The position numbers were made by a program, and so were the translations under genes. A stretch of DNA of 64,000 nt from Oceanobacillus luteolus (GTDB taxonomy: Bacteria > Bacillota > Bacilli > Bacillales > Amphibacillaceae). The notes below the pieces were generated by a model, which saw only the letters and a program-made list of their open reading frames with translations, was not told the origin of the DNA and made no database searches. The stretch spans positions 372,001-436,000 of the forward strand of contig NZ_JAMBON010000001.1 of assembly GCF_023715655.1 (NCBI RefSeq). Reading direction: 5' to 3'. Positions 1-64,000 of the stretch are shown in pieces. Every line of letters starts with the position of its first letter. Position 1 is the first letter of the stretch.

Positions 1-17
1 ATCGATTTTAGCCCCAT
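1..17 (-). CDS. possible start of the next gene, cut by the window edge
   Basis: After the stop of the DUF342 gene the minus strand carries a GGTGGAGGA stretch directly followed by an ATG at 17, open to the edge (only five codons visible). A GTG further upstream, near 35, is open in the same frame. The spacing between the GGAGG and the ATG is unusually short. Too little is visible to name a product; it does not resemble the N-terminus of SwrB, which follows sigD in B. subtilis. Confidence 0.25.
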
Positions 18-54
18 TCCTCCACCGATCCTTTCCACTTACTGAACAAATCGT

Positions 55-1428
55 TTAGAACAATTGCTGAAGTTCTATTTCTTTCTGATATAAACTTAAC
101 TGAACATAATGATAATTGGAATGCATGATTCGCTTATATTTCCCGAAAGCCACAATAACATTTTCGTAAATATTATTTCTTACAGTTAAGCTTGATTTAT
201 TTTCGTCTCCTATATCAGCGTCCAATTCAGAAAGTCTTTCCTTTACACGATCAAGCTCCTCTGCAACCAGCTTCATAGAGTGCTTTTGCCGCAACTTCGA
301 AATCCGGACCCTTGGATTCATTGGGTCTTTTACAGCCAGCTTGTCACCGAGTAATTTAAGTTTTAATTGCTTCTCTTCCAATTCTCGATGCTTTTTATTT
401 AGGGATTCTATCGTATCTGCCATTATTTTATTTATCCCTAGATGAATTTCCGTCTTCGTATTTAATCTAGATCCGATATCTCTAGCTTCAATTGTTTTAC
501 CAGCAGATAATATTCCGCCTATAATATTCCCTTTTTGGGAATAAACATGACCGCATACTACACACTCGCTATGAAGGATGGAATTCTCGACGTATAGGTC
601 CTTTCCAACTGATACTTTCGCCTGATTGATATATCCTATCTTTAGGTTATCCCCTGCCTGCAGGACCCCTTTATCTTGGCCGGCAATGCCCTCAGCAACA
701 TATATCGATCCTCCAGCAATAATTGTTGCCGCTTCCACCATGCCGAAAATTTTTATATCGCCTGCAGCTTTAACTGTGTAACCAGTTGGCACATCTCCAT
801 GAATAATCACGGTCCCTATAAAGTCAATATTACCGGTCTTCATCGATACCGTTTCGTTCACATGAAATTCAGGTAGTACTTGAATATGCTTCCCCTTTAT
901 ACTGAATTGCCCATCTTCTGTAGCATAATAACAATTATCCAGAGCATTAAATACAACATTCTTCCCTGGTCTTAATACTACAGATTTCCCGGGAGGTGCT
1001 TTTACGACCTCCCCCATTACGTTCTTACCATCAATACCTGAAGTGGGTTCTGAAATTTTAGCCAGCTTTTGACCTTTCATCACCGAAGGAATTTTCATTA
1101 CTTCTCGAAAGTTCCAGTTTTCACTTATCTGCATTTCTTGCTCTATATCCACAAGATATTCAATTTTACCGTCTATACCGTTTACAGGGGATAATCCTTT
1201 CGCAACGACAATAGGGTATTCCATGTCCGTCGGGTCCTCTGCCAACTGCGCGATTGCTTGATATTGGATACCGAACCTAACATTTGATGCAGTTAAAAAA
1301 CTCTTCCAGATATCGATATCAACTTCCAACTTTTCCTCAAGCTCCAAAAACGGTTCCCTACAATCCACTTCCGCTATCATGTCTTTCTCTCTAAAATGAA
1401 TTCGAAAATACTGCCGTAATCTTTCCAA
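55..1428 (-). CDS. fapA: FapA-type DUF342 protein at the end of the fla/che operon
   Basis: 457-residue DUF342 protein. The central part (about residues 131-330) is built of short glycine-rich beta-strand repeats, beginning with GIDGKNVMGE at 131. A charged coiled coil follows (about 336-410), then a short basic tail. There is no signal peptide or membrane segment. DUF342 proteins of this type are called flagellar assembly protein A, but their biochemical role is poorly defined. The start is a TTG at 1428 preceded by GGGGGAA; the first in-frame ATG (Met17) has no ribosome site. It lies 21 nt after sigD, the place held by swrB in B. subtilis, so a role in flagellar control or polar organisation is inferred from position only. 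Confidence 0.75.
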   Translation of the reverse strand: MERLRQYFRIHFREKDMIAEVDCREPFLELEEKLEVDIDIWKSFLTASNVRFGIQYQAIAQLAEDPTDMEYPIVVAKGLSPVNGIDGKIEYLVDIEQEMQISENWNFREVMKIPSVMKGQKLAKISEPTSGIDGKNVMGEVVKAPPGKSVVLRPGKNVVFNALDNCYYATEDGQFSIKGKHIQVLPEFHVNETVSMKTGNIDFIGTVIIHGDVPTGYTVKAAGDIKIFGMVEAATIIAGGSIYVAEGIAGQDKGVLQAGDNLKIGYINQAKVSVGKDLYVENSILHSECVVCGHVYSQKGNIIGGILSAGKTIEARDIGSRLNTKTEIHLGINKIMADTIESLNKKHRELEEKQLKLKLLGDKLAVKDPMNPRVRISKLRQKHSMKLVAEELDRVKERLSELDADIGDENKSSLTVRNNIYENVIVAFGKYKRIMHSNYHYVQLSLYQKEIELQQLF

Positions 1429-1449
1429 ATTGATTCCCCCAAGATAACG

Positions 1450-2220
1450 TTAATGCTCTGCAACCTTCGCTAGAATATCTTTCAGTTTATAAATTGCTTT
1501 TTTATGTATTTGTGAAATTCTAGAGGTAGTTAAATTTAATACTTCTCCTATTTCGGTCAATGTCAATTCATCGTAATAAAAAAGACTGATAACCATTTGT
1601 TCATTTTTATTTAGACTCTTCAAACCTTCTATCAGTTCTTGTTTTAATTCGTCTTTAGTCATGTTCTCTTCTGGAGAAGCTGCATTTACATCGGGAATGG
1701 TGTAACCAATACCTTCACTGAATTCTTGTTCTTTTTTCGGTTTTTCTTCAATTGATAATACATTTGAAAATAGAGCATCTCTGACAACGGATTCCACTTC
1801 ATCTTCAGACATCTCTAAACGATTGCCAATTTCTTTTGATGTAGGTATCCGTTGTAATTCTTGTTCCAATTCCTGAGAAACCCGTTCAACTTTTTTCGCT
1901 TTTTCCCTTAAAGAGCGCGGAAGCCAGTCTTCCTTCCTTAAACCATCAATTATTGTTCCTTTTATTCGGAAGGAAGCATATGTATCGAATTTTAAGTTTC
2001 GCTCGAACTCAAACTTTTTAATTGCATCATATAGGCCGAGGAGACCAAAGCTTCTAATATCATCCTTACTCACATTGTTTGGTAAATGGCTGGAAATACG
2101 CTCTACATGATAATCAACTAAATATGTATAGTAATGAATGATTTCATTTAATGTCGCTTCATCTTCTTTTTCTTGCCACCGTTGCCAAAGTAACTGTTCA
2201 TATGATGATTTTGAACTCAT
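1450..2220 (-). CDS. sigD: RNA polymerase sigma factor SigD (FliA family)
   Basis: 256 residues, close to the 254 of B. subtilis SigD. It directs RNA polymerase to late flagellar, chemotaxis and autolysin genes. Region 2 is visible at about residues 52-105, with the DDIRSFGLLGLYDAI core and the -10-binding GTIIDGLRKEDWLPRSLR part. The region 4 helix-turn-helix spans about 219-245 (LTLTEIGEVLNLTTSRISQI). The ATG is preceded by an AGGAGTGGAG ribosome site. It sits 45 nt after cheD near the end of the fla/che operon; in B. subtilis such a distal position limits SigD levels and helps set the motile-cell fraction. Its anti-sigma factor FlgM is not in the window. Confidence 0.97.
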   Translation of the reverse strand: MSSKSSYEQLLWQRWQEKEDEATLNEIIHYYTYLVDYHVERISSHLPNNVSKDDIRSFGLLGLYDAIKKFEFERNLKFDTYASFRIKGTIIDGLRKEDWLPRSLREKAKKVERVSQELEQELQRIPTSKEIGNRLEMSEDEVESVVRDALFSNVLSIEEKPKKEQEFSEGIGYTIPDVNAASPEENMTKDELKQELIEGLKSLNKNEQMVISLFYYDELTLTEIGEVLNLTTSRISQIHKKAIYKLKDILAKVAEH

Positions 2221-2265
2221 GGCTCTCCACTCCTTCCTAAATTCATGGATTGATCAAAACAGGAA

Positions 2266-2763
2266 TCAAATTATTATTTCTTCCCTGTTTACTCTTCGGA
2301 TTTTAAGTTTTGCAGTTGCTGGATCGAATTCTATTGTTCTCCCAATATTCCCTCCAACATCTTGAGCGATGACTGGAATCTTCAACTTATTCAACTCATT
2401 TAAGGACGCATCGATATTTCGAGGGCCAATACGCAATAAATCAGAACCAGAACTGAACTTAAACATTTCGGCACCACCAGCAATTTTCGCCTTCAAGGCA
2501 TGCTTTCTAGCACCTATTTCTAATAAACGGTCCACCAGTACCGGTATAGCTGTATCTGCATACTTATATTCATTTATTGATTTTTGTTTTGTAACACTGG
2601 AATCTGGCAACAAAATATGGGCTAATCCCGCAACTCTCTTTTGTTCATCATAGATGACAATTCCTACACAAGATCCAAGTCCTAAAGTACGTATCGTATT
2701 TGGTTCCCTGACCGTATTCAAATCAGCTATCCCAACTCTAACAACCGTTCCGACCTTATACAT
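2266..2763 (-). CDS. cheD: chemoreceptor glutamine deamidase CheD
   Basis: 165 residues. It deamidates receptor glutamines and binds CheC, raising CheC phosphatase activity. The cysteine-hydrolase triad is visible as Thr26, Cys32 (in TLGLGSCVG) and His49 (in AGLAHILLP), with the same 6- and 17-residue spacing as in Thermotoga CheD. The start ATG overlaps the cheC stop by 8 nt, so translation is probably coupled. It lies between cheC and sigD, as in B. subtilis. Confidence 0.96.
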   Translation of the reverse strand: MYKVGTVVRVGIADLNTVREPNTIRTLGLGSCVGIVIYDEQKRVAGLAHILLPDSSVTKQKSINEYKYADTAIPVLVDRLLEIGARKHALKAKIAGGAEMFKFSSGSDLLRIGPRNIDASLNELNKLKIPVIAQDVGGNIGRTIEFDPATAKLKIRRVNREEIII

Positions 2764-3391
2764 ATTCTTTGATTCCTAGCGATGAAAATATTGTTTGCAG
2801 TGATTCTGGATGAGGTAACAAAAAAAGATTACCTTTCATGGTATTGTCACTATCTTCACTATTAACTTTTGAGTCAATTACAATTGCATAGTCTGAAACC
2901 TGCGAAATATCAATTAAACCATATGTAAGAATCGCTGCAGCCATATCTATACCCAAGTGCGGAACAGATGGTTGAAAATTCAGGTTTGTAAAATCAGAAA
3001 GAGCAGAAATATAAGATCCAGCAACTATATTCCCCACTTCTTCAAGTACAGAATAGTTAATTTTATTTGCGCTATTTTCATCCATTAAGGAAAATGTAGA
3101 ATTATGTGTCATGGTTTGCACTAGTACTTCTGCTTCTTCAATGGAAAGAACAAAGAATACATGCAGAGGAGCATCACCAAAAACTCTAAAAAGAATCGCC
3201 ACCACCGAAGCATCTGGACCACCGATTAAATCCATCATTTCATCAAATGTTACAATCTTTACTGTTGGAATAACCATATTGACCTTCTGATCTAACAGCT
3301 GTGATAAAGCCGTGGCAGCATTACCAGCTCCTATATTTCCAATTTCCCTTAAGGCATCAAATTGTATTGGAGATAAATTTTCATAGGTCAT
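2756..3391 (-). CDS. cheC: CheY-P phosphatase CheC
   Basis: 211 residues. It removes the phosphate from CheY-P and partners CheD in receptor adaptation. Both active-site motifs of the CheC/FliY/CheX family (D/S-x3-E-x2-N) are present: Asp12-Glu16-Asn19 and Ser114-Glu118-Asn121. The fold is cytosolic with no targeting signal. It starts 7 nt after the cheW stop and overlaps cheD. Confidence 0.96.
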   Translation of the reverse strand: MTYENLSPIQFDALREIGNIGAGNAATALSQLLDQKVNMVIPTVKIVTFDEMMDLIGGPDASVVAILFRVFGDAPLHVFFVLSIEEAEVLVQTMTHNSTFSLMDENSANKINYSVLEEVGNIVAGSYISALSDFTNLNFQPSVPHLGIDMAAAILTYGLIDISQVSDYAIVIDSKVNSEDSDNTMKGNLFLLPHPESLQTIFSSLGIKEYV

Positions 3392-3398
3392 ATCGCTC

Positions 3399-3869
3399 TT
3401 ATCCTTCCGCTTTAACAGTCAATTGATGTTGTTCAGAAATAAGAACCTTTTCCAGGTTTAAAAGGATGATCAGTCGGTCATTTATTTTTACGACACCATC
3501 AATATAATCTACTGCTGCAGAACCTACAACTTCAGGATTCGGTTCGATACTGTCAACCGGCAAATCGATGACATCACTAGCCGCATCTACAATTATACCT
3601 ACTTCCACCCCATTCACTGATACGATAATCATCCGCTGCTCTTCCGACACTTCCTTTTCTGCAATTCCAAATCGTAATCGAAGGTCGATGATAGGAATAA
3701 CGACACCCCGCAAATTAATGACCCCTTTTACAAAGCTAGCTGTCTGGGGAACTCTTGTTATCGGATGCATTCTTTCAATCGCACCAACGTATTCTACAGG
3801 AAGCGCATATTCCTCATTTTGTAATTGAAATACTATTACCTTTTGATTTTCTAATAACGTATCTTCCAT
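3399..3869 (-). CDS. cheW: chemotaxis coupling protein CheW
   Basis: 156-residue single CheW domain that couples chemoreceptors to the CheA kinase. The conserved core is clear, including VKGVINLRGVVIPIIDLRLR near residues 46-65 and the closing strand of the second subdomain around 105-130. It follows cheB after only 46 nt. In B. subtilis the roughly 2 kb cheA gene lies in that gap, and here it is missing. Confidence 0.96.
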   Translation of the reverse strand: MEDTLLENQKVIVFQLQNEEYALPVEYVGAIERMHPITRVPQTASFVKGVINLRGVVIPIIDLRLRFGIAEKEVSEEQRMIIVSVNGVEVGIIVDAASDVIDLPVDSIEPNPEVVGSAAVDYIDGVVKINDRLIILLNLEKVLISEQHQLTVKAEG

Positions 3870-3915
3870 CTTTATCTGTCCTCTCTATGCTTTTACCGGC
3901 ACCAAATACAGCTAA

Positions 3916-4971
3916 CTAGCTCAAACCTTTCAAGTAGTGACCGATTTGGTTTAACGGCATTACTTCATCCACGAATTCGGTTTCCTTTGCAGCTTTAGGC
4001 ATACCATAAATAACTGCTGTTTCCTCCGACTCGGAGATGGTGATCGCATCCTTGTCCATCCGTTTAATACTTCTGATACCCTCGGCTCCGTCACTACCCA
4101 TTCCTGTCAGAACGATCGCTATTTTACAAGTCCGATTTAAAGTTGCAACAGAATCGAATAAAGCATCCACCGATGGACGATGATTATTTATAGGTTGTTC
4201 CTTGTTTAACTTGATGACATAACTTGTGCCAGCTTTTACAACAGTCATATGAAAATCACCAGGAGCGATATAAGCCGTACCTGCCCTGATAATTTCTCCG
4301 TTTACAGCTTCCTTTACATGAATACCTGATAAAGCGTCCAATCGGTCAGCCAGTGATTTTGTGAAATGCGGCGGCATATGTTGCACAATGAGAATTGGCA
4401 TTGGATAATCCGCTGGTAAATCCTTCAAGATACGTTGGAGCGCTCTTGGTCCTCCAGTTGACGTACCGATTACAACGAAAGCATCTTTGGTTATATTTGG
4501 TGATGATTGTATCGTTAAACGATCAGGATTAACGAAACGTTTATTCATTTTACTTTGAGGGGACTGAAGAGTTGCATCTTTTGCCGCAATTACTTTAGAG
4601 ATAATTTCTTCCTTAATCGATTCGATATCTAAGGAGATTTCCCCGGATGGTTTCATGATAAAATCAACCGCTCCGTTTTCAATAGCTCTAATTGTATTTT
4701 CGGTGCCACTACGAACCTCACTTGATAACATGATTACAGGTACAGGTGTCGTACGCATTATTTCTTCAAGTGCAGTTATACCATCTAATACAGGCATATT
4801 AACATCCATCGTTACAACATCAGGAGCCAGTTCTTTTACTTTACTAATACCATCCTCGCCATTCCTTGCTGTGCCAACGACTATCACACGTGGGTCACCT
4901 TCTAGAATATCTGTAAGCATTTTTCGCATAAAAGCAGAATCATCAATAACTAGTACACGAATTGGATTCAT
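3916..4971 (-). CDS. cheB: receptor methylesterase / response regulator CheB
   Basis: 351 residues. An N-terminal receiver domain (about 1-120, phospho-acceptor Asp56 with acidic Asp10 and Asp11) joins through a linker to a C-terminal methylesterase domain (about 160-348) that hydrolyses receptor glutamyl methyl esters. The catalytic triad is visible: Ser171 in IGTSTGG, His198 in QHMPPHFT and Asp294 in GMGSDGAEG. The start overlaps the flhG stop as TAATG. Its kinase CheA is not encoded beside it, so phosphorylation of Asp56 needs a kinase gene elsewhere. Confidence 0.97.
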   Translation of the reverse strand: MNPIRVLVIDDSAFMRKMLTDILEGDPRVIVVGTARNGEDGISKVKELAPDVVTMDVNMPVLDGITALEEIMRTTPVPVIMLSSEVRSGTENTIRAIENGAVDFIMKPSGEISLDIESIKEEIISKVIAAKDATLQSPQSKMNKRFVNPDRLTIQSSPNITKDAFVVIGTSTGGPRALQRILKDLPADYPMPILIVQHMPPHFTKSLADRLDALSGIHVKEAVNGEIIRAGTAYIAPGDFHMTVVKAGTSYVIKLNKEQPINNHRPSVDALFDSVATLNRTCKIAIVLTGMGSDGAEGIRSIKRMDKDAITISESEETAVIYGMPKAAKETEFVDEVMPLNQIGHYLKGLS

Positions 4972-5840
4972 TAAATTTTACCTCTTAATAGATTTTTAAA
5001 CCGGTCTAAAAATGCCGGTTGATAGGTTAATTGAATTTCATCACTATTGATAAGATAGTTGTCAGTCAATTGCCTTAAGGACTTTGCAGACGGCGCTTTT
5101 TTATTTAATAAAATATATGGAATTTGACGAATTACTGCTTCTGTTACATTTTTATCTTCCGGAATGATCCCTAAAGGATGAACTCTAATTTGCAAAAACT
5201 GTTGGACAACTTGCTGAAATTGTTTTAAACCGCTCCATTCATTACGGGATCGGGCACGGTTTAAAATAACATGTATTGGCATTTCCCCCCCATTGATTAC
5301 AACTTGCTTTATCATGCTGTAAGCATCTGTAATCGAGGTCGGTTCACCAGTTGTGATAGTGATGCATTCATCAGCGGCAAGAATGAAGTATAAGCTTTCT
5401 TCAGTAACCCCTGCCCCCATGTCAAATATTATATAATCGTACACCTCTACCAGTTGCCTGTATTGTTCAAAAAAGAATTCCTTCTGTTGGTCACCCATTG
5501 TAATGAATTGACTTAATCCAGTCCCGCCAGCAATATATGATAAATTTCTTGGACCTTTTTCTAAAATCTCAAAGATAGATAGCTGGTCATTAAAAAGATC
5601 CACGATTGTTCTTTTCGGCTGCAATCCAAGTAGAATATTGATATTTCCCATACCAACATCCAAATCCACAATAACTACTTTCTTATCCCGATTTATCAAT
5701 TCCAAAGAGAAATTCAAGGCGAAATTCGATTTTCCGACTCCACCTTTTCCACTAATGACAGCAATCGTCTTCGCCTGACTCTTTCTATATGAAAATGAAA
5801 CACCCATTTTTCTTCGTAAATTTTCTGCCTGATCAGTCAT
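4971..5840 (-). CDS. flhG: MinD-like flagellar-number ATPase FlhG (YlxH)
   Basis: 289 residues from the preferred ATG at 5840, which overlaps the flhF stop as ATGA and has GGAG 8 nt upstream; an in-frame ATG at 5861 lies inside flhF. It is a ParA/MinD-family ATPase with a deviant Walker A (GKGGVGKS, residues 31-38) and an N-terminal basic segment that in B. subtilis FlhG contacts and stimulates the FlhF GTPase. It controls flagellar number and placement and helps assemble the C-ring with FliM/FliY. The C-terminal end is basic and amphipathic, suiting membrane binding. Confidence 0.95.
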   Translation of the reverse strand: MTDQAENLRRKMGVSFSYRKSQAKTIAVISGKGGVGKSNFALNFSLELINRDKKVVIVDLDVGMGNINILLGLQPKRTIVDLFNDQLSIFEILEKGPRNLSYIAGGTGLSQFITMGDQQKEFFFEQYRQLVEVYDYIIFDMGAGVTEESLYFILAADECITITTGEPTSITDAYSMIKQVVINGGEMPIHVILNRARSRNEWSGLKQFQQVVQQFLQIRVHPLGIIPEDKNVTEAVIRQIPYILLNKKAPSAKSLRQLTDNYLINSDEIQLTYQPAFLDRFKNLLRGKI

Positions 5841-6961
5841 TTTCCATTCTCCATTATCCATTCGCTTATACTTGCAGCAGTTGGTTGAACCAAATCATCT
5901 GGAACATCTTGTCCATTTGTCATATAGGCTATACCGATATTGTTCATCAAACTTATATTTAGAATACTACCGTATTGGCTGGTTTCATCGAGTTTGGTAA
6001 AGATTATTTCCTTCAGTGGAATCTCCTCGAACTGTATGAAAATATCTTGTAAATCCTTTGGCTTCGCAGTAAGAGATAACACCAAATAAGTGGCGATATG
6101 GTCTACGTTTCCCATCAGTTCTTTCAGTTGTTTGATATAGACAGGATTACGGAAGTTCCTACCTGCTGTGTCGACAAGGATAACATCATAGTTAGAAAGT
6201 TTTTGAATGGCTTGTTTGTAATCATCCACATTATAAGCAACCTCAACCGGGATATTAAGAATCCTGGCATAAATTTTTAATTGCTCAATAGCAGCAATTC
6301 GATACGTATCAGTAGTAATGAACGCCACTTTCTTCTGCTTTTTCAGCATAAGTTTAGCGGCAACTTTCGCAATCGTTGTTGTTTTGCCAACTCCTGTCGG
6401 TCCCACAAATTGTACAATTTTGTGTTTTCCGTTAATCCCCTCAGACTCCTTGTCTCTATATTTTTCAGCAATTACTCGTTTAACCTCTGCTTTTATTTCG
6501 TGTTGGGTCACTTCTTCTTTTTTACTTGCCAACAGTCGGACTGTATGTTGAATAATTTCATCAGCAAGCTTCGGATTGACTTCTTGGTCAATGAGCTGAT
6601 GATAGGCTAGCTTATAATCTACCGGTATGTTTAATTCATTGTCAGCCGTTTCAAGTTTAATAACTTCCTTTAAGCTTCTGATTTCTTGAAGAATGGCAAG
6701 GTTAGAATCTACCTCTTCTTTTACTACAGGATTTATTGGAACTGTATCTGTTTTCCGATGCGTTGGTTCGTTCTTCGCATCTTTTATTAAGTCAGGATCT
6801 TTAGCTGCGATGACTTCTATTTTTTTCTTTTGAAACAAGCCAAGAAAACCTTTTTGTTTTATTTCTTTCGATTGAAGAATAACCGCATCCGATCCAAGAT
6901 CTTTTCTAACCTCATTCATTGCTTCAGGCATGGAATCTGAGATATATTTTTTTACCTTCAC
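5837..6961 (-). CDS. flhF: SRP-family GTPase FlhF
   Basis: 374 residues. FlhF marks the position of new flagella. A basic N-terminal B-domain (about 1-80) precedes the N and G domains of signal-recognition-particle-type GTPases. The P-loop GPTGVGKT lies at residues 187-194, followed by DTYRIAA, VDTAGRN and TKLDET. It starts with GTG, overlapping the flhA stop as GTGA, and runs into flhG. Ffh and FtsY, the two other SRP GTPases, are also encoded in this window. Confidence 0.97.
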   Translation of the reverse strand: MKVKKYISDSMPEAMNEVRKDLGSDAVILQSKEIKQKGFLGLFQKKKIEVIAAKDPDLIKDAKNEPTHRKTDTVPINPVVKEEVDSNLAILQEIRSLKEVIKLETADNELNIPVDYKLAYHQLIDQEVNPKLADEIIQHTVRLLASKKEEVTQHEIKAEVKRVIAEKYRDKESEGINGKHKIVQFVGPTGVGKTTTIAKVAAKLMLKKQKKVAFITTDTYRIAAIEQLKIYARILNIPVEVAYNVDDYKQAIQKLSNYDVILVDTAGRNFRNPVYIKQLKELMGNVDHIATYLVLSLTAKPKDLQDIFIQFEEIPLKEIIFTKLDETSQYGSILNISLMNNIGIAYMTNGQDVPDDLVQPTAASISEWIMENGK

Positions 6962-8991
6962 GCAATATTCACCACCCCTAGACTTTGAACCTGCACATCT
7001 GGTTCTAGTTCATTATAGGATAAAACAATAACATGAGGAAGAAAACGGTCAAGCAACTGTTTCAAGTACATTCGAACTGCTGGTGAGCATAGTACAATTG
7101 CTGTTTCTTCCTGTAGTGAAACTTTCTCAGCTTCCTGATGTATGGTTGTAATAATTTCTTGCTGCTTATCTGGATCTAATGATAAAAAATTACCATGTTC
7201 GGTCTGCTGAATGTTCTCGGCAATCAGTTTCTCTACCTTTCCTGAAACAGTGATCACCGGCAGCGTCTTATCTTGTTTCATGTACTGTTTCGTAATTTGT
7301 GCAGATAAGGATTGTCTCACATACTCAGCCAGTAAATCTGTATCATTCGTCATTTTCGAAAAGTCAGCTAACGTCTCGAATATAACTGGAAGATTGCGGA
7401 TGGAAACATTTTCTCTCAGTAACTTGGCAAGTACTTTTTGTACATCACCAACTGCGAGAGGCTCAGGCGTAACCTCTTCGACTAGTATCGGATGACTTTC
7501 TTTCAAGTGGTCAATAAGTTGTTTTGTTTCTTCACGGCCGAGCAATGTATGAGCATGACGTTTGATTACCTCTGTTATATGTGTAGAAACTACTGATGGA
7601 GGATCAACGACCGTATAACCTGAAAGTTCAGCCTCATCTTTAAATTCCTCGTTAATCCACTTTGCAGGCAAGCCAAATGCAGGCTCCTCCGTGTCAATGC
7701 CTTCAATCCCGTCGTCCTCCATATCAGGTGCCATTGCCAAATAGTGATCCAGCATCAATTCACCACCAGCAACTTCATTTCCCTTAATTTTCAGGCGATA
7801 CTCATTTGGGTTCAATTGGATATTATCTCTGATTCGTACAACAGGTATAACCATTCCTAGTTCAATGGCCAACTGTCTGCGAATCATAATAATCCTTTCC
7901 AATAGGTCCCCACCCTGATTTGCATCGGCAAGCGGAATTAGTGCATAACCAAACTCAAATTCAATCGGATCCAGGTTAATTAAGCTGACCACATTTTCGG
8001 GGGCACGCAGTTCTGAGCTTTCTGCTTCATCCAGCTCATCTTCATCCAAATCAGTTGGAATATCAGGTTCTCTTTGCAGCATATAAGCTGTAAATGCTAG
8101 GACACCTGCTATCGTTGTTGTTAGAAAGAAATTAATCGGTGTTAACCCAAGTAGAAAAATCGTTCCGGCCGCTACATATAATAGCTTAGGATATTGAGTC
8201 ATTTGAGTAACAACATCCGCACTTAGATTACTTCCGTCACTCGATCGTGTTACAACGATTGCTGTTGCTGTTGACATGAGCAATGCAGGAATTTGACTAA
8301 CTAATCCGTCACCTACTGTCAGTCGGGTAAATAATTCAACGGATTCACCTATTGAGAGTCCCATCTGAACCATACCAATTATTATTCCAACGATAATATT
8401 GATTAAAACAGTGATAATGGATGCAATTGCATCTCCCTTAACGAATTTACTCGCACCATCCATTGACCCATGGAAATCCGCTTCTTTTTCAATTGTTTTA
8501 CGACGCTCTTTAGCCTCTTGCTCCGTAATAAGACCAGCATTTAGATCTGCATCGACACTCATCTGTTTACCAGGCATCGAATCAAGAGAAAACCTTGCTC
8601 CTACCTCAGAAACACGTTCGGCACCCTTAGTAATTACAATAAAGTTGATAATAACAAGGATAATGAACACCACAAAACCAACAAGCGGATTATCTCCGAT
8701 TACGAAAGAACCAAATGTTTCGACCACTCCACCAGCATCCCCTTCAGAAAGGATTGCTCTTGTAGTGGAAACATTCAAACCTAACCTGAACAAAGTCACC
8801 AGTAAGAGGAGGGTTGGAAAGACGGAGAATTGAAGGACATGCGTCGTATTCATCGCCACTAAAATTACTAAAAGCGAAATACTGATATTCGTAAGGATAA
8901 GTACACTTAAAACTCCTCCCGGAAGCGGGATAACTAGGATTAAAATTATTAAAATAACACCCATTAATACGGTTAAATCACGTGCCTTCAT
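6958..8991 (-). CDS. flhA: flagellar type III export gate protein FlhA
   Basis: 677 residues, the usual FlhA length. The N-terminal half (about 1-310) has eight predicted membrane helices with the conserved charged FHIPEP-type loop (around residues 120-185). The C-terminal half (about 350-677) is the soluble docking platform for chaperone-substrate complexes. It forms the export gate with FlhB, FliP, FliQ and FliR. It lies 23 nt after flhB, with a GGAGGAGA ribosome site. Confidence 0.97.
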   Translation of the reverse strand: MKARDLTVLMGVILIILILVIPLPGGVLSVLILTNISISLLVILVAMNTTHVLQFSVFPTLLLLVTLFRLGLNVSTTRAILSEGDAGGVVETFGSFVIGDNPLVGFVVFIILVIINFIVITKGAERVSEVGARFSLDSMPGKQMSVDADLNAGLITEQEAKERRKTIEKEADFHGSMDGASKFVKGDAIASIITVLINIIVGIIIGMVQMGLSIGESVELFTRLTVGDGLVSQIPALLMSTATAIVVTRSSDGSNLSADVVTQMTQYPKLLYVAAGTIFLLGLTPINFFLTTTIAGVLAFTAYMLQREPDIPTDLDEDELDEAESSELRAPENVVSLINLDPIEFEFGYALIPLADANQGGDLLERIIMIRRQLAIELGMVIPVVRIRDNIQLNPNEYRLKIKGNEVAGGELMLDHYLAMAPDMEDDGIEGIDTEEPAFGLPAKWINEEFKDEAELSGYTVVDPPSVVSTHITEVIKRHAHTLLGREETKQLIDHLKESHPILVEEVTPEPLAVGDVQKVLAKLLRENVSIRNLPVIFETLADFSKMTNDTDLLAEYVRQSLSAQITKQYMKQDKTLPVITVSGKVEKLIAENIQQTEHGNFLSLDPDKQQEIITTIHQEAEKVSLQEETAIVLCSPAVRMYLKQLLDRFLPHVIVLSYNELEPDVQVQSLGVVNIA

Positions 8992-9014
8992 GTGTGATGT
9001 CTCTCCTCCAAAAA

Positions 9015-10097
9015 TTACACTTTATTCTCTAATTGGTAAACATAAGCCAGAACTTCTGCTACAGCTTGATAAAATTCTTCGGGTATAGATTCCCCGATTT
9101 CAACCATGCCGTATAGAGACCTGGCAAGTGGTTTATCCTCTACGGTAACGACTTGATGCTTTTCAGCAATTTCTCTAATTTTAAGTGCGGTTCTATCCAT
9201 ACCTTTAGCTACTACATATGGTGCTAATGCCTTTTCTTCATCATATTTTAACGCTATTGCATAATGGGTCGGGTTGGTGATGACTACATCAGCTTCTGGC
9301 ACTTCAGCCATCATACGTCTGGTAGCCATCATACGCTGTTGTTCTTTAATCTTAGATTTGATGAGTGGGTCACCCTCCATATTTTTATACTCATCCTTTA
9401 TATCCTGTTTTGACATACGCATATTTTTTTCAAAGTCATAGCGCTGATATAAATAATCGAGTACTGCCAAAAATAAAAGTGCCGCCGTAGCAGCAAACCC
9501 CATAATGATAGCTATCCGGCCAAATAATGACAAAGCATTCTCAGCATTTTTAAATATAAGCATGAGCACTTCATCTTTATACAACCAAATGACAACAAAG
9601 GTGATTGTACCAATAAACGTGATTTTTAATAATGATTTTAACAATTCCACTAACGCTCTTACAGAAAAAATCCGCTTAGCACCTTGAATTGGATCCAATC
9701 TCTTCAAATCAAATTTAAGCGGCTCCGTCGACAATAAGAAGCCCCTGGTTTGAATTAAATTTGAACTGATTCCGGCAATGATTGCAAGCAGCATAATAGG
9801 CGCAAGGATTTTTGCTGCCTCCAAACTTGCCCCATTGAATACATAAGCAACAGATTCACTCGTAACATCCCAGTGTATCAAGTTCGTGAATGCTTCAATA
9901 AATAATAATGTCATCGTCTCCAACATAAAACCGCCAAAAATGAACAGAGCAAACAAACAAAATGTCAACAAGATAACGGTATTTATATCCTGACTTTTTG
10001 CGACTCTTCCTTTTCTCCGCTCATCCTGCCGTTTTTTCGGGGTCGCTTTTTCGGTTTTTTCACCTGAAAAAAACTGTAGATCCATCTTCAATTGCAT
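9015..10097 (-). CDS. flhB: flagellar export switch protein FlhB
   Basis: 360 residues. A basic N-terminus and four membrane helices (about 40-220) lead to a cytoplasmic domain with the self-cleavage site Asn275-Pro276-Thr277-His278. Cleavage between Asn and Pro switches export from rod/hook to filament substrates on a signal from FliK. The ATG at 10097 has GGGGGTG 8 nt upstream, better than the internal ATG at Met5. The cleaved C-terminal half closely resembles YlqH, encoded at 36271-36546. Confidence 0.97.
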   Translation of the reverse strand: MQLKMDLQFFSGEKTEKATPKKRQDERRKGRVAKSQDINTVILLTFCLFALFIFGGFMLETMTLLFIEAFTNLIHWDVTSESVAYVFNGASLEAAKILAPIMLLAIIAGISSNLIQTRGFLLSTEPLKFDLKRLDPIQGAKRIFSVRALVELLKSLLKITFIGTITFVVIWLYKDEVLMLIFKNAENALSLFGRIAIIMGFAATAALLFLAVLDYLYQRYDFEKNMRMSKQDIKDEYKNMEGDPLIKSKIKEQQRMMATRRMMAEVPEADVVITNPTHYAIALKYDEEKALAPYVVAKGMDRTALKIREIAEKHQVVTVEDKPLARSLYGMVEIGESIPEEFYQAVAEVLAYVYQLENKV

Positions 10098-10100
10098 CTA

Positions 10101-10883
10101 TCAAGCACCCCCGAATATTTGCAGTAATCCGCGCATTGCTCGAAACATTGTTCCGAATAAATTCTCTATCGCAGTAATGTATAAAGATAGGAAAATTAAA
10201 ATCGCTACAAAGCTCACTAGTATTTTCAATGGCAAACCAACAACAAACACATTCAGTTGTGGGACAGTACGAGCAATAATCCCTAGAGCGATATCAACAA
10301 GAAATAATGTACCAACAATAGGGATTGCCATTTGAAAAGCAATAATAAACATATAGTTGAAAGATTGTATAATGAATTCTGTAATCGAGCCATCTTCAAA
10401 CGGGATGAACGCATCGATTGAAATAAACTGATAACTTGTAAATATCCCATCAATTATTAAGTGATGACCATCCACTGCTAATAAAAATAATAAAGCAATC
10501 ATATAGAAGTATTGTCCAGTCAGTGGACTTTGTGCACCAGTCTGGGGATCGACCACATTCGCAATCGCAAACCCCATTTGAAAGTCAACAAACCCACCCG
10601 CAACTTGAATGGCGGACACAATAATGAATGCAAGCAGTCCTACGAGCAGCCCCACAAGTGCTTCCTTAACAATCAAAAAAATATATGTATGGTCAAGTAC
10701 AAATAAAGTTGAATCTATTGTTTGGAACAAAATTAATGCTAAAAAGAAACTGAAACCAATACGGAATGGTAATGGAATCGTCCGATAAGAAAACAATGGA
10801 ACAACTAAGAAAAACGACAATAATCGCACAAACACGAGTAAAAATATCGGTAACCGATTTATATCTATCAATTCTAACAACAT
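10101..10883 (-). CDS. fliR: flagellar export gate protein FliR
   Basis: 260-residue integral membrane protein with about six hydrophobic helices. With FliP and FliQ it forms the core of the flagellar type III secretion gate. The family pattern is clear in the first 60 residues and in the VDIALGIIARTVPQLNVFVV stretch (about residues 195-214). The gene lies 3 nt from each neighbour, so it is translated as part of the fliP-fliQ-fliR-flhB-flhA cluster. Confidence 0.96.
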   Translation of the reverse strand: MLLELIDINRLPIFLLVFVRLLSFFLVVPLFSYRTIPLPFRIGFSFFLALILFQTIDSTLFVLDHTYIFLIVKEALVGLLVGLLAFIIVSAIQVAGGFVDFQMGFAIANVVDPQTGAQSPLTGQYFYMIALLFLLAVDGHHLIIDGIFTSYQFISIDAFIPFEDGSITEFIIQSFNYMFIIAFQMAIPIVGTLFLVDIALGIIARTVPQLNVFVVGLPLKILVSFVAILIFLSLYITAIENLFGTMFRAMRGLLQIFGGA

Positions 10884-10886
10884 CTT

Positions 10887-11165
10887 CTAACCTACTAATG
10901 CATTTAAATTTTGAAATATGTCGGCAGCAAATTCAACCATGGTTGATAACATCCAGGGACCAAAAAATATGAGTCCAATCAAAACTGCCACTATTTTTGG
11001 TATAAATGCTAACGTTTGTTCCTGTATTTGTGTTGTCGCCTGAAAGATACTGACCAAAAGCCCAACCGCTAAAGCAAGGATGAGCAACGGCCCTGTAACA
11101 AGTAATACCGTATAAATGCCTCGCTCAGCCAACGCTAAAACAAGTTCGCTCGACATTTGAAACAC
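10887..11165 (-). CDS. fliQ: flagellar export gate protein FliQ
   Basis: 92 residues with two hydrophobic helices (about 15-40 and 50-75), the standard FliQ size and layout. Family motifs include LLVTGPLLILALAVGLLVS and the TQIQEQTLAFIPK loop. It is a small subunit of the FliPQR export channel, in the usual place between fliP and fliR. Confidence 0.96.
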   Translation of the reverse strand: MFQMSSELVLALAERGIYTVLLVTGPLLILALAVGLLVSIFQATTQIQEQTLAFIPKIVAVLIGLIFFGPWMLSTMVEFAADIFQNLNALVG

Positions 11166-11186
11166 CTTCTTTTAGAAATATACAAG

Positions 11187-11852
11187 CTAAAATCCACTTA
11201 ACAAGGAATGCGTAATGAGATACCATCCATCTACCAGTACAAATAACAATATCTTAAAGGGTAGTGATATCATTACAGGTGGCAGCATCATCATCCCCAT
11301 TGACATCAATATACTCGCAACTGCCATATCAATAACTAAAAATGGGATGAAAATCATAAAACCCATTTGAAATGCTGTTTTCAATTCACTTATTGCAAAA
11401 GCAGGAATTAATGTAGTTAATGGTATATCCTGAATGGTCTCCGGTGGTTCAGCACCGGAATAGTTTAGAAATAAAGCAAGATCCTTTTGACGAGTATGTT
11501 GCGCCATAAACTCCTTCATCGGTACACTAGCATTCTCGTATGCCTCATCCAAAGAAATTTCTTCAGAAAATAAGGGATCAAGGGCGTCATCATATACTTC
11601 AGAAAAAGTAGGTGCCATAATAAAAAAGGTCAGAAACAATGCCAAACCAATCAATACTTGATTGGGTGGCATTTGTTGAGTAGCAAGACTCGTTCGGACG
11701 AATGATAGAACAATGATAATCCTTGTAAAACTGGTCATTAATATTAGAATTCCAGGAGCTAAAGAAAAAATAGTCAGTAAGAGGATTAATTTAACGGATG
11801 TAGCTACATTCGTTGGGTCCGAACTTGAAAATATATCTATGAATTCATTCAT
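11187..11852 (-). CDS. fliP: flagellar export gate protein FliP
   Basis: 221 residues, shorter at the N-terminus than proteobacterial FliP and without an obvious cleaved signal peptide, as in Bacillus. Four membrane helices are visible, with the conserved segment LSFVRTSLATQQMPPNQVL (about 49-67) and a C-terminal helix rich in methionine and proline. It is the core pore subunit of the flagellar export gate. The ATG overlaps the fliO stop as ATGA. Confidence 0.97.
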   Translation of the reverse strand: MNEFIDIFSSSDPTNVATSVKLILLLTIFSLAPGILILMTSFTRIIIVLSFVRTSLATQQMPPNQVLIGLALFLTFFIMAPTFSEVYDDALDPLFSEEISLDEAYENASVPMKEFMAQHTRQKDLALFLNYSGAEPPETIQDIPLTTLIPAFAISELKTAFQMGFMIFIPFLVIDMAVASILMSMGMMMLPPVMISLPFKILLFVLVDGWYLITHSLLSGF

Positions 11853-12496
11853 TCTCGATCTTCCTTGCGCCTATCAATGATAGTTCTACGATTTTTTTGC
11901 AGGCGATTCAGCTCCTGTTGAAAAAGCTTATTAAAAGGCTTTTCTTTATTACCACTAGTCTTTTTATGTTGAAATACTGAAGAAACTATATTCTTAGCAC
12001 TCATTTCCAAAGATTGTTCTTCCCTAGCCTGCCTCGCCTGCATAATTTCTTTTATAATACTTTGATCTTCAACTTCTTCTAATAAAGTGACATTTTCTCC
12101 AACACCAATTAAATAGATTCGGTCGCCTAACCGGACTAATTGTACAGATTTATTTTGACCGACAGAAATTCCGCCAACATTTTCTAGACTATTGATTTGG
12201 TTACCAATCTTATTTCTCCGTTTTAAGAAGTACAATGATGCATAAATTAGACCAAGTACGAGCAATAAAGCGAATACTAACCTTACGAGCTCAAAAAACA
12301 AGGAGCCGGGCTCCTCCTCCTGTAAAACAACTGTCTGATCTTGTTCTTCCTCATCGATGAGTGGTTCTTCACAAGATTCCGGTTGCTCTAAACATTCATT
12401 TACATAATCTACCTCAGCTTGGATAGAGACGGGCTCAATGAAAGACAAAAAACTTACAGCCAATAAAATTACAAAAAGCTTTAATACATTCTTCAT
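11849..12496 (-). CDS. fliO: flagellar export assembly protein FliO (FliZ)
   Basis: 215 residues. It has an N-terminal signal-like hydrophobic segment (about 5-27), an acidic extracytoplasmic stretch rich in Glu and Gln, a second membrane helix (about 72-92), then a basic cytoplasmic domain with the FliO motif around GNQINSLENVGGISVGQNKSV. It helps FliP assemble. The long acidic region and double-membrane layout match the FliZ/FliO form of Bacillus. It lies between cheY and fliP. Confidence 0.92.
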   Translation of the reverse strand: MKNVLKLFVILLAVSFLSFIEPVSIQAEVDYVNECLEQPESCEEPLIDEEEQDQTVVLQEEEPGSLFFELVRLVFALLLVLGLIYASLYFLKRRNKIGNQINSLENVGGISVGQNKSVQLVRLGDRIYLIGVGENVTLLEEVEDQSIIKEIMQARQAREEQSLEMSAKNIVSSVFQHKKTSGNKEKPFNKLFQQELNRLQKNRRTIIDRRKEDRE

Positions 12497-12509
12497 TTAA
12501 CAGTGATCT

Positions 12510-12872
12510 CTATCCTAATGCCTTTTGAATAGCTTCCAATACACGATCTGCCTGGAATGGTTTAACAATAAAGTCTTTCGCACCAGCTTGGATTGCATCA
12601 ATTACCATTGCTTGCTGTCCCATAGCAGAACACATGATGACAACTGCATCTGGGTTGATTGTTTTAATTTCCTTTAAAGCTGAAATTCCATCCATTTCAG
12701 GCATGGTAATATCCATCGTCACTAAATCTGGCTGCAGTTCCTTGAATTTCTCCACTGCTTCTCTTCCATCTTGAGCCTCTCCTACAACCTCATAGCCATT
12801 TTTTGTAAGTATATCTTTTATCATCATACGCATAAATGCTGCATCATCGACAATTAAAATTTTCTTAGACAT
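12510..12872 (-). CDS. cheY: chemotaxis response regulator CheY
   Basis: 120-residue stand-alone receiver domain. CheY-P binds the switch proteins FliM and FliY; in Bacillus this favours smooth swimming. All signature residues are present: Asp9, Asp10, phospho-acceptor Asp54, Ser82 and Lys104. It sits between fliY and fliO, as in B. subtilis, next to the genes for its targets. The dedicated kinase gene cheA is not found in the window. Confidence 0.97.
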   Translation of the reverse strand: MSKKILIVDDAAFMRMMIKDILTKNGYEVVGEAQDGREAVEKFKELQPDLVTMDITMPEMDGISALKEIKTINPDAVVIMCSAMGQQAMVIDAIQAGAKDFIVKPFQADRVLEAIQKALG

Positions 12873-12895
12873 CTAAATTCCTCCTAAAAATCAAG

Positions 12896-14089
12896 TTATT
12901 TTAATTTCATTATTCGATCAGATTGACTAATAATATCTGTTACCCGTACTCCGAAATTTTCCTCAATGACAACGACTTCGCCTTCTGCAATCAACTTGCC
13001 ATTAACCAAGATATCAACTGGTTCACCTGCAAGTTTATCTAACTCAACAATGGATCCTTGAGATAAGTCAAGAATATCTTTGATGGTTTTCTTTGTCCTG
13101 CCTAGTTCGACCGTCACTTTAAGAGGAATATCCAATAACATGTTCAAATTACTTTGTTCGTTGCTGGATAATTGTGTTGGTTCAAATTCTGCGAATGTCG
13201 CCTGTTCAATTGATGCATCTTGCTGATTGTATGTATTACCTAGAAATTGAGGTTGATTCCTCTTGTTATCAACACGATCATCAAAGGATTCCCGATCCAT
13301 AAACGTGGAATCAACTTGTTCATTGGATTCTATTGATCTATCTGGTATTTTGACAGGATTTTCTACAATAGTTGTAGCTGCAGTTTCCTCTTGCACAGGT
13401 ATGTCGATCGGCTCCGAATCTCCTGTATCCAACAACTGATTCACTAATTCTTTAGCAAAGCTAAGAGGAATCAACTGCATCATATTTGAATCAATCAGGT
13501 CACCTACGATAAGCCTGAAAAACACTTTTACATATACATCTTCTTGAAATATTTCTTTTGCATCACTTTCAATTGTACCTTCAATAATTGTTGGTGGAGA
13601 AATATCGACTGTTTTATTAAACACGGTCGACATACTTGTTGCTGCAGTTCCCATCATCTGATTCATCGCTTCTTGAACTGCACTCAAATATATTTCTGGT
13701 AAAGATTCATCTGGGTTTGTGCCATCTCCTCCGAGCATAATATCTGCAATTATTGCAGCATCTCTAGCTTTTATAACGAGTACATTTCTTCCACTGAATC
13801 CTTTTGTATAATCGACCTGAATACTAACAGGTTGAAAAGTTAATTCACCTGCTAATTCATCCTTTTCAATAATACTAACGGAAGGAGTAGTGATTTCGAC
13901 TTTCTGGTTAAGTAAAGTGGAAAGTGCAGTAGCAGAACTTCCAAATGAAATATTCCCAATTTCACCGATTGTATCAATCTCTATGTCTGATAAGTGTATA
14001 GATGGTTCTGCTTCGTGGTTTTTATCATTTTCTGTACTTATATTTAATAATGCATCAATTTCATCTTGAGATAACATACCGTCATTCAT
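12896..14089 (-). CDS. fliY: flagellar switch protein and CheY-P phosphatase FliY
   Basis: 397 residues with three parts. A FliM-like N-terminal peptide (LSQDEIDALLN, residues 6-16) binds CheY-P. A CheC-type phosphatase region carries both active motifs (Asp39-Glu43-Asn46 and Ser136-Glu140-Asn143). A low-complexity linker leads to a C-terminal SpoA/FliN domain (about 315-395) that forms the lower C-ring. It overlaps the fliM stop by 8 nt. Confidence 0.97.
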   Translation of the reverse strand: MNDGMLSQDEIDALLNISTENDKNHEAEPSIHLSDIEIDTIGEIGNISFGSSATALSTLLNQKVEITTPSVSIIEKDELAGELTFQPVSIQVDYTKGFSGRNVLVIKARDAAIIADIMLGGDGTNPDESLPEIYLSAVQEAMNQMMGTAATSMSTVFNKTVDISPPTIIEGTIESDAKEIFQEDVYVKVFFRLIVGDLIDSNMMQLIPLSFAKELVNQLLDTGDSEPIDIPVQEETAATTIVENPVKIPDRSIESNEQVDSTFMDRESFDDRVDNKRNQPQFLGNTYNQQDASIEQATFAEFEPTQLSSNEQSNLNMLLDIPLKVTVELGRTKKTIKDILDLSQGSIVELDKLAGEPVDILVNGKLIAEGEVVVIEENFGVRVTDIISQSDRIMKLK

Positions 14090-15077
14090 GGGTGTTTACC
14101 CCCTTTTCAATTTCTTCCAATATTTGTACGGCTATTTTTTTCTTTAGTTGACCAGGTTGTACATAAAACTTAGGTTCTTGATTAATCGTCAAAGTTAGTG
14201 GGTCACCAATTTGTTGCTCTAGAGAAACAACATCATTTATGCCCAGCTTTAAAAATTCATTAATGGTTATTCTTGTTTCGCCTAATATTGCTTGAACATC
14301 TACTTTCGTTGTTTGGAGATTGCTGCTAAGCTTTTGAAAAGCTTCCTCATCTCGTTCATCAGTCGTGTTATCCATCCAATAGTGGGCAGATAATTTAGGA
14401 ATGATTGGCTCTAATAATGTGTGTGGAATACATAAATTAATCATTCCTGAAGCTTCTCCGATTTCGGCAGACATAGATACGACAACTACTGTGTCATTAG
14501 GTGCCACCATTTGAATAAATTGTGGATTTTCTTCAAATTCTTCGAGTACTGGGGATACATCTACGAGTGAGGACCATGCCTCTTTTAACGTCCCTGTTGC
14601 CTTTTCAAATATCTGATTTAATAGTATCTTTTCAATTTCAGTGAGGCTTTCCGTTTTTGTCACTGAAGTCCCCTTACCACCAAGGATACGGTCTAGCAAT
14701 GCGTATGCAACATTAGGGTTGATTTCAATGACCATGCTCCCTTTAAGTGGTGACATACTATAAATGTTCAACACGGTTAAAGATGAAATCGAGCGGATAA
14801 ATTCCTCATATGGCACTTGGTCCACCGATTCTACACCAATATGTACGTAAGTGCGTAACTGTGAAGATAGGAAAGTTGTCAACATTCTCGCATAGTTTTC
14901 ATGGATTCTTGAAATACTGCGAATCTGATCCTTTGAAAACCGTAACGCCCGTTTAAAGTCATATACACGGATTTTCTTTTCCTCTTCTTCTTTTTTTAAT
15001 TCTTCTGCATCCATTTCACCTGATGTGATTGCAGAAAGTAATACATCAATTTCATTTTGAGAAAGAATTTCCTCCAT
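14082..15077 (-). CDS. fliM: flagellar motor switch protein FliM
   Basis: 331 residues. The N-terminal CheY-P-binding peptide LSQNEIDVLLSAI lies at residues 5-17. A middle CheC-like domain without the phosphatase motifs (about 45-230) includes the GGKGTS turn. A C-terminal SpoA domain (about 250-325) contains LKLGINDVVSLEQQIGDPL. It forms the C-ring middle tier between FliG and FliY. The preceding gene is fliL, 30 nt away. Confidence 0.97.
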   Translation of the reverse strand: MEEILSQNEIDVLLSAITSGEMDAEELKKEEEEKKIRVYDFKRALRFSKDQIRSISRIHENYARMLTTFLSSQLRTYVHIGVESVDQVPYEEFIRSISSLTVLNIYSMSPLKGSMVIEINPNVAYALLDRILGGKGTSVTKTESLTEIEKILLNQIFEKATGTLKEAWSSLVDVSPVLEEFEENPQFIQMVAPNDTVVVVSMSAEIGEASGMINLCIPHTLLEPIIPKLSAHYWMDNTTDERDEEAFQKLSSNLQTTKVDVQAILGETRITINEFLKLGINDVVSLEQQIGDPLTLTINQEPKFYVQPGQLKKKIAVQILEEIEKGVNTHE

Positions 15078-15107
15078 CTTGTAACCTCACCTCCAAGCAG
15101 GAGCCTT

Positions 15108-15524
15108 TTACTGCAATATCTTATTAATGGTATAGACTTCCGTAACGGCACCATCAACCATCACTTCATTAAGTCTATCTTTAATAGTTGCTTCAAGTCC
15201 TGTTAAACCTTCTTTGAAATCTTCTTCGTTCATAACGGCTAACTCTTTAATTAAAATATTTACTAATTGAAAGTCCCGTTTACTAACTTCAGCGTGAGCG
15301 TCTTTTCCATCTGTCAAAATCTGAAATTGAATTCTGACAAAAGTACCGTCCTGCAAGTCTGTAGTAATTTCCGGGGTTTGATAGGAATATTCGACAATCT
15401 CATCAATCGTCAATTCTTTTTCGTCATCTGCCCCTTCTACATTAAGAATAACAATAATGAATGCAATGGCAGCAATTAATAGGATAGCTAACGATGTCAT
15501 CATAATCTTTACTAATTTACTCAT
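15108..15524 (-). CDS. fliL: flagellar basal body-associated protein FliL
   Basis: 138 residues from the ATG at 15524 (GGTGA ribosome site 5 nt upstream; an in-frame GTG at 15533 lies closer to the site). One N-terminal membrane helix (about 8-28) is followed by an extracytoplasmic FliL domain with the typical C-terminal region (KDRLNEVMVDGAVTEVYTIN). FliL surrounds the stator and helps torque. The start overlaps the swrD stop. Confidence 0.93.
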   Translation of the reverse strand: MSKLVKIMMTSLAILLIAAIAFIIVILNVEGADDEKELTIDEIVEYSYQTPEITTDLQDGTFVRIQFQILTDGKDAHAEVSKRDFQLVNILIKELAVMNEEDFKEGLTGLEATIKDRLNEVMVDGAVTEVYTINKILQ

Positions 15525-15735
15525 TCTGGTCACCTACTTGTTTATATACCTGTTGCAGGCCAATTTCTTTATAATAATTTTGAATCAATACGAGCACTTC
15601 TTCAGGCGGATTTTGAACGATTACTTTCTTGCCATTGATTAAGGTGATCGTCGTATCTGGCATCGCCTGGACCTGCTCAATTAAAAGTGCGTTTAAAGAA
15701 AATAAATCGCCGTTCAACTTCTTCAATTGAATCAT
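15517..15735 (-). CDS. swrD: swarming motility protein SwrD (FlbD/YlzI family)
   Basis: 72-residue FlbD-family protein with the family core MIQLKKLNG...LIEQVQAMPDTTITLINGKK. In B. subtilis SwrD (YlzI) raises flagellar power for swarming, probably by acting on the stator. It sits between the hook gene and fliL as in B. subtilis and overlaps fliL. Confidence 0.92.
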   Translation of the reverse strand: MIQLKKLNGDLFSLNALLIEQVQAMPDTTITLINGKKVIVQNPPEEVLVLIQNYYKEIGLQQVYKQVGDQNE

Positions 15736-15784
15736 AGATTTGGGCGGGAGTGCCTATACAGTTCAAGCACTCCCTACCTCCTTA

Positions 15785-16687
15785 TTATCGTTTTAGATTT
15801 ACTAGTTCTTGTAGAATTTCATCAGACGTGGTAATTATTCTCGAATTCGCTTGGAAACCACGTTGTGCAGAGATCATCTCTGTAAACTCTTCTGCTAAAT
15901 CAACATTGGACATTTCTAAAGAATTGCTGATTATTTGTGATGAAGTACTTTCTTCAGGCAGTACTCTTTCAACTCCACCAGAGTTTTGCGACTCTCTATA
16001 TAAATTATTTCCTTCTTTCGTTAGGCCAGTTGGGTTCGCGAAGTTGGCAAGTCCAATTTGCCCTGCTACTTGATTCTCCCCGTTGGCATCAATGTAATTA
16101 ACCGTTCCATTTGTTGAAATATTGAAACTTTGTGCATCTAACGGAATACGAAGCACACCCGGAGCGTTACTGTCGACAGGATTCCCATCCACATATTCGA
16201 AACCTACTAAATACATACCTTCTGAGTTTACAATAAACCCACGGTCATCCAAGTAAAAGTTACCAGCTCTTGTATAGAAACGGTCTTCTACTTGTGCTGC
16301 ATTTCCACCGCCGGCAGCATCAAAATTAATCGGAACAAAAGTATTTCCCTCACCATTTGGGGTTTCAACAAGCACAACTTCAAACATCCCATCTCCCTGA
16401 ATGGAAAGGTCTAGTGGATTGTTTGTTGTTTGACGAAACCCTTGTGTATGAATGTTATTAATCGTACCTAATTGTGCCCCTAGTCCAATCTGAGAGGCGT
16501 TCACACCACCACGCGCACCAGTCGATCCTTGTGCACCCGATGCTGTTTGACTCATCATTTCTTGGAACGTAACTTGTCCTTTCTTAAAACCTACTGTACT
16601 AACGTTTGCAATGTTGTTCCCGATGACATCCAATTTAGTTTGGAAGTTTTTCATACCTGAAATTCCAGCATACATTGATCGTAACAT
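15785..16687 (-). CDS. flgE: flagellar hook protein (FlgE, also annotated FlgG)
   Basis: 300 residues. The N-terminal rod/hook signature (ANVSTVGFKKGQ, about residues 28-39) and C-terminal helix (VDLAEEFTEMISAQRGFQAN, about 261-280) are those of the FlgE/FlgF/FlgG family; the middle is the variable surface domain. In Bacillus the product of this locus is the hook subunit, although databases often call it FlgG because it is short. It has an AAAGGAGAAATG ribosome site and follows flgD and the small TIGR02530-type gene. Confidence 0.9.
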   Translation of the reverse strand: MLRSMYAGISGMKNFQTKLDVIGNNIANVSTVGFKKGQVTFQEMMSQTASGAQGSTGARGGVNASQIGLGAQLGTINNIHTQGFRQTTNNPLDLSIQGDGMFEVVLVETPNGEGNTFVPINFDAAGGGNAAQVEDRFYTRAGNFYLDDRGFIVNSEGMYLVGFEYVDGNPVDSNAPGVLRIPLDAQSFNISTNGTVNYIDANGENQVAGQIGLANFANPTGLTKEGNNLYRESQNSGGVERVLPEESTSSQIISNSLEMSNVDLAEEFTEMISAQRGFQANSRIITTSDEILQELVNLKR

Positions 16688-16772
16688 TTTTCATTTCTCC
16701 TTTAATTGTTGTCAATTTGATTAGCTATTTCTATCTGTCCATAGCTATGAAGGCTTCCTTTACAGGTCCAGC

Positions 16773-17153
16773 CTACTCATCAATTAGAATGGTACCGTTA
16801 ATATTCGTGAATATTCGGCTATCATTCTCTCCACGGTCCATAGCGGTTACCACTGTATTATTTTTTGCACTGATTAATAGAGTTGCATTATTCAAAACAA
16901 CCAGTGAATCAGTGACGCCTTTCTGTCTAGCTTCATTTACTTTTTCGCCAATCGTGTGCCAAAGCTTTTCAGGAATATCGATATTCCGCTCACGAATCCG
17001 CTCTGATGCATGCTTGCTTATTTTAAGTGGATGTTGTTCATTTAGAACTTCCCTAAATGTAATACTCGGTTTTTTTTGCTTTGGCGGAATGGAAGTGGGA
17101 AATTGTACTGCATGCTTTGGTACTTGATGTATCCGATGGTCCATACCATTCAC
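16773..17153 (-). CDS. flagellar operon protein, TIGR02530 type
   Basis: 126 residues. It matches in layout the small flagellar operon proteins classed as TIGR02530 in Firmicutes: a short basic N-terminus, then a core with the HASERIRERNIDIPEKLWHT stretch (about residues 48-67) and an ALLISAKNNTVVTAMDR-like segment. No signal peptide or membrane segment. Its position between flgD and the hook gene suggests a role in hook assembly, which is inference from context. Confidence 0.8.
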   Translation of the reverse strand: MNGMDHRIHQVPKHAVQFPTSIPPKQKKPSITFREVLNEQHPLKISKHASERIRERNIDIPEKLWHTIGEKVNEARQKGVTDSLVVLNNATLLISAKNNTVVTAMDRGENDSRIFTNINGTILIDE

Positions 17154-17166
17154 ATCCTTTTAATTC

Positions 17167-17613
17167 TTATTCGTTTCCCTTGCTTTTCACTGTTATCACT
17201 GCATCCGCGTAAATCTTATCACCGTTCTCTAATTCTAGAATAGCCCAACCATCCTTTTGGCTCACAGCTATCACTTCACTTGTTTTGTTTTCTGAAGCTT
17301 CTTCTGGAGATGCTAGATTTTCCTTTTCATAAGAAACAACTTTTCCAATCATATGGCTATATTCAATTACTGGTGAAATCAATTGACTTTGCACTAGCAT
17401 TTCAATCGAATTCGTCATATTCATGATTTGCTCAAGGGAAGAAAGTTGTGTCATCTGAGCTACCATTTCTTTACTATTCATTGGATCGGTTGGATCCTGT
17501 TGCTGCATTTGAGCCATCAATATTTTCAGAAAACCTTCTTTATCAAGTTGTGGATTTGGTTCCCTTGTTTTCGTTTGATTAGTTAAGAATAATGACGGAT
17601 CAATTTTATTCAT
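17167..17613 (-). CDS. flgD: hook-cap scaffold protein FlgD
   Basis: 148 residues from the ATG at 17613, which has AGGTGA 5 nt upstream; an in-frame GTG at 17622 sits on that site. The N-terminal FlgD motif is clear: FLKILMAQMQQQDPTDPM, then the KEMVAQMTQLSSLEQ segment. The C-terminal tudor/Fn3 part is short, as in Bacillus. It caps the growing hook. The start codon region overlaps the fliK stop. Confidence 0.95.
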   Translation of the reverse strand: MNKIDPSLFLTNQTKTREPNPQLDKEGFLKILMAQMQQQDPTDPMNSKEMVAQMTQLSSLEQIMNMTNSIEMLVQSQLISPVIEYSHMIGKVVSYEKENLASPEEASENKTSEVIAVSQKDGWAILELENGDKIYADAVITVKSKGNE

Positions 17614-17622
17614 GGTTTTCAC

Positions 17623-19044
17623 CTACACTTTTTCATTGAGAATTAATTCTTCAAACATTTGAGAGAAAGATTGTTCTTCATCTTTATCTTCACCTTCAGA
17701 TGCAGATTGGTGACTCGATGACTGTTCTTGATGTTGATTATCTTCATCATATTGATTCTGTGCTTGTTGAGTCACATTATCTTGCCTTTCAACGACGACC
17801 TGATGTGGTGCAAACATATGCCTTAATTGCTGCATGTTGCCCTCTAACATCTCTTTTGCAACTTTAGTTGTAACCATAATTTTAACAATGATTTCGCCGT
17901 TTACTTGTGTAAATCGCACCATCATTTCCCCAAGATTAGCAGGTCTTAACATAATAGCTAATTGTCCCTTTGGCTGTTGAAGAGCAACCTTATTCACATC
18001 AATCAAACGATTAAATTGCTCCATAAACGATTCAGAACCTAACTTACTTTGACTTCCAACCGCTTGTGGAAGTTGGATGACATGTTGTTCAACGTTGGAT
18101 ATTGGAAGTTGAGCAGGTACTATGTAGGAATTTGCAACCTTTTGGCTATAGGCACCTAAAATTTTCCCTAACCAACGAATCACATCTGTGGTTGTTACCT
18201 CTGATTCCAATGCATATATATTCTTAGTATGTAGATTAGTTTTTTGTTGGTATAGTTGGACAAGTTCTTGCCAAACACTCCTCAATGGAGTATTGCTCTC
18301 TTTCAACGACAACTGAGAAATACCACTTTTACCGTCTATTTGTTGCCAAGCTTCCAAATATCGAAGTAACTTAGGTGCAAGAGTTTCAATATCAGAATCG
18401 TCCCTAATCTGACTTAAAGCCTGCTCGATTTGTGTTAAAAATTGAGCCACACTTTCCTCATTTGGTATTCCTATAGCTTGACTATTAATCTGACTCATAC
18501 TTAACGGTATTAGAAGACTATCATCCATACCGTTTTTGCTACTATCATTGAATAGACTGGAGAACTGCTCGATTGGGTTAATAAAATCTTCCTGCTCTAC
18601 CTCAGGTATCGATCTGAAATAAGTTAGAATTTGTTCTACTAGCTCCCCTTTATTAACTTCAGATAGGCTTTCTTCTTCCATTTTCTCTGAAGACAAATAA
18701 GACTCTATTATACTAAGTAGGTGATTAACATTCTCTATAGACTCACTATAAGATTCTCCCATTACTTCCTTCAACTCTGATAAAAATAATAGAAATTCCG
18801 CTTCCTCAAGCTCCATTAACTTTGAACGGACGTTGCTTAATGATTCTGCCTCAACCGTATTAGTAGCAACTCGTGATATAGGTTCATTACTATTTTTTTT
18901 AGTTAACTTTTCATCAAGTAGATGATGAAAGTTTGACGTTTGGGAGCCACTTTCTGCAGTCGTTGTCGCTTGCTTTTTTTTACCTATAGGAGTGTTCATC
19001 TCTCCCATTGGCCATAATAACATTTTCGCTTGAATTGTATTCAC
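17623..19044 (-). CDS. fliK: flagellar hook-length control protein FliK
   Basis: 473 residues. A long acidic, serine- and glutamine-rich region leads to a C-terminal hook-length control domain (about 340-430) with LRPANLGEMMVRF and GEIIVKIMVTT, then a Gln/Glu/Ser-rich tail. FliK measures hook length and acts on FlhB. The GTG at 19044 nearly abuts a GAGGGGAG site, and the next ATG (Met8) is far from it, so the exact start is uncertain. Variable length is normal for FliK. Confidence 0.93.
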   Translation of the reverse strand: MNTIQAKMLLWPMGEMNTPIGKKKQATTTAESGSQTSNFHHLLDEKLTKKNSNEPISRVATNTVEAESLSNVRSKLMELEEAEFLLFLSELKEVMGESYSESIENVNHLLSIIESYLSSEKMEEESLSEVNKGELVEQILTYFRSIPEVEQEDFINPIEQFSSLFNDSSKNGMDDSLLIPLSMSQINSQAIGIPNEESVAQFLTQIEQALSQIRDDSDIETLAPKLLRYLEAWQQIDGKSGISQLSLKESNTPLRSVWQELVQLYQQKTNLHTKNIYALESEVTTTDVIRWLGKILGAYSQKVANSYIVPAQLPISNVEQHVIQLPQAVGSQSKLGSESFMEQFNRLIDVNKVALQQPKGQLAIMLRPANLGEMMVRFTQVNGEIIVKIMVTTKVAKEMLEGNMQQLRHMFAPHQVVVERQDNVTQQAQNQYDEDNQHQEQSSSHQSASEGEDKDEEQSFSQMFEELILNEKV

Positions 19045-19065
19045 CTCCCCTCAAAATTCATTCAG

Positions 19066-19662
19066 TTAATTTAGCATTTCACTTGCAATATTAGCTGCAA
19101 GTTCAGCATCCATCGCTTCTAAAATACCACCACGCACGTCGTCGGAAAGTTCTTTAAGAATGAGTATAACTTCTTCTTGAGTCATATTGCTGAGTATATC
19201 TGCTGCTCTAACTGGTTTCATTTCCTCAAAGGTTTTTGCAAGGTTTTTAAGCGATACTTCACTTTCAATTTCCTCACTATCACTGTCTACATGATTCTCA
19301 GACTCATAGCGGGAAATGGTTGCCTCTTGTTTGGATAATTCAGTCTCTAACTCTTCAATTGTTGCCTCTAAGTTTGTCTTGAGCGTGTTCAATTGATCAA
19401 GCTCTTCATTTCTCGATTGTAGTTCTTGGTTCAAACGCTCCAGCTCTTCCTCTAATTGGTCTTCTTCTTGACTCGTGATCAAATGAGAGATTACTGGTGT
19501 ATTGCTCCCTGTTTTCTTTACCCAGTCTACGATATTGAACCCTGAAAAACTTAAGATAACTGCAATAATAATCAACACTATAATCAGTGGTATAACAATC
19601 GCAAATAAAAACCATAGTATCGGGTTCATTTTCTTTTTTTCTGTTTGCTTTTTCGACGTCAT
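19066..19662 (-). CDS. ylxF: MotE/MgtE-N family flagellar protein YlxF
   Basis: 198 residues from the ATG at 19662 (AGGTGA 5 nt upstream). One membrane helix near the N-terminus (about 15-40), a coiled coil of repeated Leu/Glu heptads (about 65-125) and a C-terminal MgtE-N-type domain (about 135-195, MKPVRAADILSNM). In other bacteria the related MotE is a chaperone for the stator protein MotB; the Bacillus role is not settled. It lies between fliJ and fliK. Confidence 0.88.
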   Translation of the reverse strand: MTSKKQTEKKKMNPILWFLFAIVIPLIIVLIIIAVILSFSGFNIVDWVKKTGSNTPVISHLITSQEEDQLEEELERLNQELQSRNEELDQLNTLKTNLEATIEELETELSKQEATISRYESENHVDSDSEEIESEVSLKNLAKTFEEMKPVRAADILSNMTQEEVILILKELSDDVRGGILEAMDAELAANIASEMLN

Positions 19663-19667
19663 TCTGT

Positions 19668-20114
19668 TCACCTATTTTTATTACTTAAATATTGATTAAT
19701 CGAAATCTCGTCTAAAAAGGCTTTTTCCTTTTTAGCCAGTTCATGAAGTTCGTCTTGCTTTCGTTTATCAATAATCGTTTCAAATTTTTTTACTTCTATG
19801 TATGCATCAGATAAAACCTGTTGCTTCTTTTCCATCTGGTTTCTAGCAAATTGAACTTCCCGTTGAAGCATATTTATTTCATTATTTAATTTTTCAATGT
19901 ATGCGATTTGTTCTTTGATTCTCTCAATCGGTGTCGCTTGTTGGATAAACTCATCGTATGACGCCTCAGCAAACTCCTTTTTTTTCAACAAGTGATATAG
20001 TTTTGTAGCGACCTCTTCAAAAGCTTCTTGGGAAGATAAAAATGCTTTCTGCGCAATTTTTTTCTCGTTTTCCCGAAGGTGCAGCACTTTAGTTAACGAA
20101 ACTGTTTGTGACAT
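19668..20114 (-). CDS. fliJ: flagellar export chaperone FliJ
   Basis: 148 residues, almost wholly coiled coil, rich in Lys, Glu and Gln. The length and position directly after fliI are those of FliJ, the stalk that links the FliI ATPase ring to FlhA. The start overlaps the fliI stop as TAATG, with the GGAGG site inside fliI. Confidence 0.92.
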   Translation of the reverse strand: MSQTVSLTKVLHLRENEKKIAQKAFLSSQEAFEEVATKLYHLLKKKEFAEASYDEFIQQATPIERIKEQIAYIEKLNNEINMLQREVQFARNQMEKKQQVLSDAYIEVKKFETIIDKRKQDELHELAKKEKAFLDEISINQYLSNKNR

Positions 20115-21433
20115 TAGGTCATTCCTCCATTAATTAGACGATACAACTTGTCTATCGCTTCCTCTAAAGTGATAAATTCATGAATATCCTGCTGTAAGAA
20201 ATGTAGGATTTTGGGATAATAGTTTATTGCTCGATCAATTTCTTGGTTCGAACCTTTTTTGTAGGCACCGATATTTATTAATTCACTATTCTCTTCATAC
20301 ACTGCCATTATCGCTCGTATTTCTTTTGCAATCTCTTTATGCTCTGCATTTGCTATTTGATTCATTACACGACTAATGGATTTTAATACATTTATTGCTG
20401 GATACTGGCCGCGTTCGGCAAGTTTACGGTCCATTACAAAGTGACCATCCAGTATTCCTCGCACCGCATCAGCAATCGGTTCATTCATATCATCACCATC
20501 CACAAGGACAGTATAAAAAGCTGAAATAGCACCATTTTTATTTGTTCCAGTCCGTTCCAGTAATTTGGGTAGGATTGAAAAAACAGAAGGGGTATATCCC
20601 TTTGTTGTTGGTGGTTCGCCAACTGCAAGACCAACCTCCCTTTGTGCCATCGCTACTCTAGTCACAGAATCCATCAATATGTTCACTTGCAACCCAAGAT
20701 CACGGAAGTACTCACTGATTGCTGTGGCAGTATAAGCTCCTTTTATGCGCATTAGTGCGGGTTGATCCGAAGTAGCAACTACTACAATTGATTTTTTTAA
20801 TCCTTCCGGTCCCAAGTCTTTCTCAATAAACTCACGTACTTCCCTGCCCCGTTCACCGATTAACGCAATAACATTTATATCTGCATTACTATTGCGAGCA
20901 ATCATTCCAAGTAATGTACTCTTACCTACACCACTCCCAGCAAACAAACCAACCCTCTGACCTTTCCCCATCGTTAGTAACGTATCAATAACTTTTACGC
21001 CTACTTGATTTACTTCATATATGGGAGGGCGTTCCAAAGGGTTTGGCGGGGTTTGCTCTGTCATATATGTAGATAAGCCACTAGGCAATGTAGAACCATC
21101 CAGAGGCTTCCCTAAAGAATCCACAACCTGTCCTATCAAGCCTCTACCTACTTTAATTGTTAAAGGCTTACCGGTTGATTCAACTAAACAACCTGGACCA
21201 ATCTCGGTTACATCGCTATAAGGCATTAGTATGATATTTTCATTATTAAAGCCAACAACTTCTGCCAGTATTGGTTTCCGTTTTTTAGTAGCTGAATGAA
21301 TAAGACATACTTCACCAATATTTGCCTCTGGTCCTTGGGACTCAATCATAATTCCGACAACTTGCGAGACTTTACCGTATCGTTTATAAGGGTCTGTTTT
21401 GTCAATTGTGAGAAGATAATCTTCTATCATCAT
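20114..21433 (-). CDS. fliI: flagellar export ATPase FliI
   Basis: 439 residues, a relative of the F1 beta subunit that powers loading of flagellar export substrates. Walker A (AGSGVGKS) lies at residues 165-172, followed by GERGREV and the DSVTRVAMAQREVGLAVGEP signature. The C-terminal domain is complete. The ATG overlaps the fliH stop. Confidence 0.97.
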   Translation of the reverse strand: MMIEDYLLTIDKTDPYKRYGKVSQVVGIMIESQGPEANIGEVCLIHSATKKRKPILAEVVGFNNENIILMPYSDVTEIGPGCLVESTGKPLTIKVGRGLIGQVVDSLGKPLDGSTLPSGLSTYMTEQTPPNPLERPPIYEVNQVGVKVIDTLLTMGKGQRVGLFAGSGVGKSTLLGMIARNSNADINVIALIGERGREVREFIEKDLGPEGLKKSIVVVATSDQPALMRIKGAYTATAISEYFRDLGLQVNILMDSVTRVAMAQREVGLAVGEPPTTKGYTPSVFSILPKLLERTGTNKNGAISAFYTVLVDGDDMNEPIADAVRGILDGHFVMDRKLAERGQYPAINVLKSISRVMNQIANAEHKEIAKEIRAIMAVYEENSELINIGAYKKGSNQEIDRAINYYPKILHFLQQDIHEFITLEEAIDKLYRLINGGMT

Positions 21434-22179
21434 TGTTCTTTCTCCCGTACAAATTCTTTCAATGCGAGACGGATTTCTTCAAGTTGAGTGTCAACAGAAG
21501 CATCAACTTTACCAAATGGATGTTCTATCACACAACTATGTTCTTTTAATTCATCATTAATATATAATGATAGCTTCGTCTCTTTGCCTAATGACCGTTT
21601 AAGCTCTTCCTTTTGTTCTAAAACTGTGTGGTAATTTACAGGATGTAAATATATTGATACTACTGGTTGATTTTTAATTTCTCGTAGGGCAGCTTGTACA
21701 ATTGGCACGAAGCTGCTTGGGTCATCTCGTAATTTATCAACTAGAATCTTTTCCGCTGTATAAATAGCCAGGTCAATAATCACATTCTCCGTTTGTTCCA
21801 GTGTTCGTTGATAGTCCACTTTTACAAGGTCGACGATGTCATTTACCTCTGTAATTAAATTCTGGTATACTTCCCTGCCAGATCGCACTCCTTCTTGATA
21901 GCCAATTTGGAACCCCTGTTCTCTTGCTTTATCAATCAACTGACTTTTCTCGATATGCCAATTTTCTTTTTCCGCTTCTATTTCAGATTGAACATTCTCA
22001 AGCAATGCTTTCTGCTGTTGTTCAATTTGTAGGAGTTCTCTTTTTAGTTGTTCAAGTTCAGCTGAAGTCTTTTTTATTTCATCCTCAGGGTTTGTTTCAT
22101 TCATACTTTTTCTGATTTGTTCAATCGGTTTGATTTTTATTTCTCTACGAGGGAGCTCATTGTTTCTCAATTTAGACAA
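21430..22179 (-). CDS. fliH: flagellar export ATPase regulator FliH
   Basis: 249 residues from a TTG at 22179. The frame can be extended to an ATG at 22218, but that lies 47 nt inside fliG and would add residues unlike FliH. The TTG overlaps the fliG stop and has the G-rich site AGGGGTGGGGGG about 10 nt upstream. A charged coiled coil (about 30-105) joins a C-terminal FliH/V-ATPase E-type domain. FliH binds FliI and anchors it to the C-ring. Confidence 0.92.
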   Translation of the reverse strand: MSKLRNNELPRREIKIKPIEQIRKSMNETNPEDEIKKTSAELEQLKRELLQIEQQQKALLENVQSEIEAEKENWHIEKSQLIDKAREQGFQIGYQEGVRSGREVYQNLITEVNDIVDLVKVDYQRTLEQTENVIIDLAIYTAEKILVDKLRDDPSSFVPIVQAALREIKNQPVVSIYLHPVNYHTVLEQKEELKRSLGKETKLSLYINDELKEHSCVIEHPFGKVDASVDTQLEEIRLALKEFVREKEQ

Positions 22180-23179
22180 TGATATCGTCCCCCCCACCCC
22201 TTGCGATAACAATTTCACCGATATCTTCTAATCTGCGGATGGTTGATACAATATTGGTTTGTGCTTCTTCCACATCTCGTAAACGGACTGGTCCCATATA
22301 TTCCATTTCTTCTTTAAATGTTTCCGCCATTCGTTGTGACATGTTATTAAATATAATATCTTTAACTTCTTCACTAGCAACTTTTAGTGCGAGACGTAAG
22401 TCATCATTTTCCACTTCACGAATCACTCGTTGAATAGCCCGGTTATCGAGAATGACGATATCTTCAAACACGAACATCCGCTTCTTGATCTCCTCAGCAA
22501 GATCTGGATCTTGGACTTCTAAAGTATCAAGAATGGTTCTTTCTGTACTACGGTCGACTCCATTCAACACTTCGACAACCGCTTGGATTCCACCAGTCTG
22601 TGTGTAATCCTCTGTTAATGATGCTGACAAATTACTTTCAAGTACACGCTCTACCTGACTGATGATTTCAGGTGAAGTAGAATCCATTGTTGCGATTCTT
22701 TTTGCTACATCAGCTTGCATTTCTTGTGGTAATTCAGAAAGAATCTGACCTGCTTGTTCAGCGTCCAAGTAAGATAATACTAGTGCAATGGTTTGAGGAT
22801 GTTCATTTTGGATAAAATTAAGTACTTGTTGTGGATCAGCTTTTCTTGCAAAGTCGAATGGTCTTACTTGTAAAGAAGAGGTAAGACGGTTAATGATGGA
22901 GGCAGCCTCCTGTTTGCCAAACGCTTTTTCCAGCACCGTTTTTGCGTATCCGATCCCGCCTTGAGTGATAAAATCTTGAGCAACTGCAATTTGATGAAAT
23001 TGCTCAATGATCTCGTCCTTCATCACTGAATCCACTTTTTTCACAGAAGAAATTTCTAAACTTAATTTTTCAATTTCTTCATCCGTCAAATGCTTATACA
23101 CTTGTGCGGAGACATCGGGACCAAGGGAAACTAATAAAATCGCCGCTTTCTGTTTCCCACTGAGTTTATGTCTTGCCAT
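22172..23179 (-). CDS. fliG: flagellar motor switch protein FliG
   Basis: 335 residues from the ATG at 23179 (GGGAGG 9 nt upstream; an in-frame TTG at 23185 is too close to the site). FliG links the MS-ring to the C-ring and touches the stator. The N, middle (EHPQTIALVLSYLDAEQAG) and C domains are all visible; the C-terminal domain carries the charged helix RAIQRVIREVENDDLRLALK that contacts the motor. It lies between fliF and fliH. Confidence 0.97.
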   Translation of the reverse strand: MARHKLSGKQKAAILLVSLGPDVSAQVYKHLTDEEIEKLSLEISSVKKVDSVMKDEIIEQFHQIAVAQDFITQGGIGYAKTVLEKAFGKQEAASIINRLTSSLQVRPFDFARKADPQQVLNFIQNEHPQTIALVLSYLDAEQAGQILSELPQEMQADVAKRIATMDSTSPEIISQVERVLESNLSASLTEDYTQTGGIQAVVEVLNGVDRSTERTILDTLEVQDPDLAEEIKKRMFVFEDIVILDNRAIQRVIREVENDDLRLALKVASEEVKDIIFNNMSQRMAETFKEEMEYMGPVRLRDVEEAQTNIVSTIRRLEDIGEIVIARGGGDDIIV

Positions 23180-23193
23180 TAACAATTTCCTCC

Positions 23194-24795
23194 CTAATCT
23201 TCACCAATCCAACTTCTTAATAACTTCGCAAAGTCTTCCGGTTTCTCCTGAGCAATTTTTTCTAATTGTTTTCTTCGGACAATTGACTCATCCTCTTTTT
23301 GTTGAGGTAAATCTGGCACATCTTCCGAAAACTCATTAAGTGAAATTTCTTCAACTACTTCCTCAGTCTCCCCTCGGCGACTACGAATAAGAAGGAAGAT
23401 TAATAGAATGATAAGTACTAGTAATATCCCTGCCACTATATATACCCATGTCGGTATGGCCGGCGATTCCGTTTCTTCCATAACCGGATTACCACTAAAT
23501 TCTTGAAATACGATTGAATACTTATTATCTGTTTCCACTTCTCCATAAGTTGTGTCAATTGACGTGCTGACAATAGATTCTAGAATAGATCCTATGCCTT
23601 CTTCTACATCACTCTGTTCCTGTAAAGTTAAGAACTCAGTTTCTTCCCCGTTAACATCTTTCACGTTGTCCACGGCAACTTGAATTCCCAAGTCACGAAT
23701 TTTGTACGGACTTTCTACAATTTCTTTCCGTATACGATTGAATTCATAATTGATCATCTCTTTGTCAAATTCATAATCTCCATTATCGCCAGAAGCCGCA
23801 CCAGGATAATTTGGTACATCATCCTCTCCCGCGCCTACTGTACCACCTTCTGGAGGATTCCCAGTGTAAGATTCTTGGATAGTTTCTAAACTGACAGGCA
23901 ACCCTTCCATATTTTCAATATCTACCGGCTCAACTAGTTCTTCAACTCGGTTTTCTTGTGTAAAATCAATATCTGCGGTAACCGATACAATAATGTTATC
24001 TAGTCCTACCATCGCACCTAGCATTTGTTGCAGTCTACGTTGAATATCTCGCTCAACATCCTTCTTCACGGTTTGTTGATATGTATGTGAATTTTGTGTT
24101 GCATATTGAGATGTGCTATTCAGATCAAAGTACTCAAAGTATTGGTTCATAATCCCGATATTTTCTTCCGTAAGATTAGGAACTGCTTTTGAAACCAAAT
24201 GATAGAGCGCACGTATTTGATGTTCCTCAAATTGATAACCTGGTTGAGTATGCAGTACAATGGCAGCTGATGTTTCTCCTGCATTGTCGCCAACAAACAC
24301 CGTTTCTTCCGGAAGATTGATCATAACTTCTGCTTTTTGAATACCTTCGATGCTAGTGATTAGATTAGCAAGTTCTGACTGCATTGCATCAAGTTTCATC
24401 ATATTGAATTCATTATCAGTGATACCGAAAGACGAATTCTCGCTAAATATGGAATAATCGATATTACCATTATTCGGTAGACCTTTACCTGCCAATTCCA
24501 CCAGCAAAGTGTCCACTTGATTTTCTGGAACGGTAATGGTTGTACCACCGTCCTTCAATTCATACGCAACACCTCTAGAATCCAATTCCGCTTTTATTTG
24601 ACTTGCTTCCTGCACGGATAAATCCGAATACAATGGAACCAATTTCTCTTTGGAATTAAACGTAAAAAAAGAGATGGCAATGATAACTAGGATGCTTGCA
24701 ACTGCCGTCCCAATATATATTTTTTGATTTTTTTTTGATTGCCTTTTCCAAAAGTCCTTAGATGAATCTTTCCAATGTAATAACTTTTCCTTCAT
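23194..24795 (-). CDS. fliF: flagellar MS-ring protein FliF
   Basis: 533 residues from the ATG at 24795 (GGAGG 5 nt upstream; a TTG at 24810 is also in frame). Two membrane helices, near residues 20-42 and near 440-462, enclose a large extracytoplasmic ring-building domain with the YscJ/FliF motif. The C-terminal cytoplasmic tail ends in FAKLLRSWIGED, which binds FliG. It forms the platform of the flagellar base. Confidence 0.97.
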   Translation of the reverse strand: MKEKLLHWKDSSKDFWKRQSKKNQKIYIGTAVASILVIIAISFFTFNSKEKLVPLYSDLSVQEASQIKAELDSRGVAYELKDGGTTITVPENQVDTLLVELAGKGLPNNGNIDYSIFSENSSFGITDNEFNMMKLDAMQSELANLITSIEGIQKAEVMINLPEETVFVGDNAGETSAAIVLHTQPGYQFEEHQIRALYHLVSKAVPNLTEENIGIMNQYFEYFDLNSTSQYATQNSHTYQQTVKKDVERDIQRRLQQMLGAMVGLDNIIVSVTADIDFTQENRVEELVEPVDIENMEGLPVSLETIQESYTGNPPEGGTVGAGEDDVPNYPGAASGDNGDYEFDKEMINYEFNRIRKEIVESPYKIRDLGIQVAVDNVKDVNGEETEFLTLQEQSDVEEGIGSILESIVSTSIDTTYGEVETDNKYSIVFQEFSGNPVMEETESPAIPTWVYIVAGILLVLIILLIFLLIRSRRGETEEVVEEISLNEFSEDVPDLPQQKEDESIVRRKQLEKIAQEKPEDFAKLLRSWIGED

Positions 24796-24864
24796 AGCAT
24801 CCTCCACCAATGTGTACGCTAAAGCGATTATTTTTCTCTATATCGCAATATACCAATTATTAAA

Positions 24865-25164
24865 CTAGACTTGCATCCTCATTACCTCATTATAAGCATC
24901 GATTACTTTTTGTTGGACCTGAACAGTCATTTCAAGTGTAATACTCGCTTTTTGAGCTGTAATCATAACGTTATGTAAATCCTTCACTTGTCCTGTCGCT
25001 AACATATTAGTCATTTGATCCGATTTATTTTGAGCTTCATTTAGTTTTTCAATTGCCCCTTTTAGTGTGTTTGCAAAGTTTGATTGTGCTTCAGCTGGGG
25101 TAGACTTGTTTGTAGATGTAAGTATCCTTTCAGTCCCAACGTTAGGATTTAAATTAATATTCAT
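24865..25164 (-). CDS. fliE: flagellar rod-adapter protein FliE
   Basis: 99 residues. FliE joins the MS-ring to the rod. The C-terminal helical pair is typical (DLHNVMITAQKASITLEM, then VRQ-like VQQKVIDAYNEVMRMQV). It lies between flgC and fliF with a 54-69 nt gap to fliF and 21 nt to flgC. Confidence 0.96.
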   Translation of the reverse strand: MNINLNPNVGTERILTSTNKSTPAEAQSNFANTLKGAIEKLNEAQNKSDQMTNMLATGQVKDLHNVMITAQKASITLEMTVQVQQKVIDAYNEVMRMQV

Positions 25165-25185
25165 TATGGCAACTCCTTACTCCCG

Positions 25186-25638
25186 TTATTTACCAATCTC
25201 TAGTGCCTTCATGAGCATCCCTTTACTAGCATTTAATGCAGTAATATTCGCTTCATAGGACCTGGTTGCGCTCATAAGGTCAACCATTTCTTGTAAAGGG
25301 TCCACATTAGGCATTTGTACGTAACCAGTCTCGTTAGCATCTGGGTGGTTTGGATTAAAGACCATTTTAAAAGGTGTCTGAGCTTCCGTGATAACTGAAG
25401 CTTTCACACCTGATGTCTCGATCCCGTTATTTCTTGCAGCATTAAAATGTGATTTAAAGCTGCTTCCATCGCTGTTAAAAGAAACTAACTTTCTACGATA
25501 AGGCTCCCACTCTCCATTTTCATTCACTCTAGCGCGTGTAGACTCGCTATTCGCAATATTTGAGGATACGACATCCATACGTAGACGTTGTGCGGTAAGT
25601 GCACTAGAACTAATATTCATACTATGGAAAATAGACAT
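25186..25638 (-). CDS. flgC: proximal rod protein FlgC
   Basis: 150 residues. It shows the rod signature near the N-terminus (LRMDVVSSNIANSEST) and the C-terminal helix DLMSATRSYEANITALNASK. It forms part of the proximal rod with FlgB and FlgF-type proteins. It starts 2 nt after the flgB stop. Confidence 0.97.
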   Translation of the reverse strand: MSIFHSMNISSSALTAQRLRMDVVSSNIANSESTRARVNENGEWEPYRRKLVSFNSDGSSFKSHFNAARNNGIETSGVKASVITEAQTPFKMVFNPNHPDANETGYVQMPNVDPLQEMVDLMSATRSYEANITALNASKGMLMKALEIGK

Positions 25639-25640
25639 CC

Positions 25641-26036
25641 CTATCTCCCTCCTTTAATTACAGTTTGAAGACTTCCGAACTTTCCATTGATTCGATCAAT
25701 TAAACTATTATAATAGATTTGGTTTTTAGCTAACTCAGACATTTCTTTATCAATATCAACATTATTTCCATTATGGTTGTAAGTCGTACGGTTGTTTGTA
25801 ATTATTTGATGGCCCGCTCCTTTAGAACTGTTAAAGGGGATATGCCGTGGATTTGTACGCTTTGCATGAAAAGAATTACTGAGGGTATCGTTCAATACTT
25901 CTTTAAAAACCACTTCTTTCGACTTGTAATTTGGTGTGTCTACGTTTGCTATATTGCTAGAAATCGTACGGTTTTTCGTAGCTGAGTAATTCAGCGACTG
26001 CTCTAAGTTGGATATAGTTCCTCCAAACAAGTCCAT
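25641..26036 (-). CDS. flgB: proximal rod protein FlgB, first gene of fla/che
   Basis: 131 residues with the rod N-terminal signature ISSNIANVDTPNYKSKEVVF (about 26-45) and a C-terminal helix with DKEMSELAKNQIYYNSLI. It is the first gene of the roughly 26 kb flagellar-chemotaxis operon, with an AGGAGGAAGTTGAC ribosome site before the ATG. The promoter lies about 230 nt upstream. Confidence 0.97.
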   Translation of the reverse strand: MDLFGGTISNLEQSLNYSATKNRTISSNIANVDTPNYKSKEVVFKEVLNDTLSNSFHAKRTNPRHIPFNSSKGAGHQIITNNRTTYNHNGNNVDIDKEMSELAKNQIYYNSLIDRINGKFGSLQTVIKGGR

Positions 26037-26217
26037 GTCAACTTCCTCCTAATTAAAAAGTATCATTCCTACGGACATATAATAGCTAACTCCTACGAAC
26101 ATTGTATGTTAATTCATTATCAAAGTCTATCTTTTTCGCTAATTTACTCCAACTTTCGACAAAATAATTATAAAATACCAGTTCTTTAGCACTAAATTTC
26201 AGTTTTAATTATTTGAA

Positions 26218-26232
26218 TTTTGGCTGAAAAAT
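26218..26232 (+). promoter_or_regulatory. weak CodY-box-like site in the flgB leader
   Basis: TTTTGGCTGAAAAAT matches 10 of 15 positions of the CodY box AATTTTCWGAAAATT, with the CTG core and the AAAA arm intact. It lies about 30-45 nt downstream of the expected fla/che start. In B. subtilis CodY represses fla/che. Five mismatches is at the edge of what CodY accepts, so this is only a candidate. Confidence 0.3.
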
Positions 26233-26267
26233 GGTTATTTTGCTGTTTTTGGTACCAACATTTCCAT

Positions 26268-26296
26268 ATTATACCATAGATTTGTTATCTAGTAAA
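26268..26296 (-). promoter_or_regulatory. SigA-type extended -10 promoter of fla/che
   Basis: On the minus strand: -35 TTTACT (26291-26296), 17 nt spacer, -10 TATAAT (26268-26273) with a TG one base upstream. It is the best promoter in the 424 nt gap between codY and flgB. It would give a leader of about 225 nt. No good SigD promoter (TAAA then GCCGATAT) was seen in the gap. Confidence 0.75.
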
Positions 26297-26342
26297 TTTT
26301 GTAGGGGTATAAATCCTTATTAATATAACTAAGTTTTTCCCC

Positions 26343-26380
26343 AAAAAAAATTGGAAAACACTCATTTGAATGTTTTCCAA
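26343..26380 (-). terminator. rho-independent terminator after codY
   Basis: Perfect 10 bp stem (TTGGAAAACA at 26351-26360 with TGTTTTCCAA at 26371-26380), 10 nt loop, then eight U on the minus strand. It separates codY from the fla/che promoter just beyond it. Confidence 0.9.
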
Positions 26381-26460
26381 TTTAATATATAAGCATCAGC
26401 TAAACGCTGATCACATTATTCAGCAGCCCAAGATAATCAAACCTCTCAGCTTGTAACTTC

Positions 26461-27240
26461 TTATCTAGAACGTAATTTTTCTAATTCTACAAGGAACTTG
26501 TCATTCAATACTTTAATATACGTCCCTTTCATACCTAGAGAACGAGATTCGATGACACCCGCACTTTCTAGCTTACGAAGTGCATTTACAATAACTGAAC
26601 GTGTAATACCTACACGGTCTGCAATTTTACTTGCAACAAGCAGGCCTTCATTACCATTAAGCTCTTCGAAAATATGATCAATTGCCTCAAGTTCACTGTA
26701 AGATAGAGAGCTGATAGCCATCTGAACAACTGCTTTACTTCTTGCCTCCATCTCGATCTCTTCTGTTTTTTCTTGTAAGATTTCCATACCTACAACAGTT
26801 GCACCATATTCTGCAAGTAATAAATCATCATCATTAAAAGCCTCTTCCACACGGCCTAGGATTAACGTACCAAGACGTTCTCCACCGCCAAGAATCGGAA
26901 CAATAGTCGTTAAACCATTCTGAAATAGTTCTTTGTTCTCTACCGGAAACACAGTTTGCGGACTATTTATATCTAAGTTAGCTGTTGTCTCATATACGTT
27001 ATATAAACCTTGAGTATAATCCTCTGGGAACTGTCTTTGCTCCAGCATATTCTTCATGCGCTCATTTTGAATTTCTTGGCTTACTGCAACTCCTAAAAGC
27101 TTACCTCTCCTGCTGACGATATATACGTTACCGCCAATTACATCTCGTAGAGTTGCGGACATTTCGTTGAAGTTAACTGATTTACCTGCCGCTTTTTGTA
27201 ACATTGCATTAATTTTTCTTGCTCGATCTAATAGTTTCAT
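26461..27240 (-). CDS. codY: GTP- and branched-chain-amino-acid-sensing repressor CodY
   Basis: 259 residues, same size as B. subtilis CodY. The N-terminal GAF domain (about 1-155) binds isoleucine, leucine or valine. The C-terminal winged helix-turn-helix (about 185-255, [20 protein letters not shown]) binds DNA. It is a global repressor of nutrient-limitation genes, including fla/che and competence in B. subtilis. It is the last gene of xerC-hslV-hslU-codY, followed by a strong terminator. Confidence 0.98.
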
Positions 27241-27267
27241 GATAATCCTCCATTTGCATTTGAATTT

Positions 27268-28659
27268 TTATAATATAAATTGACTTAAGTCCTTGTTCTT
27301 TACTATATTTCCTAGTTTTTGATCCACGTAAGCAGAAGTGATATCAATTCTTTCCAGGGTAATATCCGGTGCCTCGAACAATAAATCTTCGAGTAATTTT
27401 TCCAAAATTGTATGGAGTCTACGTGCACCAATATTGTCAGTATCCTGATTCACTTGGTATGCTACTTCCGCAATACGTTCAATGGAATCTTCTTTAAATA
27501 CAACTTCTATTCCTTCCGTCCTTAAAAGAGCCTCATATTGTTTTGTTAGAGCATTCGAAGGATCGGTCAGTATTAGTTTAAAGTCCTCTACGGACAATTT
27601 CTCCAATTCGACACGAATCGGAAATCTTCCTTGTAATTCAGGTATTAAGTCGGATGGTTTTGACATATGAAATGCACCGGCAGCTATAAAAAGAATGTGA
27701 TCTGTTTTTACCGGCCCATGTTTGGTCACAACGGTAGAACCTTCCACTATCGGCAAGATATCGCGTTGAACACCTTCCCGAGAAACATTCGCCTGCTCTT
27801 TTGCACCACCGGCAACCTTATCGATTTCATCAATGAAGATGATACCCGCTTGTTCAGCACGCTCAGTAGCCTCCTGGGAAACCTCTTCCATATCGACTAA
27901 TTTCTGTGCTTCTTGTTGAGTCAATATTTTTCTAGCTTCCCGAACAGGGACCTTTCGTTTTTTCTTTTTAGTTGGCATGAATTGTCCAAATGCATCTTGC
28001 ATATTCATCCCCATTTGTTCCATACCCGAACCCTGCAGCAAGTCAAACATGGAGGGCGGAGTTTCGGTAATTTCAACCGTTACTATCTTATCCTCCAACT
28101 CTCCAAGTGCAAGCATACGCTCTACTTGTTGACGTTTATTTCTAACTTCCTCATCCTGCGTGTCATTCTGTGTTTCACTATCATGAGGAGTTTGATTGAA
28201 GAGCATCTCAAACGGATTTTTAATGGATGTCTGCTTTTTAGTCTGAGGTACGAGTAAGTTGACTAAACGTTTATCTGCTTCTTTTTTCGCAGCATCTTGG
28301 ACTTTTGCCAACTTCTCCTCTTTTACCATTCGAACCGACATCTCAACCAAGTCTCGAACCATGGATTCTACATCTCTGCCGACATACCCAACTTCAGTAA
28401 ACTTTGTTGCTTCAACTTTTACAAATGGTGCTTTTACCAACTTAGCAAGTCTCCTTGCAATCTCAGTCTTACCTACACCAGTTGGTCCGATCATCAAAAT
28501 GTTTTTCGGTACAATTTCATCTTTGATTTGCTCATCCAGCTTCATCCGTCGGTATCTGTTTCTTAGGGCTACTGCTACAGAGCGTTTGGCATTCTTCTGC
28601 CCGACAACGTACTTATCTAATTGTTCAACAATTTGTCTTGGAGTAAGCTCCATCCCCAT
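27268..28659 (-). CDS. hslU: AAA+ unfoldase HslU (ClpY)
   Basis: 463 residues. The ATPase ring feeds unfolded proteins to HslV. Walker A GPTGVGKT at residues 58-65 and Walker [10 protein letters not shown] near 275. The inserted I-domain (about 110-240) is present, and the C-terminus ends in SQFIL, the type of tail that docks into HslV. The AGGAGG site is 12 nt before the ATG. Confidence 0.97.
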
Positions 28660-28678
28660 ATTTTGGAAATACCTCCTA

Positions 28679-29224
28679 TTAATTAAGTACCTCTACAGTC
28701 AGCTGATTATTTGTATAAACATCAATCTCTCCAGCGATTTCCAGAGCAGTTCGCGCTATTTGTTCGGCAGACAAACTATTTGCATGTTTGACAAGTGCTC
28801 TACCTGCACTCAAGGCGTAATTCCCACCCGAACCGATAGCGAGAATTCCGTCATCAGGTTCTATTACTTCCCCTGTTCCGGAAACAAGATACATACTTTC
28901 CTTGTTCATGACGATCAACATCGCTTCCAGCTTCCTGAGCACTCGGTCACTGCGCCATTCCTTAGCCAGTTCAACGGCCGCGCGGGCCAAGTTCCCATTA
29001 TATGCATTCAAATTGCTCTCAAACTTTTCAAAAAGTGTGAATGCATCTGCAACAGAACCGGCAAAACCTGCTAAAACTTGGCCGTTATACAGTTTTCGTA
29101 CTTTTTTTGCTCGGTGTTTCATCACTACTGCATTCCCCATTGTGACTTGACCGTCACCACACATGGCACATGCACCATCATGTTGAATAGCGAATATCGT
29201 TGTGGCATGCATCTCTTGGGTCAA
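28679..29224 (-). CDS. hslV: protease subunit HslV (ClpQ, CodW)
   Basis: 181 residues from a TTG at 29224 with GAGGTGA about 6 nt upstream. It is the proteolytic partner of HslU. The protein begins [12 protein letters not shown], so it carries a short N-terminal extension before the TTIFA segment that holds the catalytic Thr1 of most HslV. B. subtilis ClpQ has a similar extension (MSSFHATT) and is described as using an N-terminal Ser. Here the residue after Met is Thr. The rest (GDGQVTMGN, the Gly-Ser-Gly-Gly loop) is typical. Confidence 0.95.
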
Positions 29225-29250
29225 TTCCCATCACCTCGCATCTGATTTAA

Positions 29251-30162
29251 CTAATTATCATTTGCCCTCGGGTGTGTCTTCATATAAACCTCACGCAAAT
29301 GATCTTTTGTAACGTGGGTATAGATTTGCGTGGAAGATAGATTTTCATGCCCTAATAACTCTTGCACAGTACGTAAATCTGCTCCTTCATTCAATAAGTG
29401 GGTAGCAAATGTATGACGTAATTTATGTGGATGGAGGTTTATTGTAAGAGCAGCGGTTTCTACCATCTTATTCAGGATGAGTCTGATTCCTCTTGTAGTG
29501 AGCGGATTTCCCCTTGCATTCAGAAATAAGGCATCCGTTTGTTGATTTGATTTTTCAACTAAACTTAAACGACCTTCATTAATATATGTTTCAAGAGCTA
29601 TCTCTGCAAATCTCCCAAAAGGTACATATCTTTCTTTTCTGCCTTTCCCTCTAACAAAAATGGTTCCAATAGTAAAGTCGATGTCACCTAGCCGCAATCC
29701 CTGACATTCACTTACACGGATTCCCGTTCCGTAAAGAACTTCCAACAATGCTTGATCTCTTTGACCAAGAGGCTGCGTCATGTCATTCACCTCAAAAAGC
29801 TTTTCCAATTCCTCTTCATAAAGAAAACCAGGAACGTTTCGTTCTTGTTTTGGCAAATGGATATGAATGAACGGATTGACTATCGCATCATCCTCTCTCT
29901 CCAAATACTTGAAAAAGCTACGAAGAGATGAAATTTTTCTGGAAACGGATTTTCTCGATAATTGTTGATCATATAGTTGAGTAAGATATAAGCGGACTAC
30001 TTGTGCATCCACATTGGAAAGATCAGTAATTCCTTCTCCTTTCAGAAATTGGTGAAAGGAGTGAAGATCGTCTTGATAATATTTGATAGTATAAGGGGAA
30101 GCATTTTTTTCAATTTGTAAATAAGCTACAAATCCTTGACAATTTTGTACAAAATTCTCCAA
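29251..30162 (-). CDS. xerC: tyrosine recombinase XerC (CodV)
   Basis: 303 residues from a TTG at 30162 with GGGGTGAAGAA just upstream; a longer frame to an ATG at 30231 adds residues with no family match. It resolves chromosome dimers with XerD at dif. All catalytic residues are visible: Arg149, Lys173, His246, Arg249, His272 and the nucleophile Tyr281. It heads the xerC-hslV-hslU-codY operon. In B. subtilis trmFO lies just upstream and is absent here. Confidence 0.96.
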   Translation of the reverse strand: MENFVQNCQGFVAYLQIEKNASPYTIKYYQDDLHSFHQFLKGEGITDLSNVDAQVVRLYLTQLYDQQLSRKSVSRKISSLRSFFKYLEREDDAIVNPFIHIHLPKQERNVPGFLYEEELEKLFEVNDMTQPLGQRDQALLEVLYGTGIRVSECQGLRLGDIDFTIGTIFVRGKGRKERYVPFGRFAEIALETYINEGRLSLVEKSNQQTDALFLNARGNPLTTRGIRLILNKMVETAALTINLHPHKLRHTFATHLLNEGADLRTVQELLGHENLSSTQIYTHVTKDHLREVYMKTHPRANDN

Positions 30163-30372
30163 TTCTTCACCCCATATTTTTCCTGAATAAATAATAACAT
30201 AGCCTATCTTCAAAATCAATTGATTTACCAAAATTAAAACAAAATTCAGAATCGGTCTACATTATGGCATATCAAAATAATTCGACTTATTCACTCGGTC
30301 TAGTTTGTTATTTTACCCACCACCTGGTAATTATATTCATTTGTAATACTCGAGTCAATCAGAATATATTAG

Positions 30373-30389
30373 ATTTTTCTTAGAAAAAT
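30373..30389. promoter_or_regulatory. 17 bp palindrome, possible operator
   Basis: Perfect inverted repeat ATTTTTCT-T-AGAAAAAT. It resembles a CodY box with two extra bases at the centre, so CodY binding is not clear. It overlaps the candidate -10 of the xerC operon, a place where a repressor would block RNA polymerase. Confidence 0.4.
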
Positions 30390-30413
30390 ACAATTTGGTG
30401 AACATTTTGTGAA
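30385..30413 (-). promoter_or_regulatory. candidate promoter for xerC-hslVU-codY
   Basis: Minus strand: TTCACA (30408-30413), 17 nt spacer, TATTTT (30385-30390). Five of six and four of six consensus bases. It is the best match in the gap, but modest. Confidence 0.4.
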
Positions 30414-30616
30414 TATATTTTTACATTGACGAGCAGCAGTACAAAAATTCCGTTGATTAGTATCTCATATTTCAGGAAAATTACCAAACAAAACAATACT
30501 ATCAATTATATTATTATCAATATTGCCATTCTATTCCATATATATTCATGCTTTGAAAGAATTTTTAAGAAATAGCGAACAATCCAAATGAATTATAATT
30601 ACGTTAAAACCACGGC

Positions 30617-30653
30617 AAAATAAAACTAGCCGTTCGTATCATGGAACAGCTAG
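30617..30653 (-). terminator. terminator overlapping the topA stop
   Basis: 10 bp stem CTAGCTGTTC/GAACGGCTAG (30644-30653 with 30626-30635, one G-U pair), 8 nt loop, followed by TTTTATTTTG on the minus strand. The stem includes the topA stop codon. Confidence 0.85.
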
Positions 30654-32728
30654 CTTTGTTCTACTTCTTTATAGTCACAATTGGTACATTGGACTTGAGT
30701 TGCCTTTTTGACTTTCTTCTCCACTAAAAGTGATTCGCATTTTGGACAAGGACGCGCAATTGGTTTATCCCATGATACGAAATCACATTCCGGAAAGCGA
30801 TCGCAACCATAGAACACTCGGCGTTTTTTCGATTTACGTTCAACTATATTGCCTTCTTTACATTTCGGGCAATCTACACCAATTTCTTTCAATATCGGTT
30901 TTGTATTGCGGCAATCCGGGAAATTGGAGCAAGCCATAAATGTACCATACCGACCAAGCTTATAGACCATTTCATGTCCACACTTTTCACAATCTATGCC
31001 AGCAGGTTCATCTTTAATTTCGATTTTTTCCATCTCTTCTTCCGCAAAACTTAACCGTTTTTTAAAGTCTTGATAAAACTCATCAATAACTTTTACCCAT
31101 TCTGTTTTTCCTTCTTCAATTGTGTCTAAATCTTTTTCCATTGATGCAGTAAAATCCACATCGATGATTTCAGGAAAATACTCTTCTACGGCTTCACTTA
31201 CAATTGTTCCTAATTCTGTTGGAATAAATCTTTTGTTATCGATAGAAACATAGCCTCTTCGTTGAATGGTATCTAATGTCGGCGCATAAGTGGATGGCCT
31301 TCCGATTCCCAATTCTTCCATCGCACGGACTAGTCTTGCTTCTGTAAAACGTGGTGGAGGTTGAGTAAAATGTTGATTCGGGTTAATTTCTTTTGAAGTT
31401 ACTACTGTTCCTTCTTCCAGTTCAGGAAGCAGTTTATCTTCCACTTTTTTATTGTCGTCGGTACCTTCAACGTAAACCTTCATAAATCCACTAAATTTCA
31501 CCTGCGAACCGGTAGCTCTAAACTCCACCTCATTATTTTTGAGATGTACAGTTACCGTGTCCATAATAGCTGGTGCCATTTGGCTCGCAATGAACCTCTC
31601 CCAAATCAGTTTATACAGTCGATATTGATCATTGCTCAGAACATCTTTCAAAGAACGTGGGTCACGTAAGGCGGAAGTCGGACGAATAGCCTCGTGGGCG
31701 TCTTGGGCTCCTTGCTTATTCGCAGTATCCTTTTGAGAGCCTACGTATTTATTTCCATATTTACTCTCAATATATTCCTTCGCTTCTTTTTTTGCAGTTT
31801 CAGAGATTCGTGTAGAATCTGTACGCATGTAGGTAATTAAACCGGTAATGCCTCCTGCTCCTCTTCCAAGATCAATACCTTCATAAAGTTGCTGAGCCAC
31901 CATCATTGTTTTTCTTGCTCGGAAATTTAATTTCCTAGCTGCTTCTTGTTGTAGCGAAGAAGTAATGAACGGTTTTGCGGGATTACGTTTTCTTTCTCGT
32001 TTATTTACCTTATCGATAAGGAAACTATTTCCCTTCATTTGTTGTTGAATCTTTTTGACATCTTCTTCTGATTTCAATTCTTGTTTTTTACCGCCTACTC
32101 CGTAAAAAGCTCCTTCAAAAATTTCTTTTTCCTTTTCAAAAACAGCTTCAATTGACCAATACTCTTCTGGTTTGAAATTTTCAATTTCTTTTTCTCGGTC
32201 GATGATCATCTTAAGTGCAACAGATTGCACCCTACCAGCACTTAGTCCTTTTTTCACTTTTTTCCAAAGCAGAGGACTAATATTGTAGCCGACTAATCGA
32301 TCAAGTATTCTCCTCGCTTGTTGGGCATCTACTAAGTCATGATTAATGGATCGTGGATGTTTAAACGATTCTTTGATAGCATCCTTGGTAATCTCGTTGA
32401 AAACGACCCGACAATCGGAATCCCCGTCAACATTGAGTGCATGGGCCAAATGCCAAGCAATTGCTTCACCTTCGCGATCCGGGTCAGCTGCAAGATAGAT
32501 TTTCTTCGCCTTTTTTGCAGACTTGCGAAGTTCTTTCAACACTTCACCTTTACCACGGATGGTAATGTATTTTGGCTCGTAACCATTCTCTATATCAACG
32601 CCCATTTGGCTCTTAGGCAAGTCACGAACATGACCCATGGAAGCTTTAACTTCATATTTTTTTCCTAAATAACGTTCGATTGTTTTGGCCTTAGCAGGCG
32701 ACTCTACAATCACTAAATAATCTGCCAT
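30650..32728 (-). CDS. topA: DNA topoisomerase I (TopA)
   Basis: 692 residues from the ATG at 32728, which has GGAGGAAACAGT upstream. It relaxes negative supercoils. A Toprim domain begins at [15 protein letters not shown] with DPDREGE near residue 82. The nucleophile is Tyr300 in [12 protein letters not shown]. Three C-terminal four-Cys zinc ribbons are visible, starting [16 protein letters not shown] and CPKCESLL. It follows dprA with a long leader and ends in its own terminator. Confidence 0.98.
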
Positions 32729-32775
32729 ACTGTTTCCTCCTAAAATGAGGTTGTAAAACAAGTTCTGATAAATTG

Positions 32776-32814
32776 AATTGATTGACGAGGACAATCTTGT
32801 CCAAGCCATCAATT
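32776..32814 (-). repeat. hairpin in the topA leader
   Basis: Outer arms AATTGATTG (32776-32784) and CCATCAATT (32806-32814) pair at 8 of 9 positions. Inside lies the perfect 14 bp palindrome GGACAATCTTGTCC (32789-32802). It lies about 50 nt before the topA start and has no U-run, so it is not a simple terminator. Confidence 0.55.
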
Positions 32815-32831
32815 TTCCAATTGAATGAATG

Positions 32832-32851
32832 AAGGTATAAACTTATACCTT
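32832..32851. promoter_or_regulatory. 20 bp perfect palindrome in the topA leader
   Basis: AAGGTATAA-AC-TTATACCTT, 9 bp arms with a 2 nt centre. It may be a protein-binding operator or RNA hairpin downstream of the topA promoter. No known factor is assigned. Confidence 0.45.
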
Positions 32852-32928
32852 TAGGATTTACATTATTTCCTCGAAGTTTTTTAAAAGTAAAGATTTCAAG
32901 CAAACTGTTAAAAGTGAAATCCTCACTT

Positions 32929-32957
32929 ATACTAATGACTTAATCTTGTTTTGTCAA
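32929..32957 (-). promoter_or_regulatory. topA: candidate topA promoter
   Basis: Minus strand: perfect -35 TTGACA (32952-32957), 17 nt spacer, -10 TAGTAT (32929-32934). It would give a leader near 195 nt. A TATAAG also lies 20 nt after the -35. Confidence 0.55.
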
Positions 32958-33004
32958 ACTTATTATCTAAAATAACTATTTATCTCATCAATAATTGAAG
33001 TCTT

Positions 33005-33922
33005 TTAGTTAGATGTGCTAACTGCTGTATTTTCTTTCCCATACTCCTGCTGCCTCAACCATTCTTCACGTATATCATTGGCATGGTGGGTCAATTTTGC
33101 ACCTTCTTGTATCAGGAGATGGCAACCTTTCGTTTGTTGAATCAGAGGGGATCCTGGTACAGCAAAAACTTCCCTACCCTGCTCCAACGCTTGGTCAACG
33201 GTAATCATTGTTCCACTTTTTTCCATTGCTTCAATCACAAGTGTACCAAATGATAGGCCACTAATAATTCGATTGCGCTCGGGGAAATGGTACCTCGCAG
33301 GTTTTGTAAAAGGAGGGTACTCGCTAATAACGAGACCTGTTTGAACAATCTCTTTAAATAATGGAATATGTTCTGACGGATAAATATATTCGAATCCGCC
33401 ACCTAAAATTGCAATTGTCCTACCTTTTAACTTTAAAGCGAGCTCATGTGCATAACCATCAATTCCTCTTGCCATCCCACTGACAATAACCCAATGCTCC
33501 TTCACCAGTGGCGTAAGAATATAATCCATTTTTGGCCTTGCTTCCATTGATGGTTTTCTAGAACCTATCACACTAAGCAATTTATTCTGCTTTAGTATTT
33601 CTATGTCGCCAAGACAGTATAATACCATTGGAGCATCCTTTATCGTTCTTAACACAGCTGGATAGGTTTCGTCAACTATTGTAATTATTTTGTATGTGTT
33701 AAGTGCATCGATAACAATTTTTCTGAGGTGTGGGTCACGGAGGGTTTGATACAGATGGGTTGCTGTTTTCATTGGTATAGAGTAATGGAGATTCAGTTCC
33801 GCAGGGCTAAATTCATATATCGATGATAAAGTGGGATCCTTCGACAAAAATTGACGTAATAACCGTCTGCTTAAAAGGTTAGTCATGGAGAGATGGATTA
33901 ATCGGTAACGGGTTCGTTTCAT
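33005..33922 (-). CDS. dprA: DNA processing protein DprA (Smf)
   Basis: 305 residues. It loads RecA on incoming single-stranded DNA during transformation. An N-terminal SAM/HTH-like part (about 1-80) precedes the Rossmann-fold DprA domain with GSRKPS (120-125), SGMARGIDGYAHE (148-160) and ILGGGFEYIYP. It is full length with no frame damage. It lies between sucD and topA, as in B. subtilis. Confidence 0.97.
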   Translation of the reverse strand: MKRTRYRLIHLSMTNLLSRRLLRQFLSKDPTLSSIYEFSPAELNLHYSIPMKTATHLYQTLRDPHLRKIVIDALNTYKIITIVDETYPAVLRTIKDAPMVLYCLGDIEILKQNKLLSVIGSRKPSMEARPKMDYILTPLVKEHWVIVSGMARGIDGYAHELALKLKGRTIAILGGGFEYIYPSEHIPLFKEIVQTGLVISEYPPFTKPARYHFPERNRIISGLSFGTLVIEAMEKSGTMITVDQALEQGREVFAVPGSPLIQQTKGCHLLIQEGAKLTHHANDIREEWLRQQEYGKENTAVSTSN

Positions 33923-33947
33923 TTACTCACTTCCTCTTATATTTATT

Positions 33948-33985
33948 AGAAAAAAGGGCCAAAAGTCAGCACTTTTAGCCCTTTT
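33948..33985 (-). terminator. terminator after sucD
   Basis: 15 bp stem on the minus strand (AAAAGGGCTAAAAGT at 33971-33985 with ACTTTTGGCCCTTTT at 33952-33966), a 4 nt loop and U-rich tail. It lies about 70 nt after the sucD stop and just before dprA. Confidence 0.88.
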
Positions 33986-34052
33986 ACTACAGGTATCACA
34001 TAAGTCATACCGTGCAAAAATCATCATTTAAGCTCATTGTATGATTTATAGC

Positions 34053-34955
34053 TTAATGTGTCTTACACTTTTCCGCCAATCCTTTTTCTTTAAGGAGTTT
34101 GATCATTGTTTCGCCCATGACGGAAGGAGTTTCTGCAACCGCAATTCCACATTCCTTCATCACACGATTTTTCGCTTCAGCAGTTCCTTCGCCGCCAGAA
34201 ATGATTGCACCAGCATGCCCCATTCTTTTACCTGGAGGTGCTGTTGCTCCGCCAATGAATCCAACTACAGGTTTTGTCATATTCTCTTTTACCCATTGTG
34301 CAGCTTCTTCTTCGGCTGTTCCACCGATTTCACCAATCATGATAACTGCTTCAGTTTCAGGGTCTTTATTGAATGCATCCAACACATCAATAAAGTTTGT
34401 ACCGTTAACAGGGTCGCCACCGATCCCTACTGCGGTAGTTTGCCCGTATCCTGCTTCAGTCAATTGATGTACAGCTTCATATGTCAATGTACCTGAACGG
34501 GAAACAACCCCAATATGACCTTTTTTATGGATATATCCAGGCATAATACCGATTTTACATTCATCAGCCGTAATGACACCTGGGCAGTTTGGACCAATTA
34601 ATCGCGTTTTCTTACCTTCCATATATCGTTTTACTTTTACCATATCTAATACTGGTATATGCTCGGTAATACAGATGACAAGATCTAGCTCCGCATCTGT
34701 AGCTTCGATGATTGCATCCGCAGCGAATGGAGCAGGTACGTAGATTACAGATGCTGTAGCACCCGTAGCCTCCACCGCTTCCTGAACAGTGTTAAACACC
34801 GGTACACCTTCGACTTCTGTTCCACCTTTTTTCGGAGAGGTACCTCCAACAATTTTTGTCCCGTATTCTAGCATTTGCTTCGTATGAAATCTAGCAGTTC
34901 CCCCGGTAATACCTTGGACAATTACTTTTGTATCTTTATCAACAAATACGCCCAT
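34053..34955 (-). CDS. sucD: succinyl-CoA synthetase alpha subunit
   Basis: 300 residues. With SucC it converts succinyl-CoA plus ADP or GDP and phosphate to succinate and NTP in the TCA cycle. The N-terminal CoA-binding fold has [14 protein letters not shown]; the phosphorylated residue is His247 in [10 protein letters not shown]. It follows sucC after 54 nt and ends at a strong terminator. Confidence 0.98.
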
Positions 34956-35009
34956 ATCGTTTCGTCCGCCCTTTCTCCAAAATTACGTTTTTCTGATTTC
35001 TAATTTGAG

Positions 35010-36170
35010 TTATTTTACTAGAGAAACAATTTTCTGTGCCCCATCAGCCATGGAGTTCGCTGGTGTGATATCTAAACCAGATTCGTTTAGAATTTTCTTA
35101 CCTAAATCTACGTTTGTTCCTTCTAAACGGACTACTAACGGAATTTGTAAGCCAACCTCTTTTGTAGCGGCAACAACTCCCTCAGCAATAACATCACATT
35201 TCATAATTCCACCGAATATATTAACAAAAATCCCTTTAACATTTGGATCTGAAAGGATGATCTTAAACGCTTCCGTAACTTTCTCAGCCGTAGCGCCACC
35301 TCCAACATCAAGGAAGTTTGCCGGATCGCCACCATAATATTTGATGATATCCATCGTTGACATGGCAAGACCTGCCCCATTAACCATACAACCAATGTTT
35401 CCGTCAAGCGAAACATAGCTTAAGTCATGTTTGGAAGCTTCGATTTCTTTTTCATCTTCTTCATCTAAGTCACGTAATTCGACAATGTCTGGGTGACGAT
35501 ATAACGCATTATCATCAAAGTTCAACTTTGCGTCCAATGCCAATACTTCTCCGTCACCAGTTGTAACGAGTGGGTTAATTTCAGCAATCGAGCAATCTTT
35601 AGCGACAAACGCTTCATATAATGAAGTCATAAATCCGACTGCTTTATTTATTAATTCATGCGGGATATTCATATTGAATGCCAATCTTCTAGCTTGGTAA
35701 GGTGCTAGTCCAACTACAGGATCAACAACCTCTTTAAAGATTTTCTCAGGTGTTGCCGCTGCAACCTCTTCAATTTCGGTTCCTCCTTCTTCGGAACCCA
35801 TTAGCACGACACGGGATGTTGCTCTATCAAGAACCACACCTATGTAATATTCTTTTTTAATATCGCAGCCTTCTTCAATCAAGAGTCTTTTAACTTCTTT
35901 ACCTTCCGGCCCAGTTTGATGCGTAACAAGTACTTTGCCTAGTATTTCATCAGCATATGTACGAACCTCATCCAAACCTTTAGCTACTTTGACTCCTCCG
36001 GCTTTTCCACGTCCCCCTGCGTGAATCTGCGCCTTTACTACAGTTACATCAGTTCCAAGCTTTTCAGCAGCCTCTACCGCTTCATCAACGGAATAAGCTA
36101 CATGCCCTCTAGGAACTTTCACACCAAAATCGCGCAGTAATTCTTTAGCTTGATATTCGTGAATGTTCAT
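35010..36170 (-). CDS. sucC: succinyl-CoA synthetase beta subunit
   Basis: 386 residues. An ATP-grasp domain occupies the first 240 residues ([25 protein letters not shown]), followed by the CoA-ligase domain ([27 protein letters not shown]). A GGGGAGGATGAAAG site precedes the ATG. It is transcribed with sucD from a promoter carrying a cre-like element. Confidence 0.98.
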
Positions 36171-36204
36171 CTTTCATCCTCCCCAACATATTAAATGCAA
36201 TTCC

Positions 36205-36233
36205 ATTGTATTAAATTAAAACCGTTTTCACAA
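36205..36233 (-). promoter_or_regulatory. sucCD promoter
   Basis: Minus strand: -35 TTGTGA (36228-36233), 17 nt spacer, -10 TACAAT (36205-36210). It lies about 35 nt before the sucC start codon. Confidence 0.7.
36217..36230 (-). promoter_or_regulatory. cre-like CcpA site in the sucCD promoter
   Basis: TGAAAACGGTTTTA differs from the cre consensus TGWNANCGNTNWCA at one position. It overlaps the -35 and spacer, a position typical of CcpA repression, which fits glucose control of TCA-cycle genes. Confidence 0.5.
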
Positions 36234-36270
36234 GAGATAAGAGATATGAGATTGTAAATCTTTTATTCAT

Positions 36271-36546
36271 TCACTCTTTATCTTCCAATTGTTTATCTGT
36301 TTCATAGATAAAAGCGAATACTTCAGCGACAACTTGATAAAGTTCCTCAGGTATATATTCATTCACATTCAATTCAGCCAATAGCTCTACTAATGAGGAA
36401 TCTTCAACGACTGGGATATCATGCTGATCAGCAAGTTTAATAATTTCTTCAGCGATATATCCTTTTCCAGCTGCACTTACAAATGGAGCGGAGTCCTTAT
36501 CTTTGTTATAACGTAGGCTCACGGCCTTCCTTTGGCTTTCCATCAT
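36271..36546 (-). CDS. ylqH: YlqH, FlhB C-terminal-domain-like protein
   Basis: 91 residues. Residues 7-85 align with the cleaved C-terminal half of FlhB: KAVSLRY against YAIALKY, then APFVSAAGKG, a VVEDSSL segment against VTVEDKPL, and YIPEELYQVVAEVFAFIY against SIPEEFYQAVAEVLAYVY. It has no membrane region and no NPTH cleavage site, so it looks like a ready-cleaved FlhB C-terminal fragment. Similar FhlX/FlhX proteins can replace that fragment in other flagellated bacteria. The ATG overlaps the ylqG stop. Confidence 0.92.
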   Translation of the reverse strand: MMESQRKAVSLRYNKDKDSAPFVSAAGKGYIAEEIIKLADQHDIPVVEDSSLVELLAELNVNEYIPEELYQVVAEVFAFIYETDKQLEDKE

Positions 36547-38366
36547 ATACGAAAATCCACCCCCTGGCTATCATCCCTGCGATATGCTTCTTGACCGATA
36601 GAATGCTTCTCCTTCTCTTTCAACTTTCTAAATTGAATAGAAGATAGCCGATAATTTAAAGCGTCCAGACCTGTTTCAAGTTTTTCTTTAAATTGTTTCG
36701 AAATGACTGGAAGACCTTTTGTATTATTAAAAACAGTAATTGCCACAGCCCGTTGTTGGATGTTTACATCAATCACCGTCTCTTTAAGCTTCTCTAATTC
36801 TAGGTAAAAAATGATTCGACAGTAATCAGGGTCAATTTCTCCATCTTCATTTTTCTTACCTTCGAATTCAAGGGCGAGATCATTGACGAGCCCCAATCTT
36901 TCTGCAGGAAGCTGCAGAGCAGCCTGTACAAAAGTTGCCGTATCATTGACGCTTTGTATTTGTACTCCTTGAATGACGTTAAGTAATCTTGAATACTGAT
37001 CCTGGCTGATATACTCCTGTCCTCCTATTAGCTGGAGTAACAATCCTTTTATCGTCTGTTGTAAGTTACTGGGAACCTTCTCAGTTACCAAGCGATGTTC
37101 ATAGTCCAAACCCAACATTGTATATGATTGGCGGATATGCTCAATAAACTTCTCTTTCGTAGAGAGTTCCAAAAAGTTCTCTTGTTCCATCGTGGTCCTT
37201 GCTAAGCGTAATATATGATCCAGATGCTCCCCATTATTTAATGCTTGCAACCCTCGGTATACAGCTAAAATATTTTGCTGTGATTGAAGTAGAGAATTTA
37301 AAGTTTGATGGTGGTTTTGCGGAATAAAAGGAAAAATGTGCTGTTTCAACTCGCTTTGCAATGAATTCAATAACTCACCTGATAATGCGTTTCCTGTTGC
37401 TTGTTGAAGCATGATTCTCGGAGTCCATTTATCTAGGAATAATTGCACTGCTTTCGTAAATTCGTTTCTTCGTGAATCGATATGATAAAATACCCGCAGA
37501 ATATCTCGGTCATTCAATTGAATAGGGAGTTGATTAGTGGGATTAGTTAGATTTTTTCCCGTAAAATGACTCCATTCTTTGACCCATGTTGTAAAGTCCA
37601 CCTTATGTGAAATAAAGCCTAAACCTTTTAAGATCCGATACATCGCATCGTTATTAGATTTATTTTGGGTGTTGATATATTGTAATAATCCATCCCGAAA
37701 GCTCACTGGCTTTTCAGTTAATTTATCAATCATTTCAAGCAGTTGCCGCTCCGTGTTGACAAAATGTCTGTCTAAATTCCTCCTATTTTCACTAGTAAGA
37801 AAGTTCAAGTTAGAAGAGGAATGCTCCTTTAAGGCAGTCAATTCCTCACTAATACTTGTCGACTTGCTAGCTAAAAGAGACTGAAAAGTAGATTCAGTAA
37901 TCGGCAACTTTTTTAAAATCATTTCAAATAAAACCATGGAAACCAATCCACTATTTTTCTCCCCCTTTAGGAGTTGAATAGCGGATTGAAGCTCAGCTTT
38001 ATCAAAAGGTATAGCATAATTTGTAAGCAGTTGCAGCAACTGCAAATTTTGCTTTGAGCTCTTAATTCCAAGACTTTTTAATAGTTTGGCTAAATTGGTT
38101 GTTTCTTCTCTTTTCAATTGGTCTCCAAGCACTCTTAATTGCAGCATACTTGCATTTGCAGTAACCTGAAAATGATATCTTGCTCCAAGCTCTAATCCAA
38201 CCTCTAGCTTGGCAACAAAACGGTTTCCACCAAGACTGATTTCAGCCTTATTTTCCGGATAAAGTTTTAGTACTTTCCCCTGAATGATTTGACCTGAACG
38301 GAGTGGTACTGGACCATTGCGTATTGGATTTAAAGAGGGCATGTTTGATACTTTGGAAAAATGCAA
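36543..38366 (-). CDS. ylqG: YlqG, large protein with a FliK-like C-terminal segment
   Basis: 607 residues, no signal peptide or membrane segment. It starts with TTG at 38366 with GGAGG 8 nt upstream. An N-terminal beta-rich part (about 15-85, GQIIQGKVLKLYPENKAEI) is followed by a long helical Gln/Leu-rich region. Residues about 500-585 (DYCRIIFYLELEKLKE, then AVAITVFN and ETGLDALNYRLSSIQFRKL) look like the strand-helix pattern of the FliK hook-length-control domain. The B. subtilis orthologue has no firm function. The gene is coupled to ylqH. Confidence 0.85.
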   Translation of the reverse strand: MHFSKVSNMPSLNPIRNGPVPLRSGQIIQGKVLKLYPENKAEISLGGNRFVAKLEVGLELGARYHFQVTANASMLQLRVLGDQLKREETTNLAKLLKSLGIKSSKQNLQLLQLLTNYAIPFDKAELQSAIQLLKGEKNSGLVSMVLFEMILKKLPITESTFQSLLASKSTSISEELTALKEHSSSNLNFLTSENRRNLDRHFVNTERQLLEMIDKLTEKPVSFRDGLLQYINTQNKSNNDAMYRILKGLGFISHKVDFTTWVKEWSHFTGKNLTNPTNQLPIQLNDRDILRVFYHIDSRRNEFTKAVQLFLDKWTPRIMLQQATGNALSGELLNSLQSELKQHIFPFIPQNHHQTLNSLLQSQQNILAVYRGLQALNNGEHLDHILRLARTTMEQENFLELSTKEKFIEHIRQSYTMLGLDYEHRLVTEKVPSNLQQTIKGLLLQLIGGQEYISQDQYSRLLNVIQGVQIQSVNDTATFVQAALQLPAERLGLVNDLALEFEGKKNEDGEIDPDYCRIIFYLELEKLKETVIDVNIQQRAVAITVFNNTKGLPVISKQFKEKLETGLDALNYRLSSIQFRKLKEKEKHSIGQEAYRRDDSQGVDFRI

Positions 38367-38380
38367 TGGTGAAACCTCCT

Positions 38381-39154
38381 TTATTGACCAATGAATTTCC
38401 GGACTGGTGCGAAAGATCTACGATGATATGGAGACGCACCATACCTTTCTAAGCTTTCCATATGTTTTTTTGTACCGTAACCCATATTAGAATTAAAGTC
38501 ATACATCGGGTATTCATTATGTATTTTTCTCATTAAACGATCACGTGTCACCTTAGCCAATATACTTGCAGCTGCAATAGTAATACTTTTTGCATCACCC
38601 TTAACGATTACATCAAACGACATAGTCAATTGAGGTAAGGCAACTGCGTCAAGAAGCACATGATCAGGCTTTTGCGATAAACCATCAACCGCTTGATACA
38701 TAGCAAGCTTTGTAGCTTCCAGTATATTTAAATGGTCAATTTGTTCGTTGGAAATCACTGCCACATTATAACTAACAGCTTGTTCTATGATGATGTCAAA
38801 GAAATTCTCTCTTTCTTTTTCCGTAAGTTGTTTGGAATCATTCAAGCCAAGCAGGACAAAATCATCCGGTAAAATAACAGAAGCCGCGACTACAGGCCCC
38901 GCTAAAGGACCACGCCCAGCTTCATCTACACCCGCTATATATTGATGACCGTTATTCTTAGCATGTTTCTCATATGTCAACATTTCTTCAAAGTTAGCAA
39001 GCTGTTGCTCTTTCTTTAATTTTTCTTTCTCATATTTATGAAGGAGAACTTGAACCCCTTTGCGTTCATCCCGCTTTAATTGCTCTATTAATTCCTCCGT
39101 GATTTCATTATGTTCAAACATCTGTCTTATAACAGCAATCGATTTAGTATTCAT
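38381..39154 (-). CDS. rnhB: ribonuclease HII
   Basis: 257 residues from the ATG at 39154 (GGGGGAA 9 nt upstream); an upstream in-frame start at 39187 is inside the rbgA end. It cuts RNA in RNA-DNA hybrids, including single ribonucleotides. The motif IAGVDEAGRGPLAGPVVAAS and the later ILLDAVAL and KGDAKSITIAAASILAKVTRD carry the four acidic residues. An N-terminal extension of about 70 residues is the normal Bacillus form. Confidence 0.96.
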   Translation of the reverse strand: MNTKSIAVIRQMFEHNEITEELIEQLKRDERKGVQVLLHKYEKEKLKKEQQLANFEEMLTYEKHAKNNGHQYIAGVDEAGRGPLAGPVVAASVILPDDFVLLGLNDSKQLTEKERENFFDIIIEQAVSYNVAVISNEQIDHLNILEATKLAMYQAVDGLSQKPDHVLLDAVALPQLTMSFDVIVKGDAKSITIAAASILAKVTRDRLMRKIHNEYPMYDFNSNMGYGTKKHMESLERYGASPYHRRSFAPVRKFIGQ

Positions 39155-39183
39155 ATTCAACATTTCCCCCGCACACATCTTGT

Positions 39184-40041
39184 TCATGATTCTAGTTGTT
39201 CCGGTTCTTCTAGTGAAATCCGCCCTATTCTGCCAGCACGAAGATCGCGTAGGAGTAACTCAGAGACTTTATCGAAATCAACTTCTCCTCCGCTTTCCAA
39301 TGCACCACGCTTTTTGCCGATAATTTCAAACACTTCCAACATATCGTCTAATTCTGCCGGTACTGAAAAACGATCAAAAAGCTCATTAGGATAATGTACT
39401 TGCAGAAAGCGGATCACATATACTGTAATATCTTGTAAAGATAAGATTGTATCTTTAATAGTGCCAATGGCTGCAAGACGATATCCTACCGTTTGATCTT
39501 CAAATTTTGGCCATAGAATACCTGGAGTATCTAGCAGTTCAAAATCTTTTTTTATTTTAATCCATAACTGTTGTTTAGTTATTCCTGGACGGTCACCCGT
39601 TTTAGCTGCTTTTCTATTGGCTAATCGATTGATTAAAGTGGATTTCCCTACATTAGGTATACCAAGTATCATTGCGCGATGTGCCCTGGGTTTTACCCCC
39701 TTAGCCACTAACTTATCAATTTTCTTTTGACCGATTTTTTTCGCTAATGATATAACTTGTTTTATATCTTCTTTATTGTTCACATCCACAGCCACTGCTG
39801 GTATATCGTTGTCTTTATAATAAGATAACCATTTTTCTGTTACTTTTGGGTCAGCGAGATCCCGCTTCATTAGAACTACCATTTTATCTTTATTCTGGAT
39901 AATCTGGTGCAGTAAGGGGTTCTCTGACGACTGTGGTGCCCGAGCATCCAAGAGTTCTATTACAAAGTCAACTAGTTTTAAGTTTTGTTCGACTTCTCGT
40001 CTAGCTTTGGCCATATGGCCTGGAAACCATTGTACTTGCAT
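39184..40041 (-). CDS. rbgA: 50S ribosome assembly GTPase RbgA (YlqF)
   Basis: 285 residues. It is a circularly permuted GTPase needed for late 50S assembly. The motifs run in permuted order: G4 KRDLAD (59-64), G1 GIPNVGKS (127-134), G3 DTPG (171-174). The C-terminal ANTAR-like RNA-binding domain is present. It lies beside lepB and near rplS, rpsP, rimM and trmD, other ribosome genes. Confidence 0.97.
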   Translation of the reverse strand: MQVQWFPGHMAKARREVEQNLKLVDFVIELLDARAPQSSENPLLHQIIQNKDKMVVLMKRDLADPKVTEKWLSYYKDNDIPAVAVDVNNKEDIKQVISLAKKIGQKKIDKLVAKGVKPRAHRAMILGIPNVGKSTLINRLANRKAAKTGDRPGITKQQLWIKIKKDFELLDTPGILWPKFEDQTVGYRLAAIGTIKDTILSLQDITVYVIRFLQVHYPNELFDRFSVPAELDDMLEVFEIIGKKRGALESGGEVDFDKVSELLLRDLRAGRIGRISLEEPEQLES

Positions 40042-40050
40042 CTATATCAC

Positions 40051-40611
40051 CTATTCTCCCACAAATTGAATACGATCAAATGGCCAATAAATCAGACTGG
40101 CTTTTCCTACAATTTGATCCATATCTATTAATCCGATCATTCGACTATCAGTGGAATTCCCACGATTGTCACCTAGTACCAATACATAACCCTCTGGGAT
40201 TACTTCATGATTGCCTGGTAGTTCTTCGAGAGTAAAATCATTCTTTACAGACTGGAATGTAGCCGATTGCTTATTTTCCGGTAAAAATTCCTCTTCAACA
40301 GGCTCACCGTTTATGTGGAGAACATTATCGACCACTGCTACATGCTCACCAGGTAGACCAACTACACGCTTAATGAAATCTTTTTGGGCGTCCGCATGAA
40401 AAACCACAATATCGAATCGCTCTGGATCTTTAAAGTTATAACTGAACTTATTCACAATCATCTGATCCCGGTCATGTAATGTTGGCAACATGGATGGACC
40501 GTCTACAATGATTGGAGCGAATAAAAACATCCGAACGATAAAAGCTATACCAAGCGCGACCAATAAAGCTTTCATCCATTCTAACCATTCATTCTTCTTC
40601 TTTTTCGCCAT
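40051..40611 (-). CDS. lepB: type I signal peptidase
   Basis: 186 residues of the SipS type. One N-terminal membrane helix (about 13-33) is followed by the catalytic Ser40 in DGPSMLPTL and Lys81 in DFIKRVVGLPG, then GDNRGNSTDSR. It cleaves secretory signal peptides at the outer face of the membrane. One of probably several signal peptidases in the genome. It lies between rplS and rbgA. Confidence 0.96.
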   Translation of the reverse strand: MAKKKKNEWLEWMKALLVALGIAFIVRMFLFAPIIVDGPSMLPTLHDRDQMIVNKFSYNFKDPERFDIVVFHADAQKDFIKRVVGLPGEHVAVVDNVLHINGEPVEEEFLPENKQSATFQSVKNDFTLEELPGNHEVIPEGYVLVLGDNRGNSTDSRMIGLIDMDQIVGKASLIYWPFDRIQFVGE

Positions 40612-40694
40612 AGTTCTCCTCCGACACTCACATTTCCTTATCCATTCATAAGTTTAATCAATAAGTATGTACATTATAACATTTAACGACTAAC

Positions 40695-40738
40695 TATAAA
40701 ATTATAAAAGGAGCTTGAACAATTGCTCAAGCTCCTTT
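40695..40738 (-). terminator. terminator after rplS
   Basis: Stem AAAGGAGCTTGAGC/GTTCAAGCTCCTTT (40725-40738 with 40707-40720), 4 nt loop, followed by a U/A-rich tail on the minus strand. It separates rplS from lepB. Confidence 0.85.
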
Positions 40739-40764
40739 CGTGTTTTATTTGATCTGTTTTGAAA

Positions 40765-41109
40765 TTAGCGACGTTCTTTAATACGTGCAGCTTTTCCACG
40801 TAGATTACGTAGATAGTAAAGCTTAGCACGACGTACAATACCACGACGAGTAACTTCAATTTTGTCAACACGTGGTGAGTGTACTGGGAAAGTACGTTCC
40901 ACACCTACACCGTAAGAGATTTTTCTTACTGTGAATGTTTCACTGATACCACCGTTTTGACGTTTGATTACTACACCCTCAAAAATCTGGATACGCTCAC
41001 GAGTTCCTTCAACAACTTTCACGTGAACTTTTACCGTATCTCCAGCTCTGAATTCTGGGTGATCTGTACGAAGCTGATCTTTAGTAATTTCTGCAATTAG
41101 TTCTTGCAT
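40765..41109 (-). CDS. rplS: 50S ribosomal protein L19
   Basis: 114 residues from the ATG at 41109 with GGAAGGAGTGAAGCAA upstream; an ATG at 41142 in frame lies in the leader. L19 sits at the 30S-50S interface. The family sequence is clear ([53 protein letters not shown]). It has its own promoter, leader hairpin and terminator. Confidence 0.98.
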
Positions 41110-41130
41110 TTGCTTCACTCCTTCCAAACC

Positions 41131-41166
41131 AATGTTCATCATTCTCTATAGGAACAGCGGAACATC
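41131..41166 (-). ncRNA. L19-leader-like hairpin before rplS
   Basis: Stem of seven pairs (41160-41166 with 41131-41137, one G-U) enclosing a 22 nt loop, placed just before the rplS ribosome site. Position and form match the Firmicute L19 leader family, in which L19 is thought to bind its own mRNA. Covariance scoring is needed. Confidence 0.55.
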
Positions 41167-41193
41167 GTTTATACGTGCATAAACACAAGTTTA

Positions 41194-41222
41194 AATATAG
41201 CATAAACAAACAACATATTCAA
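41194..41222 (-). promoter_or_regulatory. rplS promoter
   Basis: Minus strand: TTGAAT (41217-41222), 17 nt, TATATT (41194-41199) with an upstream TG making an extended -10. It would give a leader of about 75 nt carrying the L19-type hairpin. Confidence 0.65.
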
Positions 41223-41328
41223 CTTATTTTTAAAAATAATCTTTGTAAATTTTGTAGCTTACATAGATTGTATAATAATTAATGATTTCTTTTTATGCGA
41301 GGCAACTCCGCTCCAAGGTCCGCAGTCC

Positions 41329-41431
41329 GGATACACCTTCGCTTTCCGCGGGCGGCTGATGAGCCTCCTCGGGCTACGCCCCGCGGGGTCTCATCGATGC
41401 CTCTCTTCCCGCAGGAGTCTTCGGTGTATCC
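41329..41431 (+). repeat. GC-rich palindromic intergenic repeat, copy 1
   Basis: 103 nt unit, far more GC-rich than its surroundings. Ends are GGATACACC and GGTGTATCC. The inside has TTTCCGCGGGCGG, GAGCCTCCTCGGGC, GGGGTCTC and CCGCAGGAGTC. GGTCCGCAGTCC lies just outside the left end. Repeats of this style are scattered in several Bacillaceae genomes. It lies in the rplS-trmD gap. No protein is coded; an open frame across it is spurious. Confidence 0.8.
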
Positions 41432-41603
41432 GAGCCGCTCCCAGAAAAATCTATTAGTTGGATCTTTGAATGGTATTAATTAATATATAAGCTTTTACTT
41501 ACTAATATATATTATAAATTAACAATTAATAGAAATGTAATGAAATAATTGTCGCTATATACAATACCCATAATCCACTGAACTAATAAATGTATAGCAG
41601 GGA

Positions 41604-41724
41604 GCAGTCCAAATACCTCGTAACTCCTGCGGAAGGAAAGGCCTAGGGGGGAGACCCCATAGGGCATTTATGCCCACGGAGGCTCCCCCAACCGCTCGCC
41701 GAAAGCGAGAGGTATTTGGACTGC
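41604..41724 (-). repeat. GC-rich palindromic intergenic repeat, copy 2 (opposite orientation)
   Basis: 121 nt unit with 16 bp perfect terminal inverted repeats GCAGTCCAAATACCTC/GAGGTATTTGGACTGC. The inside reads as the reverse of copy 1: ACTCCTGCGG, GGAGACCCC, GGAGGCTCCCC. It lies just after trmD, so its hairpin could also slow or end transcription there. The end sequence (AAATACCTC) differs from copy 1 (GGATACACC) but is complementary within the copy. Confidence 0.8.
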
Positions 41725-41746
41725 GGACTTCATATGGAAATGTTTT

Positions 41747-42481
41747 TTATTCTATTCGTTTTAGTTCTTGTATGATTTGTTTTTCTTCTTCTGTGAGTGG
41801 ATAGGTTTCTAGGAGATCGGGTCTGCGTTCAAGTGTGCGTTTTAGGGATTGTGTTTTTCTCCATTTGGCAATTTTAGCATGGTCTCCAGAGAGCAGAACA
41901 TCAGGCACGCTCATATTGCGATAAGTTGCTGGTCTTGTATAATGAGGATGTTCCAGTAGACCAGTTGAAAACGAATCTTCTACCGCGGACTCTTCATTTC
42001 CTAATACATCAGGCAACAAACGGACAACACTGTCAACAATCACCATTGCTCCCAGCTCGCCACCAGTCAATACATAATCCCCAATCGAAATTTCATCCGT
42101 TGCTAATCCTAAGCGAATACGTTCATCATAACCTTCATAATGTCCACAAATAAAAATGAGATGATCCTCTTTTGCCAATTCCTCAGCCTTTTTTTGTGTA
42201 TACTGTTCCCCTTGAGGGCAAAGTAGAACAATCCGCGGCTTCGTATCTTTCTCTTCAAGCAGGGCATCTACAGCATCAAATACAGGCTGGGGAGTGAGAA
42301 CCATCCCGGCTCCTCCGCCATAGGGATAATCATCAACTTTTCTATGTTTATTTTCTGTATAATCTCTGAAATTCACTAGATTATATGAAAATTTATCTTT
42401 TTCTTGAGCTTTTTTTAATATGGACGATTGAAATACCCCTTCCATCATTTCGGGAAATAACGTTAAAATATCTATATGCAT
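41747..42481 (-). CDS. trmD: tRNA (guanine37-N1)-methyltransferase
   Basis: 244 residues. TrmD methylates G37 of tRNAs with S-adenosylmethionine, preventing frameshifts. It has the trefoil-knot region ([14 protein letters not shown], about 130-143) and N-terminal [13 protein letters not shown]. It overlaps the rimM stop as TAATG. No ordinary terminator follows; a long repeat hairpin begins 23 nt after the stop. Confidence 0.98.
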
Positions 42482-42993
42482 TAATCCAGCAGTCCTTCCA
42501 TCAGTTCAATAAAAATTTTCTTATTTTCAATGTCAACTTTTTTTACAACAGGCTCTATATAAGGGATATAAGCATCTTTTTTTCCATGACGGCTCAACAC
42601 CCATACATCATTCGCACCGGGGGCTAGTATTTCTTTAATATCGCCTAACTTTTCACCATTGAGATCGAATACTTCACATCCAATAATCTCATGGTAATAG
42701 AATTCATCCTCTGGTAACTCTAATTGTTGTTCTTCATGAATTTGCAAGTAGAGTCCCTTATATTTTTCGACATCATTGATGTTGTTCAGGTTCTTGAACT
42801 TTAAAAGGTCAAAACCTTTATGTATTCGATGACTTTCAATAATCAAGGGTACTGTATGATTTTCATCCTTAATATAAACTGTTTCACCGCTTGCAAACCG
42901 TTCTTCAAAGTCTGTAATTCTTTTTACTTTCACTTCTCCACGAATCCCATGGGTATTTACAATTTTACCGATATTAAACATTTTATTCGCCAT
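42481..42993 (-). CDS. rimM: 16S rRNA processing protein RimM
   Basis: 170 residues from the ATG at 42993 (AGGTGG 5 nt upstream; a GTG at 43002 is also in frame). It helps 30S head assembly with S19. The RimM N domain ([20 protein letters not shown]) and PRC-barrel (about 97-168, [22 protein letters not shown]) are visible. It lies between ylqD and trmD. Confidence 0.96.
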
Positions 42994-43006
42994 TACTTCC
43001 ACCTAC

Positions 43007-43399
43007 CTATTCGTCTATTCGCACAACGATGTCATCTTTAATCACAATCGCTTGTCTCTTCATTAATTGTTCCCAATTTGCACCAATACTTACTTCAACA
43101 AGAGATTCAACTTCCCCCTCGACAATTTCACTTCCGTCTTCCAATATTTCTAGTTGTTCCTCTTTAAATGTAATCAGTTCAATTTCATCCTTACGTTTAC
43201 TGATTTCCTTTTGGAACCTCAACTCTATCTCCTGCTTCGGCACACCTTTTTTATTCAGCATTTTTCGCTTTTCAAATAGGAGTTGTTGACACTCTTGTTC
43301 AAGTCGCATTTTTTGTTCAAAGAAATTGGATTTTATTTTGGCTTTACTTTGTTCGGTAATTACCTGCTTAATTTCAACTTTTTTAATAATTTTCACCAT
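43007..43399 (-). CDS. ylqD: YlqD family coiled-coil protein
   Basis: 130 residues. A basic coiled coil (about 15-75) is followed by a C-terminal segment rich in Glu and Val. The family is restricted to Firmicutes and has no firm function. It lies between khpA and rimM as in B. subtilis, but a terminator separates it from khpA here. No strong promoter of its own was seen, so readthrough may supply its message. Confidence 0.85.
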   Translation of the reverse strand: MVKIIKKVEIKQVITEQSKAKIKSNFFEQKMRLEQECQQLLFEKRKMLNKKGVPKQEIELRFQKEISKRKDEIELITFKEEQLEILEDGSEIVEGEVESLVEVSIGANWEQLMKRQAIVIKDDIVVRIDE

Positions 43400-43470
43400 G
43401 TTCCCCCACTCTCGAGTATCAATAGTTGTATTCTTGAGCTCCCATTATCTTCAGGTGATTCGGTGAGAAT

Positions 43471-43512
43471 GTATAAAAAGGGAAAGAAGAACCATTGGCT
43501 CCTTTCCCTTTT
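43471..43512 (-). terminator. terminator after khpA
   Basis: Outer stem AAAAGGGAAAG/CTTTCCCTTTTT (43502-43512 with 43475-43486), with a smaller inner GCC/GGT pairing, right at the khpA stop. The U-run at the end is interrupted, so partial readthrough into ylqD is possible. Confidence 0.75.
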
Positions 43513-43738
43513 ACATAATATCTAAGTAGATTCGCTTGTTCTCATCCGTTTTCGCTGCGTATACAACGGTTCGGATCGCTTTTGCAATACGTCCATTTTT
43601 GCCGATAACTTTGCCAACATCTTCTTCATGAACTTGAAGATGGTAAACAACTTTTGTTTCCTCTTCTCTTTCTGTAACTACGATATCCTCTGGATGATCG
43701 ACAAGAGAAGTGACAATAGTTTCAATTAGGGCTTTCAT
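43511..43738 (-). CDS. khpA: KH-domain RNA-binding protein KhpA (YlqC)
   Basis: 75 residues forming one KH domain with the GxxG loop GKNG at residues 46-49. KhpA pairs with KhpB (Jag) as an RNA chaperone in Gram-positive bacteria and affects cell elongation. It follows rpsP after 9 nt. Confidence 0.95.
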   Translation of the reverse strand: MKALIETIVTSLVDHPEDIVVTEREEETKVVYHLQVHEEDVGKVIGKNGRIAKAIRTVVYAAKTDENKRIYLDIM

Positions 43739-43747
43739 GGTATCACA

Positions 43748-44023
43748 CTACTTTGCTTGATTTTTCTGTTCGTGGAATTTCTTCATGATGCCTTCAGTTG
43801 AAAATAGATTACGTACTGTATCACTTGGTTTAGCACCATCAGCTAACCATTTAAGAGCTTTTTCTTCATCAATCTTCACTTCAACCGGGTTAGATACCGG
43901 GTTATATGTTCCGATTTGTTCGATTTGACGTCCGTCACGTGGAGAACGAGAATCTGCTACAACGATACGATAAAATGGATTTCTTTTAGAACCCATACGT
44001 TTTAAACGAATTTTAACAGCCAT
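43748..44023 (-). CDS. rpsP: 30S ribosomal protein S16
   Basis: 91 residues; normal S16 length. The N-terminus ([20 protein letters not shown]) and [14 protein letters not shown] are family hallmarks. It has a clean promoter and a TTGGAGGTGCA ribosome site. It heads rpsP-khpA. Confidence 0.98.
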
Positions 44024-44063
44024 GTAAATTGCACCTCCAATTAATAGTTATTCACAAGTTTAA

Positions 44064-44092
44064 ATTCTAACAGAAAATAATAGGTCTGTAAA
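44064..44092 (-). promoter_or_regulatory. rpsP promoter
   Basis: Minus strand: TTTACA (44087-44092), 17 nt, TAGAAT (44064-44069) with an upstream TG. Both hexamers match at 5 of 6 bases. It lies about 40 nt before rpsP. Confidence 0.75.
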
Positions 44093-44121
44093 GTGTTTTT
44101 ACATTACAAAGAAAAAACATT

Positions 44122-45474
44122 TTACATAAACGGCAGTTTAAAGCCACCTCTACCTTTTTTACCCTTGCCTTTTTGCATATTCGTCATTTGTTTCATCATT
44201 TTCTTCATGTCTTCGAACTGCTTCAGCAATCTATTTACTTGGGATACAGTCGTACCTGATCCCTTTGCAATCCGCTTCTTCCTGCTTGCGTTAATGATAC
44301 TTGGTTCTTGGCGCTCTTGTTTTGTCATAGATTTTACAATTGCTTCAACTTGACCTAATTGTTTTTCATCTACTTGTACATTTTTCAAGCCTTTCATCTT
44401 TCCAGCACCCGGAAGCATATCAAGCAGCTCATCAAGTGGACCCATCTGTTTGACTTGGGCCATTTGTTCAAGAAAGTCATCAAAAGTAAATGACATCGAA
44501 CGCATTTTTTCTTCCAAAGCTTTGGCTTGTTGTTCATCTACGTTAGTTTGTGCCTTTTCTATTAACGATAGTACATCACCCATACCAAGAATCCGGGAGG
44601 CCATCCGTTCAGGGTGGAAGGCTTCTAGCTGATCGAGTTTCTCACCCATACCAGCAAATTTTATAGGTTTATCCGTTACCGCTTTAATGGATAGTGCAGC
44701 TCCACCCCGCGTATCCCCATCAAGCTTCGTCAGTACTACACCAGTGATATCGAGTTGTTCATTGAAGCTTTCCGCTACGTTTACTGCATCTTGACCCGTC
44801 ATCGCATCCACAACAAGGAAAATTTCGTCCGGGGAAACAGCTGCTTTTATTTCCGCTAATTCATTCATTAAGTCAGAGTCGACATGTAAGCGACCAGCAG
44901 TATCAATGATGACATAGTCATGATGTTCTTCTTTCGCTTTATCCATCGCTTGTTTTGCAATATCAACAGGATTTGCTTCTGTACCTAGGGAAAACACAGG
45001 CATATTCAATTGTGTACCTAATGTTTCCAATTGCTGGATCGCAGCAGGACGATATACGTCACAGGCAACAAGCAATGGTTTGCGATTATGCTTTTTTCTC
45101 AGTAAATTTGCCAGTTTCCCAGTTGTCGTTGTTTTACCTGCCCCTTGCAATCCAACCATCATGATTACAGTAGGTGGACGGTCTGCTACAGCAATCTTGC
45201 TGTTTTCCCCACCCATTAGTTCGGTTAATTCATCACGGACAATTTTAATAACTTGTTGTCCAGGAGTAAGACTTTCCATTACTTCCTGACCTACCGCTCG
45301 TTCTTTAATACGGTTGATCAAGTCTTTTACTACTTTAAAGTTAACATCAGCTTCTAGAAGAGCAAGTCTAATTTCACGGGACATTTCTTTAATATCTTGT
45401 TCCGAGACTTTTCCCTTCCCAGTAATTTTTTTAATCGTACTTTGCAGGCGTTCGGCTAACCCTTCAAATGCCAT
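44122..45474 (-). CDS. ffh: signal recognition particle protein Ffh
   Basis: 450 residues. The SRP GTPase brings nascent membrane and secretory proteins to FtsY. N domain (1-90), G domain with GLQGAGKT (108-115), DTAGRLHVD and TKLDGDTRGG, and a methionine-rich M domain (about 300-440) that binds the signal sequence and 4.5S RNA. It lies 13 nt after ylxM. Confidence 0.98.
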   Translation of the reverse strand: MAFEGLAERLQSTIKKITGKGKVSEQDIKEMSREIRLALLEADVNFKVVKDLINRIKERAVGQEVMESLTPGQQVIKIVRDELTELMGGENSKIAVADRPPTVIMMVGLQGAGKTTTTGKLANLLRKKHNRKPLLVACDVYRPAAIQQLETLGTQLNMPVFSLGTEANPVDIAKQAMDKAKEEHHDYVIIDTAGRLHVDSDLMNELAEIKAAVSPDEIFLVVDAMTGQDAVNVAESFNEQLDITGVVLTKLDGDTRGGAALSIKAVTDKPIKFAGMGEKLDQLEAFHPERMASRILGMGDVLSLIEKAQTNVDEQQAKALEEKMRSMSFTFDDFLEQMAQVKQMGPLDELLDMLPGAGKMKGLKNVQVDEKQLGQVEAIVKSMTKQERQEPSIINASRKKRIAKGSGTTVSQVNRLLKQFEDMKKMMKQMTNMQKGKGKKGRGGFKLPFM

Positions 45475-45487
45475 AGAAGGTAACCTC

Positions 45488-45805
45488 CTAATCTAATTCT
45501 TTTAGTTTATTTAGCAATTGCTTTATTTCTTTGTTCGGAGCATTTTTTTCCAATTCTTCAATAATCTCTTGGCGTCTTGTAAATTTCTCGTATAGATTCA
45601 ACTTATCCTCATAGGATTCAAGCATAGATTCAGTACGTTTAATATTGTCATAGACAGCCTGACGTGAAACGGAAAACTCCTCAGATATCTCACTAAGTGA
45701 AAGATCCTCCAAATAATACATTTTCATGTATTTCTGTTGTTTTTCGGTTAAGAGATCCTGATAAAAATCAAATAAAAAGTTAATGCGCATTGTCTTTTCC
45801 AGCAA
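45488..45805 (-). CDS. ylxM: UPF0122 helix-turn-helix protein YlxM
   Basis: 105 residues. It contains a sigma-70 region-4-like helix-turn-helix ([20 protein letters not shown], about 34-53). In streptococci the homologue modulates SRP assembly and GTPase activity. It starts with TTG at 45805 or with the ATG at Met6. It is upstream of ffh, in the same operon. Confidence 0.9.
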
Positions 45806-45844
45806 TGAAAACGCCCCTTGTTAAGTGAAATCTCTTTACAAAAC

Positions 45845-45874
45845 ATCATAACGAATCAGTTGCTTCTATGTCAA
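45845..45874 (-). promoter_or_regulatory. promoter of ylxM-ffh
   Basis: Minus strand: perfect TTGACA (45869-45874), 18 nt spacer, TATGAT (45845-45850). It lies in the 81 nt gap after ftsY and would start a message about 35 nt before ylxM. Confidence 0.7.
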
Positions 45875-45886
45875 GAAAGGTTTATA

Positions 45887-46882
45887 TTAAGCTTCTTCTT
45901 CCAACATGTCAGCAAACAGGCCATAAACGAAAAGGGAAGCATCGAATTCTTGAAGATCTTCCATCTTTTCTCCTAACCCTACAAATTTCACTGGAATATC
46001 CAAGTCTTTTCGAATCGCAAGTACAATTCCACCTTTTGCTGTACCGTCAAGCTTTGTTAATACGATTCCGGAGACATCTGTAGCTTGCGAAAAAGTTTTC
46101 GCTTGATTAAGAGCGTTTTGTCCAGTAGTAGCATCCAACACAAGCAGCACCTCATGTGGCGCCCCGGGAATTTCTCTTTCAATTACCCGTTTAATTTTTT
46201 CCAGTTCTTTCATCAAGTTCACTTTATTTTGCAATCTTCCTGCAGTATCACAAAGCAATACATCCGCTTCACGAGATTTGGCAGCCCGGATTCCATCATA
46301 GATAACTGCAGCTGGATCACTTCCAGCACTTTGTTTAATCACTTCAACGTCAGCACGCTTACCCCATTCTTCCAATTGCTCGATCGCACCAGCTCTGAAT
46401 GTGTCTCCAGCAGCAAGCATGACTTTCTTCCCTTCCTGCTTAAATCGATGAGCAAGTTTACCGATGGAAGTTGTTTTACCTACACCATTAACTCCTACAA
46501 CAAGAATAACCGTCATTGCATTTTCTTGGATATTTAACTTCTCAACTTCACCGCTATCATCGCCGTAATAAATCTCAACAAGTTTTTCAGAAATGACTTC
46601 CTTTACTTCTTCTGTGTCCTTTATATTCCGGCGTTTGACTTCCAGTTTCAATTCATCCACTAAATCCATCACAGTGGTGACACCGACGTCGGCTGAAATT
46701 AGAACTTCTTCCAGCTCCTCGAAAAAGTCCTCATCCACTTTTCGATACCTTGCAATTAAATCATTGATTCTCCCTGAAAATGCTCCCCGGGTCTTTTTCA
46801 TACCTTCTTTATATGTTTCTTGGACTTGTTCTGTCTTTTCATCTTGTTTAAAACGTTGCTTAATTTTTTCAAAAAAACTCAT
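45887..46882 (-). CDS. ftsY: signal recognition particle receptor FtsY
   Basis: 331 residues from the ATG at 46882 (AGGAGG 8 nt upstream; an in-frame ATG at 46906 lies inside smc). It is the membrane-associated GTPase receptor of SRP. A short acidic and basic A-region precedes the NG domain with P-loop GVNGVGKT (130-137), AGDTFRAGA, DTAGRLQ and TKLDGTAKGG. It lies directly after smc. Confidence 0.97.
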   Translation of the reverse strand: MSFFEKIKQRFKQDEKTEQVQETYKEGMKKTRGAFSGRINDLIARYRKVDEDFFEELEEVLISADVGVTTVMDLVDELKLEVKRRNIKDTEEVKEVISEKLVEIYYGDDSGEVEKLNIQENAMTVILVVGVNGVGKTTSIGKLAHRFKQEGKKVMLAAGDTFRAGAIEQLEEWGKRADVEVIKQSAGSDPAAVIYDGIRAAKSREADVLLCDTAGRLQNKVNLMKELEKIKRVIEREIPGAPHEVLLVLDATTGQNALNQAKTFSQATDVSGIVLTKLDGTAKGGIVLAIRKDLDIPVKFVGLGEKMEDLQEFDASLFVYGLFADMLEEEA

Positions 46883-46895
46883 TTTCCTAGCCTCC

Positions 46896-49800
46896 TTATG
46901 ATTCAATTAATGTAGCAGTTTCCTCTAATTTTACAGATACCAAACGGCTGACGCCCGATTCTTGCATCGTAACCCCATATAATACATCAGCCTCTTCCAT
47001 CGTCCCTTTTCGGTGGGTAATTACAATAAACTGCGTATGTTTGCTATAAAGTTTTACATATTTAGCAAACCGGCTGACATTCGCTTCATCCAGCGCAGCT
47101 TCGACCTCATCAAGGATACAAAACGGAACAGGACGCACCCTTAAAATGGCGAACAATAACGCTATCGCTGTCAAAGCCCGTTCACCACCTGAGAGAAGAC
47201 CTAAATGCTGCAATTTCTTACCAGGCGGTTGTGCAATAATTTCTACTCCGGTTTCTAACAAATGGCTTGGATCAGTAAGCTTCAGCTCAGCCTTACCTCC
47301 ACCAAAAAGTTCTTTAAATACAATTGTAAACTCTTTTTTAATCGCTTCAAAGGTTGTTTCAAAGCGCTCAATCATCTCTTTATCCAGTTCACTGATTACA
47401 TTGAACAGTGTGTTCTTTGCATTAAGCAAATCTTGTTGTTGCTCACTTAAAAACGTATACCTTTCGTGGATCCGGTCATATTCATCGATGGATCCGAGGT
47501 TGACCGTGCCTAAATCAGTGATTTTACGTTTTAATTCCTGTACTTCTTGTTGTGATTTGTCCACATCATCAGTTTTTTCATATTCTTTCCTTGCTCTTTC
47601 ATACGTGATTGTATACTCGGTCTGAAGATGGTTTAGACGATTTTCTAATCCTACATCTAAACGGGTTATTTGTACTTCTTTATCTTGGATCTCAGCAAGT
47701 AGGATCTGGCTGCGTTTATTTTCTTCCTTCAGTTCCATTTCTTCATCACTAATTTCATGGGTTATCCTGCTTCGTTCATTACGCAATTCCTGAATTACTT
47801 GTGTGTATTCGGTTTTCTTTGTTTTTTCTTCCGCTATTGATTGATCAATTGTTTCTTCGGATTCTATATTAGCAGCAAATTCAGCCAAATCCATTAGCTT
47901 TTGAGCTTCTTCAGCCAACAAGTTTTTTGTTGTTTGTACGAGCTCCTCGAGGCTTTTAACCCTGTCATACTGATTACGATAACGCTCTTCTTGTTTAGCA
48001 AAGATTAGTTTCTGTTCATGATATTTCTCTTGCAATAACGCTTTATTTTCTTTCACAGCGGCTTCTTCTTCCGTCAGCTTTTGTATGTGTTGCTCAATCT
48101 CATTAAGCTTCTCTTGAAGTGCAGTGAGTTGGTCATCAAGTTCAGCTTTTCTTTGTTTCAGATAGTTTGTATCTTCTTGATATAATTTTTCCTCTTGATC
48201 ATAGATTGAAAGGCTGTCATTTAATGATTTTAAGTTCAGTTCAATCTCATGGAAGGATGTTTGCAACTCCTGAAGGTCTTGTTGTTCTTTTGCAAATTTT
48301 ATCTCCGACATTTCGAGTTGATTCTCTCTATCATCTATGATTGATTGTTGTTCTTTTACTTTCTCCGCAAACATATTTGCTCGTTCTTCATAGTTCGTTA
48401 ACTTTTCACGGATTTCTTCCAATTCTTTTTCTCTCGTAAACAATGATTGGTTTGTTTTTCTATTGGCTCCGCCCGTCATAGCTCCACCAGGGGCAACGAC
48501 ATCACCTTCAAGTGTAACAATACGGTATTTCCGGCCCGTTATGGCGGCAATTTCATTGGCATCCTTTAGTGTTTCGGTAATTAATACATGTCCCATCAAA
48601 TGATTAACAGCTCGTTGATACTCCGTTTCAGTTGATACTAAGTCAGCAGCTACTCCTACAAATCCGTGATGACTTTTTATCCGTTCAATAAGATGATCAG
48701 GGATAAAACGCTCTTGGATTGTGTTTAGCGGTAGAAAAGTTGCTCTTCCATTATTCGTTTTCTTTAACCAGGAAATAGCAGTCCGCGCTGTACTCTCATC
48801 CTGGACAACAATGTGTTGCGCTTGCCCACCTAGTACAACTTCTATAGCGGGTATAAACTGTTTTGGAACATCAATCAATTCAATGACTGCTCCAGCAATC
48901 TGCTGTAAACTGCCATTTTCCCGCGCTTTCAAAACAGCTTTTACACCATGGAAGAATCCTTGGAAGTCTTCTTTCATTTCCTCGAGCATTTCTTTTCTTG
49001 ATTTTAACTTCTCAATATATTGATATCCTTGATATAACTTGGTCTGCATTTCTTGAAACTGTTTTCGATCTCTTTCAATATCGGATTTCAATTGTTTTAT
49101 ATGTTGCTCACTGTTTGAACAGATTTCTTTATGCGAGGAAAGTCTTTCTTGCAATTTTTGTTTTTCTTCTTCTAGTTTCTTACGTTCTTCTAATGACGCT
49201 TGAAACCTTTCAGACTGTCTCGAATTCTTAGAGTAGAGCTGTTCAAGCTGTTTTTCAATGGATTGCTTCTCATTACGTGATGCTGCTTGAACATTTAACT
49301 GCTCAATGTATTCCGATTTTAAATCCTCAATCTGATCGGCTATGGCCTCTTCATTTCGTTGAAGCTTCGTCTCCAATTCTTTAATACTAGCTTTCGTTTT
49401 TTCCTTTTCATGTTTAAGCTGTTCCAGTTTCTCTTTTTCTTCGGCCAATTCATTTTCATGATTAGCCAGCTGGATTTCAGTCTGTTTTTTCTCTTCAATT
49501 AACTTTTGTTTATTCTCCCCAAAATGCTTAGAACGCTCCGAGAACAGCTGCTTCTTTCCTTCTAATTTTTCAAGCTGTTCGGTTGATTTAAGTAGCTTTC
49601 CTTGCATTTCCTCAATTTGTTGATCAAGTTTTAAATTTGCTTGTTTTTGCTCTTCAATCCACGCTTCCCGCTTTTGGATACTCGTGGAAAGGGCAATTTG
49701 CTTTTGTCTTTCTTTTTCAATCTCTTGTTTTATCCGTTCCCATTTAATATGCAACGTTTCAATTTCAGCAATGAGCAGTGAGATTTCTTTTTCCTTCAAT

Positions 49801-50462
49801 TGCTCCTTCAACTCTAAATACTGATTAGCAATATTTTTTTGTCTTTCCAAAGGACCCAGCTGTGATTCCAATTCGTACAGGATATCCTCTACACGGTTGA
49901 GGTTCTCTTGGGTTTCAGCTAACTTATATTCAGATTTTTTCTTTCTTTGCTTATATTTAAGGACACCAGCCGCTTCTTCAAAGATTGTACGCCGTTCTTC
50001 GGCTTTTGAACTCAAAATTTCTTCCACTTTACCTTGGCTGATGATGGAGAAAGCTTCTCTACCTAGACCGGAGTCCATAAATAAATCAATGATATCCTTT
50101 AAACGACAAGATTGTTTATTAATATAAAACTCACTTTCTCCTGAACGATATACTCTTCTAGTTACACTAACCTCTTCATAATCAAGCGGCAGTGATTTGT
50201 CTTGGTTATCCAAGACCAAGGTAACTTCAGCAACATTCAATGCTTTACGTGTATCACTACCCTGAAAAATAATATCCTCCATTTTGGAGCCACGTAAAGA
50301 TTTAGCAGATTGTTCACCGAGTACCCAACGGATCGCATCTGTAATATTACTTTTGCCACTTCCATTGGGTCCTACAACTGCAGTTACTCCTGGAACGAAT
50401 TCAATAGAAATACGTTCGGCAAATGATTTAAAGCCGACACTGTCTAATTTTTTCAAATACAT
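46896..50462 (-). CDS. smc: chromosome partition protein SMC
   Basis: 1188 residues from the ATG at 50462 (AGGAG 7 nt upstream; a longer frame to 50498 adds 12 residues). It is the condensin ATPase of the SMC-ScpAB complex. Walker A GPNGSGKS at residues 31-38, two long coiled coils, a hinge around 500-660 with GGAMTGG, and the C-terminal signature LSGGERALTAIALLFA plus Walker B FCILDEVEAALDEANV. Full length with no breaks. Confidence 0.98.
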   Translation of the reverse strand: MYLKKLDSVGFKSFAERISIEFVPGVTAVVGPNGSGKSNITDAIRWVLGEQSAKSLRGSKMEDIIFQGSDTRKALNVAEVTLVLDNQDKSLPLDYEEVSVTRRVYRSGESEFYINKQSCRLKDIIDLFMDSGLGREAFSIISQGKVEEILSSKAEERRTIFEEAAGVLKYKQRKKKSEYKLAETQENLNRVEDILYELESQLGPLERQKNIANQYLELKEQLKEKEISLLIAEIETLHIKWERIKQEIEKERQKQIALSTSIQKREAWIEEQKQANLKLDQQIEEMQGKLLKSTEQLEKLEGKKQLFSERSKHFGENKQKLIEEKKQTEIQLANHENELAEEKEKLEQLKHEKEKTKASIKELETKLQRNEEAIADQIEDLKSEYIEQLNVQAASRNEKQSIEKQLEQLYSKNSRQSERFQASLEERKKLEEEKQKLQERLSSHKEICSNSEQHIKQLKSDIERDRKQFQEMQTKLYQGYQYIEKLKSRKEMLEEMKEDFQGFFHGVKAVLKARENGSLQQIAGAVIELIDVPKQFIPAIEVVLGGQAQHIVVQDESTARTAISWLKKTNNGRATFLPLNTIQERFIPDHLIERIKSHHGFVGVAADLVSTETEYQRAVNHLMGHVLITETLKDANEIAAITGRKYRIVTLEGDVVAPGGAMTGGANRKTNQSLFTREKELEEIREKLTNYEERANMFAEKVKEQQSIIDDRENQLEMSEIKFAKEQQDLQELQTSFHEIELNLKSLNDSLSIYDQEEKLYQEDTNYLKQRKAELDDQLTALQEKLNEIEQHIQKLTEEEAAVKENKALLQEKYHEQKLIFAKQEERYRNQYDRVKSLEELVQTTKNLLAEEAQKLMDLAEFAANIESEETIDQSIAEEKTKKTEYTQVIQELRNERSRITHEISDEEMELKEENKRSQILLAEIQDKEVQITRLDVGLENRLNHLQTEYTITYERARKEYEKTDDVDKSQQEVQELKRKITDLGTVNLGSIDEYDRIHERYTFLSEQQQDLLNAKNTLFNVISELDKEMIERFETTFEAIKKEFTIVFKELFGGGKAELKLTDPSHLLETGVEIIAQPPGKKLQHLGLLSGGERALTAIALLFAILRVRPVPFCILDEVEAALDEANVSRFAKYVKLYSKHTQFIVITHRKGTMEEADVLYGVTMQESGVSRLVSVKLEETATLIES

Positions 50463-50736
50463 ACACATTCTCCTATATACCAAAGTGCAACCGTCCATAA
50501 AAACAGATGTTTACAAGAATAAATAATAAAAAACGGACGATCCAAAACCACTTGGGCTTTCTTACAACGGGAGTTAAAAAACATTTTGAATGGAATTCCC
50601 GTTGAATGATGTTTCGGTTAAAATTGATTTGCTAGATCAACCTGCATTAAATGATTGTGCATACAGGGTTTTCAACCTATTCATTTTATCATAATCTAAC
50701 AGCCAAAAGAAGTCTGGCCAATATTTTCAGGTTGTC
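50463..50736. other. gap before smc, no gene seen
   Basis: About 270 nt of divergent spacer between smc and the plus-strand DUF1128 gene. It holds an inverted repeat CAACGGGA (50565-50572) / TCCCGTTG (50597-50604) with a 24 nt loop and no U-run. No convincing smc promoter was identified. Confidence 0.6.
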
Positions 50737-50765
50737 TTGCATGTAGCTCGTTATATTGATATATT
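50737..50765 (+). promoter_or_regulatory. promoter of the DUF1128 gene
   Basis: TTGCAT (50737-50742), 17 nt, TATATT (50760-50765). It lies about 60 nt before the start codon. Confidence 0.5.
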
Positions 50766-50824
50766 TAGAGGTATATTTTCATTTCTTACAGGCTTATAAA
50801 TAAATGAGTTAGGGGAGAGTTTTC

Positions 50825-51049
50825 ATGAATTTAGAGGATGCAAACAAAACAAATCTGGCATTGATGCTGAATGAACTGGCAGATCGTATGAATGTTGCTA
50901 ATCGTGGGCTATTTGATGTCGAAGACTATGATTTAAGTAAATATAAAGATTTGAAATTTCTTTATCAAGTAGTTGTAGACAAAGGAAGATTAAGTGCGTC
51001 AGAGACACAAGCATTCGTTGATGAATTAGCGGCAATCCGCAAGAAATAA
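50825..51049 (+). CDS. DUF1128 family protein (YfkK-like)
   Basis: 74 residues with the DUF1128 pattern: an amphipathic N-terminal helix, LADRMNVANRGLFDVEDYD, then LKFLYQVV and a C-terminal helix. No membrane segment. Function unknown; the structure of a family member is a small helical bundle. A GGGGAGA site precedes the ATG and a strong terminator follows. It is the only plus-strand gene among minus-strand genes here and it splits rnc from smc. Confidence 0.85.
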   Translation: MNLEDANKTNLALMLNELADRMNVANRGLFDVEDYDLSKYKDLKFLYQVVVDKGRLSASETQAFVDELAAIRKK

Positions 51050-51052
51050 ATT

Positions 51053-51080
51053 CAGTGGGGTATAGCCCCACTGTTTTTTT
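51053..51080 (+). terminator. terminator after the DUF1128 gene
   Basis: Perfect 8 bp GC-rich stem CAGTGGGG (51053-51060) / CCCCACTG (51066-51073), 5 nt loop, then seven T. The U-run overlaps the rnc stop from the other side, so the hairpin probably also ends rnc transcription. Confidence 0.9.
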
Positions 51081-51768
51081 AATTTGATGCATTAATCTTA
51101 CCTAAAGCGATTTTTGCCGCATGTTGTTCCGCTTCTTTTTTGGAACGGCCAACCCCTTCTCCTGCAGCATCATCATTAATATAAACACGAACCAGGAATT
51201 CCTTGTCATGCGAAGGACCCTTCTCTTCGATTACTTTATAGGTCACCTTTTGATTTTTATCTTGTTGGATAATTTCTTGCAGTTGACTTTTATAATCCAT
51301 CCCATGCGAAAAAGCGCCAGTGTTGATTTTCGGGAAGACATGCTTCTCTAGAAATTGAATCACCTTTTCATACCCTTGATCGAGATAAAGAGCTCCTAAG
51401 AAAGATTCGAATACGTCTGCCAAGATAGCAGGACGTTCTCTTCCGCCAGTTTGCGCCTCACCTTTTCCAAGTAAAAGAAACTTACCGAAGTCTAATTCCT
51501 GGGCAAAGTTCATTAAAGACGGTTCACAAACAATGGCTGCCCGTAATTTTGTCAATTCTCCCTCAGGTAGCTGCTTATACGTATTGAATAGGTATTGTGA
51601 GACTCCTAATTCTAGAACCGCATCTCCAAGAAACTCTAGCCTCTCATTGTCTTCAAATTGTTCCTGACGATGCTCATTCACATAAGATGAATGGGTAAAA
51701 GCCTGGACGAGTAATTCTTTCTGCTTAAATTCTATGTTCAGCTGTTTTTCTAATTCACTTATGTCCAT
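51079..51768 (-). CDS. rnc: ribonuclease III
   Basis: 229 residues from the ATG at 51768 (GAGGTGA 5 nt upstream; a GTG at 51777 overlaps the site). It cuts double-stranded RNA, including rRNA precursors. The RNase III signature [13 protein letters not shown] lies near 41-53, and the C-terminal double-stranded RNA-binding domain near 155-225. It follows acpP after a 9 bp stem-loop (51795-51817). Confidence 0.97.
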
Positions 51769-51794
51769 ACAGCTCACCTCGTATAAATAGTTGA

Positions 51795-51817
51795 AAGTCT
51801 CGCATCAAGCGAGACTT
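51795..51817 (-). terminator. stem-loop between acpP and rnc
   Basis: Perfect 9 bp stem AAGTCTCGC/GCGAGACTT with a 5 nt loop, followed by a weak T/A-rich tail. It may lower transcription from acpP into rnc, or be an RNA-processing site. Confidence 0.5.
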
Positions 51818-51823
51818 CCCTTA

Positions 51824-52057
51824 TTATTTAACACTGTTGATATAATTTACAGCATCACCAACTGTATTAATCTTTTCAGCTTCTTCATCAGCAATTTCCA
51901 TATCGAATTCGTCCTCAAGCTCCATTACAAGCTCAACAACGTCAAGAGAATCAGCTTCCAGGTCATCTTTAAAAGATGCTTCTAATGTTACTTTTTCCTC
52001 ATCTACATCTAGACGATCGACAATGATTGCTTTAACACGGTCAAAAACATCGGCCAC
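51824..52057 (-). CDS. acpP: acyl carrier protein
   Basis: 77 residues from a GTG at 52057, with GGAGG 6 nt upstream, the same length as B. subtilis AcpA; the longer GTG frame at 52066 lies on the ribosome site. The 4'-phosphopantetheine attachment residue is Ser37 in [15 protein letters not shown]. It carries acyl chains for FabD, FabG and PlsX, encoded just upstream. Confidence 0.97.
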
Positions 52058-52088
52058 ACCGTTCACCTCCCTTCAAAAGGATAATAAT

Positions 52089-52829
52089 CTACATTACCAT
52101 TCCACCGTCGATATGTATCGTTTGGCCAGTAATATAGCTTGCATCGTCTGAAGCCAAAAAGCGGACAACTTTTGCCACATCTTCAGGCGCGCCAAATCTT
52201 TCAAGTGGAATCATGGCAAGCATTGCTTCTTTTTGTTCATCTGTAAGTGCATCGGTCATATCCGTAGAAATGAAACCTGGTGCAACAGCATTGACTAAAA
52301 TATTTCTTGTTGCAAGCTCTTTCGCAGTTGTCTTTGTCAATCCAATTACCCCTGCTTTTGCAGCAACATAGTTGGCTTGTCCTGGATTTCCACTCACACC
52401 GACAATTGAAGCAACATTAATAATTCGACCAGCACGTTGCTTCATCATTTGTCTTGTTACAGCTTTAGTGCATAGGAACACACCTTTTAAATTCGTATTG
52501 ATCACTTCGTCAAATTCGTCTTCTTTCATACGCATTAATAAATTATCTCTCGTAACTCCAGCATTATTCACAAGGATATCTAAACTTCCAAATTGACCAA
52601 TAACTTCTTTCACCATTGCTTTTACACTATTTTCATCAGAGACATCAGCTTGAATAGGGAATGCTTTAACGTCATAACTGATAAGCTCCTCCACTACTTC
52701 CTTAGCTTTCGCCTCACTTCCTGCATAGTTAACCGCTACGTTTGCTCCCTGTTTCGCAAACTCAATAGCAATTGTTCTACCAATACCTCTTGAAGCACCG
52801 GTGACCAGGACATTTTTTCCTTTTAACAT
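52089..52829 (-). CDS. fabG: 3-oxoacyl-ACP reductase FabG
   Basis: 246 residues, short-chain dehydrogenase. NADPH-binding TGASRGIG (10-17), NNAG near 88-91 and the catalytic residues Ser141, Tyr154, Lys158. It reduces 3-oxoacyl-ACP in fatty-acid elongation. It starts at the base after the fabD stop. Confidence 0.97.
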
Positions 52830-53768
52830 TTACTCATCTCCCTTAAACCACGCGACAAATTCTTGTAATGATTTTATATCTTGCACGGCAAAGGTTTTTG
52901 TCTTCCTATCAATTTTTCTTAATAGACCGGAGAGGACTTTCCCATTGCCGACTTCTACGAATGCATCAACTTCTTCTTCCATCATCGCACGAATGGATTC
53001 TTCAAAGCGAACTGGAGAATAAAGTTGCTTAATGAGCAATTCTTTAATTTGCTCCTTTTCTGTTACAGGAGAAGCCGAAACATTTGCGTAAACAGGAATA
53101 CTGGCATTGTTAATCGTTATTCTATCCAAATAATTTGCAAATTCCTTATTAGCAGCTTTCATCAGTCTTGAATGGAACGGGCCACTGACATTTAAAGGGA
53201 TAACCCGCTTTGCACCTTTTTGTTTCAACTGTTCCGATGCTATCTCCACTCCTGCTTGTGAGCCGGAGATGACAATTTGTCCTGGGCAATTCAAGTTGGC
53301 AAGGTCGACAACTTCATCTGTGATGCCTTCTAGCACTTCAGTAATTTCTGCTTCTTTGAGACCAAGGACAGCCGCCATCGTTCCCTGCCCTTTTGGAAAA
53401 GCTTGTTCCATTAAACGCCCACGAGTTGCGACAAGAGGCAAAGCATCATCAACTGAAATGGATCCTGCAGCAACTAATGCACTATATTCACCTAAACTAT
53501 GACCAACAGTCATAACAGGTTGAATGCCTTCAGATATCAACACTTGTTGGATAGCCGCACTTGTAAGTAATAGTGCAGGTTGTGCATTTTCAGTTTCTGT
53601 CAACGTTTCCTCTGGACCAGAAAACATAATTTCTTTTATATCTTTATTTAAATAATCATTTGCTTGATGAAATAGCTCCTGAACCTGCGGATAAGCATCA
53701 TAAAATTCCTTTCCCATCCCGACTGCTTGAGAGCCTTGACCAGGGAACATAAATGCAACACGTTTCAC
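52830..53768 (-). CDS. fabD: malonyl-CoA:ACP transacylase FabD
   Basis: 312 residues from a GTG at 53768 with GAGGAG 8 nt upstream; the GTG at 53777 overlaps the plsX stop. Catalytic Ser91 lies in GHSLGEYSAL, and His in PFHSRLM. It loads malonyl groups on ACP. It lies between plsX and fabG. Confidence 0.96.
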   Translation of the reverse strand: MKRVAFMFPGQGSQAVGMGKEFYDAYPQVQELFHQANDYLNKDIKEIMFSGPEETLTETENAQPALLLTSAAIQQVLISEGIQPVMTVGHSLGEYSALVAAGSISVDDALPLVATRGRLMEQAFPKGQGTMAAVLGLKEAEITEVLEGITDEVVDLANLNCPGQIVISGSQAGVEIASEQLKQKGAKRVIPLNVSGPFHSRLMKAANKEFANYLDRITINNASIPVYANVSASPVTEKEQIKELLIKQLYSPVRFEESIRAMMEEEVDAFVEVGNGKVLSGLLRKIDRKTKTFAVQDIKSLQEFVAWFKGDE

Positions 53769-53773
53769 GACGT

Positions 53774-54769
53774 TCACTCCTCAATATTCATAGTTTCAAC
53801 TGTTTTGCGGATTGTTTCCGTTACATCATGATCCACCATATGCTTCGCCTGACGAATCGCACTGACGATCGCTTTTGCTTTAGACGAACCATGAGCTTTA
53901 ATAACTGGAGCAGCTAAGCCAAATAATCCGGCTCCACCATACTCGGAATAATCAAGGCGATTTTTCAAAGCACGCAAATCATTCATTACAAGACCAGCAG
54001 CCAATTTTGTTTTCAATGACGAGGAAAATGTTTCTTTCAGTAACGAGAATACCGTTTGGGCAGTTCCCTCGATTGTTTTAAGTGCAACATTTCCGCTATA
54101 ACCATCTGTTACAACAACATCAGCAACATGATCAAACAAGTCCCTTGCTTCCACATTTCCTACAAAATTAATTGGTGCATTTTTTAGTAATTCAAAGGCA
54201 TTTTTTGTCAGGTCGTTTCCTTTCGAATCTTCAGTACCTACGTTTAGCAGGGCCACGCGAGGATTAGGAATGCCTCTAACCTTTTCCGAATAGACAGAAC
54301 CCATGATGCCGTATTGTAAAAGATGACTCGGTTTTGCCTCTACATTGGCACCAACATCTAAAAATAAAAAGCCTTTCTCGTTGATCGTCGGCAGTGTTGG
54401 ACTTAAGGCCGGGCGGGCAATGCCTGGTATTCGGCCAACAATAAACAATCCCGCACTCATTAAAGCACCTGTATTCCCTGCTGAGATACAAGCATCAGCC
54501 CTACCCTCTTTAACTTCTTTTGCCATTAGGACGAGGGATGCATTTTTTTTGCGACGTACTGCTCGTACAGGTTCATCTTCTCCTGTAATTACCTCTTCTG
54601 TATGTATAATAGAAATATTTTTTGGGTTTGTTAAATGCTGTCTAATTTTCGATTCGTCACCCACTAAGGTGATTGTTAAGTCATCAAATTGCGAAATGGC
54701 TTCCATCGCCCCTAATACAATTTCCTTAGGGGCATGGTCGCCACCCATTGCATCTATTGCTAGTTTCAT
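53774..54769 (-). CDS. plsX: phosphate acyltransferase PlsX
   Basis: 331 residues. PlsX converts acyl-ACP to acyl-phosphate for PlsY, the first step of phospholipid synthesis. N-terminal [20 protein letters not shown] and [10 protein letters not shown] are family marks. A peripheral membrane protein. It starts directly after the fapR stop. Confidence 0.97.
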
Positions 54770-55354
54770 TTAGTTGTCACCTATCTCTTCATTGGATTGG
54801 TACATCTGGAATGTCCCAGTAAATACAATTTCTTTATCTACAAAACTTTCCACTTCAACAACAGTAAGCCCTTTATCATTTTTACCAGCAACTATTGCCT
54901 TGGCGATAACCCTTTCACCTTCTTTTACCTGACGGGTAAAAGTGATTTCAGACTTTGCCGTTAAAGCCAGTTCATCATTTATTACAGCAACAGCAAGTGA
55001 ATTTGCCTGTGCAAACAAATGATGCCCTCTGGCAATTTTATTTCTTGAAAAAACAAGATCTCCAGTAATATCCAGGATAGATATGGCTCGTTGATCAAGC
55101 TCTAAATCTATGATTTCACCAATTACTTCATCGATTTGTAAAGTCCGTAACGTCTCGTTCCATTGGTCCTTTGCAACAGATTTTATCCGCTCACGCATTT
55201 CAGGTATTCCTAGTTCCATCCTATCTAAACGGATTGTTTGGATACTCACTCCGAATTCTTTAGCTAATTGTTCATCTGTTACAAAAGGAATTTCCTCTAT
55301 CTTTCCCTTTAATAGTTGTTGCCTCTCTGCTTTTGTTATTTTCAATGTATGCAC
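54770..55354 (-). CDS. fapR: malonyl-CoA-responsive repressor FapR
   Basis: 194 residues. An N-terminal helix-turn-helix ([20 protein letters not shown], about 27-46) joins a hot-dog-fold malonyl-CoA sensor (about 70-190). It represses fatty-acid and phospholipid genes until malonyl-CoA rises. The first start is a GTG at 55354 close to GGTGG; a TTG at codon 4 has a longer spacing, so the exact start is open. A FapR operator lies 22 nt upstream. Confidence 0.97.
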
Positions 55355-55375
55355 CGTCCACCATATAACATCATT

Positions 55376-55392
55376 TTATGACTTGGTACTAA
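55376..55392 (-). promoter_or_regulatory. FapR operator
   Basis: TTAGTACCAAGTCATAA, a close match to the 17 bp B. subtilis FapR operator (TTAGTACCTAGTCTTAA-like). It sits just after the -10 of the fapR promoter, so FapR bound here would block its own operon. Confidence 0.88.
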
Positions 55393-55396
55393 TAGT

Positions 55397-55425
55397 AATA
55401 TATAATACGAAAAATAATTATGCAA
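55397..55425 (-). promoter_or_regulatory. promoter of fapR-plsX-fabD-fabG-acpP
   Basis: Minus strand: TTGCAT (55420-55425), 17 nt, TATATT (55397-55402). The FapR operator begins 5 nt downstream. The recG stop lies about 20 nt upstream of the -35, so recG is not transcribed into it with a terminator between. Confidence 0.65.
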
Positions 55426-55442
55426 GCAATTCTCCAAAAGAA

Positions 55443-57476
55443 TTAATCCATTTTTGTCTGAAGACTTGGATCTTTTTCTAGAAGTTTACGTAGATTCTCA
55501 TAAGAAGGATCATTGTAAAGCAGACCATTTTGCACGATATCTTCAGCATCTTGTCTCGCTGTCTCCAAAGCTCGATAATCATGAACCATGTCTGCCAATT
55601 TGAACTCGGGAACTCCACTTTGTTTTCTGCCAAAGAAATCCCCTGGACCTCTAAGTTGCAAATCTCTTTCCGCCAATTCAAAACCGTTATTGGTTTCAGT
55701 CATAATACTCATTCGTTCTTTTCCAACTTCATTTTTAGGTTCGGCTATTAAAATACAGTAACTCTGCTTATCACCTCTACCTACTCTTCCACGAAGTTGA
55801 TGAAGCTGAGACAGCCCAAACCTTTCTGCATCATAGATGACCATAATTGTAGCATTTGGAACATTAACACCTACTTCGACAACAGTCGTAGATACTAAAA
55901 CTTGAATATTATTTTCTGCGAATTCTTTCATAACTGATTCTTTTTCATCGGACGGAAGCCGACCGTGCATTAAACCAACTTTGATTTCCGGCGGGAAAAA
56001 CTCTAATAGAGTATGATATAAATCTACGGCATTTTGGATATCCAATTTATCCGATTCCTCAATAAGTGGGCTAATGAGATATGCTTGCTCGCCATTATTT
56101 ACATGTTTTTCAATAAACTTGAGAATTCGCTCAAACATATTCTCTTTAACCCAAAGCGTCTCCACTGCTTTTCTCCCAGCTGGCATCTCATTGATGGCTG
56201 AAACGTCCATATCACCAAATGCCGTAATCGCAAGGGTTCTTGGTATAGGCGTTGCGGTCATAAACAGGACATCGGGTTGGAGGCCTTTATCCCTAAGTGT
56301 GCGTCTCTGTTCCACTCCAAATCTATGTTGTTCATCAACAATCACAAGACCCAAATCATTAAATTTTACATCATCTTGTATTAAGGCATGTGTGCCGATG
56401 ATGATGTCTACCTCACCATTTTCAAGGCCTTCAAGAATAGTCCTTCTCTCTTTTGTCTTTGTTGATCCTGTAAGCAAATGAACGCTCGCCAAATCTCCAA
56501 ATAATTCCTTCAATGATTGATAATGCTGTTCGGCAAGAATTTCTGTTGGAACCATTAATGCACCCTGTTTTCCAGCTGTAACAGAAGCGTATAACGAAAC
56601 GGCAGCAACTGCTGTTTTTCCTGAACCTACATCACCTTGAAGTAAACGGTTCATACGGTATGGAGAACGCATATCCCTCAAAATTTGTTCTAATGATGAT
56701 TTTTGTGCATTCGTTAATTGAAACGGAAAACGTTGAATGAACTGTTCAAGTTTATCTTCATCATAGTTTTGGGTATTTCCATCCGTCGCTTCTCGATGTT
56801 TTTTCCGTAGTAATTGCATTTTCAATTGAAAAAGTAGTAGTTCTTCATAAATATACCTTCTGCGGGAATGCTTCAATTCGAGGTTGTTTTGTGGAAAATG
56901 CAACATCCGAAGAGTGTCCTTTCTCGTCGGAAGTTTATACGACTTCAAATAAGATGATGGTAGAATCTCGGTTATTTCGTCTCCATAATCTTTGAATGCC
57001 TGAGAAATAACTTTTTTTAATTTATAAGATGTCACATCACCTTTTACGGAATAAATTGGTTGGATATCAGTACTCTCCTCTTGAGCACCTTTTCGATAGT
57101 TACTTACCGTAATCTGCAGACGATGTGCATCCCACTTCCCAGTGAGCGTCACTATATCACCTGGCTTTAATTGTTTCTTGGCGAACGAACGATTAAACAT
57201 CACCGCCTTAATCGCAACATTTTCCACTTCTACCGTCAATACTAATCGGGACTTTTTACGTCCATAAAAAGTAAGGGAAGGCTCGTATAAAACCCTTCCC
57301 ATAATGGTTACTTTATCATCATGAATAAGTTCGCTCAGTGGTAAGATTTCCAGCACATTATATTTATACGGTAAATAATGAAGTAAATCTTCAATCGTGA
57401 AGATACGCATATTGGCTAAGTCTTCAGCGAATTTTTCTCCAATACCTTTGACTTGTAATACGGGTTGATTAAGCAC
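55443..57476 (-). CDS. recG: ATP-dependent DNA helicase RecG
   Basis: 677 residues. RecG remodels stalled forks and Holliday junctions. An N-terminal wedge/OB domain (about 50-150) precedes two helicase domains with Walker A GDVGSGKT (281-288), DEQH (381-384), TATPIPRTL and the C-terminal RGRVGRG. It follows sdaAA after 18 nt. Confidence 0.97.
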   Translation of the reverse strand: MLNQPVLQVKGIGEKFAEDLANMRIFTIEDLLHYLPYKYNVLEILPLSELIHDDKVTIMGRVLYEPSLTFYGRKKSRLVLTVEVENVAIKAVMFNRSFAKKQLKPGDIVTLTGKWDAHRLQITVSNYRKGAQEESTDIQPIYSVKGDVTSYKLKKVISQAFKDYGDEITEILPSSYLKSYKLPTRKDTLRMLHFPQNNLELKHSRRRYIYEELLLFQLKMQLLRKKHREATDGNTQNYDEDKLEQFIQRFPFQLTNAQKSSLEQILRDMRSPYRMNRLLQGDVGSGKTAVAAVSLYASVTAGKQGALMVPTEILAEQHYQSLKELFGDLASVHLLTGSTKTKERRTILEGLENGEVDIIIGTHALIQDDVKFNDLGLVIVDEQHRFGVEQRRTLRDKGLQPDVLFMTATPIPRTLAITAFGDMDVSAINEMPAGRKAVETLWVKENMFERILKFIEKHVNNGEQAYLISPLIEESDKLDIQNAVDLYHTLLEFFPPEIKVGLMHGRLPSDEKESVMKEFAENNIQVLVSTTVVEVGVNVPNATIMVIYDAERFGLSQLHQLRGRVGRGDKQSYCILIAEPKNEVGKERMSIMTETNNGFELAERDLQLRGPGDFFGRKQSGVPEFKLADMVHDYRALETARQDAEDIVQNGLLYNDPSYENLRKLLEKDPSLQTKMD

Positions 57477-57494
57477 AAAATCACTCTTTCTCTT

Positions 57495-58370
57495 CTAAAC
57501 AGATACGCCAAATATTTTTTCTTTCAGAAGTCTCCCAGTAGGTGTGTCAGCAAGTCCACCTTCACCTGTTTCACGTAGACTTGGAGGCATCTGTCTGCCT
57601 ATACGATACATTGCACCCACTACTTCATCAGCAGGAATACGGCTAGTAACACCTGCCAAAGCAAGGTCTGCAGAAACAATAGCTTGTGAGGAACCTAATG
57701 CATTACGTTTCACACAAGGTACTTCAACTAAACCTGCAACAGGGTCACATACTAATCCGAGCATGTTTTTTAATGTGATGGCAAAAGCATCAGCTGATTG
57801 CTGTGGTGTCCCGCCAGCCATCTCAACGATCGCGGCTGCAGCCATTGCACCAGCTGAACCAACTTCAGCCTGACATCCTCCCGCAGCACCTGAGATGAAT
57901 GCATTATTGGCCACAACAAAACCAAACGCACCTGCTGTAAACAAATAACGGATCATCTGTTCTCTAGTCGGGTTGAGCTGATTTTTCACAGCAAATAGGG
58001 TACCAGGTACACATCCTGCACTTCCTGCCGTAGGTGTGGCACAAATGACACCCATAGCTGCATTTACTTCATTAGTCCCCATCGCTTTACTTACCGCGTC
58101 AAGTAAAATCGGTCCTGATAAAGGGGTTTTTTCTTTCATATATTGTTGGACGCGCACAGCATCTCCCCCAGTAAGCCCTGTTACAGACTGGACTCCTTGA
58201 AGCGCCCTCTCTATTGCATCTTCCATAACTTGCAGATTTTTTTCCATTTCAGCAAATACTTCTTCACGAGTTTTTTCTTTAACATCCATTTCTTGTAGAA
58301 TCATTACTTCTGAAATCGGTATTTCTTTCGTTTCTGCAATTTCAACTAATTCAGCGATTGTACGAAACAT
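57495..58370 (-). CDS. sdaAA: L-serine dehydratase alpha subunit SdaAA
   Basis: 291 residues. With SdaAB it deaminates L-serine to pyruvate using a [4Fe-4S] cluster. Conserved cysteines lie in CATPTAGSAGCVPG, GGCQAEVGS and VCDPVAG. It follows sdaAB after 14 nt. Confidence 0.96.
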   Translation of the reverse strand: MFRTIAELVEIAETKEIPISEVMILQEMDVKEKTREEVFAEMEKNLQVMEDAIERALQGVQSVTGLTGGDAVRVQQYMKEKTPLSGPILLDAVSKAMGTNEVNAAMGVICATPTAGSAGCVPGTLFAVKNQLNPTREQMIRYLFTAGAFGFVVANNAFISGAAGGCQAEVGSAGAMAAAAIVEMAGGTPQQSADAFAITLKNMLGLVCDPVAGLVEVPCVKRNALGSSQAIVSADLALAGVTSRIPADEVVGAMYRIGRQMPPSLRETGEGGLADTPTGRLLKEKIFGVSV

Positions 58371-58384
58371 TATTTTACCCCCTT

Positions 58385-59047
58385 CTAACTATCTATTTTC
58401 GAAATTTGAATGATATGGTCAGCATATTGCAGTTCTTGTAATATATCATCTCCAACATTTTGGTCGACTTCAATGACCATCAACGCTTCCTTACCAACAT
58501 CTTTACGATTCACTTCCATGTGGCCGATATTTATTTCATGTTTAGCCAGTATTCTTGTCACGGAAGCAATCGCTCCGAACCTATCATTATGCATGATAAG
58601 TATTGCTGGATGATTTCCAGATAATCGGAGTTCAAAACCGTTTAATTCTGTTATCTCGACTTTTCCACCACCTATGGAAATTCCGACCAATTCTAATTGG
58701 TCATTCTCATCACCAATTACAAGCCTAGCTGTATTTGGATGATCGACTCCAGAATTGTCTTCAATAAATTCTATTTTTAAACCAGCTTCTTTTGCTATAT
58801 CTAGTGCCTTACTCATACGAAGATCATCAGTAGCAAATCCTAATAGACCTCCAGCTAGTGCAAAATCCGTCCCATGGCCTTTATATGTTTTCGCAAAGGA
58901 TTCATATAGATAGATTTTTGCCCAACTAGGCTGCTTACCAAATAGATTACGTGCAGCAAGTCCGATTCGTGCTGCTCCCGCAGTATGTGAACTGGAAGGT
59001 CCTATCATAACCGGACCGATTATATCAAAAACGGAATTATACTTCAT
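58385..59047 (-). CDS. sdaAB: L-serine dehydratase beta subunit SdaAB
   Basis: 220 residues. The N-terminal domain has GPSSSHTAGAARIGLAARN (about 16-34); the C-terminal ACT domain (about 147-220) is a likely serine-sensing site. It is the first gene of sdaAB-sdaAA-recG in this window. Confidence 0.96.
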   Translation of the reverse strand: MKYNSVFDIIGPVMIGPSSSHTAGAARIGLAARNLFGKQPSWAKIYLYESFAKTYKGHGTDFALAGGLLGFATDDLRMSKALDIAKEAGLKIEFIEDNSGVDHPNTARLVIGDENDQLELVGISIGGGKVEITELNGFELRLSGNHPAILIMHNDRFGAIASVTRILAKHEINIGHMEVNRKDVGKEALMVIEVDQNVGDDILQELQYADHIIQISKIDS

Positions 59048-59085
59048 TTTAGCACCGCCTTTACAGACTAGTAAATTTCTCTATA

Positions 59086-59094
59086 AGTATATCA
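59086..59094 (-). promoter_or_regulatory. extended -10 promoter candidate for sdaAB
   Basis: TGATATACT on the minus strand, a TG-n-TATACT extended -10 without a good -35. It lies about 40 nt before sdaAB. Confidence 0.4.
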
Positions 59095-59210
59095 AAAATA
59101 GCAAGAATCTGCATTAATTCACTGACAAGAGACTGAATCATTTGAATTATTATAAAGAAAATTGTTTGAGCAAATGATAAATACATAAAAATGAATTGCT
59201 CCTGGTAGTC

Positions 59211-59266
59211 CGCAGCCCCGATACACCAGAGACTCCTCTGGGAGCGAAGGTGTATCGGGGTCTGCG
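59211..59266. repeat. short copy of the palindromic intergenic repeat, copy 3
   Basis: 56 nt: CGCAGCCCCGATACACC, a 21 nt middle with ACTCCTCTGGGAGCGAA, then GGTGTATCGGGGTCTGCG. The arms pair over 12 bp plus the outer CGCAG/CTGCG. It looks like copies 1 and 2 with the centre removed. It lies in the 302 nt gap between fakA and sdaAB, which holds no other gene. Confidence 0.7.
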
Positions 59267-59302
59267 AACCTCAGGAAGAATGTAAGACTAATTTCATATA
59301 GA

Positions 59303-59346
59303 AAACAAAATAACCGCATCAGACCATTGATTGGTTGATGCGGTTA
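59303..59346 (-). terminator. terminator after fakA
   Basis: 11 bp stem TAACCGCATCA/TGATGCGGTTA (59336-59346 with 59311-59321), 14 nt loop, then a U-rich tail on the minus strand. It begins 3 nt after the fakA stop. Confidence 0.88.
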
Positions 59347-59349
59347 TGA

Positions 59350-61011
59350 TTATTCTACTGAGAAGATATAAGAATAGATTGGCTGTTCTCCATTGTGAAT
59401 CTCAATTTCGACGTCTTCGAAGTTTTCTTCAACAAAAGCTTCGATTTCATCTACTTCTTCTTGACTGATATCCTCACCATAAAGAATAGTTAATATTTCA
59501 TCATCTTCAGTAATCAATTTATTCAGTAATAATTTGACGGCTTCTTGTTTACTCTCATGGGAGGTAATGATTTTACCATCTTCAATTCCCATGAAATGAT
59601 CTTTTTCAATTGTGATGCCATCTATTTGAGTATCTCGTACAGCATAAGTTATTTGACCAGTTTTAACTTCCTTACTTGCAGATTCCATTGTCTGCTGATT
59701 TGAAACAAGATCAACTTCTGGATCAAATACAAGCATCGCACTTATACCTTGAGGAATGGTACGAGTCGGAACCACTGCGACATCTGCTTCAGATAATTCA
59801 GCAGCTTGCTCTGCTGCCATTTGAATATTTTTATTATTAGGTAGCACAATGACTTTTTTCGCATTAGCTGATGTAATTGCATCCGCAATGTCCTGTGTAC
59901 TAGGATTCATGGTTTGTCCACCTTCAATAACGACGGTCACACCCAAACTTTCAAATAAGGTTTTGAGGCCATTCCCCATAGCAACAGTAACTACAGCATA
60001 CTCAGATTTTTGCTTTGGTTTATTATCCTTCTCTTTCTTACCAACGATTGCACTATGCTGTTCACGCATATTTTCTATTTTCATATTGATTAAACTTCCA
60101 AAACGCTGGCCTAGCGTCAAGCAATCTCCTGGCCTTTCTGAATGGACGTGAACCTTAACAATTTCATCGTCAGAAACGACTAGTAATGAATCACCAAATT
60201 CACTTAACTCTTGGCGGAATTTTTCTTCATCGTATGGGTTATTCTGTAATTTATCATCTTCAAACTTAACCATAAACTCCGTACAGTAACCATAGACAAT
60301 TTCTGAAGTATCCATAAAATCTTGGGTTACTTTGTGATGTTCAGCATTTATGAGTTCTTCCATTTCAATTCCTGTGTCTTCAGGAAGTTCTTCACCTTTT
60401 AACGCTGCAAGAAAACCTTCGTAAATGGTTACAAGACCTTGCCCTCCTGAATCGACTACTCCCACTTCTTTTAGAACAGGAAGTAAATCTGGTGTACGCT
60501 TTAGAGAAGCTTTTGCCTCTGATAGTATCTTCTCCATCAACGCAATGATTTCTGTCTCTGTTTCTGCCGCTTCAACTGCTGCACGTGCAGCATCTTTTGC
60601 TACCGTAAGGATTGTACCCTCCACCGGTTTCATCACTGCTTTATAAGCAGTCGCAACTCCTGCATCAAACGCTTCGGCAAAGTCTTTCGCATCAAGAGTT
60701 TCCTTGCTCCCCATCCCTTTAGCAAAGCCACGGAATATTTGTGATAAGATTACCCCTGAATTACCTCTTGCACCCATCAATAAACCTTTTGCAAGTGCAT
60801 TAGCTACTGCGGAAGCATTATCCGATTCATTTTGTTTCACTTCATTAACGCCTGAAGTCATGGAAAGATTCATATTTGTTCCTGTATCTCCATCTGGAAC
60901 CGGAAAGACATTTAATGCATCAATCTTATCCGCATTATTAGATAAGTGATGAGCTCCAGAGAGGATCATTTGTGTTAAAAGACTACCATTCACACTATGT
61001 ATAGACACCAT
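59350..61011 (-). CDS. fakA: fatty acid kinase FakA (DhaL-DegV type, YloV)
   Basis: 553 residues. The N-terminal DhaL kinase domain (1-200) has NVFPVPDGDTGTNMNLSM with the Mg-binding Asp residues. The C-terminal part (about 240-553) is the second FakA domain that meets FakB. It phosphorylates exogenous fatty acids bound to FakB, making acyl-phosphate, the same substrate PlsX makes for PlsY. It follows yloU after a 121 nt structured leader. FakB is not in the window. Confidence 0.94.
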   Translation of the reverse strand: MVSIHSVNGSLLTQMILSGAHHLSNNADKIDALNVFPVPDGDTGTNMNLSMTSGVNEVKQNESDNASAVANALAKGLLMGARGNSGVILSQIFRGFAKGMGSKETLDAKDFAEAFDAGVATAYKAVMKPVEGTILTVAKDAARAAVEAAETETEIIALMEKILSEAKASLKRTPDLLPVLKEVGVVDSGGQGLVTIYEGFLAALKGEELPEDTGIEMEELINAEHHKVTQDFMDTSEIVYGYCTEFMVKFEDDKLQNNPYDEEKFRQELSEFGDSLLVVSDDEIVKVHVHSERPGDCLTLGQRFGSLINMKIENMREQHSAIVGKKEKDNKPKQKSEYAVVTVAMGNGLKTLFESLGVTVVIEGGQTMNPSTQDIADAITSANAKKVIVLPNNKNIQMAAEQAAELSEADVAVVPTRTIPQGISAMLVFDPEVDLVSNQQTMESASKEVKTGQITYAVRDTQIDGITIEKDHFMGIEDGKIITSHESKQEAVKLLLNKLITEDDEILTILYGEDISQEEVDEIEAFVEENFEDVEIEIHNGEQPIYSYIFSVE

Positions 61012-61033
61012 ATTTCCTCCTTAATTAAACCAA

Positions 61034-61115
61034 GCCTGTCTTCATTTGTTATTACGCACCAAGAACTGTTCAGTAATTTTTACCGAACAGTTTATAGTGA
61101 AGTGCTAAGACAGGC
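61034..61115 (-). repeat. nested inverted repeats in the fakA leader
   Basis: Outer perfect 9 bp arms GCCTGTCTT (61034-61042) / AAGACAGGC (61107-61115) enclose an inner perfect 8 bp stem AACTGTTC (61064-61071) / GAACAGTT (61085-61092). No U-run follows. It is not a recognised riboswitch. Confidence 0.55.
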
Positions 61116-61132
61116 ATTCTTTAATAGACTCA

Positions 61133-61495
61133 TTAATCTTTAGATACCCTAACACCTTGAATGTATATATTTACCGAGTCAATGGATAGACCTAGAGATT
61201 GCTCTAACGTGTACTTCACCTGGGATTGTACGTTACTTGCAACCTCAGAAATTTTTGTACCGTAACTGACAATAATATATAAATCAATGTGCAGCTCGTC
61301 ATTTTCCTGACGTACTACTATTCCACGAGAATAATTCTCTTTTCTAAGTATTTCTGCGATACCATCGCGTATTTGACTTTTTGATGCCATTCCTACGATT
61401 CCATAACATTCAACCGCAGTTCCACCAGCAATTGTTGCAATCACATCATTTGTAATTGTCACTTGACCGTCATTGGTGTGAAGTTCAATGGACAT
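61133..61495 (-). CDS. yloU: Asp23/YloU family protein
   Basis: 120 residues from the ATG at 61495 (GGAGG 5 nt upstream; an ATG at 61501 lies on that site). Asp23-family core: GVVGMASKSQ-like GIVGMASK, then IDLYIIVSYGTKISEVASNVQ. The family links to membrane and alkaline stress in staphylococci; in Bacillus it sits before fakA. It lies divergent from rpmB. Confidence 0.93.
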   Translation of the reverse strand: MSIELHTNDGQVTITNDVIATIAGGTAVECYGIVGMASKSQIRDGIAEILRKENYSRGIVVRQENDELHIDLYIIVSYGTKISEVASNVQSQVKYTLEQSLGLSIDSVNIYIQGVRVSKD

Positions 61496-61501
61496 GAGCA
61501 T

Positions 61502-61754
61502 CCTCCTTCATCTCATTCAATATAAATAAAAAACACTTTTTTATAAGTCCATCCTATAACATATAAAGCATAAGGTTATTCTACTACATCCCGACATAAT
61601 TTAAAAGCGGCTACTGAATTCCTTACTAGTAATTTTCTCTTATAAGAATGGCGGAATTTATTCCATCTGTCAAGTATATCTTCTTTGCATGATTGAATAC
61701 AGAAATTATTCTACAACTTAACGTTCTTCTCAACAGAAAAGTTTAATTGCATTC
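61502..61754. other. divergent spacer between yloU and rpmB
   Basis: No gene and no clear structure seen except AT-rich sequence. The rpmB promoter is at its right end. No convincing yloU promoter was found. Confidence 0.6.
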
Positions 61755-61782
61755 TTAACGAACTTATGGTAAATTGTATAAG
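61755..61782 (+). promoter_or_regulatory. candidate rpmB promoter
   Basis: TTAACG (61755-61760), 16 nt, TATAAG (61777-61782), about 40 nt before the start codon. Confidence 0.5.
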
Positions 61783-61821
61783 TATGAAAAACGATATTTG
61801 GTAAAGTAAGGAGGGACTGTC

Positions 61822-62010
61822 ATGGCTAGAAAATGTGTTGTAACTGGACGTAAAACTAGCACAGGAAATCTACGTTCTCACGCTATGAACTCCAACAAAC
61901 GTAAATGGAAAGCTAATGTACAAAAAGTACGTATCATGGTAGATGGTAAGCCAAAACGCGTATATGTATCAGCTCGTGCACTAAAATCAGGAAAAGTAGA
62001 ACGTGTATAA
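61822..62010 (+). CDS. rpmB: 50S ribosomal protein L28
   Basis: 62 residues, basic, beginning [16 protein letters not shown]. It is the B. subtilis-type form with a single cysteine, not the zinc four-Cys form. GGAGGGACTGTC lies before the ATG. It is on the plus strand, opposite to all neighbours, as in B. subtilis. Confidence 0.98.
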
Positions 62011-62050
62011 TCTACACAACTACAAGACTCAATCGTATGAATTTACGATC

Positions 62051-62083
62051 AAAAAAGTACTCTATTAACGAGTGCTTTTTTTA
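62051..62083 (+). terminator. terminator after rpmB
   Basis: Stem AAAAAGTACTC/GAGTGCTTTTT with one G-U pair, loop of about 7 nt, T-run. Confidence 0.8.
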
Positions 62084-62092
62084 TTTTAAGGG

Positions 62093-62164
62093 AAATACGA
62101 CGAGCGTAAAATCTACTTACTCAAGACTTCCTGTGGTGAGTGAAGCCTATTGCCCGTCGTATTT
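62093..62164. repeat. possible degenerate copy 4 of the palindromic repeat
   Basis: Perfect 10 bp arms AAATACGACG (62093-62102) / CGTCGTATTT (62155-62164) around 52 nt that include GACTTCCTGTGG, similar to the GACTCCTGCGG motif of the other copies. It is less GC-rich, so the link is uncertain. Confidence 0.4.
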
Positions 62165-62241
62165 TGGCTTCTCCAAGATACTAACAATCTTGTGAGAACT
62201 GAAGGATTTATAGTTCAAATAATATTATTCCTGGACATGCA

Positions 62242-62285
62242 CAAAAAACACAGCTTCTGCCACGGAAGGGACAAAAGCTGTGTTC
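62242..62285 (-). terminator. terminator after spoVM
   Basis: Long stem AACACAGCTTTTG/CAGAAGCTGTGTT (62272-62284 with 62247-62259) with one mismatch, loop of 12 nt, followed by six U on the minus strand. Confidence 0.88.
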
Positions 62286-62286
62286 T

Positions 62287-62370
62287 TTATTTATCTTTTT
62301 TAAAAACACCCATGACTACTTTGACAAAACCACCGATAAACCTTGGGAGCTTAATCGTATAGAATTTAAT
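62287..62370 (-). CDS. spoVM: stage V sporulation protein SpoVM, apparent ATT start
   Basis: 27-codon gene too short for usual gene finders. After the first codon it reads KFYTIKLPRFIGGFVKVVMG, then VFKKDK, very close to B. subtilis SpoVM. This amphipathic helix senses the positive curvature of the forespore membrane and anchors SpoIVA for spore-coat assembly. AAGGAGG lies 9-13 nt before an ATT (62368-62370) that aligns with the initiator Met; no ATG, GTG or TTG occurs in frame between the site and the gene. It lies 30 nt after thiN, with a strong terminator just after it. Confidence 0.9.
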   Translation of the reverse strand: MKFYTIKLPRFIGGFVKVVMGVFKKDK

Positions 62371-62399
62371 AGGTTCCCCCTCCTTCGTAAAACAAGGCT

Positions 62400-63062
62400 T
62401 TACATTTTAAAGGAATCTCGACTCTTTATTAATAATAATATGCCTCGTCTGTACGAAAAATTCCCACTTTCTGAAGATAGTTCATTTGATATGCAAAGTG
62501 TGGATCCCCAAGATATATCAGCATTATTCAACGGATAATAAAATCCTTCCAAATGGATACCTTCCACTTTTTCAGTAAACGGAATAAAAGAAATATACGG
62601 GAATTCGGGATTTCTAGTAATCAGATAGGAACCTGGTTTCGTCATTATGATTTCATTTTGTTCATCAATTATCTTACCTGTAATCCCTTGCTCTAACAAT
62701 CGGTATAGCAATTGGATATTGATTAATTCATGATCTTTCCGTCCTGCCGTTACTCCGAACAAGCAAATGGTCTCAGGCTTCAACTTACACGCGAGGTTTA
62801 TTGCCAATTCAAGATCCGTTTCATCTTTCTCGCTGGGCATCCGAATCATTTCTTTTGTATTCTCCCTGATTTTCGCTATTTCATCAGCTGTGACCGAATC
62901 GAAATCCCCAACGGCATAATCGATGTTGAGCTTGTGTTTCAATAAATATAAAGCACCTCTGTCTGCACCGATCCATAAGTCGATATTTTTATCGTAAGGG
63001 AGGAGATCGGGAATTGCCCCTTCTGGACCGCTCCCGACAATTCCAATTGTTATCTTTTCCAT
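62400..63062 (-). CDS. thiN: thiamine pyrophosphokinase
   Basis: 220 residues of the ThiN family (YloS). It makes thiamine diphosphate from thiamine and ATP. Motifs include WIGADRGALYLLKHK (about 31-45), DYAVGDFDSVT and KDETDLELAI. It lies 2 nt after the rpe stop, and spoVM follows. Confidence 0.94.
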   Translation of the reverse strand: MEKITIGIVGSGPEGAIPDLLPYDKNIDLWIGADRGALYLLKHKLNIDYAVGDFDSVTADEIAKIRENTKEMIRMPSEKDETDLELAINLACKLKPETICLFGVTAGRKDHELINIQLLYRLLEQGITGKIIDEQNEIIMTKPGSYLITRNPEFPYISFIPFTEKVEGIHLEGFYYPLNNADISWGSTLCISNELSSESGNFSYRRGILLLIKSRDSFKM

Positions 63063-63064
63063 GC

Positions 63065-63721
63065 TTAATCCCTTATTGCATGTAGCAGATCCTGGATAGC
63101 TTGCTTCCTATCTGACTTATCAAAGATAGCACTGCCGGCTACAAGGACGTCCGCTCCTGCATCGGTGCATAACTTAATAGTTTCCACATTAACTCCGCCA
63201 TCTACCTCAATCTCATATGAAAGGCTCATTTCCTCTCTCCATGTGCGGAGTTGCCTAATTTTCTCTACAGCTCCCTCAATAAACTTTTGACCACCAAATC
63301 CTGGGTTCACAGTCATAACAAGGACAAGATCTACGTTTGGAAGAATAGGCTTCAAAAGTTCGGCAGGTGTAGCAGGATTAATCACGACCCCCGCTTTTAC
63401 ATCGTTATCTTTAATCAGTTGTATGGTTCGATCAAGGTGTACACAAGCCTCTTGATGAACAGTAAGGATATCAGCCCCGGTTTTTGCAAATTCCGGAATA
63501 AACTCATCAGGATTCTCAACCATTAGATGTACATCAAGAGGAAGGCTGGTCACAGGTCTGATTGCTTCGACAATTAAAGGACCAATTGTTATATTGGGAA
63601 CAAAATGACCATCCATCACGTCTACATGAATATAATCGGCACCATGAGCTTCTACTTCCTTGATTTCCTCTCCTAATTTTGCAAAGTCAGCTGATAATAT
63701 AGATGGTGCAATTTTTACCAT
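63065..63721 (-). CDS. rpe: ribulose-phosphate 3-epimerase
   Basis: 218 residues, TIM barrel. It interconverts ribulose 5-phosphate and xylulose 5-phosphate in the pentose phosphate pathway. Motifs APSILSADFAKLGEE, HVDVMDGHFVPN, MTVNPGFGGQ and EVDGGVN are present. It directly follows rsgA. Confidence 0.97.
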   Translation of the reverse strand: MVKIAPSILSADFAKLGEEIKEVEAHGADYIHVDVMDGHFVPNITIGPLIVEAIRPVTSLPLDVHLMVENPDEFIPEFAKTGADILTVHQEACVHLDRTIQLIKDNDVKAGVVINPATPAELLKPILPNVDLVLVMTVNPGFGGQKFIEGAVEKIRQLRTWREEMSLSYEIEVDGGVNVETIKLCTDAGADVLVAGSAIFDKSDRKQAIQDLLHAIRD

Positions 63722-63722
63722 A

Positions 63723-64000
63723 TTAATACCTCGGCTTTCTTAACATTATTTCTTCTAAAAACCTTTGATAATTATCATAGCGAAAGGACGCTATCTCTTT
63801 GTCAGAAACAGCAGCTTTCACAGCACATTTCGGTTCTTTCACATGCATGCAACCCCTAAATTTGCAACCCTGCATTCGATTGCGGAATTCTGGAAAACAG
63901 TAAGACAATTCATCCGCTTCTAATGTTTCAAGATCCAGCGAACTAAACCCGGGAGTATCAGCGACAAGCCCGCCATGAATCTCAATCAATTCAACATGAC
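63723..64000 (-). CDS. rsgA: ribosome small subunit GTPase RsgA (CpgA), C-terminal part
   Basis: Only the last 92 or so codons are in the window; the frame is open to the right edge, so the true start lies outside. It shows the end of the GTPase region (HVELI, then GGLVADTPGFSSL with the G3 motif) and the zinc domain with Cys-x4-Cys-x-His-x5-Cys (CKFRGCMHVKEPKC). RsgA is a circularly permuted GTPase in 30S maturation. It lies just before rpe, as in B. subtilis. Confidence 0.96.
   Translation of the reverse strand, partial: HVELIEIHGGLVADTPGFSSLDLETLEADELSYCFPEFRNRMQGCKFRGCMHVKEPKCAVKAAVSDKEIASFRYDNYQRFLEEIMLRKPRY

Follow-up and report, generated by a model that had tools for sequence, protein, structure and literature searches.

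The window analysed here, a stretch of 64,000 nucleotides from the genome of Oceanobacillus luteolus, carries a pair of overlapping genes on its minus strand, flanked by rnhB and sucC. The upstream gene, ylqG (36543-38366, minus strand), is an open reading frame (ORF) of 607 aa that begins with TTG and has AGGAGG at 38375-38380. The downstream gene, ylqH (36271-36546, minus strand), encodes a stand-alone FlhB C-terminal (FlhB_CC/FlhX type) protein of 91 aa, and the stop of the former and the start of the latter share the letters ATGA (36543-36546, minus strand), an overlap that makes coupling of the two genes plausible. Both frames and their lengths are as a sequence-only reading of the window had described them. 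FliK and FlhB are the proteins that switch the growing flagellum from hook to filament, and the window encodes both of them proper: FlhB at 9015-10097 (minus strand, 360 aa; PF01312 positions 1-335, E 5.2e-132) and FliK at 17623-19044 (minus strand, 473 aa, ending LNEKV; PF02120, 49.4 bits, above the cut-off). In the window, ylqG lies outside the fla/che operon and is not part of the hook/basal body operon, in a genome that also has a FliK gene. ylqG is recorded as a point variant in PMC11523185; in the literature that we searched on the pair and its relatives, we found no study of the pair's function.

YlqH and YlqG as counterparts of FlhB and FliK

The proposal that YlqH corresponds to the post-cleavage half of FlhB is borne out by 35 identities in 84 aligned positions (42%) with the FlhB of the window (BLASTP, E 3e-17), and the lack of the membrane part and of the NPTH cleavage site by a PF01312 match that covers only positions 262-335 of 335 (E 4.9e-20); NPTH is found in none of the 248 stand-alone relatives. 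Aligned with two FlhB chains crystallised in cleaved form, YlqH begins at its residue 8, opposite residue 5 of the chains, which places it in the FlhB_CC register; judged by alignment, YlqH has both the size and the register of cleaved FlhB_CC. Against TIGR00789, the protein scores 106.6 bits (E 5.6e-31), below the curated cut-off of 117.35, which is passed in only 7 of 398 genomes of the class. In FlhB, early substrates dock in a pocket made up of A286, P287, A341 and L344 (PMC9307174). The corresponding residues in 163 YlqH proteins are alanine (150), proline (163), alanine (150) and either phenylalanine (89) or leucine (72); in the 73 proteins of the second version of the pair described below, the first alanine is present in just 38, followed by proline (73), alanine (73) and leucine (69). 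The putative docking pocket is, by alignment, mostly kept in YlqH. Outside the pocket, YlqH departs from FlhB, being one residue shorter in the alignment and carrying, in 81% of its members, a glutamate in place of an arginine that is invariant in 31 FlhB. When 58 sampled rows were placed in a tree built on 88 columns, with three long-branched rows omitted, a single branch splits 43 stand-alone domains from 15 FlhB_CC, of which 14 are from Bacilli and the other is that of E. coli, with support of 100/99 and bootstrap values that are not fully settled; an earlier quick tree, which included the three long-branched rows and had no E. coli sequence, likewise kept FlhB separate. The sampled stand-alone domains form a lineage separate from the FlhB of Bacilli and E. 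coli.

The likeness of YlqG to FliK lies at its C-terminus, where the family profile and the predicted fold point to a T3S4-type (FliK/PscP switch) domain at residues 489-582 (36621-36902, minus strand). The FliK-like segment that had been placed by eye at residues 500-585 was predicted with high confidence at 497-582. A search with PF02120 had been suggested as a way to find this domain; the protein alone has no FliK match in Pfam or NCBIfam, and a search of its own genome shows none at the ylqG locus either (E <= 1), but 68 of its 122 relatives match at E <= 0.01, so that the FliK profile match on which the proposal hinged exists for the family. BLASTP gave no meaningful match between YlqG and the FliK of the window, phmmer against the PDB gave chance matches only, and PF02120 misses the YlqG of the Halalkalibacterium halodurans and Alkalihalophilus pseudofirmus genomes as well as two full-length YlqG-type proteins of the second version. 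With a YlqG profile, FliK (2rrl) ranks first in the PDB, albeit at E 0.024, and hhalign gives a probability of 26% despite an E of 7e-4. A rotavirus protein at E 0.027, a near-tie with 2rrl in that profile search, was taken as a chance match. Compared by predicted fold, the FliK and PscP switch domains rank first, with middling VIA scores that an unrelated DUF1089 protein ties; Foldseek returned no match that reached E 0.001, and HpaP was matched by one of the 122 relatives. The apparent homology of YlqG and FliK is visible only through relatives of YlqG and its predicted fold.

The extreme C-terminus points in the same direction. YlqG ends in GVDFRI, with the pentapeptide VDFRI at 36546-36560 (minus strand), and resembles the end of E. 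coli K-12 FliK, GVDIFA. The pattern hydrophobic-[DN]-x-x-[VI] closes 154 of 164 YlqG proteins in a set of 168 distinct pairs, which includes a few second-version genes, as well as 11 of the 18 FliK taken from that order, compared with 11 of 1209 other ORFs of at least 200 aa; among the named loci introduced below, it is present in 67 of the 68 of the second version and in 6 of 9 others. The last five residues of FliK are those proposed in 2026 to act on FlhB_CC and eject it (PMC13344023). Across 238 pairs, covariation between the YlqG C-terminus and YlqH exceeds that in ten shuffled pairings, an excess that shared descent explains equally well, and the top-scoring positions are scattered; we therefore do not count it as support. 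Taken as a whole, the idea of a stand-alone FliK/FlhB-type pair held in part: its FliK-type half stands on family profile, predicted fold and tail and its FlhB-type half on sequence, and its functional part, discussed below, stays conditional.

At its other end, YlqG has a domain of a different kind (residues 16-190; 37797-38321, minus strand), predicted by AlphaFold2 (pLDDT 91.5) as a five-strand OB-like barrel with six helices. Foldseek matches it to S1/OB proteins with modest scores (best E 3e-4), the best matches being mostly RNA-binding proteins. Iterated HMM searches recover this domain in 96 of 98 YlqG, but in none of the 18 FliK tested (E <= 10); among the 80 named loci (the best 80 of 96), 69 have it at E <= 1. 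YlqG is therefore more than a second copy of FliK. DUF6240 is matched by 14 of 84 members. The OB/S1-like fold would allow a role unrelated to flagella, such as one that involves nucleic acids, an alternative that we consider very unlikely and to which we return with the genomic context.

Distribution of the pair and its second version in the flagellin cluster

Among 58 genomes of relatives, 54 have a match to YlqG, one of them (G055) in the second version only; of the other four, two have no FlhA and two have FlhA with a single FlhB-family match. In fetched loci, chosen by a match to YlqG, FlhB or TIGR00789 (100 fetched of about 120 listed rows of the class sample that had no locus, near relatives omitted), the four-base overlap is found in 139 of 168 distinct pairs and the YlqG C-terminal domain, by HMM, in 164. 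The four misses (L173, L178, L180 and L228), counted as such here and excluded from the tail count, include some that look like a wrong pick among overlapping frames or a split frame. The frame lengths in the fetched loci and class genomes gave no indication of a natural fusion of YlqG and YlqH. Across the class, TIGR00789 has a match (E <= 1e-10) in 277 of 398 genomes, 247 with two or more and 30 with one by hand count. In 29 of these 30, the match is weak and was read as FlhB alone, so that they seem to have no YlqH, and FlhA was confirmed in all four of these that were checked (G195, G219, G247 and G251). In the order sample, 194 of 199 genomes have FlhB-family matches, one in 18 and three in 62 (again by hand count). 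The thirtieth genome, G586, has a strong match, FlhA and a YlqH-like gene, with no flagellin match, perhaps reflecting a reduced flagellum.

The pair occurs almost only alongside FlhB. The exception, G086, has an intact pair behind rnhB, near a contig end, in an assembly that is 99% complete with 7% contamination, and no match to FlhA, FlhB or flagellin in the genome; recent loss of flagella, contamination, an assembly gap or another function could each explain it. For a job outside the flagellum speak this genome, in which none of the flagellar genes sought was found, and the housekeeping neighbours of the pair, namely rnhB (88 of 95 pairs) and yraN or sucC (86 of 95). The absence of the pair from some flagellates, such as G052 and G057, would be expected if it were a dispensable relic or a spare part with little effect, which we regard as clearly improbable: pocket, tail and overlap are conserved across families and phyla, unexpectedly for a relic.

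Some genomes have a second overlapping YlqG/YlqH-type pair. A scan with five such pairs yielded 80 named loci, the best 80 of 96, partly from the same genomes as the 168-pair set; among these, 67 of the 68 second-version loci (L237-L304) show the order YlqG-type, YlqH-type, FliS, flagellin, the sole exception being Brevibacillus borstelensis (L289), with FliS in L284 and the YlqG-type gene in L285 each read as two ORFs. Pfam confirmed FliS in the three neighbours tested and flagellin in the one tested. Carriers include A. pseudofirmus OF4, H. halodurans, Cytobacillus firmus and Geobacillus. The YlqG-type ORFs of these loci range in length from about 650 to 2222 aa, with both ends conserved. 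What looks like a broken second flagellin lies elsewhere in the genome of the window, outside the window itself, at G000:C109:23597-24310, where a flagellin N-terminal model is matched in two frames (1-68 and 68-137); an intact flagellin match is close by.

In the second-version loci, the 300 bases upstream contain a site resembling the sigma-D consensus for 26 of 63 YlqG-type, 41 of 71 FliS and 5 of 99 flagellin ORFs, compared with 4 of 502 other ORFs. The 168-pair set has such sites before 5 of 127 YlqG genes, compared with 11 of 712 other ORFs, and at least two of these five are second-version loci and a third is the diverged L068; in the window, the minus strand, that of the pair, has none. 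In L068 (genome G045), the diverged pair (6444-6722 and 6704-8419, minus strand) has a weak YlqH-type score of 32 bits and lies among ORFs that look, by eye, like late flagellar genes. These promoters bear on the possibility that the pair is a soluble decoy, with YlqG holding YlqH, or competing with FliK for FlhB_CC, and so delaying or sharpening the switch before the hook is complete. The pair mirrors both sides of the contact and has no membrane part, and the lack of a late promoter for the window version would fit early, low expression; however, the second version often has a sigma-D-like, that is, late, promoter before fliS and flagellin, after the expected switch, and we consider a decoy unlikely.

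Pairs in other phyla and comparison with known systems

In the remaining loci of the best 80 of 96 (L305-L316), which include a Bacillaceae first-version pair (L307), a FliK-like gene lies close upstream in 12 of 12. Nine were recognised by HMM; the other three were judged by eye from their ORF, tail and position, and in one of them two ORFs intervene. PF02120 matches all eight tested FliK-like genes of this group at E <= 0.01, two of them above the cut-off, and full-length FlhB is also present in the six genomes searched, in three of which both genes lie within about 10 kb. In a Thiomicrospira MAG (L311), ORFs that by eye are CheY-like and STAS-like (2830-3506) separate the FliK-like and FlhB_CC-like genes.

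Two TIGR00789 matches are found in 73 of 81 Campylobacterota genomes (hand count). Among the 30 best FlhX loci of this phylum, a long ORF that ends in a similar tail lies upstream in 20 (the strict pattern in 8, [DN]-x-x-A in eleven and E-x-x-A in one), and PF02120 scores above its cut-off in all eight of these tested, whereas the YlqG HMM matches only 4 of the 20 and the bacillar FliK HMM none. Nine loci have instead an ORF of 209-231 aa, lumazine-binding (riboflavin synthase type) in both cases tested, and one, with an ORF of 487 aa, was ambiguous by script. Genomes with the pairing have two FliK-domain genes in 7 of 7 sampled, one of them beside FlhX; the three sampled genomes in which FlhX lies beside the 209 aa, riboflavin-synthase-type neighbour have one each, which would suit a relic.

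Among known systems, FliK (PF02120) resembles YlqG in having a T3S4-type domain at the C-terminus and a final pentapeptide that fits the same pattern, but YlqG differs by its OB-like N-terminal domain, its place outside the fla/che operon and its coexistence with FliK; YlqH differs from FlhB/SctU (PF01312) by having neither the membrane domain nor the NPTH autocleavage site. The injectisome switch proteins PscP/YscP and HpaP come close, the predicted YlqG fold resembling the PscP switch domain (5cuk), but the partner of YlqG is a free FlhB_CC. Like YlqH, FlhX/flhB_rel (TIGR00789; H. pylori HP1575) is a stand-alone FlhB_CC in genomes that also have FlhB; YlqH differs by its sub-cut-off TIGR00789 score and by its FliK-like partner, of which there was no sign in three sampled Campylobacterota genomes with the other neighbour. 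The H. pylori HP1575 study reportedly calls FlhX a spare part in its title. Surveys count FlhX as export-associated (PMC9321776 and PMC10746217), and one of them mentions flhX-fliK as one locus, in Nitratiruptor (PMC9321776). The flagellin locus described for Geobacillus, which has flaA1, a further fliS and a listed 'flhB' (PMC5109656), apparently corresponds to the second-version cluster; FliK is not mentioned in the main text of that paper.

A possible role at the export gate

We interpret YlqG-YlqH as a second, membrane-free FliK/FlhB_CC pair that probably acts at the flagellar export gate. The composition of the pair is well supported and a flagellar role is likely; its contact and its role in export and timing are what we infer. 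Support for the tie to flagella comes from the co-occurrence with FlhB-family matches, the position of the second version in flagellin clusters and the Campylobacterota. YlqG combines two parts of the FliK switch, the T3S4 fold and the pentapeptide, with an N-terminal domain of another kind; its C-terminus would bind YlqH as FliK binds FlhB_CC; and the pair would act at the gate. The mechanism that we prefer, tentatively, is that YlqH, under the control of YlqG, takes or guards the site vacated by the FlhB_CC that FliK has ejected, which would hold the gate in filament mode. A broader and rather doubtful extension is that many flagellated bacteria have a dedicated post-switch module, in which, once FliK has ejected FlhB_CC, a soluble FlhB_CC (YlqH/FlhX) controlled by another FliK-like protein would return to the gate and maintain or reset its export specificity, with alkaliphilic bacilli and Geobacillus making a late-promoter copy together with its own FliS and flagellin. 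Against our reading of YlqG-YlqH as a flagellar FliK/FlhB_CC pair count the pair of G086 with no flagellar matches, the 29 of 277 class genomes with an FlhB-like match only, the site in the window between rnhB and sucC with no sigma-D-like site, the middling fold scores with their DUF1089 tie and the PF02120 misses in some YlqG. Deletion of fliK in B. thuringiensis abolishes filaments (PMC7775485), which implies that nothing replaces FliK there and bears on the pair only if that strain has it.

Stand-alone FlhB_CC (FlhX/flhB_rel) and, in one survey, an flhX-fliK locus were already known; new, as far as the literature that we searched goes, are the FliK-like partner YlqG with its switch tail, the pairing common across phyla and the late-promoter version with fliS and flagellin. 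The mechanism of the flagellar switch is actively studied, as the 2026 proposal that the end of FliK ejects FlhB_CC illustrates (PMC13344023). Should a second FliK-like tail beside a free FlhB_CC be encoded by many of the flagellated bacilli and Campylobacterota, the identity of the occupant of the gate after ejection becomes a testable question. If the proposed role is correct, FlhX, said in a title to be a spare part, would gain a partner and a reason to exist.
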